Positions 1-48,916 are shown, counted from the first letter of the stretch. The stretch: DNA of 48,916 nucleotides from Colwelliaceae bacterium (GCA_023954655.1 JAGSHH010000003.1:1-48916); one strand, 5' to 3'. A program made the numbers and translations. The notes: generated by a model from the letters alone, not told the origin.

Positions 1-345
1 GAAGGTGAATATTCTTTATTTTATTTCAATGGAAATTACAGTCACGCTATTTTAAAAACACCAAAAGATAATGATTTTCGTGTTCAAGAAGAACATGGTG
101 GACGCTTAACTACTATTGAGCCAGAGCCTATATTGGTCGAACATGCAAATCAATGTATGGCTGCTATTAGTAAACTCCATCAAATGCCATTATATGCCCG
201 TGTTGACTTTGTTCGTCATCAAAAAGGTTTTGCATTAATGGAAGCTGAGCTTATTGAGCCATCATTATATTTTAATATGGATGACGAATCACCATTGCGA
301 TTTGCTAAGGCTTTTGTTGAACGTATAAACAAACTTGCCCTTTAA
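1..345 (+). CDS. ATP-grasp domain protein, C-terminal part (5'-truncated by window)
   Basis: The reading frame is open from base 1 (EGEYSLFYFNGNYSHAILK) to the TAA at 343-345, so the gene starts before the window. The ORF-track start at 133 is an internal TTG. The visible 114 residues hold a late ATP-grasp pattern: a basic strand (HAILKTPK), an RVQEEHGG loop, then ARVDFV and an acidic metal-binding segment ending LMEAELIEPSLYF. This fits the RimK / glutathione synthetase-like ATP-grasp superfamily, which makes ATP-dependent amide ligations. The substrate cannot be told from this fragment. It lies 20 bp upstream of mutM on the same strand. Confidence 0.75.
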   Translation, partial: EGEYSLFYFNGNYSHAILKTPKDNDFRVQEEHGGRLTTIEPEPILVEHANQCMAAISKLHQMPLYARVDFVRHQKGFALMEAELIEPSLYFNMDDESPLRFAKAFVERINKLAL

Positions 346-365
346 CCAAAAGAAGAACCTGATAA

Positions 366-1181
366 ATGCCTGAGTTGCCAGAAGTTGAAGTATGTCGTTT
401 AGGCATTACCCCTCATATAATAAATCAAAAAGTTACGAATGTTGAAGTTCGTCATAAACAATTACGTTGGCCAATCCCTGATGAAGTACAAAGTATTGTG
501 GGCCACAACGTTTTATCGATAAAGCGTCGTTCAAAATATTTATTAATCGAATTCTCTCATGGTACTTTATTGATCCACTTAGGCATGTCTGGAACGATAA
601 GAGTTATTGATGCCAGCACACCTGTAGCTAAGCATGATCATTTTGATTTGGCTTTTGTCAATCAAAAGGCATTACGGTTAAACGACCCACGTCGTTTTGG
701 TGCGGTTCTATGGTTTGCAGAACATATTGATGAACAAGGAATTTTAGCTAAACTAGGTCCAGAGCCTTTAAGTGAGGATTTCTGTCACGGTTATTTATTT
801 CAAAAAGCTAACAATAGAAAAATGCCGATTAAAACTTTTTTAATGTCTAATCCTGTGGTGGTTGGAGTTGGTAACATTTATGCGAATGAAGCGTTATTTA
901 AAGCAGGAATTTTACCTAATGCTTTAGCCGGGAGTATTTCCGAAGAGCGCTTAAATTCATTAACAGATATTATTAAAAAAGTCCTCTCTGATGCTATTGA
1001 ACAGGGAGGTACAACGTTGAAAGATTTTACACAAGCGGATGGACGTCCAGGCTACTTTGCTCAAAAATTAAAGGTATATGGTCGGGCAGGAAAAAAATGT
1101 TTTGTTTGTCAGGAAGTATTGGAAGAAATTAGACAATCAAACCGCAGCTCTGTTTTTTGCCCTCAATGCCAAAGAGAATAA
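366..1181 (+). CDS. mutM: Formamidopyrimidine-DNA glycosylase (Fpg/MutM)
   Basis: Bifunctional base-excision repair glycosylase/AP lyase that removes 8-oxoguanine and formamidopyrimidines. The N-terminus MPELPEVEV carries the catalytic Pro2 and Glu3. Lys57 lies in RRSKYLL, the void-filling region has LGMSG near residue 74, and DPRRFG lies near 107-112. The C-terminal zinc finger is complete, C245-x2-C248-x16-C265-x2-C268, and ends CQRE. At 271 aa it has the usual family length. The start follows an AAGAAGAA ribosome site. In many gammaproteobacteria mutM is convergent with coaD; here coaD is 15 kb away and a decayed copy of the mutM 3' end sits beside it (16205-16307). The product is functionally related to the oxidative-stress block that follows, but no ECF promoter precedes it. 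Confidence 0.98.
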   Translation: MPELPEVEVCRLGITPHIINQKVTNVEVRHKQLRWPIPDEVQSIVGHNVLSIKRRSKYLLIEFSHGTLLIHLGMSGTIRVIDASTPVAKHDHFDLAFVNQKALRLNDPRRFGAVLWFAEHIDEQGILAKLGPEPLSEDFCHGYLFQKANNRKMPIKTFLMSNPVVVGVGNIYANEALFKAGILPNALAGSISEERLNSLTDIIKKVLSDAIEQGGTTLKDFTQADGRPGYFAQKLKVYGRAGKKCFVCQEVLEEIRQSNRSSVFCPQCQRE

Positions 1182-1188
1182 TTTCCAT

Positions 1189-1218
1189 AGATCCTAAAAG
1201 CAATCTAAAACGTATATC
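1189..1218 (+). promoter_or_regulatory. Putative ECF (RpoE/ChrR-type) promoter for the mipA-like gene
   Basis: The -35-like AGATCC (1189-1194), 16 bp, then CGTATATC (CG at 1211). It matches the motif shared by six transcription units in this block, except for A in place of T at the first base. It starts 8 bp after the mutM stop codon and leaves a leader of about 35 nt before ATG 1260. Confidence 0.6.
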
Positions 1219-1259
1219 ACAAAAATGATGTTAATTTGTTGCGGCTAAAATTAAAACTT

Positions 1260-2003
1260 ATGAGAAATATATCTATATTATGTATGACAATACTATTGCC
1301 TTTTTCTGCAATCGCGCAAAAGTCACTTGATACCACAGGATATTTATATGGTCTTGGTGTTAGTACAAACAAAGAAATTTATAAAGGCTATAACAGACGA
1401 ACGATACCTTTACCGATAATTGGTTACAAAGGTGAAAAGTTAAAAGTTTTTGGTCCTTTCATCAGTTACCAAGTATCACAGTTTTCCGACTTTAATTTCC
1501 TTATTCAAGTAGCACCTAGATTTCAGGGTTTTGACGACAGCGATAGTGATATTTTTGTAGGTATGAAAGATAGAAAGTTTTCTATGGACGTTGGTGCTGC
1601 ATTTAGTTATGAAGCCAATGAATGGAAAATAAATATTTCGTCAATGTTTGATGTTTTAAATCGTTCAAATGGTGTTGAACTTGTTACAGCACTTTCTCAT
1701 ACTTTTAGGTTCGGCCCCATATTTGTAGAACCTCGACTAACGTTAAGTTATTTAGACAGTAATCACGTTGATTATTATTATGGTGTTGATAAAGAGGAGG
1801 TAAATGAAAGCAGGTCTGAGTTTATTGGTTCAAGTGCCCTTAATACCGGCTTTGGTTTGTCTATTTCTACTCCAATTTTGTTTAATGGTTTTACTCAGCT
1901 GAATATACAGAGAACATGGTTTTCTGATGAAATAACTGACAGTCCTTTAGTTGAAGATCATAGTAATATTAATATTCGCCTTTTGTACACTCGAAAATTT
2001 TAG
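1260..2003 (+). CDS. MipA/OmpV-family outer-membrane protein
   Basis: Outer-membrane beta-barrel protein of the MltA-interacting protein/OmpV family. I use ATG 1260 rather than the track's TTG 1236, because residues from MRNISILC to AIAQ then form a normal signal peptide. The mature protein shows alternating strands typical of the family: GYLYGLGVSTNKEIYKGY near the start, repeated glycine/aromatic strands, and a terminal RLLYTRKF strand ending in Phe. The length (247 aa) is usual for MipA. MipA proteins have been proposed as scaffolds for murein synthases and lytic transglycosylases, and some act as porin-like proteins; the role here is not shown. It has its own ECF-type promoter, which places it in the ChrR/ECF regulon. 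Confidence 0.8.
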   Translation: MRNISILCMTILLPFSAIAQKSLDTTGYLYGLGVSTNKEIYKGYNRRTIPLPIIGYKGEKLKVFGPFISYQVSQFSDFNFLIQVAPRFQGFDDSDSDIFVGMKDRKFSMDVGAAFSYEANEWKINISSMFDVLNRSNGVELVTALSHTFRFGPIFVEPRLTLSYLDSNHVDYYYGVDKEEVNESRSEFIGSSALNTGFGLSISTPILFNGFTQLNIQRTWFSDEITDSPLVEDHSNINIRLLYTRKF

Positions 2004-2012
2004 CTCCCATTT

Positions 2013-2042
2013 TAATCCAAATGACTGATTCATACGTATAGA
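2013..2042 (+). promoter_or_regulatory. Putative ECF promoter for the DUF2878 operon
   Basis: TAATCC (2013-2018), 16 bp, CGTATAGA (2035-2042). There is one mismatch to the -35 consensus TGATCC, and spacing and CGTAT are exact. It lies 29 bp before ATG 2072 and would drive the three overlapping or abutting genes up to 3649. Confidence 0.6.
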
Positions 2043-2071
2043 TAATTAAACGTCTAATAGTTAATTGTAAT

Positions 2072-2563
2072 ATGCTGCTTAATTTGCTTGGATTTAACCT
2101 ATCTTGGTTTGGTTTGATTTTACTCGGGAATATTTTTATACCTTTGTCATTACTATGGCTAGGCTTACACCTTTATCTTTGCAAAGATTTGAAGAATGAA
2201 TTGAAATTAATTTTAACCATCGTGGTGATCGGTACATTAGTTGATACTACATTGCTATCATTAGATATTTTAATATTTCCGGAACACCATTCCATTCCAT
2301 TATGGTTGATTACCCTTTGGGCTTGTTTCGCTGCAACAGTCGCACATAGTCTACAATTTTTAGCGCAATCATCATTGCTTCAAGTAATTATAGGCTTTTT
2401 TATTCCACCATTAAGTTACCTTGGAGGAGCCTCTTTATCAGCTGTTGAATTGGGTTATAGCCACGTTACAACATATTTTATCTTAGCGTCAATTTGGTCT
2501 GTTTTAATGGTGTTGTTTTTTCATTTTAAAGAAATTCACTATGGTCAGGTCAAATATGGGTAA
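2072..2563 (+). CDS. DUF2878 inner-membrane protein
   Basis: A 163-aa, very hydrophobic protein with about five predicted membrane helices (residues about 5-35, 45-68, 75-98, 103-122, 132-155). I recognise the DUF2878 family, which often travels with ChrR/photolyase gene sets in Vibrio- and Alteromonas-type bacteria. Its molecular function is not known. Its 3' end overlaps the next gene by 23 bp if that gene starts at 2541, indicating translational coupling. It sits just downstream of an ECF-type promoter, so induction with the photolyase operon is likely. Confidence 0.8.
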   Translation: MLLNLLGFNLSWFGLILLGNIFIPLSLLWLGLHLYLCKDLKNELKLILTIVVIGTLVDTTLLSLDILIFPEHHSIPLWLITLWACFAATVAHSLQFLAQSSLLQVIIGFFIPPLSYLGGASLSAVELGYSHVTTYFILASIWSVLMVLFFHFKEIHYGQVKYG

Positions 2564-3104
2564 TGTAATTTTAATATTCATAATGTTGATTAATTCAATA
2601 ATATCAGTAGCTGATGCAAGTAGTGAAGAGCTACTTGATTGCCACCTGTCAGATTATTGCAAGTTAGAATTTAAAGAAGTAGGTAGGGCAAAATTCTCAG
2701 TATTATTTTGGGATATATATAATAGTAGCTTGTATACCAAATCAGGCAATTATATACATCAGTATCCGCCAGAGTTGATACTCTTTAAAATAGAGTACTT
2801 AAAAGACATCACTTCAGATGATTTACTCAAACGTACCGTTCAGCAATGGCAGCATTTAGAAGTTCCTGAATCACAATATGCTCAATATCTTCCTAAATTA
2901 AAATCAATTTGGCCAAACATTTCAGTTGGTGACTCACTGACTCTGTTTGTAAAAAAGGGTGTGTCGATATTTTATTTTAATAACATGCAGGTTGGTGTCA
3001 TACATGAACATGAGTTTAGTAAATTGTTTTTAGATATTTGGCTATCTCCTAAAACGAGCCAAGAAAAATTACGAGAAAAATTACTAGGAGGTAATACATT
3101 ATGA
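2541..3104 (+). CDS. Chalcone isomerase-like periplasmic protein
   Basis: 187 aa with an N-terminal signal peptide (MGNVILIFIMLINSIISVADA if translation starts at the in-frame ATG 2556). The body fits the bacterial chalcone-isomerase-like fold (Chalcone_3 type): KEVGRAKFSVLFWDIYNSSLYT, then LILFKIEYLKDITSDDLLKRT, WQHLEVPE and GVSIFYFNNMQVGVI. In this family the label is structural; flavonoid chemistry is not expected, and a fatty-acid-binding or oxidised-lipid role has been suggested for relatives. It overlaps the DUF2878 gene at its start and the DUF3833 gene by ATGA at its end, so the three form a coupled operon. The start at 2541 or 2556 is undecided. Confidence 0.75.
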   Translation: MVRSNMGNVILIFIMLINSIISVADASSEELLDCHLSDYCKLEFKEVGRAKFSVLFWDIYNSSLYTKSGNYIHQYPPELILFKIEYLKDITSDDLLKRTVQQWQHLEVPESQYAQYLPKLKSIWPNISVGDSLTLFVKKGVSIFYFNNMQVGVIHEHEFSKLFLDIWLSPKTSQEKLREKLLGGNTL

Positions 3105-3649
3105 TTTTGTTTCAACGGTTATTTTTAATGTCAATGTTGTTAATACTAGTAAGTTGTAGTGCTGATGTTTCAGAGTATAAAAGTACCAGCCCTAAGTTTG
3201 ATATTAAGACTTATTTTAGTGGAGAACTTATAGCATGGGGAATGGTTCAAGAACATTCGTCTAAGGTAACTAGACGTTTTTGTGTAGAACTAGAGGGTAC
3301 ATGGAAAGACAATGAAGGAACACTTGAAGAAGTTTTTTATTTTCAAGATGGTGAAATTAGTTATCGAACATGGCATCTAACTAAGTTACCTAATGATGAA
3401 TATATTGGTGGTGCTGAAGATGTTCCGGGGGTGGCCAAAGGAAAACAAATGGGATTTGCTTTCCATTGGCAATATCAGTTATTAGTACCTATTGATGGTG
3501 ATACTTATACTTTTGATATGGATGATTGGATGTATCAGCTTGATGAATATAGAGTGTTCAATAAAACTACGATGTCTAAGTTAGGTTTTGATGTGGCAAA
3601 AATCACCCTGTTTTTTGATAAATCTCATTCCAGAAAATCATGCCGATAA
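3101..3649 (+). CDS. DUF3833 lipoprotein
   Basis: 182 aa with a lipoprotein signal (MILFQRLFLMSMLLILVSC, lipobox LVSC). The mature part shows the DUF3833 pattern: KFDIKTYFSGELIAWGMVQEHSSKVTRRF, an FxxxFxDGE-like segment, GVAKGKQMGFAFHWQYQLLVPIDG, and DDWMYQLDE followed by a conserved KFGFDVAKITLFF-like segment. The function is unknown, and a lipocalin-like lipid-binding fold is possible. It starts inside the stop of the upstream gene (ATGA), ending the DUF2878 operon. The family recurs beside cfa/photolyase clusters, consistent with a membrane-protection role, which is an inference. Confidence 0.8.
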   Translation: MILFQRLFLMSMLLILVSCSADVSEYKSTSPKFDIKTYFSGELIAWGMVQEHSSKVTRRFCVELEGTWKDNEGTLEEVFYFQDGEISYRTWHLTKLPNDEYIGGAEDVPGVAKGKQMGFAFHWQYQLLVPIDGDTYTFDMDDWMYQLDEYRVFNKTTMSKLGFDVAKITLFFDKSHSRKSCR

Positions 3650-3671
3650 TATTTTTTTAGTAGCTCAAAAT

Positions 3672-4595
3672 TCAGTTGAGACTATTAGAAGAAGGCTCTT
3701 TATTAAGTAAATTTTTTAAGGCGTTATCAATAGTGGGATATTTAAAATTAAAACCGCTATTGATGAGTTTACGTGGCACAACATTTTGACCAAATAGCAA
3801 TAAGTCAGCCATTTCACCAAAAACAATTTTTAAAAGTACTGCTGGCGTTGTAAAAAAGAAGGGGCGTTGGAGTACTTTTGCTAAATTTTGAGAAAAATCT
3901 GCGTTTGTAACTGGATTATTGGCTGTGATGTTGATTGCACCTTTTATTGATGGTGTATCTTTTATATGTAAAATTGCAGAAATCATGTCATCAATGTGTA
4001 TCCACGACATAATTTGTTGACCGTTGCATATTTTTCCGCCTAAGCCCAGTTTAAAAGGTAAAAGCATTTTCGCGAGTGCACCTGATTCAGGATCAAGCAC
4101 AATACCTGTTCTTAAAATTACAACACGCGTCACATCTGATTTCGCTTCTAACGCTAGCGCTTCCCACCTTGAACATACTTCATGAGTAAATTCTTGATGG
4201 TATTGTGTGAATGATTCATCTATTGGAGTGTCAGCTTGTCTACCATAAATGCCAATAGCGCTGCCTGAAATGAATAAACTTGGTGGGTTTTTAGCTAGAT
4301 TTATTAACTCTGCTAGTTTCTTGGTAATATCCCATCGACTTTGGCAAATTTTCTTTTTTTGACTATCAGTCCACCGCCTATCTGCAATAGGTTCACCAGC
4401 TAGATTAATTATCGTATTCTGATTTTCAATATCATCAATTGATAAATGTTCAATAAGCTTAATATTTGAACCTAATAGTTTTTTAGCCTTATATTTATTT
4501 CTTGTTAAAACTGTAATCCTATTCCCTTCATTGGCTAAAGCTGTGATTAAGTTGTGTCCTATAAGACCTGTACCTCCGCTAATTAAGTAATTCAT
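3672..4595 (-). CDS. TIGR01777-family NAD(P)-dependent epimerase (YfcH-like)
   Basis: 307-aa extended short-chain dehydrogenase. The N-terminal Rossmann motif is GGTGLIGHNL, followed by INLAGEPIADRRWT, the family's hallmark, then SGSAIGIYGRQ with the Tyr position shifted as usual for this family, and ILRTGIVLDPESGALAKML. The C-terminal DUF1731-like part ends with PRKLINSGFNFKYPTIDNAL. The substrate is unknown. The start has a strong GGGAGG site 8 bp upstream. It is divergent from the fasciclin gene. Its own ECF-type promoter lies 28 bp upstream, so it belongs to the same regulon as the photolyase operon although it lies on the other strand. Confidence 0.9.
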   Translation of the reverse strand: MNYLISGGTGLIGHNLITALANEGNRITVLTRNKYKAKKLLGSNIKLIEHLSIDDIENQNTIINLAGEPIADRRWTDSQKKKICQSRWDITKKLAELINLAKNPPSLFISGSAIGIYGRQADTPIDESFTQYHQEFTHEVCSRWEALALEAKSDVTRVVILRTGIVLDPESGALAKMLLPFKLGLGGKICNGQQIMSWIHIDDMISAILHIKDTPSIKGAINITANNPVTNADFSQNLAKVLQRPFFFTTPAVLLKIVFGEMADLLLFGQNVVPRKLINSGFNFKYPTIDNALKNLLNKEPSSNSLN

Positions 4596-4623
4596 ATCAC
4601 GCCTCCCATGTTAACCAATACAT

Positions 4624-4653
4624 TCAATACGAGTAACTAAACACCTTAGATCA
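4624..4653 (-). promoter_or_regulatory. Putative ECF promoter for the TIGR01777 epimerase gene
   Basis: On the minus strand: TGATCT (4653-4648), 16 bp, CGTATTGA (4631-4624). Exact spacing match to the other five sites. It shares a 153-bp divergent region with the fasciclin promoter. Confidence 0.7.
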
Positions 4654-4689
4654 CTTAAATAATTTAATTATTTATTTTGAAAGTTTTTG

Positions 4690-4719
4690 TGATCTTAATG
4701 ATTTTATCCAGCGTAAATA
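4690..4719 (+). promoter_or_regulatory. Putative ECF promoter for the fasciclin lipoprotein gene
   Basis: TGATCT (4690-4695), 16 bp, CGTAAATA (4712-4719). It lies inside the ORF-track extension (TTG 4677) and so argues that translation begins at ATG 4749. Confidence 0.7.
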
Positions 4720-4748
4720 TCCTCAATCATACAAACGAGGATAGAAAA

Positions 4749-6590
4749 ATGAATAATATAAAATCTATATTCATTATCGTTACAAGCATATTTTTACTAC
4801 AAGCATGCAATAGCGATGACAAAAGCAATACTACACCTGATAATCCCATGACACTCGAACCTGTAAGTCATACATCTATTGTAGACGCAGCAGTCTCTGA
4901 TGGAAACTTTACTACATTAGTAGCAGCTTTACAGGCAACCGGCTTAGATGCAACATTAGATAATATTGCGAATACTTATACAGTATTTGCGCCAACTGAT
5001 GACGCATTTGCATTATTAGGTCAAGAAACTATTGATGCCTTATTGGCAGATACCGATACATTGTCTGATATTCTTACATACCATGTAATTGGAAGTGAAG
5101 TTGATGCAGCTACTGCAATTAGCCTTGCAGGTACAACTGTTGAAATGGTTAATGGAGATTCAATTGGTTTGTCGCTTGATGGTGATAATCTACTGATAAA
5201 TACTGTAACGGTGACAACTGCTGATATCCAAACAGATAACGGAATCATTCATGTGATCGATGCGGTTCTGCTTCCACCAGCTGATATGATTGAGCCGACA
5301 ATGAATATTGTTGAAACAGCTGTTGCAAATGGAAGCTTCACAACTCTAGTTGCTGCATTACAAGCGACAGATCTAGATATGGTGCTTGCCGATGAAAGCT
5401 CGTCTTTCACCGTATTTGCTCCTACCGACGATGCTTTTTCACTTATTGGTGAAGAAACAATCACGATGTTATTGGCTGACACGGATTTACTATCAAGTAT
5501 TTTATTGCAACACGTTATTATTGGAAGTGCTGTTGATTCTGTCACCGCATATTCTCTTAATGGAGCTATGGTGGAAACAGCTTCAATGGCTGAAATTTCA
5601 TTAAGCATAAACACAGCAACAGATATGTTGACCTTTGGTGGTGCAAATATAGTAATGAAAGATATTTACACAACTAACGGAATTATTCATGTTATCGATG
5701 CTGTCATTGTTGGTGATGTAGAACTACCAGCTCCTCCTATGAGTTTAGTTGACGTAGCTAGTGCAAATGGTAGCTTTACAACATTAGTCGCGGCTCTTGA
5801 ATCAACAGGTTTAGACGTTACATTAGCTGATTTAGATAGTAACTATACAGTATTTGCACCTACCGACGATGCTTTTGCTAAATTGCCTGCAGGTACTCTA
5901 GAAAGCTTAACTGCTGAGCAACTAACTAATATTTTGTTGTATCACGTTTTACCAGGAAAAGTGATGGCTGACGGCGCTATTTCGGTGGCCCAATCTGATA
6001 GCAATATGATCGAAGTTGCTAATGGCGACATGGTGTCTCTTTCTTTTGCTAACTCAACATTGTTTATAAATGGTGCCAAAGTGAGTACAGCTGATGTAAT
6101 GGCAGAAAATGGGGTTATTCATGTTATCGATAATGTCATTTTACCTCCTACCATGATGGAAACACCAACTCAAAATATCGTTGATGTAGCACTTGCAGAT
6201 CCAGACAATTTCTCTACTTTAGTAACAGCATTAACAGCGGCAGATTTAGTGACAACTTTAGCTGATGAAGATGCAACATTCACAGTTTTCGCACCAACAA
6301 ACGCAGCTTTTGATGCTGTTGACCCAGATGCATTGTCTGCGCTTTTGGCTGATACAGATATGCTTACTAATGTTTTATTAACTCATGTAGTAGGGGGAAC
6401 CGCAATTAGCGCTTTAGATGCTTATGCAGCTAATGGAAAAATGCTAACTACAGCTTCTGGTAAAATGATTAATGTAATGGTTGATGAAGATACGGGCTTA
6501 TTAATTATTGGTGGTGCTAATGTCATTATTTCAGATATTTATACAACCAATGGTGTTATTCATGTTATTGACACCGTAATTTTAGAGTGA
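4749..6590 (+). CDS. Lipoprotein with four tandem fasciclin (FAS1) domains
   Basis: 613 aa from ATG 4749. This start has an ACGAGGATAG ribosome site, gives a lipoprotein signal (MNNIKSIFIIVTSIFLLQAC), and lies downstream of the ECF-type promoter; the track start at 4677 would place the promoter in the coding region. Four FAS1 repeats of about 130-140 residues follow. Each has the FxTLVAAL..T.L H1-type motif, the TVFAPTDDAF signature and a closing NGIIHVID / NGVIHVID H2 motif. FAS1 domains mediate adhesion or binding, and some bind hydrophobic small molecules. The protein should be anchored to the outer membrane or periplasmic face. Regulation with the singlet-oxygen-type regulon suggests envelope protection; this is an inference. 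An intrinsic terminator follows. Confidence 0.92.
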   Translation: MNNIKSIFIIVTSIFLLQACNSDDKSNTTPDNPMTLEPVSHTSIVDAAVSDGNFTTLVAALQATGLDATLDNIANTYTVFAPTDDAFALLGQETIDALLADTDTLSDILTYHVIGSEVDAATAISLAGTTVEMVNGDSIGLSLDGDNLLINTVTVTTADIQTDNGIIHVIDAVLLPPADMIEPTMNIVETAVANGSFTTLVAALQATDLDMVLADESSSFTVFAPTDDAFSLIGEETITMLLADTDLLSSILLQHVIIGSAVDSVTAYSLNGAMVETASMAEISLSINTATDMLTFGGANIVMKDIYTTNGIIHVIDAVIVGDVELPAPPMSLVDVASANGSFTTLVAALESTGLDVTLADLDSNYTVFAPTDDAFAKLPAGTLESLTAEQLTNILLYHVLPGKVMADGAISVAQSDSNMIEVANGDMVSLSFANSTLFINGAKVSTADVMAENGVIHVIDNVILPPTMMETPTQNIVDVALADPDNFSTLVTALTAADLVTTLADEDATFTVFAPTNAAFDAVDPDALSALLADTDMLTNVLLTHVVGGTAISALDAYAANGKMLTTASGKMINVMVDEDTGLLIIGGANVIISDIYTTNGVIHVIDTVILE

Positions 6591-6637
6591 TGTAGGCTAC
6601 TTTACCCAAAATGCTTTTTTAGTTTGTCGTACTTTAT

Positions 6638-6662
6638 AGCCCCAACCCGGGGCTTTTTTTAT
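6638..6662 (+). terminator. Rho-independent terminator after the fasciclin gene
   Basis: Perfect stem AGCCCC / GGGGCT around a five-base loop (AACCC), followed by TTTTTTT. It separates the fasciclin gene from the LON-domain gene, whose own promoter begins 8 bp later. Confidence 0.85.
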
Positions 6663-6669
6663 ATTTAAT

Positions 6670-6699
6670 TGATCAAATAATCAAGTTATTACGTATGGA
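6670..6699 (+). promoter_or_regulatory. Putative ECF promoter for the LON-domain gene
   Basis: TGATCA (6670-6675), 16 bp, CGTATGGA (6692-6699). The -10 box ends only 5 bp before ATG 6705, so the transcript would begin at or next to the start codon. Confidence 0.65.
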
Positions 6700-6704
6700 C
6701 TATT

Positions 6705-7286
6705 ATGAAAAAATTAAACTTAAATACAGAAATAATATTACCAATCTTACCCGTTCCCGTTTTTCTGTTGTCAAAAGGTATCGTACGGTTACGAATATTT
6801 GAACCTCGCTATTTGAAAATGGTTAAAATAGCGACGAAAGGAACTGGGTTTGTTATCTGGGGCAATTCAACTGAGTCACCATTGCCTAATATTCATTGGG
6901 GAAGTTGGGTTGAAATAATTAACTTTAATCATGGAAAAGATAACATCTTAGAGATTGATGTTAAATGTAAAGCCTTAGTTGGATTGAATGGTTTTAACCG
7001 TGATCAAGATGATTTACTTTTTGCCAAAATCACACCAATACATCACTGGTCTGAAAAACCCAATAAATTTATAACCGATGAAAATTCATCTTTATTAGCT
7101 AAAGCTATAGAAGACGACATATTATTAAATGAACTTTATTGTGACAAACAAATGAACGACATAAATTGGGTTATTGCAAGATGGCTGGAGTTATTACCTA
7201 TCAGCATGGAAATTAAGAGTACTTTTGTTTTCACCGGTAAATTAAATGACGCCAAAAACTTTGTTGAATCTATTATTTTAAATTAA
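6705..7286 (+). CDS. LON-substrate-binding-domain protein (YcaF/LonN-type)
   Basis: 193-aa stand-alone Lon N-terminal (LON/PUA-like) domain protein without the AAA+ ATPase or protease parts. The diagnostic segment is LPVPVFLLSKGIVRLRIFEPRYLKMV, followed by GTGFVIWGN and WGSWVEIINF. Stand-alone LON proteins are thought to bind substrates or modulate proteolysis; no enzyme function is established. The start is ATG 6705, because no other Met precedes the conserved domain, but it has no Shine-Dalgarno sequence and the promoter -10 abuts it, pointing to leaderless translation. It lies just upstream of the sigma factor gene, with a separate promoter between them. Confidence 0.85.
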   Translation: MKKLNLNTEIILPILPVPVFLLSKGIVRLRIFEPRYLKMVKIATKGTGFVIWGNSTESPLPNIHWGSWVEIINFNHGKDNILEIDVKCKALVGLNGFNRDQDDLLFAKITPIHHWSEKPNKFITDENSSLLAKAIEDDILLNELYCDKQMNDINWVIARWLELLPISMEIKSTFVFTGKLNDAKNFVESIILN

Positions 7287-7298
7287 TTTTAATAAATG

Positions 7299-7328
7299 TG
7301 ATCCTTTCTTAAAATTCACCCGTATTAC
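7299..7328 (+). promoter_or_regulatory. Putative autoregulated ECF promoter for the sigma/ChrR/photolyase operon
   Basis: TGATCC (7299-7304), 16 bp, CGTATTAC (7321-7328), 36 bp before ATG 7365. TGATCC is the -35 element known for RpoE-ChrR-type ECF factors such as that of Rhodobacter sphaeroides. Position ahead of the sigma gene implies positive autoregulation. Confidence 0.75.
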
Positions 7329-7364
7329 ATTTTATGTTTAACAACGAACTGGGTGATATAAGTA

Positions 7365-7982
7365 ATGCAAACTAACTTGCTTAGTAGAGTGACTAGTGAT
7401 AAACCTATTCATATGTCAGAAAAAATTAATCACCCACAACTTTGTGCTTGGCTTAGTGCAGTCGCTAATACTCGAGATAAAGTATCGTTTACCCACTTGT
7501 TCAAATTTTTTGGGCCCAAAATCCAATCGATAGCTCGTGGAAAATTCCCCAATGAAGCTCAAGCTAATGAAGTAGTTCAAGAAACAATGAGTAATGTTTG
7601 GAGGAAAGCACATTTATTTGATAAAGATAAAGGGGCTGCTACAACATGGGTTTATACAGTCATGCGTAACGTAACTTTCGATATGTTGCGTAAAATAAAA
7701 GGCAATAAGGAAGATAACCTCAGTGATGATATTTGGCCATTAGCTGAGAGTATGGTTTGCGAAAGTGAGTCATTCGATGATCATTTAGAGAATAAACAAC
7801 TACTTTCTGTGCTTGAACAACTGCCAGAAGCACAACAAGCAGTAGTTAAAGGGTTTTACTTTATGGAAATGTCTCAAGAACAACTTGCCGTTCATCTAAA
7901 TTTACCGCTAGGTACAATAAAATCTCGTTTACGTTTGGCCTTAAGTAAACTCAAAGTGCAGTTAGGAGAAGATAATGATTAA
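7365..7982 (+). CDS. ECF RNA polymerase sigma factor, RpoE/ChrR-partner type (ECF11-like)
   Basis: 205 aa. Region 2 runs from about residue 40 to 110 (LFKFFGPKIQSIARGKFP, then TMSNVWRKAHLFD and TTWVYTVMRNVTFDMLRK), and region 4 from about 145 to 200 (LPEAQQAVVKGFYFMEMSQEQLAVHLNLPLGTIKSRLRLALSKL). Its partner anti-sigma of ChrR type is encoded directly downstream with an 8-bp overlap, which is the standard layout for the singlet-oxygen response pair. I predict that it recognises the TGATCY-N16-CGTA motif found before six units here. The start is ATG 7365; Met17 (7413) is possible but lacks a better ribosome site. Ten genes from here to the lipocalin are closely spaced and probably one operon. 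Confidence 0.93.
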   Translation: MQTNLLSRVTSDKPIHMSEKINHPQLCAWLSAVANTRDKVSFTHLFKFFGPKIQSIARGKFPNEAQANEVVQETMSNVWRKAHLFDKDKGAATTWVYTVMRNVTFDMLRKIKGNKEDNLSDDIWPLAESMVCESESFDDHLENKQLLSVLEQLPEAQQAVVKGFYFMEMSQEQLAVHLNLPLGTIKSRLRLALSKLKVQLGEDND

Positions 7983-8649
7983 ACATCACCCCAAATTCGA
8001 ACTTTTACAATCTTTTGTTGATGGTGATTTACCTGCTTCTTTATCTGCGGCTGTGGCAATTCATGCAGACATGTGTGCGCAATGTCAAAAGAAAATAGCA
8101 CTACTTACAGATCAAATAGCAGAAACCAGTTTTGAAGAAAACTTTCTTGATAGGTTTATTGTTGACGATGAGGCTGTAGATACTATCGACTTTGATAAAA
8201 TGATAGAGGGGATAACTGAGTCCTCTGACATAGACATAAGCGAAACCAAAGTAAAAAAATCTATAGAGTTTGCCAATAAGACTTATAACTTACCGACTGT
8301 TTTAAATAACATAATCTTAGGTAAAACAGCACATATTGGAAAACTTTCTCGTACTCGATTAGAGCTACAAGAAGATGAAATACATACCAGCTTATTACAT
8401 ATTGAGCCCGGAGGAGGAGTACCTCAGCATACACATAAAGGATTTGAATTAACTTTATTGTTAGATGGCTCTTTTCATGATGAACATGGTGAATACGTTA
8501 AGGGTGATTTCATCATGCTTGACGGTTCACATACACACAATCCCATTTCTGCTGAGGGGTGTCTGTGTTACACCGTTGCAAACGATGCATTGCACTTCAC
8601 GCAAGGCATCAACAAATTACTAAACCCTATTGGTGCTTTTATTTACTAA
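7975..8649 (+). CDS. chrR: ChrR-family anti-sigma factor (zinc ASD plus cupin)
   Basis: 224 aa. The N-terminal anti-sigma domain has the zinc motif H30-x3-C34-x2-C37 (HADMCAQC) plus an upstream His pair near residues 4-5. The C-terminal half is a cupin (about 120-220) with PQHTHKGFE giving the HxHxxxE metal ligands and a later SHTHNP His. This matches ChrR, where the zinc domain holds the sigma factor and the cupin is needed for release in singlet oxygen. The gene overlaps the sigma gene by 8 bp (translational coupling). It should act in the cytoplasm as the off-switch of the regulon. All expected ligands are present, so it appears functional. Confidence 0.93.
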   Translation: MIKHHPKFELLQSFVDGDLPASLSAAVAIHADMCAQCQKKIALLTDQIAETSFEENFLDRFIVDDEAVDTIDFDKMIEGITESSDIDISETKVKKSIEFANKTYNLPTVLNNIILGKTAHIGKLSRTRLELQEDEIHTSLLHIEPGGGVPQHTHKGFELTLLLDGSFHDEHGEYVKGDFIMLDGSHTHNPISAEGCLCYTVANDALHFTQGINKLLNPIGAFIY

Positions 8650-8671
8650 CCTGCCTTTCGGCTAAGGTATA

Positions 8672-9634
8672 ATGATGATTCACTCTGTTGATAAAAAAGA
8701 TCTTAAAATAGGCATCAGTGCTTGCTTGATAGGTGAAAAAGTACGTTTTGACGCAAGTAATAAGCCGTCTAACTTTTGCATAAAAGAATTAGGTCAGCAT
8801 GTAACCTACAAATCATTTTGCCCGGAAGTTGCTATTGGTTTGCCTATTCCTAGGCAAACAATTCGCCAAATAAAAAAAGATGACATTATTAGCGTTTCTA
8901 GACCTGATGGTTCAGGTGATGTTACATCTGCACTCAAAGCATATGGCAAAAAAGTAGCAACTATGACAAAAGACCTAAGCGGTTATGTTTTTTGTTCTAA
9001 AAGCCCCAGTTGCGGAATGGAGCGAGTAAAAGTTTATAGCCCACAAGGTAATTCACTTCCGTCTGATGGTATTGGTATTTTTGCAAAAGAAATAATGCGA
9101 GCTAATCCATCTCTACCATGTGAAGAAAATGGTCGATTAAACGATCCTATCATTCGTGAAAACTTCGTCGCTCGTGTTTATGCTTACAAGCATTGGCAAA
9201 ATGTCGAAGCGTCAGGTTTGAGCAAACATAAGATAACCACTTTTCATAGCCAATATAAATACACGGTAATGAGTCATGACTTGGTTGCTTATAAAAAGTT
9301 AGGTCAATTATTAGCTAGGGCTGACTTGCCATTGGAAGACGTTGCTGCTCAATATATTACAGGGCTAATGGCTGCGTTAACTATTAAAGCAACTCGTAAA
9401 AAGCACGCTAATACTTTATCGCACATGCAAGGGTATTTTTCTAAACATCTCAAGAGCAATGAACGCCAAGAGTTATGTGAACAAATTAATGCGTATCGAG
9501 CAGGGTTAATCCCTTTATTTGCACCGCTAACCTTGATTAAACATTACTTATTGCAATATCCGAAAGATTATTTAGCAAAACAGGCTTACCTTTCGCCATA
9601 CCCTGATGAGCTTAAGCTTAGATATGCTTATTAA
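8672..9634 (+). CDS. DUF523-DUF1722 fusion (TudS-like desulfidase domain + YbgA)
   Basis: 320 aa. The N-terminal DUF523 domain (about 10-160) has conserved cysteines in SACLIGEKVRF (C18), FCPEV (C50) and SKSPSCG (C114), the set expected to bind an iron-sulfur cluster in thiouracil desulfidase (TudS) proteins. The C-terminal DUF1722/YbgA domain (about 190-310) has HKITTFHSQYKYTVMSHD. In E. coli ybgA precedes the photolyase gene phr, and the same order is kept here with a 16-bp gap to phr. A role in removing damaged or thiolated bases is plausible from the DUF523 family; the role of DUF1722 is unknown. Two adjacent ATGs (8672, 8675) could both serve as start. Confidence 0.9.
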   Translation: MMIHSVDKKDLKIGISACLIGEKVRFDASNKPSNFCIKELGQHVTYKSFCPEVAIGLPIPRQTIRQIKKDDIISVSRPDGSGDVTSALKAYGKKVATMTKDLSGYVFCSKSPSCGMERVKVYSPQGNSLPSDGIGIFAKEIMRANPSLPCEENGRLNDPIIRENFVARVYAYKHWQNVEASGLSKHKITTFHSQYKYTVMSHDLVAYKKLGQLLARADLPLEDVAAQYITGLMAALTIKATRKKHANTLSHMQGYFSKHLKSNERQELCEQINAYRAGLIPLFAPLTLIKHYLLQYPKDYLAKQAYLSPYPDELKLRYAY

Positions 9635-9650
9635 AGTTTGAAAAAATCTC

Positions 9651-11027
9651 ATGTTACTTTGGTTTCGAAATGATTTAAGAACTCACGATAACCCCGCCTT
9701 ACATTACTTTATGGACGCTCATTGTTCAGATCATCCACGTAAGGCGTTTTTTTTCATCTCAGAAAAGCAATGGCACTGTCACGATTGGTCTGCGATTAAA
9801 ATTGATTTTGTTAAACGCCATGCTTTTGCATTAATCCCAGAGTTAGCGAACTTGGGGATTGAACTTGAGGTGGTAACTGCACCCGACTTCTCTGCGCAGA
9901 TAGACTATCTGAAAAAATACTGTAAACAGCATGATATACAAAGTGTATTAGCTAATAGCGAGGTTGAGTACAATGAACAACAACGCGATAAGTTATTGAT
10001 AAAAAGTGGTATCCCTTTAAGGCTATTTGAGGCAGATGTTATTGTGCCAAAAGGGAAGGTATTAAATCAATCGGGGGCAATGTTCAAAGTATTTACACCG
10101 TTTAAAAAATCTTGGTTAGCGTATGTTAAAAAATTTGGTTTTGAATATTTAGGTAAAATAAAAAGCAAAAAATTAAATGATGTTGAGTTAAAAAGTACGG
10201 AAAATAATACAAGGTCGAGTTCATGGCCTATAGCGCATGATTATGAATTAAATACATTACCCACATTTTTTCAAGGTAAATTGGCTGATTATGCTGCTCA
10301 TCGAGACATCCCTTCAATTAAAGGTACTTCTGGTATTTCCCCTTATTTAGCTGCGGGTGTTATAAGCCCAAGATATGTTTTAGTTTCATTACTAAATAGC
10401 TTTCCCGATCTGTTATTGGCAACAGATAGCAAAGAATTCTCTTGGTTGAACGAAATTATTTGGCGGGAATTTTATCGACATTTACTATTTCATGAACAAA
10501 GGCTTTGTAAGCACCAATGTTTTAATAAAAAATATAAAGAAGTTCAGTGGTATGATAATAAAGAACTTTTTAATGCTTGGTGTGAGGGAAAAACCGGTTA
10601 CCCTCTTGTAGATGCCGCAATGCGGCAACTCAATCAAACTGGTTGGATGCATAACCGTTTAAGAATGGTTGTTGCCAGTTTTCTAACGAAACATTTACTT
10701 ATTGATTGGCGATTTGGTGAAAAATATTTCATGCAAAACCTTATAGATGGAGATTTAGCTTCAAATAATGGTGGTTGGCAATGGGCAGCAAGTACTGGGT
10801 GTGATGCTCAGCCGTACTTTAGGATTTTTAATCCGATAAGACAGAGTGAAAGATTTGATCCAAATGGCGATTTCATTCGTAAGTATTTACCAGAGCTAGA
10901 AAGTATTCCAGATAAACATATTCACTTTCCTCACCAATATATTGCCAAAACTAAATTGCAACTATATTGGCAGCCTATTGTTGACCATAAAGATGCTAGA
11001 TTAAAAGCGTTAGCTTTTTATAAATAG
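9651..11027 (+). CDS. phr: Deoxyribodipyrimidine (CPD) photolyase
   Basis: 458-aa class I photolyase that uses blue light and FADH- to split cyclobutane pyrimidine dimers. The N-terminal antenna domain starts MLLWFRNDLRTHDNPAL. The FAD domain has WREFYRHLLFHE, GYPLVDAAMRQLNQTGWMHNR, and LASNNGGWQWAASTGCDAQPYFRIFNP with the NNGGWQW segment typical of CPD rather than (6-4) enzymes. The length equals that of the family. The start is fixed by the conserved N-terminus immediately at the Met. It lies in the operon of the ECF sigma factor and after a DUF523/YbgA gene, the common pairing. Light damage repair is thus linked to the singlet-oxygen response. Confidence 0.97.
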   Translation: MLLWFRNDLRTHDNPALHYFMDAHCSDHPRKAFFFISEKQWHCHDWSAIKIDFVKRHAFALIPELANLGIELEVVTAPDFSAQIDYLKKYCKQHDIQSVLANSEVEYNEQQRDKLLIKSGIPLRLFEADVIVPKGKVLNQSGAMFKVFTPFKKSWLAYVKKFGFEYLGKIKSKKLNDVELKSTENNTRSSSWPIAHDYELNTLPTFFQGKLADYAAHRDIPSIKGTSGISPYLAAGVISPRYVLVSLLNSFPDLLLATDSKEFSWLNEIIWREFYRHLLFHEQRLCKHQCFNKKYKEVQWYDNKELFNAWCEGKTGYPLVDAAMRQLNQTGWMHNRLRMVVASFLTKHLLIDWRFGEKYFMQNLIDGDLASNNGGWQWAASTGCDAQPYFRIFNPIRQSERFDPNGDFIRKYLPELESIPDKHIHFPHQYIAKTKLQLYWQPIVDHKDARLKALAFYK

Positions 11028-11093
11028 TCAGCGGTAGTTTAAAGTGGCCATAATGATTTTATCTTTATTTTAATTATATTTTTCGGTAATAAA

Positions 11094-11555
11094 ATGCAAA
11101 AAAATCAATTTAATTGTTTACCTAAAGATTCACCTACTTGGTTAAGTAATTTCGTCAATATTTATCAAACGCTTGCGACTAATAACTTAGACTTGCTAGC
11201 AAAAATTTATCATAAAGATATAACGTTTATTGACCCACTTCATCAAGTTGATGGTTTTGATGACTTATACCAATACTTTAATGTTCTTTATCAAAACTTA
11301 CTGACATGTGAATTTGTGATTAATCACGTAATTGTTGACGGTAATGAGGCTGCTGTTTATTGGACTATGACATACAAACATAGCAAATTAAATAAAGGAG
11401 AATTAGTAACTGTTTCCGGTTCTTCTCATATTAAAGGATGTGAAGATAAGGTGGTTTTTCATCGAGATTACCTTGATTTAGGAGCAATGCTTTACGAGCA
11501 AATCCCATTATTTGGCAAGGTCACAAAATGGATAAAAGCAAAGGCAGCTAGCTAA
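11094..11555 (+). CDS. SnoaL-like / NTF2-fold protein
   Basis: 153 aa with the cone-shaped NTF2/SnoaL pattern: FVNIYQTLATNNLDLLAKIYHKDITFIDPLHQVDGFDDLYQYF, followed by beta strands CEFVINHVIVDGNEAAVYWTMTYKH and GSSHIK. Members include isomerases and hydratases as well as binding proteins, so no reaction can be assigned. This family member is a constant neighbour of the SDR, FAD oxidase, DUF1365 and Cfa-like genes in photolyase operons. Its stop overlaps the next start (TAATG). The 66-bp gap before it is the largest in the operon, and no ECF motif or terminator is visible in it. Confidence 0.8.
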   Translation: MQKNQFNCLPKDSPTWLSNFVNIYQTLATNNLDLLAKIYHKDITFIDPLHQVDGFDDLYQYFNVLYQNLLTCEFVINHVIVDGNEAAVYWTMTYKHSKLNKGELVTVSGSSHIKGCEDKVVFHRDYLDLGAMLYEQIPLFGKVTKWIKAKAAS

Positions 11556-12280
11556 TGTCTAACAAAACTATTTTAATTACTGGCGCAACATCTGGGATTG
11601 GTTTGGAGTTGTTTGAAAGATATGTAGCTCGAGGTGAAAAAGTTATTGCCTGTGGAAGAGATGCAAACAAATTAAGTCTTTTAGCCCCCAAAGCTTATAA
11701 AACGTGTTTGTTTGATCTTAATAGCCCCGACGATATTGAAAAGCAACTTAAAGCGTTAGCTGAGCTAGATATAGTAATTTTGAACGCTGGAGATTGTCGT
11801 TACGTTGACGACGCTAAAAACTTTGATGGCAAACTTTTTAGCGATATTATTACTACAAACCTAACGTCTTTAGGTTGGTTGTTACAATTCACCTTACCTC
11901 GATTAAAAAGCGACGGTCAGTTAGTTTTGATTAGTTCTAGCGCAACTATTTTACCTTTTCCTCGAAGTGAGGCTTATGGTGCTTCAAAAGCTGGAATGGA
12001 CTATTTAGCTAAAAGTCTACAATTAGATTTAGCTGAGCATAATATTGCTGTCACTTTAGTTCATCCTGGTTTTGTTAAAACGCCATTAACCGATAAAAAT
12101 GATTTTGAAATGCCTTTTCTTATCACAAGCAGAGAAGCTGCTTCCCGAATAATAATTGGCATCGATAAGCGTAAACGTTATTTACATTTCCCAAAACGTT
12201 TAACGTTACTTTTAAGAGTTATCTCATTCCTTCCATCATCACTTTGGCAAAAAATTATCTCTAGGAAGCATACTGCATGA
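11555..12280 (+). CDS. Short-chain dehydrogenase/reductase
   Basis: 241-aa classical SDR. The cofactor motif is TGATSGIGLE, followed by NAG at VILNAGD. The catalytic Ser lies in LISSSA, and YGASKAG provides the YxxxK pair. The C-terminus has several basic residues and a hydrophobic stretch (LTLLLRVISFLPSSLWQKII) that may touch the membrane. It is coupled to the gene before it (1-base overlap) and after it (ATGA). By position it probably acts on a lipid-derived carbonyl or alcohol together with the FAD enzyme and the Cfa-like methyltransferase; the substrate is not known. Confidence 0.9.
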   Translation: MSNKTILITGATSGIGLELFERYVARGEKVIACGRDANKLSLLAPKAYKTCLFDLNSPDDIEKQLKALAELDIVILNAGDCRYVDDAKNFDGKLFSDIITTNLTSLGWLLQFTLPRLKSDGQLVLISSSATILPFPRSEAYGASKAGMDYLAKSLQLDLAEHNIAVTLVHPGFVKTPLTDKNDFEMPFLITSREAASRIIIGIDKRKRYLHFPKRLTLLLRVISFLPSSLWQKIISRKHTA

Positions 12281-13536
12281 AAAATATCGCAATTATTGGG
12301 TCAGGAGTTTCAGGTTTAACGGCTGCTTATTTGTTATCTAAAAAGCATCATGTGACAGTTTTTGAAAAAAATGACCGTATTGGCGGTCATACAGCAACAG
12401 TTGATGTTGAAAAAGATGGCGAAAAATTCGCTATTGATACTGGGTTTATTGTGTTTAATGATAAAACCTATCCCAATTATTTAGCATTATTAGATGAAAT
12501 AGGTATAGGTAAACAAGCCACTGAAATGAGCTTTTCCGTACATAATTGTCAAACAGGTATGGAGTATAATGGACATAATTTAAATACACTTTTTGCTCAG
12601 CGACGTAATCTATTCAGGCCAAAATTTTGGCTGTTAGTTAAAGAAATTTTGCGGTTTAACAAACTATGTAAAAATGTTTTTGAAAATCAAAGCTATCAAA
12701 GTGGCTTAACATTAGGACAATTTTTATCAGAAAATAACTTTAATGATTATTTTGCAGAACACTATATTTTACCTATGGGGGCTGCAATTTGGTCTAGCTC
12801 TTTAGCACAAATGGAATATTTTGAATTCAGATTTTTTGTACAGTTTTTTCATAATCACGGCTTATTAAATATTGCTGATAGGCCTCAGTGGTATGTTATT
12901 CCTAAAGGTTCAAGAAGTTATTTAAAACCCTTGTGTGAACCCTTTAAAAGCAATATTAAATTGAATGCTGGTATTAGCGGTATTAGTCGAATGAATAACA
13001 AGGTTCAAATAGATTTTAGCCATACAGAGAGCGAAGTATTTGATGAGGTTGTTATCGCTTGTCATTCAGATGAAGCGTTAGCACTGTTAAACGATGCAAC
13101 AGCTGAGGAGAAGATGATTTTATCAGCAATGCCGTACAGTGAAAATTCAGTGGTGTTACATACTGATAAAAAACTATTGCCACAGCGTGAAAAAGCATGG
13201 GCAAGTTGGAATTACCAATTAAGTCGAGATAGAAGCAAAGCTGCAAGTGTTACTTATAATATGAATATTTTACAAGGCATTAAAAGTCACCATACTTTTT
13301 GTGTCTCTTTGAATCAAAAAGAAAATATTGATCCCAATTCAATTTTAAGGGAGTTCACTTATCATCACCCAATATTTTCTGCAAAATCCATTGCAGCACA
13401 GAAGCAAAGAAATAAGATATGCGGCATAAACCAAACACACTTTGCCGGTGCCTATTGGCATAATGGTTTTCATGAAGATGGTGTCAGAAGTGCAGTGGAA
13501 GTTGCTAAACGCTTTGACTGCTTATTAGCGAGTTAA
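12277..13536 (+). CDS. FAD-dependent amine oxidase-like oxidoreductase
   Basis: 419 aa. The N-terminal dinucleotide-binding motif is IGSGVSGLTAAYLLSKKHHVTVFEKNDRIGGHT, the GG doublet form typical of amine oxidase/phytoene desaturase-like flavoproteins. Further family features are AIDTGFIVFNDKTYPNYLALLDEIG, PMGAAIWSS, and the C-terminal FAD site FAGAYWHNGFHEDGVRSA. Homologues beside DUF1365 and cfa-like genes are conserved in many bacteria, and in Rhodobacter an analogous set belongs to the RpoE-ChrR regulon tied to methylated or furan fatty acids. A desaturase or oxidase acting on a methylated fatty acyl chain is therefore the leading guess. It overlaps the SDR gene by 4 bp. Confidence 0.88.
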   Translation: MKNIAIIGSGVSGLTAAYLLSKKHHVTVFEKNDRIGGHTATVDVEKDGEKFAIDTGFIVFNDKTYPNYLALLDEIGIGKQATEMSFSVHNCQTGMEYNGHNLNTLFAQRRNLFRPKFWLLVKEILRFNKLCKNVFENQSYQSGLTLGQFLSENNFNDYFAEHYILPMGAAIWSSSLAQMEYFEFRFFVQFFHNHGLLNIADRPQWYVIPKGSRSYLKPLCEPFKSNIKLNAGISGISRMNNKVQIDFSHTESEVFDEVVIACHSDEALALLNDATAEEKMILSAMPYSENSVVLHTDKKLLPQREKAWASWNYQLSRDRSKAASVTYNMNILQGIKSHHTFCVSLNQKENIDPNSILREFTYHHPIFSAKSIAAQKQRNKICGINQTHFAGAYWHNGFHEDGVRSAVEVAKRFDCLLAS

Positions 13537-13537
13537 A

Positions 13538-14311
13538 ATGAAAAATCTTTTTAGCCAAAGTCATATTTATTTAGGGAATATTATTCATCGACGTTTCAGC
13601 CCAAAGAAACATAGCTTTGACTATCCACTATATATGTTAGCGCTTGATGTGACGGAAGTTGAAAAAGCTAATGAAAGTGTGGGGTTATTTGGTTTTTCTT
13701 GGTATCACCCGTTACGGTTTGTTGAAAAAGATTACCTCAGAGGTGAACCAAACGGTTTAAAGCAACGTATAACAAATAAAGTAATGCAATTAAATGGTCA
13801 TAAAGATATCCATAAAATTGTCATGCTAGTTCAAGTGAGATGTTTCGGAATTTATTTTAGTCCAGCAAATTTTTATTTTTGCTTCGACCATAATGACACC
13901 TGTAGACAAATGCTTGCAGAAGTCAGTAATACGCCTTGGAATGAAAGGCATTACTATTTAGTAGACTTACAGACTAACGATGAAAGCGTGAATAAAAAGA
14001 CTTTTCAAGTATCACCTTTTATGGATTTAGATATGTCTTATTTTTGGAAAGTAAAACCGCCAAGCCAAGATGAAAATAAATTGATGATACATATTGAAAA
14101 TAAACGATTAGATTCGAAAAACGGCAAAGCAGATAAATTATTTGATGTTAACTTAATGATGGAAAAGCAAGCATTTAATCAAAAGAATTTATTACATGTT
14201 TGGTGCCAACTACCGGTAATGACAGTGAAAGTAGTTTTTGGGATTTATTGGCAAGCGGTGAAGATTTATCTAAAGCGGATTCCGTTTATTGGTTATCAAA
14301 AACCAAGCTAA
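13538..14311 (+). CDS. DUF1365 protein
   Basis: 257 aa with the DUF1365 hallmarks: IYLGNIIHRRFSPKKHSFDYPLYMLALDV at the start, HPLRFVEKDYL, VRCFGIYFSPANFYFCFD, NTPWNERHYY and FQVSPFMDLDMSYFWKVKPP. No catalytic activity is established for this family. It begins 1 bp after the FAD enzyme stop and is followed by the Cfa-like methyltransferase 46 bp later. The trio FAD oxidase-DUF1365-Cfa is a strongly conserved module and probably acts in one lipid-modification pathway. Confidence 0.92.
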   Translation: MKNLFSQSHIYLGNIIHRRFSPKKHSFDYPLYMLALDVTEVEKANESVGLFGFSWYHPLRFVEKDYLRGEPNGLKQRITNKVMQLNGHKDIHKIVMLVQVRCFGIYFSPANFYFCFDHNDTCRQMLAEVSNTPWNERHYYLVDLQTNDESVNKKTFQVSPFMDLDMSYFWKVKPPSQDENKLMIHIENKRLDSKNGKADKLFDVNLMMEKQAFNQKNLLHVWCQLPVMTVKVVFGIYWQAVKIYLKRIPFIGYQKPS

Positions 14312-14357
14312 ATAAAAATAGTTAATCACATTAAGACAATAGTGTTAGGAGAAAATA

Positions 14358-15584
14358 ATGGAGCAAGTTGAAGATATCAGAAGGTTAAAAAAAGCAAGCT
14401 GGTTTGATAAACGCTGTCGCTCTATTGTTCATGCTGTTTTTGAGAAACTGACCTATGGCCAATTAGAGGTCGTTGAAGGGGCACAGCATTATTTATTTCC
14501 TCAATGGACATGTGATTCTGGAATTCAAGGTAAAATACATATTCATGATATTAGTCTTTATCGTGATTTTGTTAAAGGTGGAAGTATTGGTGTTGCTGAA
14601 GCATTTATAGCAGGTAAATGGAGTAGTCCAAACCTAACTAATGTCATTCGAATTTTTGCCAAAGCTCAACAACAAACAGATAAACTAGAAGCTAAAAAGT
14701 CTTGGTCTAATAGAATAAAATATGCATTCAGTCATTGGCAGAATAGAAATACTCAATCTGGCTCAAAGCGTAATATTTTGGCTCATTATGATTTAGGCAA
14801 TGAACTATACACTCGCTTCCTCGATCCTGAAATGATGTACTCTTCGGCTATTTACCCATCAGATACTAGCACATTAGAAGAAGCACAAAATTACAAGTTA
14901 AAAACTATTTGTGAGCGTTTATCACTTAAAAGTTCAGATCACTTGTTAGAAATTGGCACGGGTTGGGGCGGCTTAGCTATTTATGCGGCAAAGCATTTTG
15001 GCTGTAGTGTTACCACAACAACTATTTCTGATGAACAATTTAAATACACAAAAGAACGTATACAAAAACTAGGCCTGTCGGAAAATATTACTTTATTAAA
15101 AGAAGACTACCGAGATTTAACGGGCAGTTACGATAAAGTTGTTTCCATTGAAATGATTGAAGCTGTTGGTTACGAATTCTTACCGAGCTTTTTTAAACAA
15201 TGTAATGATAGATTAAAGCCTGGCGGCAAAGTACTTATTCAAGCAATTACCATAGCCGATCAACGTTTTGAACATTACAAAAATAATGTTGATTTCATTC
15301 AAAAACACATCTTTCCTGGTGGCTTTTTACCTTCAATAAACATTCTATGTCAACATATGAAAGAACATAGTGATTTGGTAGTAGAAACTTTAGATGACAT
15401 CGGTCTTGATTATGCTAAAACACTGAACGATTGGCGAGTTAATTTTTTGAATTCTTGGTCAGAATTAACCCAGTTTGGCTATGATGATAATTTCAAGCGC
15501 CTATGGTTATATTACTTTGCTTATTGTGAAGGGGCATTTTTAGAACGCTCTACCAGCACGATTCATTTAGTTGCAAGAAAGTAA
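14358..15584 (+). CDS. Cyclopropane-fatty-acid synthase-like SAM methyltransferase
   Basis: 408 aa. The N-terminal lipid-binding part is followed by the catalytic domain: GNELYTRFLDPEMMYSSAIYP, the SAM site LLEIGTGWGGLAIYAAKHFGCSVTTTTIS, KVVSIEMIEAVGYEFLPSFF, and KHIFPGGFLPS near the C-terminus. The family methylates the double bond of membrane acyl chains, giving a cyclopropane or, in relatives from oxidative-stress operons, a methylated chain that leads to furan fatty acids. Which product forms cannot be told from sequence alone. A GGAG ribosome site stands before ATG 14358. Location in the ECF operon next to the FAD oxidase/DUF1365 pair favours the stress-specific version over housekeeping Cfa. 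Confidence 0.93.
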   Translation: MEQVEDIRRLKKASWFDKRCRSIVHAVFEKLTYGQLEVVEGAQHYLFPQWTCDSGIQGKIHIHDISLYRDFVKGGSIGVAEAFIAGKWSSPNLTNVIRIFAKAQQQTDKLEAKKSWSNRIKYAFSHWQNRNTQSGSKRNILAHYDLGNELYTRFLDPEMMYSSAIYPSDTSTLEEAQNYKLKTICERLSLKSSDHLLEIGTGWGGLAIYAAKHFGCSVTTTTISDEQFKYTKERIQKLGLSENITLLKEDYRDLTGSYDKVVSIEMIEAVGYEFLPSFFKQCNDRLKPGGKVLIQAITIADQRFEHYKNNVDFIQKHIFPGGFLPSINILCQHMKEHSDLVVETLDDIGLDYAKTLNDWRVNFLNSWSELTQFGYDDNFKRLWLYYFAYCEGAFLERSTSTIHLVARK

Positions 15585-15588
15585 CAAT

Positions 15589-16119
15589 ATGAATCAAATG
15601 TCAAAATACATAGTGTTACCATTAGTTTTATTCGTAATTACTAGTTGCACTGGTATTCCTGAAGGGATAAAACCAGTCAAAAATTTTGATGTTACAAAGT
15701 ATCAAGGTAAATGGTTTGAAATTGCTCGGTTGGATCACTCCTTCGAACGAGGTTTAGAGAAAATAACTGCACAATACACAATAAAACCTGATGACAATGT
15801 AGAGGTTATTAATCAGGGCTTTTCTACAATTGATAATGAATGGGACAAAGCTATTGGCAATGCAAAGTTTGTTAATAAAAAAGATGAAGGGCATTTAAAA
15901 GTGTCATTCTTTGGGCCCTTTTATGGCTCGTATGTAATATTTTATCTCGACGATGACTACCAACATGCATTTGTTTCTGGTCCTAATACAAATTATTTAT
16001 GGTTGTTATCACGAAAACCTAATCCACCAACAGAATTAATAGATAAATTTATTCAAATGTCTGGAGATAAAGGATTCGACATTACAAAATTAATTTTCGT
16101 AAAACATCTTCAAAACTAA
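15589..16119 (+). CDS. blc: Outer-membrane lipocalin (Blc-like)
   Basis: 176 aa from ATG 15589, 4 bp after the Cfa-like stop; the track start at 15571 is a TTG inside the upstream gene. It has a lipoprotein signal (YIVLPLVLFVITSC) and the lipocalin GxW motif (KYQGKWFEIARLDHSFERGLEKITAQY), then LKVSFFGPFYGSYVIFYLDDDYQHAFVSGPN and YLWLLSRKP. Bacterial lipocalins of this type bind lysophospholipids or fatty acids at the outer membrane. It closes the operon that contains lipid-modifying enzymes, which fits a role in moving or storing altered lipids. No clear T-tract terminator follows, but a large inverted repeat is present at 16139-16190. Confidence 0.9.
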   Translation: MNQMSKYIVLPLVLFVITSCTGIPEGIKPVKNFDVTKYQGKWFEIARLDHSFERGLEKITAQYTIKPDDNVEVINQGFSTIDNEWDKAIGNAKFVNKKDEGHLKVSFFGPFYGSYVIFYLDDDYQHAFVSGPNTNYLWLLSRKPNPPTELIDKFIQMSGDKGFDITKLIFVKHLQN

Positions 16120-16138
16120 CCCTCTACTAAGATAAAAG

Positions 16139-16190
16139 TGGCATAAAGATACGGAATCTGTATGTAAATTTTACATATTGCTTTATGTCA
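16139..16190. repeat. Nested inverted repeat downstream of the lipocalin gene
   Basis: Outer arms TGGCATAAAG (16139-16148) and CTTTATGTCA (16181-16190) pair with one mismatch. Inside lies the palindrome TATGTAAATTTTACATA (16161-16177). There is no T-run, so a simple intrinsic terminator is unlikely. It lies between the end of the stress operon and the mutM remnant, close to the presumed right end of the inserted block. Confidence 0.55.
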
Positions 16191-16204
16191 TTGAACAGAG
16201 AAAG

Positions 16205-16307
16205 AAGATCGTCGAGTAGAAAAAAATTTGTTTACCAGGACGTTTTAGAAGACGTTTGACAGTTAAATTACAGCTCGGTTTTTTGTCCAAGCTGCCAATC
16301 AGAATAA
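16205..16307 (+). pseudogene. mutM: Decayed 3' fragment of mutM (zinc-finger end)
   Basis: Bases 16227-16307 align without gaps to the last 81 bases of the intact mutM (1101-1181), with 60 of 81 identical by my count. The translation reads FVYQDVLEDV*QLNYSSVFCPSCQSE* against FVCQEVLEEIRQSNRSSVFCPQCQRE*. There is an in-frame TGA at 16257, one zinc-finger Cys is Tyr, and the stretch before 16227 has small deletions that break the frame and remove the first Cys pair. Weaker similarity continues back to about 16205. It is on the same strand as mutM and convergent with coaD, the usual mutM neighbour, so it marks either the old mutM position or one arm of an insertion-site duplication. Confidence 0.88.
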
Positions 16308-16310
16308 AAT

Positions 16311-16784
16311 CTAAGAAGTGGTCGTCTTTTCTTTTTCCTCAACTTCAGTTGAAGACGGTTTATCTTTTGGATGATCAATTTCTCTTATATCAATCAATTG
16401 TTCTTTTGTTAAAGGATAGATTGTTTTGATGATGCAACTTATTCTTGGAGATTCTGTTGTAGAAATAGAATCAAATTTTGCATGTAAAGATGAGTTAGTT
16501 GAACGGTTTATAATAATGGCATGAGCCCAACGAATATCGGAACAGTATCCAGTAAGTTCTAGTAAATACTTACGTTTAGGGGATGACGAAATGATTAAAA
16601 ATTCATCGGTTAAACTATTCCAACCATGAAATTTAAATGATGTAACTTTACTTACCGATTCAATGTTGTTTTGCGTGATATATTCTTTGAAAGCTAGATT
16701 TTTCGCCTTTAATACTGCGCCATTATTTGTTGAGCAAGCTGCCAAAAATAGTAGGCTAGAAAGAATAATTAAGATTGATTTCAT
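16311..16784 (-). CDS. DUF6491-like lipoprotein
   Basis: 157 aa with a lipoprotein signal (MKSILIILSSLLFLAAC). The mature part contains ISSSPKRKYLLELTGYCSDIRWAHAIIINRS, HAKFDSIS and a CIIKTIYPLTKEQL ending, the pattern I associate with the DUF6491 family; two conserved cysteines (GYC and SCI) may pair. The function is unknown. The C-terminal tail is charged and low-complexity (KPSSTEVEEKEKTTTS). It is 43 bp downstream of coaD on the same strand and may be co-transcribed with it. Its stop codon lies 3 bp from the mutM remnant. Confidence 0.65.
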   Translation of the reverse strand: MKSILIILSSLLFLAACSTNNGAVLKAKNLAFKEYITQNNIESVSKVTSFKFHGWNSLTDEFLIISSSPKRKYLLELTGYCSDIRWAHAIIINRSTNSSLHAKFDSISTTESPRISCIIKTIYPLTKEQLIDIREIDHPKDKPSSTEVEEKEKTTTS

Positions 16785-16827
16785 ATTTTCACCTGAACCT
16801 CATGTTTAATAACATTATATAATTTTG

Positions 16828-17346
<519 letters not shown>

Positions 17347-17468
17347 CTAGGTTAAGCCTATGACAACTAAGATATAATAAATCGTTAAAGTATTTACTCG
17401 AAAAAGGCTTCCAATCTTAGGAATTTTGATAGTATGATAGAGAAATCGACTAATTGAACTAGAAGTAA

Positions 17469-18131
17469 ATGAGCATGAAGACCCGTGATAAAATAATTCA
17501 AGCCAGTATCGAGTTATTTAACGAGCAAGGTGAACGTAATGTGACAACAAATCATATTGCGGCCCATTTAAGTATTAGTCCTGGAAATTTGTATTATCAT
17601 TTTCGAAATAAAGAAGACATTATTTTGTCTATTTATGAAGAATATGCCCGTAACTTGTTACTTGATACGTTTCCCCAAGTTAGCCCTGATATGAAGCCAC
17701 TTGATACCATTATTTTGTATATGGATGCGGTATTTCAAGCGTTGATGAAATTTCGTTTCTTTTATGCCAACTTACCTGTCTTATTGGGCAAAAATCCTTT
17801 ATTACATGGCAAATATGTGGAAGTTCAACATACTATCAGTAAGCGTTTGAGTGAAATGCTTGTATCATTACGAGATGCTGACATGATGGAATTCGATGAT
17901 GATGAATTACCTGATATCGTTAGTATTTTACGTTTGATAAATACATTTTGGCTGAGCTTTTATCAAACTCAAAATGAAAATACTGAAATTAATGATTCAG
18001 TATTTTTAGAAGGTGTTTTGAAAATTTTAGTTTTGCTGCGCCCATATATAACAGATTCAGCGAAATCGGACTTTTTGGAAGCTCGCACTATGTATCAACA
18101 ACGCCATAAAGATTCGTTAGTCGCGGCATAA
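17469..18131 (+). CDS. TetR/AcrR-family transcriptional regulator
   Basis: 220 aa. The N-terminal helix-turn-helix (residues about 3-60) reads RDKIIQASIELFNEQGERNVTTNHIAAHLSISPGNLYYHFRNKEDII, typical TetR. The C-terminal ligand domain has no recognisable signature. It is divergent from coaD across 167 bp and convergent with kdkA (2-bp gap). The target is unknown; it may control itself and coaD from the shared region. Start options are ATG 17469 or the next Met two codons later. Confidence 0.9.
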   Translation: MSMKTRDKIIQASIELFNEQGERNVTTNHIAAHLSISPGNLYYHFRNKEDIILSIYEEYARNLLLDTFPQVSPDMKPLDTIILYMDAVFQALMKFRFFYANLPVLLGKNPLLHGKYVEVQHTISKRLSEMLVSLRDADMMEFDDDELPDIVSILRLINTFWLSFYQTQNENTEINDSVFLEGVLKILVLLRPYITDSAKSDFLEARTMYQQRHKDSLVAA

Positions 18132-18133
18132 AG

Positions 18134-18877
18134 TTAAGCGGCTAAATAACTCTCTACTAATATTTTCCAATTAGTCTCTTGCCAATGAAATATTGGCAAT
18201 TTTGACTTTTCTTTATTAAATGAACGTAATAATCGGTCGATATTTGCTTGTTGCCACGATTGGTTAGGTTGACGTTGTTCTCCACGATCAAAATCTATTA
18301 GCCAAACCTTTTCATCTTTATCAATTAAAATATTGTGAACATTTAAATCATGATGATAAATACCATGTTGATGAAAGGCTTTAATACAGATACCTATTTT
18401 TCGCCAAAGCTCTTCAGAGACTGATTTTTTTGATAAAATAGCTACTAAATCTTGAGCATCGGCAATTCTCTCCGTTAAGATATCGGCTTGATAAGTCAGT
18501 CCTAATTTTTTTACACGATATGCGATAGGTTTTGGCGCAGGAAGATTAAGATCCGTTAAGGTTTTTAATAGAGTAAACTCTTGAGCCGCACGAGTTTGCT
18601 CAAATCCGGTAAATATATAACTATCCTTAATTAACTTTCCTATTAAACCTCCTCGATAATAATGTCGTAAAACCCATTCACTTTCTAAATGTTTAATAAA
18701 GTAAGTAGTGCCACGTCCTTGAGCTGTACCCGTGATAGCATTTTGATTTTTCCAATAATCAGGACAAAGCATCTTGTCATTAAAATTAACAATTGAATTT
18801 TCATCATAGCAGTAAAAAATATTGCCTAGTTGAATACTTTTTTCATGACAGGGTTTTACAATTGTCGATAGGTTCAA
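18134..18877 (-). CDS. kdkA: 3-deoxy-D-manno-octulosonic acid (KDO) kinase
   Basis: 247-aa protein-kinase-like fold enzyme that phosphorylates KDO in the lipid A-KDO inner core. It has the basic segment WVLRHYYRGGLIGKLIKDSYIF, the catalytic loop HHDLNVHNILID and the metal-binding LIDFDRGEQR, characteristic of KdkA/WaaP-like kinases. Acts at the cytoplasmic face of the inner membrane. It is divergent from the GT9 gene by 53 bp, so the two share a promoter region. Presence of kdkA implies a single phosphorylated KDO in the LPS core. Confidence 0.93.
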   Translation of the reverse strand: MNLSTIVKPCHEKSIQLGNIFYCYDENSIVNFNDKMLCPDYWKNQNAITGTAQGRGTTYFIKHLESEWVLRHYYRGGLIGKLIKDSYIFTGFEQTRAAQEFTLLKTLTDLNLPAPKPIAYRVKKLGLTYQADILTERIADAQDLVAILSKKSVSEELWRKIGICIKAFHQHGIYHHDLNVHNILIDKDEKVWLIDFDRGEQRQPNQSWQQANIDRLLRSFNKEKSKLPIFHWQETNWKILVESYLAA

Positions 18878-18930
18878 GATAATGTGTCCATTAAGATAAT
18901 TTATCAGTTAACTATTGTGGTGACTCTTTT

Positions 18931-19992
18931 ATGCTGGGTCAAATGACAGCACCAAAAAACTTATGTTTATTACGTTTATCGGCCATTGGCGATGTTTGTC
19001 ATGCTGTTGCTATGGTACAACAAATTCAAGCTCAATACCCAAATACCCAAATTACTTGGGTGATCGGTAAAATTGAGGCGTCTTTATTAAAGGGTTTACC
19101 CGGTGTTGAGTTTGTCATTTTTGATAAAAAAGCAGGTTTACAAGGTTACCTTGATTTACGACGCAAAATAAAAGGCCATAAATTTGATGTCTTATTACAT
19201 ATGCAAATTGCGTTAAGGGCCAGTTTAGCGAGTTTGTGTATTCCAGCCAAAATAAAAATAGGTTTTGATCGCTTTCGTGCAAAAGAAGGGCAGTGGTTAT
19301 TCACCAATAAAAAGATTGAACCACAAAAAAATCCTCATGTACTTGATGGTTTTTTAGGATTTGCTCAAGCTTTGGGTATAACAACTCAAGCTCCTTCGTG
19401 GAATATGGAAATAACCGATGAAGATCAATTATGGGCAAGTCAAAAAGTGGCATCGGGAAAACCGATTGCTGTAATCTCTCCTGCGGCAAGTAAGGCAGAA
19501 CGTAATTGGCATAGTGAAGGCTATGCAAAAGTAGCTGATCATTTGATTGAACGTGGTTTTTATGTGGTAATTTGTGGAGGCCCCACAACTGCTGAAAAGT
19601 TACTCGCTGAAGAAATAAATAGCCTCTGCCAACATACAGTTAAAAATTTAGTTGGTGAAACTTCATTAAAGCAACTTTTAGCCGTGTTGAAATTAGCACA
19701 CTTAGTCATCGCACCTGATACTGGCCCTGCTCATATGGCAACCACTGTAGGAACACCGGTTATTGGCTTGTATGCTCATTCTAATCCTCATCGAACGGGT
19801 CCATATAATTCACAACAATATGTAGTGAGTTGTTATCAGAGTGCAGTACAACAGCAATACAAAGTACCTTTGTCAAAGTTACCATGGGGAACTCGTGCAA
19901 AAGGTAAAGGCTTAATGAATGCAATTACGGTGACACAAGTGACGGATAAAATACGACAAATTATCGCTGATCATTATCCTGAAATGGAATAA
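18931..19992 (+). CDS. Glycosyltransferase family 9 (heptosyltransferase-like)
   Basis: 353-aa GT-B glycosyltransferase of the ADP-heptose:LPS heptosyltransferase family. The N-terminus has CLLRLSAIGDVCHAVAMVQQIQAQYPNTQITWVIGK, and the C-terminal donor site has ISPAASKAERNW, then APDTGPAHMATTVGTPVIGLYAHSNPHRTGPY. It should transfer heptose to the KDO inner core. Neighbouring kdkA and the distant waaA make up an LPS core set. Which heptosyltransferase (I or II) is uncertain; the SAIGDV start and its closeness to kdkA favour type I. Confidence 0.9.
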   Translation: MLGQMTAPKNLCLLRLSAIGDVCHAVAMVQQIQAQYPNTQITWVIGKIEASLLKGLPGVEFVIFDKKAGLQGYLDLRRKIKGHKFDVLLHMQIALRASLASLCIPAKIKIGFDRFRAKEGQWLFTNKKIEPQKNPHVLDGFLGFAQALGITTQAPSWNMEITDEDQLWASQKVASGKPIAVISPAASKAERNWHSEGYAKVADHLIERGFYVVICGGPTTAEKLLAEEINSLCQHTVKNLVGETSLKQLLAVLKLAHLVIAPDTGPAHMATTVGTPVIGLYAHSNPHRTGPYNSQQYVVSCYQSAVQQQYKVPLSKLPWGTRAKGKGLMNAITVTQVTDKIRQIIADHYPEME

Positions 19993-20008
19993 TAGAGCTT
20001 TTAGTCTC

Positions 20009-20031
20009 TATCGATAAAATTATCGATAAAA
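20009..20031. repeat. Direct repeat TATCGATAAAA x2 upstream of the LacI regulator
   Basis: Two copies of TATCGATAAAA (20009-20019 and 20021-20031) with a 12-bp period, directly before a good -10-like TATGAT (20033-20038). Could be an autoregulatory or activator site; it does not resemble the TGMATACGTATKCA operator. Confidence 0.4.
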
Positions 20032-20096
20032 CTATGATGTACATAGATAAGTCTGTCAGGTAATATCTTTTTAGTCTAACTAAAAGAGTTTATGTG

Positions 20097-21116
20097 ATGT
20101 CTAAAGCTACATCATTTGATATTGCCTATCAGGCTGGAGTTTCACAATCAACCGTTTCACGTGCACTACGTAATAGTCCGCTAGTGAATGAAGAAACACG
20201 TTTGAAAGTTCAAGCTATTGCGCAAGAGCTTAATTATAAAGTTGATAAAAATGCTAGTAACCTTCGAACTCAACAAAGTGACACTATTGCTTTGCTATTA
20301 TTTGAAGATCCTACCAATGATGACTCCTTAATCAATCCGTTTTTTTTATCAATGCTTGGCAGTATTACCCGTGCATGTTCAAAAAAAGGGTATGATTTAC
20401 TCGTTTCTTTCCAGCAACTTAGTGATGATTGGCATGCTGATTATGAAGACAGTAAAAAAGCAGATGGTTTAATTTTATTAGGCTACGGTGACTTTGTTGA
20501 TTACGAAGAAAAGCTTCATCAATTGAGCGAGCAAAATACCCACTTTATTCGTTGGGGTGCTAATGTTGATGATGACAATATTATTTCCGTTGGTTGTGAT
20601 AATTTCCATGGCGGTTATCAAGTAACAGAGCATGTTATTAAAAATGGTCGGGAAAAATTTGCTTTTCTTGGGGATGCCTCAAGCCACTCTCCTGAATTTC
20701 TTGAGCGATACAATGGTCATTGTAAAGCATTAACCGATAATAAGTTGTCTGTCATCAGTGAACTACAGGTTGATACGACTTTCAATGAAGAGTCAGGTTA
20801 TCAAGCTGCTTGTCAATTAATAGAAAAAAACATTTCTTTTGATGCTATTTTTTGTGCCAGCGATCTAATTGCTATTGGCGCAATGCGTGCACTACAAGAG
20901 CATAATATTAAAATACCTGAACAAGTGGCTGTGGTTGGTTTTGATGATATTGCCGTCGCAAGTTTTACTATTCCTGCGTTAACCACAGCAAAACAAGATA
21001 CGACATTAGCAGGTGAGCTATTAGTCGATAATTTAATCGCATTAATCAAAGGTGAGCCCGCTGGAACTACGTTAATGCCAACTACGCTTATTGTTCGTAA
21101 ATCCTGCGGTAGTTAA
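20097..21116 (+). CDS. LacI-family transcriptional regulator (maltodextrin locus)
   Basis: 339 aa from ATG 20097; the track uses the preceding GTG. The N-terminal HTH is SFDIAYQAGVSQSTVSRALRNSPLVNEETRLKVQAIAQELNYKVDKNASNLRTQQS, with the hinge helix following. The periplasmic-binding-protein-like sensor domain has AVVGFDDIAVASFTIPALTTAKQDT near the end. It is probably the MalR/AglR-type repressor of the adjoining starch genes, with a maltodextrin or glucose-related effector; this is inferred from position and from eight LacI-like palindromes with a central CG in the locus. A small hairpin (CTTTTTAGT...ACTAAAAG, 20067-20086) overlaps the ribosome site and could limit translation. No copy of the operator lies upstream of this gene. 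Confidence 0.93.
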   Translation: MSKATSFDIAYQAGVSQSTVSRALRNSPLVNEETRLKVQAIAQELNYKVDKNASNLRTQQSDTIALLLFEDPTNDDSLINPFFLSMLGSITRACSKKGYDLLVSFQQLSDDWHADYEDSKKADGLILLGYGDFVDYEEKLHQLSEQNTHFIRWGANVDDDNIISVGCDNFHGGYQVTEHVIKNGREKFAFLGDASSHSPEFLERYNGHCKALTDNKLSVISELQVDTTFNEESGYQAACQLIEKNISFDAIFCASDLIAIGAMRALQEHNIKIPEQVAVVGFDDIAVASFTIPALTTAKQDTTLAGELLVDNLIALIKGEPAGTTLMPTTLIVRKSCGS

Positions 21117-21141
21117 AATTTTATTGAAATAATCCAATAAA

Positions 21142-21173
21142 AAAGCCATATAAAATGATGTTTATATGGCTTT
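21142..21173. terminator. Bidirectional terminator between lacI-type and MFS genes
   Basis: Perfect 13-bp stem AAAGCCATATAAA / TTTATATGGCTTT with a six-base ATGATG loop, with A/T-rich flanks on both sides. It lies between two convergent genes and can serve both. Confidence 0.8.
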
Positions 21174-21205
21174 AAAATTGTAGAAATATTTACTTTATTA
21201 GAGGG

Positions 21206-22684
21206 TTAAACTGTTACCGCATCTGTTTGATGTGAATTTACACCATCTTTTACAAAGTAAACGGATACCGCCGCAAGTAACATTGAAGCACCTGCCATCA
21301 TTAAAATATAGATCGCTTGATTATCAAATACTGCGGTTAAAATCCAACCGGCGAATATGCCTGAGATAATTTGTGGTGCTGCAATGGTAAAGTTAAATAT
21401 CCCCATATAAACGCCTGTTTGTTTAATTGGAATACTGCCAGCTAGAATGGCGTAAGGCATCGCTAATATAGCTGCCCAAGCAATACCAACACCAATCATA
21501 GGAATAAATAAACTGACAGCACCTTGAGGTACGTCAATTTGGGTAATATATAAATTCACGGTAGTTAATGTTGAATCTTGCAAGAAGAAGATACTTAAAT
21601 AGCCTAAACCACCTGCGATCAAAGACAATGAGTAAGTTAGTTTCCGACCAAATTTTTTCGCTATTTTAGCTAGAAATATTGAAAATACTGCTGCAAAAAG
21701 TGAATAAGCAGCAAAGATAATGCCTACCCAATCACCAGCTGTACCTTTAGCTGCAGCTATATGAGCAGGAACTTCTGCAATGCTTGCTAAGTAATCAGGA
21801 TCAAACCATTTAGCCTCTACTCCCCAAATATGTTGAGCAATTGCTGGCATGGTATAAACCCACATAATGAACAAAGCAAACCAAGAGAAAAACTGTACAA
21901 AAGCAAGTTGTTTCATGGTTTTAGGCATTGATTTCATTAATCCCCAAAACTCAGCCAATTTAACTAAAATTGAACGCTCTTCAGGCACTGCATCAAGCGG
22001 TGCTAAACCATGTTCTCCAGGGGCGTATTCTTTTGTTTTAAATACGGTCCACAATACTGAGCCAAACATTACACTGGCACCAATATAAAAAGCCCAGATA
22101 ACTGATGGGGCAACATCGCCTGTTTGGGCAGTGTTTTCTAAACCTATTACGTTAGTTAAAACAAAAGGGAGAATTGAACCACATACTGCGCCAATGTTTA
22201 TCAAAAATGACTGAATTGAATAACCAAGGGTTCGTTGGTCATCGGGTACCATATCTGAGACTAATGCACGGAAAGGTTGAAAGGCGACATTAAAAGAAGC
22301 ATCCATAACCGCTAGCATCATCGCGCCAAAAAATAGCGGGGTAATAAAACTTGCTAGTGTGGCGGAATTTGGCATTAACAACATACCAATTGCTGCTGCT
22401 GCGCCACCTAATAATATATAAGGTCCACGGCGACCGAAGCGATTCCATGTTCTATCGGAAGCTGAACCCACAATAGGTTGTATTAATAGCCCCATTATAG
22501 GAGCAACTAACCAGAATAATGAAAGTGAGTGTAAGTCGGCTCCTAAATCAGAAAGGATCCTACTTGCATTGGCATTTTGCAAAGCAAAGCCGAACTGCAC
22601 CCCTAAAAAACCAAAGCTGATGTTCCAAATTTGCCAAAAATTAAGCTTTGGCTTGTGTTGTGCTGGTACGGCTGTTGTTGTCAT
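21206..22684 (-). CDS. MFS sugar transporter (SLC45/GPH-like, maltose transporter type)
   Basis: 492-aa major facilitator with 12 predicted helices. The signature start is NFWQIWNISFGFLGVQFGFALQNANASRILSDLGADLHSLSLFWLVAPIMGLLIQPIVGSASDRTWNRFGRRGPYILLGG, which includes the D-R-x-x-R-F-G-R-R loop of sugar-cation symporters. Homologues encoded in maltose loci of Alteromonadales and Xanthomonadales act as inner-membrane maltose carriers (MalT-like), replacing an ABC transporter. No maltose ABC genes occur in this window. The gene is 37 bp downstream of the GH97 gene on the same strand, so both depend on the promoter controlled by the 24828 operator. An AGGTAAG ribosome site is present. Confidence 0.92.
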   Translation of the reverse strand: MTTTAVPAQHKPKLNFWQIWNISFGFLGVQFGFALQNANASRILSDLGADLHSLSLFWLVAPIMGLLIQPIVGSASDRTWNRFGRRGPYILLGGAAAAIGMLLMPNSATLASFITPLFFGAMMLAVMDASFNVAFQPFRALVSDMVPDDQRTLGYSIQSFLINIGAVCGSILPFVLTNVIGLENTAQTGDVAPSVIWAFYIGASVMFGSVLWTVFKTKEYAPGEHGLAPLDAVPEERSILVKLAEFWGLMKSMPKTMKQLAFVQFFSWFALFIMWVYTMPAIAQHIWGVEAKWFDPDYLASIAEVPAHIAAAKGTAGDWVGIIFAAYSLFAAVFSIFLAKIAKKFGRKLTYSLSLIAGGLGYLSIFFLQDSTLTTVNLYITQIDVPQGAVSLFIPMIGVGIAWAAILAMPYAILAGSIPIKQTGVYMGIFNFTIAAPQIISGIFAGWILTAVFDNQAIYILMMAGASMLLAAVSVYFVKDGVNSHQTDAVTV

Positions 22685-22721
22685 TATTCTTACCTATGTT
22701 TTTTATTAAACCAAGCTCAAT

Positions 22722-24758
22722 TTAATCAAGTGCTTTAAATCGAATTGCAGCGCCACCGCTGGTTGCTAACGGTAATGTTAATGTATCTGATGAATTAACA
22801 TTTTTTTGCTCGATAATCATATCGTATGGGTTATCAATCCAATTTGCTTTTTTACCATCACGGTAAATTTGTGCTTGATAACGCTTTGATTTATCTAAAA
22901 AGTCTAATGAGATACTTACGTCACGAGCTTCTTCATTAGTTAATGCACCTAAAAACCAATCACTACCATCGCGCTCTTGTCGAGCAAAAGCAACGTATTT
23001 TCCTACTTCACCTGCAATTGCCTTACTTTCTTGCCAGTCAGTTGGTACATCACGAATAAACTGAAAAGCAGGTAAGTTTGCTTCATAGTTTCTTGGTAAA
23101 TCAGATGCCATTTGAATTGGGCTATAAATAACAACATATAAAGCAAGTTGCTTTGCCAGTGTTGTTTGCGGACGATCAGTATTTGCACCTAATCCCTTAA
23201 AACCCATGTCAAAAGTACCTGGAGTAAAATCCATAGGACCAGATAACATACGTGTGAAAGGTAAAATAGCTGCATGTTCAGGTGGATTTGGTGGTGAACC
23301 CCAAGCGTTATATTCTTGACCACGTGCCCCTTCTCGCGCTATCCAATTTGGATAAGTGCGGCGTAAACCTGTGTCTTTAATAGGTTCATGTGTGTTGATG
23401 CTAATGTTGTATTTTGCTGCTTCTTTGATGTTGTGAAGATACTCGTTCGCCATGAATTGTCCATCGTGCCACTCAAATCGAACAATGCCGTTTTCATCAA
23501 TTCGTTTGATTTTTCCACCATCAGCTACATAGCCAGTTTTTACTTGGCGTACACCATGTTTTTGATAAAGAGAAAAAGCATCAGTCATTTGATTACGATA
23601 GTTTGTCACATTGCCAGAAGTTTCATGGTGACCAATTAAACGTACACCTTTTGAATGGCCATGTTCAGAGATTGCGTTGATATCAAAATCGTCATAAGCT
23701 TTAGAAAAGTTGAAAACATCACCGTTGTTGTACCAATCACCATCCCAACCAATATTCCAACCTTCTACGAGAACACCATCAAAACCATATTTAGCAGCAA
23801 AATCCATATAACGTTTTGTTTCACTGGTTGTTGCGCCGTGTTTATCTCCGCTACCCCAAGTGGTTTCAGCAATATGCATACCCCACCAAATGCCTACGTA
23901 TTTACCTGGCTCAATCCAAGAGGTGTCTTCTAATTTACTCGGCTCATTAAGATTCAAGATCAGATCAGAATTTAGTAACCCAACAGCATCTTCACTAATT
24001 TGAATGGTTCGCCAAGGAGTTGTGAAATTAGCTTTTTTCTTCACTAACGTGCCATCTGACCAAGGTGTTAAATCTGCTTTTAATACCCCGCCGCGCATTT
24101 GTTGTAAGGTCATGCCGGCGTAATCAACTAAGGCAGCTTCATGAATACTGATATGAGCACCGTTACCTAATTTGAATGTGAAAGGCGTATGCACCCTATC
24201 AATTTCAGTAAATTTAGTGGTGTTATAGATGTACTCATAACGATTCCAACCCCGAGATGGGATCCACCAAGCGGTAGAATTACTGGCATCTTTTATTGCA
24301 AATTCAGTCATTTCATTGGTGATTTCTATATCGCCATTAAGACCTTTTTGCTTTGGCACTTCGTATCTAAAGCCAATTCCATCGTTAAATACTCGAAATT
24401 TCACATTGAAAGTGTTGGCACTTTCACGGTCGATAGAGAAGGTAACCATTAGCTCGTTATGATTATCTCTTACATTTTTTCTTTCACCCCAAGGTTGTTG
24501 CCAAGTACTATCATTACTTGATTTAGATGATGTTTTAATCGTGAAGCCATCGCCAAGTTCAGCTGCTTTTTTAAAGCGCAAACCTAATCGAGATTTATCG
24601 ATAGCAGTTTCGTTATTTAGCAGTACGCTGTAATTTGGTAGCTCATCATCATTGACAGTAAGGACTATTTTACCATCTGGTGAGCTAACTGAAATCGACT
24701 GAGCGAATAAAAGTGGTGATATCAAACATGTTGTTAGAGCCAACAATATTTTTTTCAT
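22722..24758 (-). CDS. GH97 alpha-glucosidase (SusB-like)
   Basis: 678 aa with a signal peptide (MKKILLALTTCLISPLLFAQ), so periplasmic. It has the three-part GH97 plan: an N-terminal beta-sandwich (about 22-280) starting ISVSSPDGKIVLTV, a (beta/alpha)8 barrel (about 285-580) with YVGIWWGMH, GFDGVLVEGWNIGWDGDW, GHHETSGNVTNYR, NTHEPIKDTGLRRTYPNWIAREGARGQEYN, and a C-terminal beta domain. Glu in HHETSG and HEP correspond to the inverting SusB-type catalytic layout, so alpha-glucosidase activity on maltodextrins is expected rather than retaining alpha-galactosidase activity. The start has a CAGGAAC site. First gene of a two-gene operon with the MFS transporter; an operator sits 69 bp upstream. 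Confidence 0.95.
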   Translation of the reverse strand: MKKILLALTTCLISPLLFAQSISVSSPDGKIVLTVNDDELPNYSVLLNNETAIDKSRLGLRFKKAAELGDGFTIKTSSKSSNDSTWQQPWGERKNVRDNHNELMVTFSIDRESANTFNVKFRVFNDGIGFRYEVPKQKGLNGDIEITNEMTEFAIKDASNSTAWWIPSRGWNRYEYIYNTTKFTEIDRVHTPFTFKLGNGAHISIHEAALVDYAGMTLQQMRGGVLKADLTPWSDGTLVKKKANFTTPWRTIQISEDAVGLLNSDLILNLNEPSKLEDTSWIEPGKYVGIWWGMHIAETTWGSGDKHGATTSETKRYMDFAAKYGFDGVLVEGWNIGWDGDWYNNGDVFNFSKAYDDFDINAISEHGHSKGVRLIGHHETSGNVTNYRNQMTDAFSLYQKHGVRQVKTGYVADGGKIKRIDENGIVRFEWHDGQFMANEYLHNIKEAAKYNISINTHEPIKDTGLRRTYPNWIAREGARGQEYNAWGSPPNPPEHAAILPFTRMLSGPMDFTPGTFDMGFKGLGANTDRPQTTLAKQLALYVVIYSPIQMASDLPRNYEANLPAFQFIRDVPTDWQESKAIAGEVGKYVAFARQERDGSDWFLGALTNEEARDVSISLDFLDKSKRYQAQIYRDGKKANWIDNPYDMIIEQKNVNSSDTLTLPLATSGGAAIRFKALD

Positions 24759-24827
24759 AATTGTTCCTGAGGGTATTATTTATCTCTTTTACCAGCATAA
24801 AAGGAGCGGCGTTAAATTGCAGCTACT

Positions 24828-24841
24828 TGCATACGTATTCA
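24828..24841. promoter_or_regulatory. LacI-family operator upstream of the GH97-MFS operon
   Basis: TGCATACGTATTCA, a 14-bp near-palindrome with central CG, 69 bp before the GH97 start. One of eight matching sites in the locus. Confidence 0.75.
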
Positions 24842-24895
24842 ACTCATGCATTTGCAACTATTCGTCACATAATTGCTTGCATCATTTTCATATTT

Positions 24896-26764
24896 TTAGT
24901 TTAAGTGCCAAATACTAACGCTCTTTCCACTAATAGAAATAGGTTTTGCTAAGCTAAACTCTTTACCTGTTATTACGTCTTTTGCTGTTTGTTTTTGCTG
25001 TATTAGTTCGGCGTATTGTTTAGTGTTAAGAGATGTTGATTGTTCGTTTTTATTCATCACTACCATAATCGTTTCATCTTGATAAGTTCTGAAATACACA
25101 TACACGCCGTCTTTTGGTGCGAAATGAATTAACTTGCCATGATGTATTGCTTTGGCATTTTTACGCCATTGTAATAATGATTTTATATAAGCTTGTGCTT
25201 CGAGTTGTTTTGACGATAATCCTTTTCCAGTGAAACCATTGCTTTTATCGTCAGTCCAACCACCTGGGAAGTCTGTTCGAATAATACCATGATCAGTCGT
25301 ATCTGGATTTGCTAACAATACTTCTGTGCCATAAAAAACTTGTGGTATGCCTCGCGTTGTAAATAAATAAGCCATAGCCATTTTATACAAAGAAAAATCT
25401 TCATTTAATTGGGTGTAAATACGGCTCATGTCATGATTATCCGTGAAGGTAACTAAATTGTATGGATCTGCATATTGAAAATCATTAGCCAGTGCCTGAT
25501 AAAGCTGGTTTAAGCCTGTATTCCAATTTTCTTTATTTATTAATCCTGCAATTATTGCTTCTTGAAGTGGGAAGTCCATCAAACTGGGTAAATAGGATTG
25601 ATAGTTGTCATGCGTTTTTTTACCGCGTTGCCAATATGAAACTATCGCAGGGTTGGTTGCCCATTCTTCACCAACAATATTAATATTGGGGAATTCGGTG
25701 GTAATGCGTTTTGTCCATGCCGTTAAAAAGTCTTTATCTGAATAAGAGTAAGTATCTACACGCAGGCCAGATAAATTAGCATATTCAATCCACCACAGGG
25801 TATTCTGAATTAAGTAATTACTTACAAAAGTATTCTTTTGATTCAAATCTGGCATTGTTGGAACAAACCAGCCATCAGAGAAAATATTTTTATCTTTGTT
25901 TGTGGCATGTGGATCATGCAAACTTTCACGACGGTGCTGCGTTCCTGTAAATGAATTATTTTGGTAGTTTAGCCAATCATTGGTGGGTAAATCATTCATC
26001 CACCAGTGATTTGAACCTATGTGATTTAATACCACATCTTTAATAATGCCAATATCATAGTCTTTTGCTTTTATAGATAAATCACGATATAGCTTATTAG
26101 AGCCAAAACGAGGATCTATTTGATAAAAGTCTGTAGATGAATAGCCATGGTATGAATGGTCTGCCATATCATTTTCTACCATTGGCATTGTCCATATTTG
26201 AGTAAAACCCATACCTTGCAAGTAATCTAATTGATCAATAATACCTTGAATGTCTCCACCATGACGCCCACCTTTTTTAGACCTGTCATGCTTCTCTTTA
26301 AGTAAAGTATTACTATCATTTTTACTATCACCGTTAGCAAACCGGTCTGTTGTTATCAAATATATTACGTCTTTAGCACTGTAAGAAGTATTTGCTGAAG
26401 AATCCTTATTACGTTCATTGATTGAATATTGATGAGTGAATACCTTGGTATTCCCTTTATAAAAATCTATTGCGTAATTTCCTGCTTTAAGGTTGCTACC
26501 TAGTTGTAAATCAATAAATAAGTAGTTTTCACTTTTCACTTTATTGATTTTTAATATGTTGATATCTGCATGAGAAATTTTTGGTGTTAATTCACTAATG
26601 TTTTTGCCATGCACCATTAATTGCAGCTTATTTGACTGCATGTTATTCCACCAAGAAAGTGGCTCTAAATGATCAATTTTATAGTCAGTAGCATAAGCAT
26701 TACCGACAAACATTAACGGGATAAATATCCATTTGTTAAATGATAATATTGTTTTGTAGTTCAC
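24896..26764 (-). CDS. Periplasmic GH13 neopullulanase/cyclomaltodextrinase-like enzyme
   Basis: 622 aa from GTG 26764. This start has an AAAGGA site, gives a clear signal peptide (NYKTILSFNKWIFIPLMFVGNAYA), and clears the upstream pullulanase gene by 28 bp. The track start at 26887 would overlap that gene by 95 bp. An N-terminal Cyc-maltodext_N-type domain (about 30-125) precedes the GH13 barrel: DVIYLITTDRFANGD, GGDIQGIIDQLDYLQGMGFTQIW, VVLNHIGSNH, GLRVDTYSYSD (nucleophile), IVGEEWATN (acid/base) and FTDNHDMSR. A C-terminal beta domain ends ISISGKSVSIWHLN. It should hydrolyse cyclodextrins, pullulan fragments or maltodextrins in the periplasm. It is probably co-transcribed with the upstream pullulanase. 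Confidence 0.93.
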   Translation of the reverse strand: MNYKTILSFNKWIFIPLMFVGNAYATDYKIDHLEPLSWWNNMQSNKLQLMVHGKNISELTPKISHADINILKINKVKSENYLFIDLQLGSNLKAGNYAIDFYKGNTKVFTHQYSINERNKDSSANTSYSAKDVIYLITTDRFANGDSKNDSNTLLKEKHDRSKKGGRHGGDIQGIIDQLDYLQGMGFTQIWTMPMVENDMADHSYHGYSSTDFYQIDPRFGSNKLYRDLSIKAKDYDIGIIKDVVLNHIGSNHWWMNDLPTNDWLNYQNNSFTGTQHRRESLHDPHATNKDKNIFSDGWFVPTMPDLNQKNTFVSNYLIQNTLWWIEYANLSGLRVDTYSYSDKDFLTAWTKRITTEFPNINIVGEEWATNPAIVSYWQRGKKTHDNYQSYLPSLMDFPLQEAIIAGLINKENWNTGLNQLYQALANDFQYADPYNLVTFTDNHDMSRIYTQLNEDFSLYKMAMAYLFTTRGIPQVFYGTEVLLANPDTTDHGIIRTDFPGGWTDDKSNGFTGKGLSSKQLEAQAYIKSLLQWRKNAKAIHHGKLIHFAPKDGVYVYFRTYQDETIMVVMNKNEQSTSLNTKQYAELIQQKQTAKDVITGKEFSLAKPISISGKSVSIWHLN

Positions 26765-26792
26765 GAGAGGTGTGTCCTTTTTATCTATTTTA

Positions 26793-29573
26793 TTATTTAT
26801 GTTCAATGAAAATGGCGGTAGTGAGCGCGGGTAAAGTAAATAAACCATTTTCGTTACGACTTCCTTTAACACGAGAGTCGATGCCATCTTTAAGTACAGG
26901 ATGTAATTGATATTTATTAAAATCCCTTAATGTAAACGACTGTGAATTTTCAGCGGTATTAAAGAAAATAAGTTGTGAAGGGGTTTGCTCATCGCCTTTA
27001 ATTGACATAACAAACAACCCTAGTTGTTGATTTTTTCCCGTGTTATGAAATTTCACTTTTTCAATAATTTCATCAGCTGTTGATAATCTAAATAATGGAG
27101 AAGACATGCGAATTTTTATTAAATCGAGAAATGCGTCAGCGCTGTAAGCGATATCTTTTGGACTCACAATATCTCTGCCTTCATTATTTGCTAAAACTTC
27201 GTTGATTATTTGCCAATTGGCTTCATCTTTATCTGCTGGCGGCAGTCCAATATCATAATTGTTAGATTGTTTGCTAAAGTCGACTTGATTAAACCAGTCG
27301 CCATAGTCATAAGAGTCGCGAAGAAAGCCTTTTGAGCGTAATAATTCAGAGCCCATATGGATAAAAGGAATGCCTTGAGAAAATATTGCAAACGCTAAAC
27401 TTTGTATCTGCATTCTTACTCTATCGTGGGTTGAAACGTGATAAGCAATACGGTATTGATTATTGTCCCATAATGACTGGTTATCATGTTTAGAAACATA
27501 GTTGATAGTATCTGCAGGATCGAGTGCATAGCCTGCAGGTTGATCGCCATAACCAATTTCTTTTCCTAAACGCTGCTCGCCATTAAAGGTTTGTAATGGA
27601 AAATTAGCTAAGTTGCCGGTTAAACCAATGCGTAGTTGATCTGCCATGGTGAAATAGTTAGTTAAATCACTATTTTGTAATTCGTTAGGAATAGTCGCTA
27701 AACCATTGCCTATGCCTTGGCTTTTACGAATTGATGAACCGGCAGCAGTAAATGCTCCACCCCTTACAGAATCTCGCAATCTATCGGTAAATGTTCCAAT
27801 TTCTGTACCGCTTAGTTCTAATTGACTGGCTTGTATAAAGCGTTGATTATTAGCAACTTCGCCAAAATTCCACCCTTCACCATAAAAGTAATTATCAGGA
27901 TCTATCGTTTGAACAGCTGCTCTTGCTTTTAACATGGCTGCTTTGGGTTGATGAGCCATTAGATCAAAGCGAAAACCATCAATTTTATAATCTTTTGTCC
28001 ACACTAATAACGAGTCAGTCATTAGCTTTTCCATCATTGCACGCTCTGTTGCGGTATTGTCACAGCAGGTTGATTGAGCAATTGCACCTGTGAAAGGATC
28101 TAGCCTGTGATAATAGTTGGGTACAATTTTATCTAATACGGCGGTTGGCTCTAATCCTGCTTGATGAGTATGGTTGTAAACAACGTCCATAATGACCCGA
28201 AAGCCTAAGTTATGAAGATGTTGAACCATGGTTCTAAATTCTAGAATTCTGGCGCTACCCTCAGGATTAATTGCATAACTTCCTTCTGGAACTGTGTAAT
28301 GAAAAGGGTCATAACCCCAATTATAATTATCATATTCTCTCATAGCCGAAACGACTGCTTGTCGGCTTCCATCTTCCTTGGGAAGTTTTGAAATATGCTC
28401 TCGAATTGATATATCTTGGTTGGTATTATTTTCACAAAATACCGCTAAAGTTGTTATTCGACAGGCTTTACTAATAGGGTCGTTAATGTCGATGACTTGT
28501 TCGCTATCTTCATTGACTGTACCAATATCAAAGGTGGGTAATAGGTGAATACTATTAATTCCAGCTTCTTTTAATGCTTTAATGTGATTGATTCCATCAC
28601 TATTTTTTTCAGTAAAAGCGAGATATTTCCCTCTATTTTTTAGCGAAGCTAAAGAAGCATCATGAGCACTAAAATCTCTGATATGCGTTTCATAGAAAAT
28701 ATTATCTTCTGGATTATTTACCTTGTTATCTTTTTGTTCATCCCAGCCAGAAGGTAGAGTATTTTCATTATTCAAATCTATAATATGTGAATACTTACTA
28801 TTTGTAGATAAGCTTAAAGAATAAGGGTCTGTAACTGTTAAGGTTTCAACTTTTTGACTAGCAGGGTGATAAACTTCTATTTCATAACGATAAAACATAT
28901 CTTCGAAATTTCTACCTACTTGAGCTAGCCAAACACCAGTTTGGCTGTCTTCTTCCATAATAATTGAACTTGGTGATGAAGGTGTTTTATCTGGGTTAAA
29001 CAATAATACTTTGACTGATAAAGCCGTTGGAGCCCAAAGTTTAAATTGTACCGAGCCTTTTTTGATCGTTGCCCCAAAATCTGTAACTTCGTTAGCGTCA
29101 TTTTCTTGAACTGTATAGAGAGCATCAATGACATTAGCGCTTTGAACAAATGAGCTCTTAATTATTGACCTATTCGAATTTACTTCTAAAACTATTAATT
29201 GATTTTTGAGCAATGATTTAATTTTCTCACTGGGTAAATCTACAGAAAATGCGTGAAAACTTTTTAAATGTGGAAAATTTCCTGAAATTTCACTCGGCAA
29301 TTCAGTTTTTGTTAATGACAATGATTGAGGATTATTGTCTGACTCTTTATTGGAAATGTTGATTAATGAGTATTGATGATCTTTATTAAATTCAGGCAGG
29401 AGTATCAATTTAGGAGTAAGCCAGTGTGCAGAAAAATCACTGTTTAATGTTCTGATTTCAGCTAGAGAAAAGTCACTTTTGCTAACGACATTAATCGATT
29501 GCTCTTTCGTTGGCTTTTCGCAAGCACCTAATAATAGAGGTATTAACAAAAGGGCTATTTTTACGCTGCGCAT
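26793..29573 (-). CDS. Pullulanase-type GH13 lipoprotein (shorter paralogue)
   Basis: 926 aa with a lipoprotein signal (MRSVKIALLLIPLLLGAC). After an N-terminal domain, a CBM48-like module (about 165-260, FKLWAPTALSVKVLLFN) precedes the catalytic barrel. The pullulanase signature is YNWGYDPFHYTVPEGSYA. Catalytic regions are VIMDVVYNHTHQ, DGFRFDLMAHQP (nucleophile Asp), YFYGEGWNFG (Glu) and YVSKHDNQSLWDN. A DUF3372-type C-terminal domain ends the protein. It cleaves alpha-1,6 bonds of pullulan or branched starch, presumably at the cell surface. Relative to the neighbour at 29794-33987 it lacks the CBM41 and C-terminal binding modules. The start has an AGGAA site, with an operator 84 bp upstream. 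Confidence 0.95.
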   Translation of the reverse strand: MRSVKIALLLIPLLLGACEKPTKEQSINVVSKSDFSLAEIRTLNSDFSAHWLTPKLILLPEFNKDHQYSLINISNKESDNNPQSLSLTKTELPSEISGNFPHLKSFHAFSVDLPSEKIKSLLKNQLIVLEVNSNRSIIKSSFVQSANVIDALYTVQENDANEVTDFGATIKKGSVQFKLWAPTALSVKVLLFNPDKTPSSPSSIIMEEDSQTGVWLAQVGRNFEDMFYRYEIEVYHPASQKVETLTVTDPYSLSLSTNSKYSHIIDLNNENTLPSGWDEQKDNKVNNPEDNIFYETHIRDFSAHDASLASLKNRGKYLAFTEKNSDGINHIKALKEAGINSIHLLPTFDIGTVNEDSEQVIDINDPISKACRITTLAVFCENNTNQDISIREHISKLPKEDGSRQAVVSAMREYDNYNWGYDPFHYTVPEGSYAINPEGSARILEFRTMVQHLHNLGFRVIMDVVYNHTHQAGLEPTAVLDKIVPNYYHRLDPFTGAIAQSTCCDNTATERAMMEKLMTDSLLVWTKDYKIDGFRFDLMAHQPKAAMLKARAAVQTIDPDNYFYGEGWNFGEVANNQRFIQASQLELSGTEIGTFTDRLRDSVRGGAFTAAGSSIRKSQGIGNGLATIPNELQNSDLTNYFTMADQLRIGLTGNLANFPLQTFNGEQRLGKEIGYGDQPAGYALDPADTINYVSKHDNQSLWDNNQYRIAYHVSTHDRVRMQIQSLAFAIFSQGIPFIHMGSELLRSKGFLRDSYDYGDWFNQVDFSKQSNNYDIGLPPADKDEANWQIINEVLANNEGRDIVSPKDIAYSADAFLDLIKIRMSSPLFRLSTADEIIEKVKFHNTGKNQQLGLFVMSIKGDEQTPSQLIFFNTAENSQSFTLRDFNKYQLHPVLKDGIDSRVKGSRNENGLFTLPALTTAIFIEHK

Positions 29574-29656
29574 ATGACATTCCTGAAAATATTAAATTGA
29601 TAAACGATAAATAATTTACATGTTAAGCAAACACTTAAAAAGCTTGTTGATTAAAA

Positions 29657-29670
29657 TGCATACGTATTCA
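29657..29670. promoter_or_regulatory. LacI-family operator upstream of the shorter pullulanase gene
   Basis: TGCATACGTATTCA, identical to the site before GH97, 84 bp upstream of the pullulanase start. It lies between that gene and the terminator at 29733-29768. Confidence 0.75.
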
Positions 29671-29732
29671 CTGTAATGAACTCTGATTACAGTCGAAATG
29701 TTAAAGGTATTTGAGGGAAGTTTTTTGAGTAA

Positions 29733-29768
29733 AAAAAGCGCTTAATGATAGATCAAAAAGCGCTTTTT
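29733..29768 (-). terminator. Terminator downstream of the large pullulanase gene
   Basis: Perfect 11-bp stem AAAAAGCGCTT / AAGCGCTTTTT with a 14-base loop; on the minus strand it is followed by a run of T. It ends transcription of the large pullulanase and makes the shorter pullulanase gene depend on its own promoter. Confidence 0.8.
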
Positions 29769-29793
29769 AATATTTGATAAACTGAGTTTTATA

Positions 29794-32700
29794 TTACTGA
29801 CATTGTTGAATAATTAAACTACCTACATTACTACCTTGGCTCGGGTTAGCTTCATTTAATGTTAATAAAAAGCTATAAGTGCCTGCTGGAAGATTGGTTT
29901 TGTTGTTATCAGTTCCTGCATTGTTATATGCGACAGGGTAAGTAACACCAACAGTTAAGTTCTCACTATTAATTTCAGAGCTTCCATCCGCTTGAGCCCA
30001 TAACTGTGTCTCCCAATTATCATCATCAGAGGCTAACTTAAATTGCATTTCACCGTCAAAATCAGCGACGGCTTGGTATCTATTATCACCTTTATATTGC
30101 AATCGATAAGCCTCATCAGCGCCCCAACTTGAATGATCACCCTTAACATATAATTGTCCACTTCCTGAAATTGAAAATGGTATTTCGTCTGAAGAATCAA
30201 CTAAAGCCGCACAATCTACAGTAGGAGATTTGCTGCTGATCGTAAGTGTTGGAATATCAGTGGAGGCATCTAATTCAAATGAGTAATTACCGTCATTATC
30301 AGCAGTAAAACTTAAACTGTCGTTATCGTTATTGACAACGATAGAATTTTCGGAAATATCGATATCAGAAAAGCCTAGATCTACTGAAACTGAATTTTCA
30401 GAAGTTATTGTGAATGTATGAATACCAGCGGTAAGTGTAAAATCTAAACTATAAATACCATTTTCATCATAATTAAAGCTATCTTCAGCAGTAAACCCAT
30501 CAAGACCATCATTATTCATCGAACCACGTATGTAGATAGTATTGGTGCCATATGGAGCAATATCTGGCGCATCGCGCGTGACTCCCGCTGACAAGCCTGC
30601 ACCTTGACTATCACCTTGAGACTTAACAAAAACTGCAGTGGTTAATGCTGGAACGGTAAACGTACCGCTGTTAGCGTCAGCAGTAAAGCTTGAAGATTGA
30701 ACGGTTAAGTCATTTGATGCTTGTTGAATGACATGTAACTCAAAGCCACTTGCCGTCGGTACAGTATATGATTGCTCAGTTGATGTACCATTGATGACAA
30801 CAATTAAAGCGTCATTATTTTCATCTAAATCAGTTAACCCCGTACCGTCATCAATACTCATTACCAATAAACCTTTGGTTTGATTAGTACCGGTATTGTG
30901 AAACCCAACACGATTATACACTGCTTGTGCAGTGGTTAATCTAAATAATGGACTTGATGCTCTGATGGCTAATAATTCTTTGAAAACTTCACTGGCAAAA
31001 GCAATGTCATTTGCTTGAACTGAAGTTTCACTGTTGCTGATTAACTCACCTATTCCTCCCCAAGCCTCTTGGTTGTCTTGAGCTAGTGGTAGGCCAACAT
31101 TCCAATTGTTAGTCGATTTAGTAAAATCGACTAAATTAAACCAATCACCTGAATCATAGCTATTTCTATCCATCGATTTAGAACGGATTAAGTCGCCACC
31201 TGCTTGTAAAAAAGGAATACCTTGGCTCATCAAAGGTATGGTTGCGGCAATGTTTTGAATACGAACACGGTCAGTTACCGATAACTCCGTCGCTAAGCTG
31301 TATTGCAATTTATCCCATAATGCTTCGCCATCATGTTTTGATACATAATTAATGATGTCAGCTGGATCTTTAGCATAAGCAGATTGAGAAAAGTCTACAC
31401 CTGATTTAATCTCTCCATTTTTATCTTGAAGCTGGTAACCTTGAAGTGTTCCGGCAAGGCCTAAACGCATAATGTCTTGGTCATTTAAATTCGCAGAGCC
31501 GTTAAATAGTGAGGCGTTGCGAATAATGTCACGAGGTCGGTCATTAAATGTACCTATTTGTGAATCTGCCATTTGGTATTGTGCTGCTTGTTCATAGCCT
31601 TGGTCAGAACGGGACCAGCCTTCACCATAAAAATAGGTGTCTTCATCAATCATTTGTACTGCGGATCTTGCTGCTAAAATAGATGCTTTAGAATGGCTAC
31701 CCATGATATCGAAACGAAAGGCGTCGAATTTATATTCTTTTGCCCATATCACTAATGAATCACTCATTAACTTATCCATCATGATATGTTCAGTTTCAGT
31801 ATCTTGGCAGCAAGTTTCGTTTCTAACTGCACCCGTGGTTAAATCACGGCGATAGTAATAACCCGGTACGACTTTATCGAGCACTGAGTTATCCCATAAA
31901 CCTGAAGAATTGGTGTGGTTGTACACTACATCTATAGAAGTTCTTAATCCCATTTCATGTAATGCTTGATTCATTGCGCGCATTTCAATAATACGAGCTG
32001 TTCCTTCAGGATCAGATGCATAACTACCCTCTGGTGCATTGAAGTGTTTTGGATCGTAACCCCAGTTATAACTATCAATACCACGCAATGACTCAGTTAG
32101 TGCTTGTGCTTTATTACTGTTGGAGTCATAACTTTCAAACACTGATAGTAACGTCGCAGCATTGTCTTCAACACCACAAACAGGAGCAGAGCTTGCTACC
32201 GCACATAACTCGGCAACAGTATTGGTTAGGTTTATGGTACTGCTTTCATCTTCATTAATACTGGCAATATCGTTAACAGGTAATACCTGAAAATGTGTTA
32301 GACCGGCTTGAGACAATGCTTTTAAATGTTGGACAGGCGTTGAATTTTCTTCAGTAAAAGCTAAATATTTACCTCTATTTTCTTCGCTGGTACTTTCATC
32401 TCGAATGCTGAAATTACGCACATGCCCTTCGTAAATAACACTGTCTTCATTATTGTTTATGGTAGGAATGGTATGTTCGTCCCATCCAGTAGGTTTTAAA
32501 TCAGCATCAGTTAAATTGACAAACTGTGAGTAATTACCATTGGTAGATAAAGAGACTGAATATGGATCAGTAGACCATAGAGTTTCAAACTGTAGGTTTT
32601 GTGGGTGATAAACCGTGAGTTCAAAACGATAATATAAACGGTCATTGCTTATAGGCGTAGCAAAAGACCAAATACCTGTTTCGTTATCAAAAGACATTAT

Positions 32701-33987
32701 CTCAGCAGATTGAAGCTCTTTTGCTTGATTATAAATATTTAAACTAACTTGTTGTGCCGTTGGCGCCCAAAGGTTGGCGGTAATATCATTGGCAGAATAA
32801 TGAAGGCCAAGTATTGATTCGTCTGCGTCATTATCACCTGAGGTATATAAGTCATCAAGTACGCGTGGTGTTTGAACATAGGTAGCCGCTAATACACTGT
32901 TGTCATTATCATAAGCAATGGCTAGTAATTTACCCGTTAACATTTGTTTTGCTTTTGTGCTGTCAGGTGATGTTGCTTCAAAAGTATCTAAAGCGCTATA
33001 TCGAGGCATTGATAAAGCATTTGCTGTGTTTGATACAGGGTGAAACTCAATAAAATTCTCGCCAGTTATACCTGTTTCACCGTCATAGGTTAAATCATTA
33101 TTATCTGAGCTATATATGCGAACTTTACTGACGTTATTTTCATTTGCATTCCAAAATACGGTATCTAAAGCTGCCCAGTGCGCCGCTGTATTTGCTATTA
33201 ATACCCCTGAAGGTAGTAGTGTTGCTTCCGTGTATAAATCACTAATGCCTGATAATGCCCAAATCATTCTATCGCCAGATAAATCCGCTTGAAGGTCTCC
33301 ACCACCAATGTCTTTTTCATCACCTTTATGGACAATAAAATTAGCGCAGTTATCAAACCCTGACTTTAGGTTGATGACCCAATAAGCCCCATAATTTGGA
33401 TCTATTCCTGTTTGAGCTTGCCCAATGGCCCAATCGGTGCCAGCATCAGATGCAAAATCTGCATAAGCATTACAGCTATCATTATTCCATAGATGTAATA
33501 TCCAACCGTCAAAGTTACTATCCGCTCGGTTATAGAAAATTACCAGTTCATTTTCGCCGGCGGTTATTACAGGAGAAGGTAAGGAATTATCTTCTTCAAT
33601 CGTAACAACTAAATCTTGATTACTTGATGCATTACTTGGATCAGATACTTGTAAATTAGCTGTATAATCACCTGACGTAGGGTAAGTAATAGTTGTTGAG
33701 GTAGTTGATTTACAATCAGCAATATCAATATTATTAATTTCTTCTCCGGGGTTCAAAACACAAGAAAGTGCATCTCCATCAGAGTCTGTAACTGTCCAGC
33801 TGAAATTAATATCTAAGGGGGATGATTCACTTATCTCTGCTGTAATTGATGAAATAGTTGGCGTTGCATTTGTTGGCGAAGGCGTTGGTGAAGTTGTTGT
33901 TCCTTCACCTCCTCCACCGCCACAGGCTATTAGAGAAGTTGATAGAGCGGTAAATAGCAAAACTTGTTTGAAAGGTAATCTCAGCAT
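29794..33987 (-). CDS. Large multidomain pullulanase lipoprotein (PulA-like)
   Basis: 1397 aa. The lipoprotein signal ends in LIAC22, followed by a Gly run and a Ser/Thr/Pro linker. In order: a PKD/Ig-like domain (about 43-135), a CBM41/PUD starch-binding module (about 140-250, FYNRADSNFDGWILHLWN), an N2-type region, a CBM48 (about 395-490), a GH13 pullulanase barrel (about 520-1000; YNWGYDPKHFNAPEGSY, DAFRFDIMGSHSK, YGEGWSRSD, YVSKHDGEALWD), a DUF3372-like domain, and two further beta domains at about 1170-1260 and 1290-1390 that look like starch-binding modules (LYVKGDHSSWG). It should debranch starch or pullulan on the cell surface. Two operators lie upstream, and an AGGAAGC site precedes the start. 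Confidence 0.95.
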   Translation of the reverse strand: MLRLPFKQVLLFTALSTSLIACGGGGGEGTTTSPTPSPTNATPTISSITAEISESSPLDINFSWTVTDSDGDALSCVLNPGEEINNIDIADCKSTTSTTITYPTSGDYTANLQVSDPSNASSNQDLVVTIEEDNSLPSPVITAGENELVIFYNRADSNFDGWILHLWNNDSCNAYADFASDAGTDWAIGQAQTGIDPNYGAYWVINLKSGFDNCANFIVHKGDEKDIGGGDLQADLSGDRMIWALSGISDLYTEATLLPSGVLIANTAAHWAALDTVFWNANENNVSKVRIYSSDNNDLTYDGETGITGENFIEFHPVSNTANALSMPRYSALDTFEATSPDSTKAKQMLTGKLLAIAYDNDNSVLAATYVQTPRVLDDLYTSGDNDADESILGLHYSANDITANLWAPTAQQVSLNIYNQAKELQSAEIMSFDNETGIWSFATPISNDRLYYRFELTVYHPQNLQFETLWSTDPYSVSLSTNGNYSQFVNLTDADLKPTGWDEHTIPTINNNEDSVIYEGHVRNFSIRDESTSEENRGKYLAFTEENSTPVQHLKALSQAGLTHFQVLPVNDIASINEDESSTINLTNTVAELCAVASSAPVCGVEDNAATLLSVFESYDSNSNKAQALTESLRGIDSYNWGYDPKHFNAPEGSYASDPEGTARIIEMRAMNQALHEMGLRTSIDVVYNHTNSSGLWDNSVLDKVVPGYYYRRDLTTGAVRNETCCQDTETEHIMMDKLMSDSLVIWAKEYKFDAFRFDIMGSHSKASILAARSAVQMIDEDTYFYGEGWSRSDQGYEQAAQYQMADSQIGTFNDRPRDIIRNASLFNGSANLNDQDIMRLGLAGTLQGYQLQDKNGEIKSGVDFSQSAYAKDPADIINYVSKHDGEALWDKLQYSLATELSVTDRVRIQNIAATIPLMSQGIPFLQAGGDLIRSKSMDRNSYDSGDWFNLVDFTKSTNNWNVGLPLAQDNQEAWGGIGELISNSETSVQANDIAFASEVFKELLAIRASSPLFRLTTAQAVYNRVGFHNTGTNQTKGLLVMSIDDGTGLTDLDENNDALIVVINGTSTEQSYTVPTASGFELHVIQQASNDLTVQSSSFTADANSGTFTVPALTTAVFVKSQGDSQGAGLSAGVTRDAPDIAPYGTNTIYIRGSMNNDGLDGFTAEDSFNYDENGIYSLDFTLTAGIHTFTITSENSVSVDLGFSDIDISENSIVVNNDNDSLSFTADNDGNYSFELDASTDIPTLTISSKSPTVDCAALVDSSDEIPFSISGSGQLYVKGDHSSWGADEAYRLQYKGDNRYQAVADFDGEMQFKLASDDDNWETQLWAQADGSSEINSENLTVGVTYPVAYNNAGTDNNKTNLPAGTYSFLLTLNEANPSQGSNVGSLIIQQCQ

Positions 33988-34054
33988 GATAGTGCTTCCT
34001 ATATTGTTATTTTTTTCATCATGCTATGGCGTAGTTCATCTCAAGAATAGTGAC

Positions 34055-34068
34055 TACATACGTATTCA
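34055..34068. promoter_or_regulatory. LacI-family operator (large pullulanase, proximal)
   Basis: TACATACGTATTCA, one change from the consensus at position 2, 68 bp upstream of the large pullulanase start. Confidence 0.7.
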
Positions 34069-34175
34069 ATTTTAAGGTTCATGTTTATTAATTTGATAAT
34101 TATTTCTACTAAATGCGCTCAAAATTCATTTGATTTACGCGTCTAGGTCTTGAATTTAAAGAGTTGACTGGATTT

Positions 34176-34189
34176 TGCATACGTATTCA
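34176..34189. promoter_or_regulatory. LacI-family operator (large pullulanase, distal)
   Basis: TGCATACGTATTCA, 121 bp from the proximal site, about 11.5 helical turns. The pair could support looping. Confidence 0.7.
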
Positions 34190-34324
34190 ATCTGTCATCA
34201 ATTTGAATGGAACACCACTTTCTGCTTAATAAATGACCACACTTAATTGCGGTACATCTATTGATTTATCTGGCTTAGAGGTGTTTTTTTTGCAGAGACT
34301 AATTAATTAACTAAACTAATATGT

Positions 34325-34338
34325 TGAATACGTATGCA
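34325..34338. promoter_or_regulatory. LacI-family operator (TonB receptor, distal)
   Basis: TGAATACGTATGCA, the reverse-complement form of the TGCATACGTATTCA sites. It lies 29 bp from its neighbour. Confidence 0.75.
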
Positions 34339-34353
34339 TGATTGATGGTTCAT

Positions 34354-34367
34354 TGAATACGTATGCA
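34354..34367. promoter_or_regulatory. LacI-family operator (TonB receptor, proximal)
   Basis: TGAATACGTATGCA again, 157 bp before the receptor start codon. Confidence 0.75.
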
Positions 34368-34523
34368 TAGTGTATTTTTAAACTTGCGACCTCTTTATAT
34401 TAATGTCATCCACAACGAATTGTGGGTATAGCACTTACACATGAAACATATAAAAATTGCATCAGTCGTTCGGAACGCTGAATTATAAATATAAGATTAA
34501 GGATGATAGGGGAGATAGCACCA

Positions 34524-37322
34524 ATGTTAAATTTTAAGCCAAACAAGTTAACACTAGCGATACTTTCGACAGGCCTAATGGCGATGAGTTCATCATCGTT
34601 TGCTTATGCTGAAGAAAGTAATGCAAAAGAAGATGAAGTTGAAGTTATTGAAGTAAAAGGATTCCGAGGTAGTATTATAGAATCTATTAATACTAAGCGT
34701 TTTTCATCAGAAGTAGTTGAATCTATCTCTGCTGAGGATATCGGTAAATTACCTGACTCATCAATTGCCGAATCAATTGCCCGCCTACCAGGATTAACAG
34801 CTCAACGTCTTGATGGACGTGCCAGTAAAGTGAGTATTCGTGGCTTCGGTGAGAATGAAAGTGGTACAACTTTCAATGGTCGCGAACAAGTCTCAATTGG
34901 TGATAACCGTGGCGTAGAATTTGATTTATACCCTTCTGAAATTATGAGTGGCGTAACTGTTTATAAAACACCAAGTGCAAGCCTAGAAGCTGAAGGTATT
35001 GCTGGTATTGTTGATATGCAAACGGTTAAGCCACTTGGTCAAGATGAGCGTGTTATCCAATTTAACGGTTCACTAGAACAAACAAGCTTTGATAAATTAA
35101 ATCCAGATGGTAATGATGCTGGATTCCGTGGCACATTCTCTTATATGGACAAATTTGCAGACGACACTATTGGTGTTGCATTTGCTTATTCTACAATGAG
35201 TTCTCCAAACCAAGAAAAACGTTGGAACTCATGGGGCTACCCAGAGTTTACTTATGAAGATGGTTCAGCAGGTTCTATCTTAGGTGGTGCAAAACCATTT
35301 GTTCGTTCATCAACCCTTGAACGTGATTCAATGATGTTAGTGGTTGAAGCTGCTCCATCTGAAAAATTACATATGACATTCGATGCTTTATATGTAGATT
35401 TTACTGATGAGAAAATATTGCGTGGTATCGAAATACCATTTGCATGGGGTCAAGGTTCTATCTCTGGTGACACAGCAACTATTGATGCTGAGTCAGGTTT
35501 TGTAACGAGTGCTATCACTCAAGGTCAGCGTGTCGTTGTTCGTAATGATTATGAAGAAAGAAAAGCTGAATTAACTTCATTTGGTTTTAATTCAATTTAT
35601 GATTTAGATGATAATTGGCAGATTGAATTTGATGCGAGTTATTCACAAGTAGACCGTGATATTTGGTCAATTGAAAGTTATTCAGGTACTGGTCGTGGTG
35701 ATGGACGTGGTGTTGCAGATAACTTAGGTTATGAATTTAACGGCGGCAATACTGGCGCGCAATTCTCACACGATCTAGATTATAGTGATTTTAATCTGAT
35801 TCAATTAGGTGGCCCATTATCTTGGGGGTGGAGTAGCGCTCTTAATGATAAACATGGCGTAACGGGCACTGAATACGAAAATCAATTACAAGATGGTTTT
35901 ATTAATGCACCAAGTATCGATGATGAGTTAACAGCACTTAAATTAGCGGCGACACATGATTTAGATAATGATGTATTTGCTTCTGTTGAATTTGGCGCTT
36001 CATATCGCGAACGTGAAAAAACGAAAGAATCTGAAGGTTATTTCATGACACTTTCATCGTTTGATTACCCAAGTAATCCAGGTATGTTAATGGTACCAGA
36101 GCAATATCGTGAAGGTACTGCTAATTTAGACTTTATTGGTATGGGCAATATGATTGCATATGATACCAATGGTTTAATTAAAGATGGTTACTTTGATTTA
36201 TTAGCTGAAAGCTTAACAAATCCAACTCACGCAACTAAGTCTTGGACAGTTCAAGAAGAAGTTACTACGGCATTTATCCAGGGTAATATTGATACTGAAG
36301 TTGGTGGTTTTCCAGTTTCGGGTAATGTTGGTGTTCGTTACATCAATACTAAACAGTCATCTCAAGGTAATGCATTTAATACCGTAGATGGTTTAGTTGT
36401 GACTTCTCCTACTGACATTAGTCATGACTATTCTCACGTTTTACCTAGCCTTAACTTATCGTTAAGAATTGATGATCAACAAACGTTACGATTTGGTGCT
36501 GCGAAAACAATTTCTCGTGCTCGTTTAGATGAAATGAATGCATCTGTAAATGCTTCATATAATCAACAACCAGATGCTAATGGAAATCATTGGAGTGTAA
36601 GTGGTGGTAACCCAGCGCTTGAGCCAAAAGAAGCGGTTGGTCTTGATTTGTCTTATGAGAATTACTTCAGTGACGAAGGTTACTTCTCTGTAGCATTATT
36701 TAATAAAGAGCTTAGTGAATGGATTTTTGATGGTACTTTTGAAGTTGATATGTCAGGTATTGCTGATCCATCAACAGGTCAAATTCCAGCAAATTCATCA
36801 GGTTCAGGTAGCGGTAAAGTTAATGGTGGTGAAGGTTCTTTATGGGGTTACGAGCTATCACTTTCATTTCCATTCAAGATGATTGATGAAAGCCTTGACG
36901 GTTTTGGTTTAATTGCCAGCCACACTGCTGTTGAATCTGATCTTAAAGATCAAAATGATAATGAATATGAATTACCTGGTTTATCAGACAAGATACAAAG
37001 CTTAACTTTTTACTATGAAAAAGATGGTTTCCAAGCACGTGCAAGTATGCGTAAGCGTGGCAACTTTAAAGGTGATGTATACGGTTTAGGTTTCTCAACT
37101 AGTCAAGTAGATATCTTAGGTGAAACAATTTGGGATGCTCAAATTGGTTATGACTTTGGTGAAGCTGGAATGGAGAGCTTAGAAGGCTTATCAATTTTCT
37201 TCCAAGCACAAAACTTAACGGAAGAACCATTTACTTCATTACAAGGTGAAAACGCTTTACAAGTTCGTGATTATCAAGATTACGGTAGCACTTACTTGTT
37301 AGGTTTCAGTTATAAACTTTAA
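34524..37322 (+). CDS. TonB-dependent receptor, maltodextrin type (MalA-like)
   Basis: 932 aa from ATG 34524, chosen because an AGGGGAG site lies 9 bp upstream; the track start (34503) precedes that site. Signal peptide to about AYAEES, then a TonB-box-like EVEVIEVKGFRGSI, a plug domain (VVESISAEDIGKLPDSSIAESIARLPGLTAQRLDGRASKVSIRGFG...GIAGIVDMQT) and a 22-strand barrel ending in LGFSYKL. The plug wording is that of carbohydrate receptors described in Caulobacter (MalA) and Alteromonadales. It should import maltodextrins across the outer membrane with TonB-ExbBD energy. Two operators lie upstream. A hairpin terminator follows directly, before the halogenase-like gene. Confidence 0.95.
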   Translation: MLNFKPNKLTLAILSTGLMAMSSSSFAYAEESNAKEDEVEVIEVKGFRGSIIESINTKRFSSEVVESISAEDIGKLPDSSIAESIARLPGLTAQRLDGRASKVSIRGFGENESGTTFNGREQVSIGDNRGVEFDLYPSEIMSGVTVYKTPSASLEAEGIAGIVDMQTVKPLGQDERVIQFNGSLEQTSFDKLNPDGNDAGFRGTFSYMDKFADDTIGVAFAYSTMSSPNQEKRWNSWGYPEFTYEDGSAGSILGGAKPFVRSSTLERDSMMLVVEAAPSEKLHMTFDALYVDFTDEKILRGIEIPFAWGQGSISGDTATIDAESGFVTSAITQGQRVVVRNDYEERKAELTSFGFNSIYDLDDNWQIEFDASYSQVDRDIWSIESYSGTGRGDGRGVADNLGYEFNGGNTGAQFSHDLDYSDFNLIQLGGPLSWGWSSALNDKHGVTGTEYENQLQDGFINAPSIDDELTALKLAATHDLDNDVFASVEFGASYREREKTKESEGYFMTLSSFDYPSNPGMLMVPEQYREGTANLDFIGMGNMIAYDTNGLIKDGYFDLLAESLTNPTHATKSWTVQEEVTTAFIQGNIDTEVGGFPVSGNVGVRYINTKQSSQGNAFNTVDGLVVTSPTDISHDYSHVLPSLNLSLRIDDQQTLRFGAAKTISRARLDEMNASVNASYNQQPDANGNHWSVSGGNPALEPKEAVGLDLSYENYFSDEGYFSVALFNKELSEWIFDGTFEVDMSGIADPSTGQIPANSSGSGSGKVNGGEGSLWGYELSLSFPFKMIDESLDGFGLIASHTAVESDLKDQNDNEYELPGLSDKIQSLTFYYEKDGFQARASMRKRGNFKGDVYGLGFSTSQVDILGETIWDAQIGYDFGEAGMESLEGLSIFFQAQNLTEEPFTSLQGENALQVRDYQDYGSTYLLGFSYKL

Positions 37323-37340
37323 TGTAAAACAATGAATATT

Positions 37341-37381
37341 AAAGCCCTTGTGATGTAATATCTCAAGGGCTTTATTTTTTG
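37341..37381 (+). terminator. Intrinsic terminator between TonB receptor and halogenase-like gene
   Basis: Perfect 10-bp stem AAAGCCCTTG / CAAGGGCTTT, 13-base loop, then ATTTTTT. It ends 15 bp before the GTG start of the next gene, so that gene is either expressed by read-through or from a promoter hidden in this 73-bp gap. Confidence 0.8.
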
Positions 37382-37395
37382 ATAGAGGAAAAATT

Positions 37396-38898
37396 GTGGA
37401 TACTGAGATGAACACTAAGAAAATTCAAAATGTAGTGATTGTTGGTGGTGGCACCGCTGGCTGGGTAACCGCTGCATTAATGGTAAAAGTGTTAGGAAAA
37501 ACAATTAACATTACGCTGATTGAGTCTGACAAAATTGGCACTATTGGTGTTGGAGAAGCAACCATTCCGCCTATTATTCCTTTTAATAACGCTTTAGGGC
37601 TTGATGAAAAAGCATTTTTAAAAGCAACTAAAGGTACATTGAAGCTGGGTATTGAGTTTGAAAACTGGAAGCAAAAAGGTGATAAATACATGCACGCCTT
37701 TGGCGGCGTAGGTAAAAATTTTCCTTTTTGCGACTTTTATCATTTTTGGGTGAAAAGCCAACAATTAGGCTATGAATCTGAATTTGGTGATTTTTCTTTG
37801 AATTACCAAGCATCCAAAAAAAATAAGTTTGAAAAGCTTAATCGTATAGAAGGTACAAACTTATCGGGTATTGAGTACGCTTATCATTTTGATGCGGGCT
37901 TATATGCTAAATTCTTACGCTCTTTTTGTGAACCACTTGGTGTAAAGCGTATTGAAGGAATTATTAACAAAGTAAGTGTTGACCCTGATAACGGCAATAT
38001 TAAAAGCGTTACTCTAGATGATGGTAATAAAATAAGTGGTGACTTATTTATTGATTGTACAGGATTAAAAGCGTTACTTATCGAAGAAACATTAAGTACA
38101 GGTTATGACGACTGGTCACATTGGTTACCTTGTGATCGAGCAATGGCTCTACCTTGTGAAGCTACCAGCCCTATTTTGCCATATACACGTTCTATTGCGC
38201 ATGATGCTGGGTGGCAATGGCGTATACCGCTTCAACATAGAACAGGTAATGGTATTGTTTATTCAAGCAAATATATGAGTGATGAAGAAGCTAAAGCTGT
38301 TTTGATGTCGAACATTGATGGTAAACCTTTAGGTGAACCGAAAGTGATCCCTTTTAGAACAGGGCGCAGACGAAAACAATGGAATAAAAATGTTGTGGCA
38401 ATTGGTTTGTCGAGTGGATTTTTTGAACCATTAGAGTCAACTAACATACATCTGATTCAGACTGCGGCGACAAGGTTATTAAAATTTTTTCCACATCACG
38501 GTATTAAATATGAAGAAGTGAATGAATTTAACCGTCAATCACAAATTGAATCTGAACGAATGCGTGATTTTATTATTTTACATTACAAACAAAATCAACG
38601 TGATGACACTGACTTTTGGCGTGCTTGTCAGCGCATGGATGTACCGGAAACGTTAACTCAAAAAATGGCGTTGTTTGAGCAAACAGGTAAGATTTTTAGG
38701 GAACAAGATGAGTTGTTTACAGAGGTTGCATGGCAACAAGTGATGATTGGACAAGGACTTATCCCTAAAGATCATCATCCATTAGTAGATTCATTATCTA
38801 CAGAGCAGATCACTGAATTAATGGATAACTTGAAAACCATTATGCAGCGTTCAGTAGATAAAATGACCAGCCATGATGAGTTTTTAAATAAACTATAA
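37396..38898 (+). CDS. Tryptophan-halogenase-family flavoprotein
   Basis: 500 aa from GTG 37396 (AGAGG site 8 bp upstream; ATG 37408 lacks one). It has an FAD motif VVIVGGGTAGWVTAALMVKVLG, a GVGEATIPP segment, the active-site Lys region KATKGTLKLGIEFENWKQKG (Lys83 by position), and the halogenase motif GWQWRIP, followed by FFEPLESTNIHLIQTAATRLL. These are the marks of flavin-dependent tryptophan halogenases. In Alteromonadales and Caulobacterales such proteins are often encoded next to TonB receptors of sugar loci, with no known natural product; a role in modifying the receptor or an indole signal is only conjecture. Needs a flavin reductase partner, not seen here. Confidence 0.9.
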   Translation: MDTEMNTKKIQNVVIVGGGTAGWVTAALMVKVLGKTINITLIESDKIGTIGVGEATIPPIIPFNNALGLDEKAFLKATKGTLKLGIEFENWKQKGDKYMHAFGGVGKNFPFCDFYHFWVKSQQLGYESEFGDFSLNYQASKKNKFEKLNRIEGTNLSGIEYAYHFDAGLYAKFLRSFCEPLGVKRIEGIINKVSVDPDNGNIKSVTLDDGNKISGDLFIDCTGLKALLIEETLSTGYDDWSHWLPCDRAMALPCEATSPILPYTRSIAHDAGWQWRIPLQHRTGNGIVYSSKYMSDEEAKAVLMSNIDGKPLGEPKVIPFRTGRRRKQWNKNVVAIGLSSGFFEPLESTNIHLIQTAATRLLKFFPHHGIKYEEVNEFNRQSQIESERMRDFIILHYKQNQRDDTDFWRACQRMDVPETLTQKMALFEQTGKIFREQDELFTEVAWQQVMIGQGLIPKDHHPLVDSLSTEQITELMDNLKTIMQRSVDKMTSHDEFLNKL

Positions 38899-38933
38899 TA
38901 GATATTTTATATTCAAATATATTAACAAACTTA

Positions 38934-38965
38934 CTAAAGGGTTTTATTTAAATAAAATTCTTTAG
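38934..38965. terminator. Weak bidirectional hairpin between halogenase-like and second TonB receptor genes
   Basis: CTAAAGGGTTTTATTT pairs with AAATAAAATTCTTTAG over 16 bp with two G-T pairs and almost no loop. It lies between two convergent genes and may stop both. Confidence 0.55.
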
Positions 38966-38969
38966 GTGT

Positions 38970-41351
38970 TTATTTGAAGTTTACTTGCAAAGCTAAACCG
39001 AACATTACTGGCTTATCTAAATACTGCAAACGACTAGGGAGGCTTCCATTTGAGCCTGTACTGACATAATATCGATTACTGGAGTTAAGTAGGTTTTCAA
39101 CGTATAGCTTGACCTGCACTTCAGTAGAATCATTTCCTGTCCAAAAATAAGTTAAAGAAGCGTTTACATTATAATCGATCTCATATGCATCCTCTTTCTC
39201 AAGTAATTGACGCTCATTGAGAAAAATTTGATATTGTTCTTCAAAGGCTATTTTTTCGTCAGTTGAAAGAGTATTACGATCAAAATTATTATAAGCGCTT
39301 TGGTACATTCTCATTTCATCATAAGAACCTTCGTAATCCCAAAAAACTTGAGCACTTATATGTGCTTTTAGTTTTTGATCCATAAATGTTTGGGTATATA
39401 AAAATTTACTGATGTTCTTTGACCAATTATTGAGCCCGTCACCATAGCTTTCTAATAAAAGAGGAATATCACGTCGAGTATTATAATAGTAATCAGCAAA
39501 AGAAATATTATTTCTATTTTTTCCTGTTTTCAAATCATCGTTCATTTTGATATTGAGTGGATTCATAAACGCGTGATTAAAAGTTAGCTCGAGGTTTTTA
39601 TGTTTGTAACTTGCCGTAAATTCTATACCAAGCAATTCAGTTTTAGAAAGAAACTCAAGGTACTCACCAGTGAAACCAACGGCATTGCTGTTGTTATAAT
39701 ATCCGCGCACATTTAGAGAGGTATTCTCTAAGCTAGTGTTTGAATATGACAACTCGACACTGTCTAGTGTTTCGTGTTTTGAGTTGTTACCAGCTAAATC
39801 ATTTAGGTACTGTGCACGGAGTGGCATCATGCGTTGCCCTCTTTGAATACTACTAACTAAGGTAGAGTTTTCATCGAGTGTTGAAATCAACGAGAATCGA
39901 GGAGAAAACATTCCATCTGCAGCATCAGAATAATCATAGCGATGTGCATAAATGAGTTCTTGTTGAGGTGAAAATGTATATTTAGATTCTAATAAATGAC
40001 TATGTGTAACAATACGAATGCCTTTGCCGACTTCTACTGCATTTTCAGTATTTGGCCTGCCATCGAGTGAAAGATCTTGTAAATAAGCACTCGTATCAAT
40101 ACTACTAATAATATCGACACCTTCTTTTATCCATAAATGATCGCTATCTTTACCCCAAGGAGCGCCGATAAAAATATTGCTGTACTCATAACCAGTAATT
40201 AAGTTGAAGGTATCATTAAATTTATAGTCATATAAAGCAGAAAGTGTCGCTCTATCTTGTGAAAACGCATACTGTCTGATATTGCTAATATCATCTTCGG
40301 GGAGTTGTTGGTTTTCAGGTCTGTAGCGAATATATTCTTGAGAGTCTAATGTCAAAGATGTCAAAATTGATGAATCATCCGTTAAAGTAAAACGATAATC
40401 TGAAGACGCTATTAAACTGCGAGTTTGAATATTTCTGAAATTGGCGAGGTCTGAAGGATTTCCCTCTTCATCAATTTTATATTTTTTATCATTAAATGCA
40501 TGTGTACGTCCTGATTGTGTATATCGAAGCCAAACATTGAAATTTTCACCATAATTGACATCGAGGTGAGCTTTTATTTGGGCGCGCCCAAAACTGTCTG
40601 CTTGATATTCTTGTGGTGGGGTTGTAGCTGATTGTCCTTTACCAACAAATCGTATATCGGTAGGCTCATTCGGATTCATTTTATAGTAATCAGGAGAGGA
40701 AAGGCCATCGGTTTCTCGGTAGGAAATAAACCCATATATTCCCCAATCATCAATCTTTTCTGAATATTGTAAATTGACACCTTTGCTTTGATAGGTGCTG
40801 TTATTGGCAAGACCCAAAGACCATTTTGGTAACTTATTTTTAGCACTTTTAGAAATAATATTGATGACACCGGCAACGGCTCCAGTACCATACGTAACAG
40901 AGCCAGGCCCACTGATAACTTCAACTTGTTCAATATCACCAAGTTCCCATTGGTCTATTTCGGTAATCGCCCCCTCATAAACCATATTGGTAACATTTTT
41001 ACCGTTAACTAGTATTAATAATTTGTAATTTTCTGCTGCAATTTGTCCACGTAAGCCAATCTTTTCGCCTTCTGAGTGAGTCATTAACATCATGCCTGGT
41101 ACATGTTGTTCAAGAAGATGAGATAAATTTTTTGCACCAGAAAGCTCGATACTTTGTTTATTAATTATCGTAATAGCTGAAGCAGATTTACTTGTTGAAC
41201 TGCCAATTAAACTACCCGTTTTTATTTTTATTTTTGAAAGCTCTTCTAAAGACAATTCAAAAATGTCATCTTCAGAATAGTTAGGGTTTGTTGATGCTAT
41301 TGAATACGAGCAAAGGGGTGTTAGCAATATCCATATTAAAAATTTGTTCAT
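38970..41351 (-). CDS. TonB-dependent outer-membrane receptor, substrate unknown
   Basis: 793 aa. Signal peptide MNKFLIWILLTPLCSYSIAS; then FELSLEELSKIKIKTGSLIGSSTSKSASAITIINKQSIELSGAKNLSHLLEQHVPGMMLM begins the plug, with the LILVNGKNV and IEQVEVISGPGSVTYGTGAVAGVINIISK segments of colicin I/siderophore-type receptors. The barrel ends VMFGLALQVNFK. This differs clearly from the MalA-like receptor at 34524. No LacI-type operator precedes it, and a Fur-like half site overlaps its leader, so it may not belong to the starch regulon and could import iron chelates, vitamins or another compound. It is convergent with the halogenase-like gene. Confidence 0.9.
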   Translation of the reverse strand: MNKFLIWILLTPLCSYSIASTNPNYSEDDIFELSLEELSKIKIKTGSLIGSSTSKSASAITIINKQSIELSGAKNLSHLLEQHVPGMMLMTHSEGEKIGLRGQIAAENYKLLILVNGKNVTNMVYEGAITEIDQWELGDIEQVEVISGPGSVTYGTGAVAGVINIISKSAKNKLPKWSLGLANNSTYQSKGVNLQYSEKIDDWGIYGFISYRETDGLSSPDYYKMNPNEPTDIRFVGKGQSATTPPQEYQADSFGRAQIKAHLDVNYGENFNVWLRYTQSGRTHAFNDKKYKIDEEGNPSDLANFRNIQTRSLIASSDYRFTLTDDSSILTSLTLDSQEYIRYRPENQQLPEDDISNIRQYAFSQDRATLSALYDYKFNDTFNLITGYEYSNIFIGAPWGKDSDHLWIKEGVDIISSIDTSAYLQDLSLDGRPNTENAVEVGKGIRIVTHSHLLESKYTFSPQQELIYAHRYDYSDAADGMFSPRFSLISTLDENSTLVSSIQRGQRMMPLRAQYLNDLAGNNSKHETLDSVELSYSNTSLENTSLNVRGYYNNSNAVGFTGEYLEFLSKTELLGIEFTASYKHKNLELTFNHAFMNPLNIKMNDDLKTGKNRNNISFADYYYNTRRDIPLLLESYGDGLNNWSKNISKFLYTQTFMDQKLKAHISAQVFWDYEGSYDEMRMYQSAYNNFDRNTLSTDEKIAFEEQYQIFLNERQLLEKEDAYEIDYNVNASLTYFWTGNDSTEVQVKLYVENLLNSSNRYYVSTGSNGSLPSRLQYLDKPVMFGLALQVNFK

Positions 41352-41357
41352 ATAATG

Positions 41358-41372
41358 TAGAAATAATTATCA
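41358..41372 (-). promoter_or_regulatory. Possible Fur box upstream of the second TonB receptor
   Basis: On the minus strand TGATAATTATTTCTA agrees with the 7-1-7 Fur pattern TGATAATNATTATCA in 11 of 14 defined bases. It is only 7 bp before the start codon, overlapping where the ribosome site should be. Confidence 0.3.
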
Positions 41373-41472
41373 TGTAATATTGGAGTATAGATCTGATGTT
41401 GTAACTTTCAACATATAGATATGAAAAATAGAGATTTATTGTTGGACTTTAAATGTTTTTGATAAAAATATT

Positions 41473-41946
41473 TTATTGTCTTATTTGCTTCCAAAAAGTT
41501 ATTTTATCGTCTCCTTTTTCATAATAGTCTGGAATGCAAGCTACTTGAGTGTAGTTACATTGAGGATAGAATTTTCTTGTTAGTTCATATTCGGGTAAAC
41601 TTGAGGTTTCGACAAGTAATATTCGGCCTTTAATATTTTTTATTTGTTGTTCGATGAATGCTATAAATTGTTTTCCAACTCCTTTTCCTTGGAAATTTGG
41701 ATGCACTGCAATCAATAATAAATTCCATGTGCCATCTGTCATCTTTTCAGGCATGCAATAAGCGATTCCTATAGGTTTATCTGTATGAGCTACAAACCAA
41801 ATTTCTTGAGAATCATCTTCAGAAAAAAAAGGCGTGACCATGTCATCTAATAGTTCTGAAGGAAACATTTCTGTTTCATCAATGATTATTTTGGCTGATG
41901 CTAAATCTGCTTTTTGGAGCGTTCGAAAAGATATAGGTTTATTCAA
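41473..41946 (-). CDS. GNAT-family N-acetyltransferase
   Basis: 157 aa with the GNAT fold: an N-terminal RTLQKADLASAKIIIDETEMFPSELLDDM, the acetyl-CoA site LIAVHPNFQGKGVGKQFIAFIEQQIKN (Q-x-x-G-x-G), and a late FYPQCNYTQVACIPDYYEKGDDKITFWKQI segment. The PDYYEKGDDKI ending resembles small-molecule or peptide acetyltransferases; the substrate is unknown. It lies between the second TonB receptor and the amylase on the same strand. A long inverted repeat lies upstream (41983-42027). No sugar-locus operator precedes it. Confidence 0.9.
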   Translation of the reverse strand: MNKPISFRTLQKADLASAKIIIDETEMFPSELLDDMVTPFFSEDDSQEIWFVAHTDKPIGIAYCMPEKMTDGTWNLLLIAVHPNFQGKGVGKQFIAFIEQQIKNIKGRILLVETSSLPEYELTRKFYPQCNYTQVACIPDYYEKGDDKITFWKQIRQ

Positions 41947-41982
41947 AACTTCTGCTCTTAATGATAGAAATTATATTAAAAA

Positions 41983-42027
41983 TACATAATTACAAGTGTA
42001 AAGGATGAATACAATCGTAATTATGTA
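41983..42027. repeat. Inverted repeat upstream of the GNAT gene
   Basis: Perfect 11-bp arms TACATAATTAC (41983-41993) and GTAATTATGTA (42017-42027) separated by 23 bp. No T-run follows either arm, so an operator for the GNAT gene is as likely as a terminator for the amylase gene. Confidence 0.5.
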
Positions 42028-42042
42028 ATTGAGTAAATTAAT

Positions 42043-43806
42043 TTATTCGGAAGTTATTTGCCGATAGATTGCAAAATTTAACCCGGATAAAGCCAAATCA
42101 TTATTATTAATAATAAGGCTTTTATTCAATACATCATCACTACTAAATATTAATTTATATTCAGTGTTTGATGGAAATTTTAGCAATTCATTTTTTTCAG
42201 AAGTATTAAAAAAGACGAGATAATTATCATTTTTTAAGGTTCTTTCTATCTCAAAAATTCCTGGGCTCTCACTGGAATAAAATGTTTTTTGTTGACCATG
42301 CCTTAGCGTTGGATGTTGATGATAAAGCTGTGCTAAAGATGCAAAATTTTTGAAGAGCGGATGTTGTAGATTAAAATTGTTTTCTGCGGTGCTATTATTA
42401 CTCAACAACAAGTTGTCATCATTATAACTCGTAACTTTTGAAGGCATCATATCCTGTCTTGAATCATGGTTACCTCCATCACCGATAAAACCTTGTTCAT
42501 CGCCATAATAAATTACCGGAATTCCTCGGGCGAAAAAGGTAATAGCAGTGGCAAGCTTTAATCGAGCGGCTGTCTCATTTTCATCATATTGTTTTTCTTT
42601 GCTATTGAGTAAGTAAGCAAAACGTCCCATGTCGTGATTACCGGTAAAGTTAAGTAATACGTTGGCATTTTGATATAATGAATCTTGGGCGAAAAGCTCT
42701 GCTAATTTGTTAGTACCTTTATCTTCTATAAGTGTTTGATAAAGTGCTGATTGCAAGCCAAAATCAAGCACTGAGGGTAATTTACCTTCTGTTGTGAATG
42801 AGCTTAACTCTTTTGGATCTCCACTATAAACTTCTCCAAACATGAAAAAGTTATCGATACCTAATTGTTTGGCATGTAAATCCAGAGCAGGAATAAACTG
42901 TTGCCAGAACTCAATATTTACATGTTTAACGGTATCTATTCTAAAACCATCTGGGCGGAATTCACTGATGATATTTTTATAAATATCAATCATTCCAGAA
43001 ACAACTTCGGGTGATTCGGTATATAAATCATCTAAGCCAAAAAAGTCACCATTTAGAGAGTTCTCACCTTCAAAAGTAGAGTCTCCTTGATTATGATAAT
43101 GTTTAGGATCGTTTAGCCATTGAGGCGTCTTTAATTGCTTATTCTCCTCGGGGATTATCGTAGAATAAACATTGCCCTTTTTGATTTCTGCTAATGAAAT
43201 ATAAGGGCAAGCTTCACCACTTTCAGACCAACCTGAACCATCTTCACCATGACATTCTTTATATTTAACTACATCGGCCGTATGGTTGGTGATGATGTCA
43301 AAAAAGACTTTTATATTTCGTTGATGAGCAGCTTCAATAAATGTTTTTAAATCTTCATTGCTGCCTAAATGAGGGTCAATTTCGGTAAAATCTAAAACCC
43401 AATATCCATGATAGCCAGTAATGTCACCTTGTACTGCTTGATTGCGTAAAATGGGTGTTAACCAAATTGCTGTCACTCCCATTTCTTCAATATAAGGGAG
43501 TTTGTTAGCTAAGCCGATTAAATCTCCACCGTGAAAGGCCATTTTGTTTTCAGGGTTAAAGCCGCCTTGTGAAATCTTCTTTGTTTTAGAACCAAGGTCA
43601 TTTGCTTTATCACCATTGTTAAATCGGTCCGGCAATACAAAGTAAAAAACATCGTCACGAATGTCTCGTTTTGAATAATGAGCTATGTCTTTGGTTGAAT
43701 GATTTATTTCAGTAGTGTTTGTATCTTTTGAAATATTCCCTGAATCACAACTAATGAGTAATAACGAAGATAATGAAAGATAGATAAAAGAAGCAAACTT
43801 ATTCAT
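42043..43806 (-). CDS. GH13 alpha-amylase lipoprotein
   Basis: 587 aa with a lipoprotein signal (MNKFASFIYLSLSSLLLISC). The GH13 barrel starts DVFYFVLPDRFNNGDKANDLG and includes GGDLIGLANKLPYIEEMGVTAIWLTPI, VFFDIITNHTADV, DGFRIDTVKHVN (nucleophile Asp), FMFGEVYSGD (Glu) and NFTGNHDMGRF. A C-terminal beta domain ends SGLNFAIYRQI. It should hydrolyse alpha-1,4 bonds of starch or maltodextrins at the outer membrane or periplasm. An AGAGG site precedes the start. It is divergent from the cytoplasmic glucosidase gene and shares two LacI-type operators with it. Confidence 0.93.
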   Translation of the reverse strand: MNKFASFIYLSLSSLLLISCDSGNISKDTNTTEINHSTKDIAHYSKRDIRDDVFYFVLPDRFNNGDKANDLGSKTKKISQGGFNPENKMAFHGGDLIGLANKLPYIEEMGVTAIWLTPILRNQAVQGDITGYHGYWVLDFTEIDPHLGSNEDLKTFIEAAHQRNIKVFFDIITNHTADVVKYKECHGEDGSGWSESGEACPYISLAEIKKGNVYSTIIPEENKQLKTPQWLNDPKHYHNQGDSTFEGENSLNGDFFGLDDLYTESPEVVSGMIDIYKNIISEFRPDGFRIDTVKHVNIEFWQQFIPALDLHAKQLGIDNFFMFGEVYSGDPKELSSFTTEGKLPSVLDFGLQSALYQTLIEDKGTNKLAELFAQDSLYQNANVLLNFTGNHDMGRFAYLLNSKEKQYDENETAARLKLATAITFFARGIPVIYYGDEQGFIGDGGNHDSRQDMMPSKVTSYNDDNLLLSNNSTAENNFNLQHPLFKNFASLAQLYHQHPTLRHGQQKTFYSSESPGIFEIERTLKNDNYLVFFNTSEKNELLKFPSNTEYKLIFSSDDVLNKSLIINNNDLALSGLNFAIYRQITSE

Positions 43807-43881
43807 AAAACCTCTACAAAACGTAATTTAAGTAACCAATGAATCTAATAGTACAAACATCAACTGCTTAAGTATAAAAAT

Positions 43882-43895
43882 TACATACGTATGCA
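43882..43895. promoter_or_regulatory. LacI-family operator (amylase side)
   Basis: TACATACGTATGCA, 76 bp upstream of the amylase start. It belongs to the same motif as the six sites at 24828-34367. Confidence 0.7.
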
Positions 43896-43920
43896 TAGTG
43901 GAAAAAGGTCTAAATCGACA

Positions 43921-43934
43921 TGCATACGTATGCA
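43921..43934. promoter_or_regulatory. LacI-family operator (glucosidase side), perfect palindrome
   Basis: TGCATACGTATGCA reads the same on both strands; 39 bp from its neighbour and 134 bp upstream of the glucosidase start. Probably the strongest site in the set. Confidence 0.75.
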
Positions 43935-44067
43935 GTGTTATTGCACAAAATATAAGGGCTATTTATGCTTAAGTCATTATTAAAAAGTATAACGTTATAT
44001 TTTTTGTCGACGAAAATTGTAGTTATTTACTTGTTCTCATAATCATTTAAGCGAGAAGTGGACAGTT

Positions 44068-45690
44068 ATGGAAAATCAACCTTGGTGGCGTGGCGCTGTT
44101 ATATATCAAATTTATCCTCGTAGCTTCATGGATGCGAATCATGATGGTATTGGTGATTTATCAGGTATTGTACAAAAGCTACCCTATGTTAAGAACTTAG
44201 GGGTTGATGCCATTTGGATTTCGCCATTTTTTAAATCTCCAATGAAAGATTTTGGCTATGATATTAGTGATTATCGTGAGATTGATCCGATGTTTGGCAC
44301 AATGGAAGATTTTGATCAATTAATGGCTGAAGCTAAAACACTTGATTTAAAAGTGATTATTGATCAAGTACTAAGCCATACTTCTGATCAGCACGCTTGG
44401 TTTGTAGAAAGCCGTCAAAGTAGAACAAATGATAAGGCTGATTGGTATGTTTGGGCTGATGCTAAGGAAGATGGCACACCACCTAATAATTGGTTGTCAA
44501 TTTTTGGTGGCGGTGCATGGCAATGGGAGCCTCGTCGTCAACAATACTATTTACATAACTTTTTAACCTCGCAACCTGATTTAAATTTTCACAATGAAGA
44601 AGTGCGCAAAGCTGTTCTTGAAAATGTTAAATTTTGGCTAGATCATGGTGTTGATGGTTTCCGATTAGATGCTATTAACTTTTGCTTTCACGATAAATTA
44701 TTACGTGATAACCCAGCAAAAGCGGTTGAAGATCGCCAAGGTCGTGGGTTTAGTGAAGATAATCCATACGCATTTCAATACCATTATTACAATAATACAC
44801 AGCCTGAAAATATTAGTTTTATGGAAGAGATCCGCGCGTTAATGGATCAATATCCTAACGTTGTAACCCTCGGTGAAATTTCATCTGAAGATTCGTTACA
44901 AACTATGGCGGAATACACTCAAGGTGATAAACGTTTACATATGGCATATAGCTTTGAGCTATTAACGCCTGATGGTAATCCTAAATATATTCGCTCAACA
45001 GTAGAAGCACTTGAAGATAAATTATCTGACGGTTGGCCTTGTTGGGCTATTGGTAATCATGATGTAACTCGAGTTGCCACACGTTGGGGGGGAAAGGAAA
45101 ATTCTCCTGTTCAAAGTAAAATGTTTAATGCCATGTTAGCCTCATTACGAGGTAGTGTTTGTAGTTATCAAGGAGAAGAGTTAGGGCTTACAGAAGCAAA
45201 CATCGCTTTTGAAGACTTACAAGACCCATACGGGATTACATTTTGGCCAACTTTTAAAGGACGAGATGGTTGTCGCACTCCAATGCCATGGGATGAGAAT
45301 CAAATTAACTCAGGCTTTTCAGAAAACAATATGCCTTGGTTGCCTATTGATCACTTGCATAATGAAAATGCAGTGAGTATTCAAGAGGCCATCGAGAGTT
45401 CAGTATTAAATGCCTATCGTACCTTTTTACATTGGCGAAAAACGCAACCATGTTTGCTCTACGGCGATATTGAATTTATTGAGAGTAATGATGAACATCT
45501 TATTTTTACTCGAACTTATCAACAGAAACAAGTAATGGTAATTGTTAACTTTTCCAACAATGATACTTATTACAAGCCAGATTCCTCAGATGTAAAATCG
45601 TTATTTGGTCATGGATTTAAAGATATAGAAATAGATGAAAATAATGAGATCAGTGTTGCACCATATCAAATAGCGTTTTTAGATTTGTAA
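44068..45690 (+). CDS. Cytoplasmic GH13 alpha-glucosidase
   Basis: 540 aa without a signal peptide. It has the oligo-1,6-/alpha-glucosidase start WWRGAVIYQIYPRSFMDANHDGIGDLSGI, then YDISDYREIDPMFGTMEDF, VIIDQVLSHTSDQH, DGFRLDAINF (nucleophile), TLGEISSED (acid/base) and AIGNHDVTR, with CRTPMPWDENQINSGFS after the barrel. This set fits GH13 alpha-glucosidases acting on maltose and maltodextrins; the VLSHTSDQH segment with S rather than N before HTS fits the alpha-1,4-specific group. It completes the pathway after import by the MFS carrier. Start ATG 44068 has an AGAAG site. A terminator follows at 45719. Confidence 0.95.
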   Translation: MENQPWWRGAVIYQIYPRSFMDANHDGIGDLSGIVQKLPYVKNLGVDAIWISPFFKSPMKDFGYDISDYREIDPMFGTMEDFDQLMAEAKTLDLKVIIDQVLSHTSDQHAWFVESRQSRTNDKADWYVWADAKEDGTPPNNWLSIFGGGAWQWEPRRQQYYLHNFLTSQPDLNFHNEEVRKAVLENVKFWLDHGVDGFRLDAINFCFHDKLLRDNPAKAVEDRQGRGFSEDNPYAFQYHYYNNTQPENISFMEEIRALMDQYPNVVTLGEISSEDSLQTMAEYTQGDKRLHMAYSFELLTPDGNPKYIRSTVEALEDKLSDGWPCWAIGNHDVTRVATRWGGKENSPVQSKMFNAMLASLRGSVCSYQGEELGLTEANIAFEDLQDPYGITFWPTFKGRDGCRTPMPWDENQINSGFSENNMPWLPIDHLHNENAVSIQEAIESSVLNAYRTFLHWRKTQPCLLYGDIEFIESNDEHLIFTRTYQQKQVMVIVNFSNNDTYYKPDSSDVKSLFGHGFKDIEIDENNEISVAPYQIAFLDL

Positions 45691-45718
45691 GTTCCCTTTG
45701 GTTTTTTAATAGACTATT

Positions 45719-45744
45719 AGCCTTATTTAATAAGGCTTTTTTTT
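45719..45744 (+). terminator. Intrinsic terminator after the alpha-glucosidase gene
   Basis: AGCCTTATT / AATAAGGCT stem followed by eight T. It overlaps the 3' end of the convergent GrpB-like gene, whose stop codon (45723-45725) lies within the stem. Confidence 0.8.
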
Positions 45745-46235
45745 ATAACATTTTTAATAAATGGCCATTTGTTTTTAGTATATCCCTCTCGGTCATCAAT
45801 AAATCTTGCAGCTAACCGATATTTTAATGTTTGGTATTGGTTTGCTAACTCTGAGTTTGCTCTTAATGCGTCTCTAAACTTTATACGCTCATGCCATAAT
45901 GGACTTAGGTAGGGAATAAGGTGTAAATGGTGTGTTCTAATTTCAGGTGAAGGCTTACAAAACCAGTGCATAACATCAGATTTATAGGGGTAATAGCAAT
46001 AGCCAGATTGAGTTAATTTATCAATCAAATACTTGGAAGATTCAAGAGATTCAACACCAATCATAATATCAATGATTGGTTTGGCCGCTAAACCTTTTAC
46101 TGCCGTACTACCAACATGTTCAATTGTACCTTTGAAATCATTTTTTAATACAAGCGCTAGGGATGCTTTTTCATCTGAAAACATCTTTGGCCAGTTATTA
46201 TTGTACTTTTCTATAAATATAGAGTCATCAGACAT
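45723..46235 (-). CDS. GrpB/UPF0157-family nucleotidyltransferase-like protein
   Basis: 170 aa with the GrpB pattern: EKYNNNWPKMFSDEKASL, IEHVGSTAVKGLAAKPIIDIMIGV (nucleotidyltransferase-like motif), HWFCKPSPEIRTHHLHLIPYLSPLW and RFRDALRANSELANQYQTLKYRLA. Activity of the family is not firmly known. It starts 6 bp downstream of waaA on the same strand and is probably co-transcribed with it. Confidence 0.9.
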   Translation of the reverse strand: MSDDSIFIEKYNNNWPKMFSDEKASLALVLKNDFKGTIEHVGSTAVKGLAAKPIIDIMIGVESLESSKYLIDKLTQSGYCYYPYKSDVMHWFCKPSPEIRTHHLHLIPYLSPLWHERIKFRDALRANSELANQYQTLKYRLAARFIDDREGYTKNKWPFIKNVIKKSLIK

Positions 46236-46241
46236 ATAGGT

Positions 46242-47552
46242 TTAACATTTTTGTAAAAGCTCATTTAAGACTTTAACGGACTTAGCTGTTGCACCTTGGT
46301 TTTCTTGAACAACTTTATAAGCATTTTCTCCTAGAGTCATGCTTGCTTCTTTGTTCATTAATAGTCGATTAACGCTTTTAGTGAGTGCCACAGTTTGCTC
46401 GTTAACACTTGATGAATTGTTTGTATTTATCTGTTCAATGCCACTTTTGCTAGAGAGTTGTTCCATAACTTTTCTAAAATTAGTCATGTCGTGACCAACT
46501 ACTATGGCTTTTTTAAACAATGCTGGTTCCAATGGATTATGACCACCTATTGTAGAAAAGCTACCACCCATAGTTACAATATCTGCTAATGAAAAAGCAG
46601 GTAAAAGTTCACCTAAGGTATCAATCAACCAAATGTCATTACCTTCTTTAATCACTTCTTTTTTACTACGTCTTATCGTATTAAAACCTTGTGCTTGGCA
46701 TAATTGAAAAATACTATCAAATCGTTCTGGGTGTCTTGGCACTAATATTAATAATAAATTTTTGTGTTGTTCTTTTAAGGATTTGAAGCTCGTTAAAATA
46801 AGTTCTTCATCACCGGGATGAGTACTTGCGACAAGCCAAACTTGTCTTTCACTCTTTATAAATTCTTTTAGTACTTGCTGTTTTAATTCAGTTTCAGGGT
46901 TAATTTCTAAGTCGAATTTTAAATTTCCTGAGACATGACAGATTTCTTTTTTAGCACCTAAAGCTAAAAAATTTCTTTGATTATCATCACTCTGTGTCAA
47001 AATTTTATCAAAACTCTGTATGCAAGGTCGTATAAGCCAGTCAAGTTTTCGATAACTTTTCATTGAGTTATCTGATAAGCGACCGTTTATTAATTGTAGT
47101 TTTATCTGTTGTTGATGGCATTGGGTTATCAAGTTTGGCCATAACTCTGTTTCCATTAATACCATTATTTGTGGCTGTAATTTGTTTAAAAATATCCAAG
47201 TACAAGGAAATATGTCTAAAGGTAAATAACAATGTTGCACTCTTTCATTAAACATCTTCTTTACTTGTGCAGAGCCAGTTGGGGTAAAGGTTGTTAGTGT
47301 GATAGGAACATCTGGGTGACTATTTAGCAATTGTTCTATAAATGGTTTTAAAGCGATAACCTCACCAACACTCGATGCGTGTACAATAATACCGTTTTGT
47401 TTAAATGATTTGGATACCAAACCTAAACGTTCTAATAAACGAACTCTGTAGGCGGGGTGATTATGAGAACGTAAAATTAATAGTAGAATAATCACAGGGA
47501 AAAGTACGATTAAGAAAATTCGATAGATTAATAAAGTAAATGAATAACGCAA
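46242..47552 (-). CDS. waaA: Lipid IVA 3-deoxy-D-manno-octulosonic acid transferase
   Basis: 436-aa GT30 enzyme adding KDO to lipid IVA at the inner membrane. N-terminal membrane anchor (FTLLIYRIFLIVLFPVIILLLIL), then YRVRLLERLGL, IIVHASSVGEVIALKPFI, LTTFTPTGSAQVKK, LMETELWPNLI, INGRLSDNSMKSYRK, VWLVASTHPGDEELIL, LVPRHPERFD and the C-terminal GGSFSTIGGHNPLEPALF. Length and motifs are usual. The other LPS core genes (kdkA, GT9) and coaD lie 27-30 kb away beyond the sugar locus. Confidence 0.97.
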   Translation of the reverse strand: MRYSFTLLIYRIFLIVLFPVIILLLILRSHNHPAYRVRLLERLGLVSKSFKQNGIIVHASSVGEVIALKPFIEQLLNSHPDVPITLTTFTPTGSAQVKKMFNERVQHCYLPLDIFPCTWIFLNKLQPQIMVLMETELWPNLITQCHQQQIKLQLINGRLSDNSMKSYRKLDWLIRPCIQSFDKILTQSDDNQRNFLALGAKKEICHVSGNLKFDLEINPETELKQQVLKEFIKSERQVWLVASTHPGDEELILTSFKSLKEQHKNLLLILVPRHPERFDSIFQLCQAQGFNTIRRSKKEVIKEGNDIWLIDTLGELLPAFSLADIVTMGGSFSTIGGHNPLEPALFKKAIVVGHDMTNFRKVMEQLSSKSGIEQINTNNSSSVNEQTVALTKSVNRLLMNKEASMTLGENAYKVVQENQGATAKSVKVLNELLQKC

Positions 47553-47766
47553 AGCAAAAATTCTATGAGTAAAGTTATAATCAGTATACTCGATTCTTTA
47601 TCAATCTATAAATGCCACTAGTGAAATTAAAGGAAATTTAGAGCTTAATTAAAAAATAATGAAAATGGTCGATAAAGAGTTTTGTAAATTTTAGCAATGC
47701 TAGCCGAGCACATGAATTTGCGTTATTCTGGTTTTGCTGCAACTTGAAACTAATAGGGAAGTAACT

Positions 47767-48582
47767 TTGAGTGTCACTATATACAAAATATTGATTAATG
47801 CTTTGAAAAAAATCTCTTTATTGTTTATTGGAGGCATTTGTACATTTGCCCTAGCTCAAGAAGATGTACCTGAAATTGAGGAACCAACTCCAGAGGAAGT
47901 TCATCAAGTAAAATTTATGACTCAAGATAAATTTATGCTCACGGGTAAATATTTTGCAGGAAAGGCCGATCATTCTGGCGTTTTACTTTTACATGATTGT
48001 TCACATGATAGTAGCAGTTATGACAAGTTAACTGAGTTATTATCAAACTATGGAATACATGCATTATCACTTGACCTTAGAGGTTATGGAGAGAGTATTT
48101 CTGATGAATTTTCTCATCGTATTATAAAGAGTAATTCAAAGGATATTTCCACTTATCAAAGTGAATTTATGCGTATCACGTCTTTTTGGAAAAGTGATGT
48201 TCTTGCGGCTTATAATTATTTACGTTCAAGAATAGATAACAAAAGAGATGTTGCTGTAGTATCAGCGGGATGCTCATCATCACAAGCAATATTTTTAGCA
48301 CAAAAAATGCGCATAAAAAGTTTTGTGATGATCACACCTATTCTCAATTATATGGAAAAAGACCATTATAAAAACTTAATAGACATCCCTGCTTATTTCT
48401 TAAGTTCTACTCATGATGCCGAGACTTATCAAACATCCAAAGAATTATTTGATTGGAATGGCGATGACCGCTCAACATTTCAGTTATTTAAAGGGAACCG
48501 TCAAGGCAATAGTTTGCTTAATCGAAAGAGATATCTTTCTCATGATGTCGCATTATGGCTGAATGATAATTTATCTAAATAA
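47767..48582 (+). CDS. Alpha/beta hydrolase, exported, with atypical nucleophile motif
   Basis: 271 aa if translation starts at TTG 47767, which has an AGGGAAG site 6 bp upstream and gives a signal peptide (INALKKISLLFIGGICTFALAQ). The track start at TTG 47734 lies upstream of that site. The acidic linker EDVPEIEEPTPEEVH precedes the hydrolase core: GVLLLHDCSHDSSSYDKLTELLSNYGIHALSLDLRGYGES, then VAVVSAGCSSSQAIFLAQ and a late SHDVALWL. The nucleophile elbow GCSSS replaces GxSxG, while a terminal His and a DAETYQ Asp are present. Substrate unknown. It is divergent from waaA. Confidence 0.75.
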   Translation: MSVTIYKILINALKKISLLFIGGICTFALAQEDVPEIEEPTPEEVHQVKFMTQDKFMLTGKYFAGKADHSGVLLLHDCSHDSSSYDKLTELLSNYGIHALSLDLRGYGESISDEFSHRIIKSNSKDISTYQSEFMRITSFWKSDVLAAYNYLRSRIDNKRDVAVVSAGCSSSQAIFLAQKMRIKSFVMITPILNYMEKDHYKNLIDIPAYFLSSTHDAETYQTSKELFDWNGDDRSTFQLFKGNRQGNSLLNRKRYLSHDVALWLNDNLSK

Positions 48583-48916
48583 ACAGTATATTTAATCTGA
48601 CAGACAGCTAAGAGCGAGCAACGGACTTTGGTTGTTAAGGTTTTAAGGGTAGCAACTAGCCAATTATGAACATTGCAAACTCATGAGTATATTTAGGGCA
48701 ATATTAGCCAAGATTTTCTACTCACTTGTTGGACTGATTTAAGCTCATTACTTTCTGTGGGCATTCCTCGTTTTCAATATACAGCAAATATCTCAGAAAA
48801 ATACGCATTCTCATTATTAAGTATATATTCTGTTAATTTCCAAAAACTTTTTCGAAGTGAAGTAGAAATAGAGGTAGTTCACTTTTTTGTAGATACCGGA
48901 TATGTGCAGCTTTAAA
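48583..48916. other. Gene-poor window edge with a start-less reading frame
   Basis: A 334-bp stretch without an annotated gene. One frame is open from 48697 to the TAA at 48913-48915 and reads plausibly (NISQDFLLTCWTDLSSLLSVGIPRFQYTANISEKYAFSLLSIYSVNFQKL...). It has no ATG and a TAG precedes it, so it is either a gene fragment or chance. I do not recognise a family and see no tRNA or clear terminator. Confidence 0.35.

Follow-up and report, generated by a model that had tools for sequence, protein, structure and literature searches.

A putative group C halogenase gene paired with a maltodextrin TonB-dependent receptor behind a conserved terminator-like hairpin in a Colwelliaceae genome

Flavin-dependent halogenases of the PF04820 family are classically tied to secondary metabolism. 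In published in vitro assays, free indoles were brominated by BrvH and by Xanthomonas relatives (PMC5945002, PMC7336383), and for BrvH and Xcc4156 the substrate site was found to be open and the native substrate was stated to be unknown (PMC7336383; for the substrate also PMC5945002). The Trp4 substrate-lid motifs and the non-tryptophan group C are used here as defined in PMC8269204. TonB occurs nowhere in the text of these three papers, and no receptor partner is discussed in them. On the receptor side, the maltodextrin locus of Shewanella (OmpMal, MalR; PMC2996990) has been described, and the main text of that paper on the MalR regulon does not mention a halogenase. In a metatranscriptome study, differentially expressed halogenase transcripts were partly assigned to Colwellia, without receptor context (PMC11337851). 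Our literature search among open-access papers found none describing a link between halogenases and TonB receptors, which is not proof that none exists.

We analyzed a stretch of 48,916 nucleotides from a Colwelliaceae genome (hereafter the window), in which the following features bear on such a link:

34054..34368, + strand: four LacI-type palindromes TTGMATACGTATKCAA at 34054, 34175, 34324 and 34353, likely operators of a maltodextrin regulon (motif scan)
34503..37322, + strand: OmpMal-related TonB-dependent receptor, TIGR01782 (TonB-Xanth-Caul) subfamily (TIGR01782 profile and starch/maltodextrin context)
37341..37380, + strand: terminator-like hairpin of the intrinsic type, AAAGCCCTTG...CAAGGGCTTT with ATTTTTT directly after it, in the receptor-halogenase gap (folding, conservation, covariation)
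37384..37389, + strand: Shine-Dalgarno-like AGAGGA, 6 nt 5' of the GTG (direct reading of the sequence)
37396..38898, + strand: putative flavin-dependent halogenase (PF04820) from the indole-type sub-group with an open site; 500 aa from a GTG start, with intact catalytic residues and no apparent signal peptide (profile, structure matches, motifs)

The receptor scored 563.4 bits against the TIGR01782 profile (curated cut-off 310), which places it in this subfamily, and its final stop-codon base is position 37322, from which the original prediction had started its feature. It is related to the Shewanella maltodextrin receptor OmpMal, and its starch/maltodextrin gene context is conserved among relatives. 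Starch hydrolases and LacI-type regulation are likewise common to this locus and the Shewanella one, and in several Shewanella loci (L077-L079, L082, L083) the gene after the receptor is the orthologous halogenase. The Shewanella regulator is MalR, whereas the regulator here is a candidate of uncertain identity. The genes annotated around the halogenase are pullulanases, a cyclomaltodextrinase, GH97, MFS, amylases, a second TonB-dependent receptor and GNAT. As had been claimed before, no biosynthetic cluster surrounds the gene, since no secondary-metabolite genes were seen among its annotated neighbours. The second receptor (38970-41351, - strand) is convergent with the halogenase, obtained a Pfam score for the plug domain only, and has no operator motif upstream.

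The halogenase gene adds a further member to an established enzyme family. PF04820 spans the full protein (E=3.1e-189, 630 bits, profile positions 1-456 of 458), and the FAD motif GGGTAGW at 17-23, Lys83, WQWRIP at 273-278 and Glu347/Ser348 are all present, so that the family and the FAD, Lys and WxWxIP motifs had been read correctly. Of 138 homologues, 137 retain the catalytic Lys and Glu. The sub-group had been named wrongly, since a 'tryptophan-halogenase-like' protein was predicted and the sequence groups with non-tryptophan indole-type brominases. It carries ATIPPI and HAFGG, corresponding to the (A/S)T(I/V)Pxx and HxFxx motifs of group C, and by inspection the Trp4 substrate-lid motif (YYxxF...NFW...YY or YHGxxxYS) of the tryptophan 5/6/7-halogenases is absent; by these motifs it is placed with the non-tryptophan group C indole brominases BrvH and Xcc4156. 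Similarity to both extends over the full length, with the FAD, Lys, Glu/Ser, WxWxIP, ATIPPI and HAFGG motifs in common (PMC5945002, PMC7336383, PMC8269204). Among solved structures, the closest is PDB 9luq, titled 'Tryptophan halogenase' (683 bits over residues 8-500), for which our literature search found no describing paper, followed by Xcc4156 (6y1w, 527 bits) and BrvH (6frl, 474 bits). The true tryptophan halogenases PrnA, RebH, PyrH and Thal share the enzyme family and the catalytic residues, but scored lower (about 233-278 bits), and their substrate-lid motifs (PMC8269204) are missing here. The protein is thus probably a brominase of the BrvH/Xcc4156 kind.

The GTG start also held, because the ATG of a 90%-identical orthologue (L025) falls on the same codon and L026 and L027 have GTG close by. 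As the Rossmann strand begins at about residue 12, there is no space for a signal peptide, and the halogenase is presumably cytoplasmic. Comparison with L025 gave a dN/dS of about 0.035, a rough value because dS is high, which points to strong purifying selection. We infer that the gene encodes a catalytically intact halogenase, whose activity and halide choice are predicted from its motifs and relatives. The protein might instead have ceased to halogenate and have taken on a role coupled to receptor production, as flavin oxidase, monooxygenase or redox sensor: no characterised receptor-linked paralogue was found, and in some distant paralogues WxWxIP has lost its Pro or the active-site Ser is gone. 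However, Lys, Glu, Ser and WxWxIP are intact throughout the clade of this halogenase and its nearest characterised relatives brominate (PMC7336383), and we consider such a loss of function very unlikely.

The original prediction had called the link to sugar receptors unexplained; the pairing of receptor and halogenase is a general rule in these bacteria and not an isolated oddity. Nearly all of 80 relatives from GTDB genomes, chosen by halogenase similarity, are immediately preceded on their own strand by a receptor of this type, and usually a pullulanase, cyclomaltodextrinase, alpha-glucosidase or GH97 gene lies nearby. Across 248 genomes of the order, a halogenase lies within 1 kb downstream of all receptor orthologues scoring at least 770 bits (29/29, counting the receptor of the window), and follows 7 of the 13 weaker ones (<770 bits). 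Of the 44 strong halogenases in eight relatives, 43 are at most 10 kb from a TIGR01782 receptor (41 downstream on the same strand), for which random placement would yield about 1-2 of 44 by our own estimate. In the reverse view, 22 of 51 receptors have no nearby halogenase. A second, longer receptor of the same subfamily (about 1000 aa) stands beside a pullulanase without halogenase in L133, L134, L136, L138, L139 and L141 and forms a natural unpaired control. The receptor family was present in 24 of 26 halogenase-bearing genomes of a phylum sample (Fisher p = 2e-20, only a guide because genomes of one clade are not independent). Outside the order, a receptor is no more than 10 kb away for at least 43 of 65 halogenases, a lower bound because scoring covered only four receptors in each genome; in 17 of those pairs the genes are on opposite strands.

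The draft genome itself (about 81% complete) contains 16 PF04820 matches, of which 14 are on seven receptor-bearing contigs, and the neighbours on its receptor-halogenase contigs include GH16, phosphoglucose isomerase and GH18 genes. Two contigs on which PF04820 occurs only as fragments carry GH20 and GH3 genes. A tree of 98 halogenases was labelled by the class of the neighbouring receptor; the labels need 18 changes, compared with 43.3 after shuffling, and none of 200 shuffles came as low. Within one genome, paralogues belong to different receptor-class clades. The halogenases therefore cluster by receptor class and not by species, although the clustering is somewhat inflated because the maltodextrin set was picked partly by similarity. 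The contig of one GH16-linked receptor carries a very divergent PF04820 paralogue (L009:8921-10393, - strand; branch length above 3) that is arranged in tandem with two normal copies.

These distributions bear on a reading in which the halogenase acts on a diffusible indole or phenol derivative made under sugar plenty for competition or signalling, and is linked to the receptor only for sugar-dependent regulation. The bromination of free indoles by BrvH and Xanthomonas relatives and the classical role of PF04820 in secondary metabolism speak for it. But biosynthetic genes are not found nearby, 14 of the 16 matches in one genome are on receptor contigs, and receptor-class-specific clades would be unexpected for one shared metabolite. 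We regard a diffusible target as unlikely, yet to be taken seriously.

Receptor and halogenase are separated by a gap of 73 nt, in which a strong hairpin with a T tract had been predicted and was recovered by folding (-19.7 kcal/mol, z = -4.1, 0 of 200 shuffles as good). Its arms are perfect, 10 nt each (37341-37350 and 37364-37373), with a 13-nt middle that exceeds the 3-8 loop limit of a simple terminator consensus scan, and for this reason the scan did not list it. With a stable GC-rich hairpin, a T tract directly 3' and covariation, it has the sequence features of an intrinsic (Rho-independent) terminator. A terminator-like hairpin was found in 71 or 73 of 74 receptor-halogenase gaps of maltodextrin loci (two analyses; 96-99%) and in 23 of 25 such gaps in the eight relatives and the own genome. 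For gaps after the halogenase the counts are 5 of 31 (16%; maltodextrin loci) and 5 of 19 (eight genomes and own). As 39-46% of other same-strand gaps also have such a hairpin, its presence alone would be weak, and the weight of the evidence lies in the rate of 92-99%, the covariation and the stem motif. A stem resembling GCCCTTG...CAAGGGC is shared by 52 of the 96 receptor-halogenase hairpins, against 0 of 117 others; it is largely limited to the maltodextrin class, and the hairpins of other receptor classes differ in sequence. Across 32 distinct hairpins, standard pairs make up 93% of pair cells and both sides have changed in 9 of the 14 stem pairs; none of 500 shuffles and none of the slid controls reached this covariation. 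A repeated genomic element was considered and rejected, because the exact motif occurs once in the genome; no Rfam family was found at the gap. From its enrichment, stem motif, covariation and single genomic copy, the terminator seems to have been kept by selection within the receptor-halogenase unit rather than to be there by accident. The conserved order of receptor, terminator and halogenase that the original prediction had asked for is thus seen in the relatives.

Upstream of the receptor, TTGMATACGTATKCAA and its variants are enriched in the window, with 10 matches at up to three mismatches against 2.1 expected. Similar palindromes are also located at 24827, 29656, 43881 and 43920 in other intergenic regions of the starch locus, matches with at most one mismatch are confined to this locus within the whole genome, and the motif is present upstream of several orthologous receptors. 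Shared operator-like sites before the promoters of a locus are the sequence mark of a LacI-family maltodextrin regulon. In all, four intergenic regions of the starch locus bear the palindromes, which essentially define a local regulon. The gene at 20094-21116 is a candidate regulator of the LacI family, with LacI domains found and no equivalog cut-off reached.

The gap between receptor and halogenase contains no operator motif. A promoter within it, named earlier as an observation that would speak against read-through, was sought by sequence scan and rejected, as no promoter-like site was found and just 15 nt lie between the T-tract and the GTG. Since the gap has neither kind of site, read-through from the receptor promoter is the best model for expression of the halogenase, as had been proposed, and this read-through is probably partial. 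The two genes might alternatively be a passive, horizontally moved cassette, with a hairpin that merely ends a monocistronic receptor unit and a poorly expressed halogenase. The terminator does stand between receptor and halogenase, and generic terminators abound in these genomes; but the strong purifying selection on the halogenase, the gene order kept in 29 of 29 orthologues and a gap devoid of an own promoter-like or operator site make a passive cassette highly improbable.

We therefore favour, at slightly better than even confidence, a joint model in which an intact cytoplasmic halogenase is dedicated to the maltodextrin receptor, is expressed by read-through and has an aromatic target tied to the receptor. 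It builds on the gene and its motifs, the structure and covariation of the terminator, the operators, the conserved pairing and the clustering by receptor class. Transcription would start at the LacI-regulated receptor promoter, and the conserved terminator in the gap would pass only a fraction of the transcripts, so that the receptor would be made in bulk and the halogenase in catalytic amounts. In the most speculative step, the halogenase would act oxidatively on a receptor-tied aromatic target. An indole or phenol side chain within a peptide or protein would be the likeliest such target, ahead of a free secondary metabolite. Against this model, the halogenase is presumably cytoplasmic and the receptor is exported.

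Other receptor-halogenase units of the own and related genomes add SapC, Cupin_8 and DUF6445 genes, of which the Cupin_8 and DUF6445 partners are absent from the maltodextrin locus here, a further point against the model. The Cupin_8 proteins of those units resemble FIH and JMJD5, which hydroxylate protein side chains. DUF6445 (PF20043; L014:3380-4861, L122:18405-19109, L106:3755-4489) has an invariant HxD, a distal H and an R (conserved residues H116, D118, H206 and R224, an HxD...H...R pattern), which suggests an uncharacterised family of 2OG-Fe(II) oxygenases. The oxygenase likeness of both partners makes a protein- or peptide-directed oxidative modification plausible. Across classes, no aromatic residue was found that all paired receptors have and unpaired ones lack, so a single conserved receptor target is unsupported. 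At L014:3380-4861, DUF6445 is fused to SapC (PF07277); in the predicted structure the SapC block (residues 1-250) reached a pLDDT of about 87-98 and the DUF6445 part was poor. As a PDB fold search with this whole two-domain model gave no significant match, the fold of the SapC domain may be undescribed.

The best-supported statement is that a receptor-dedicated, apparently intact halogenase is probably read through behind its receptor, and that an aromatic target linked to this receptor is more likely than a free metabolite; the oxygenase-like partners argue for a protein target, and the lack of a universal receptor aromatic argues against one. A bolder and clearly unlikely proposal is that TIGR01782 receptors are modified post-translationally, in that class-specific cytoplasmic halogenases would brominate or chlorinate aromatic side chains on the receptor or on a partner peptide, FIH-like and DUF6445 oxygenases would join in other units, and the leaky conserved terminator would set the ratio of enzyme to receptor. 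If true, receptor modification would give group C halogenases their missing native substrate. The conserved hairpin provides a clear and testable case of control of a receptor-to-enzyme ratio by an intercistronic terminator. Group C halogenase genes here almost always partner one receptor subfamily and are specialised by its classes, and this pairing and specialisation indicate where the native substrate may be looked for, namely in the receptor, its cargo or its regulation.
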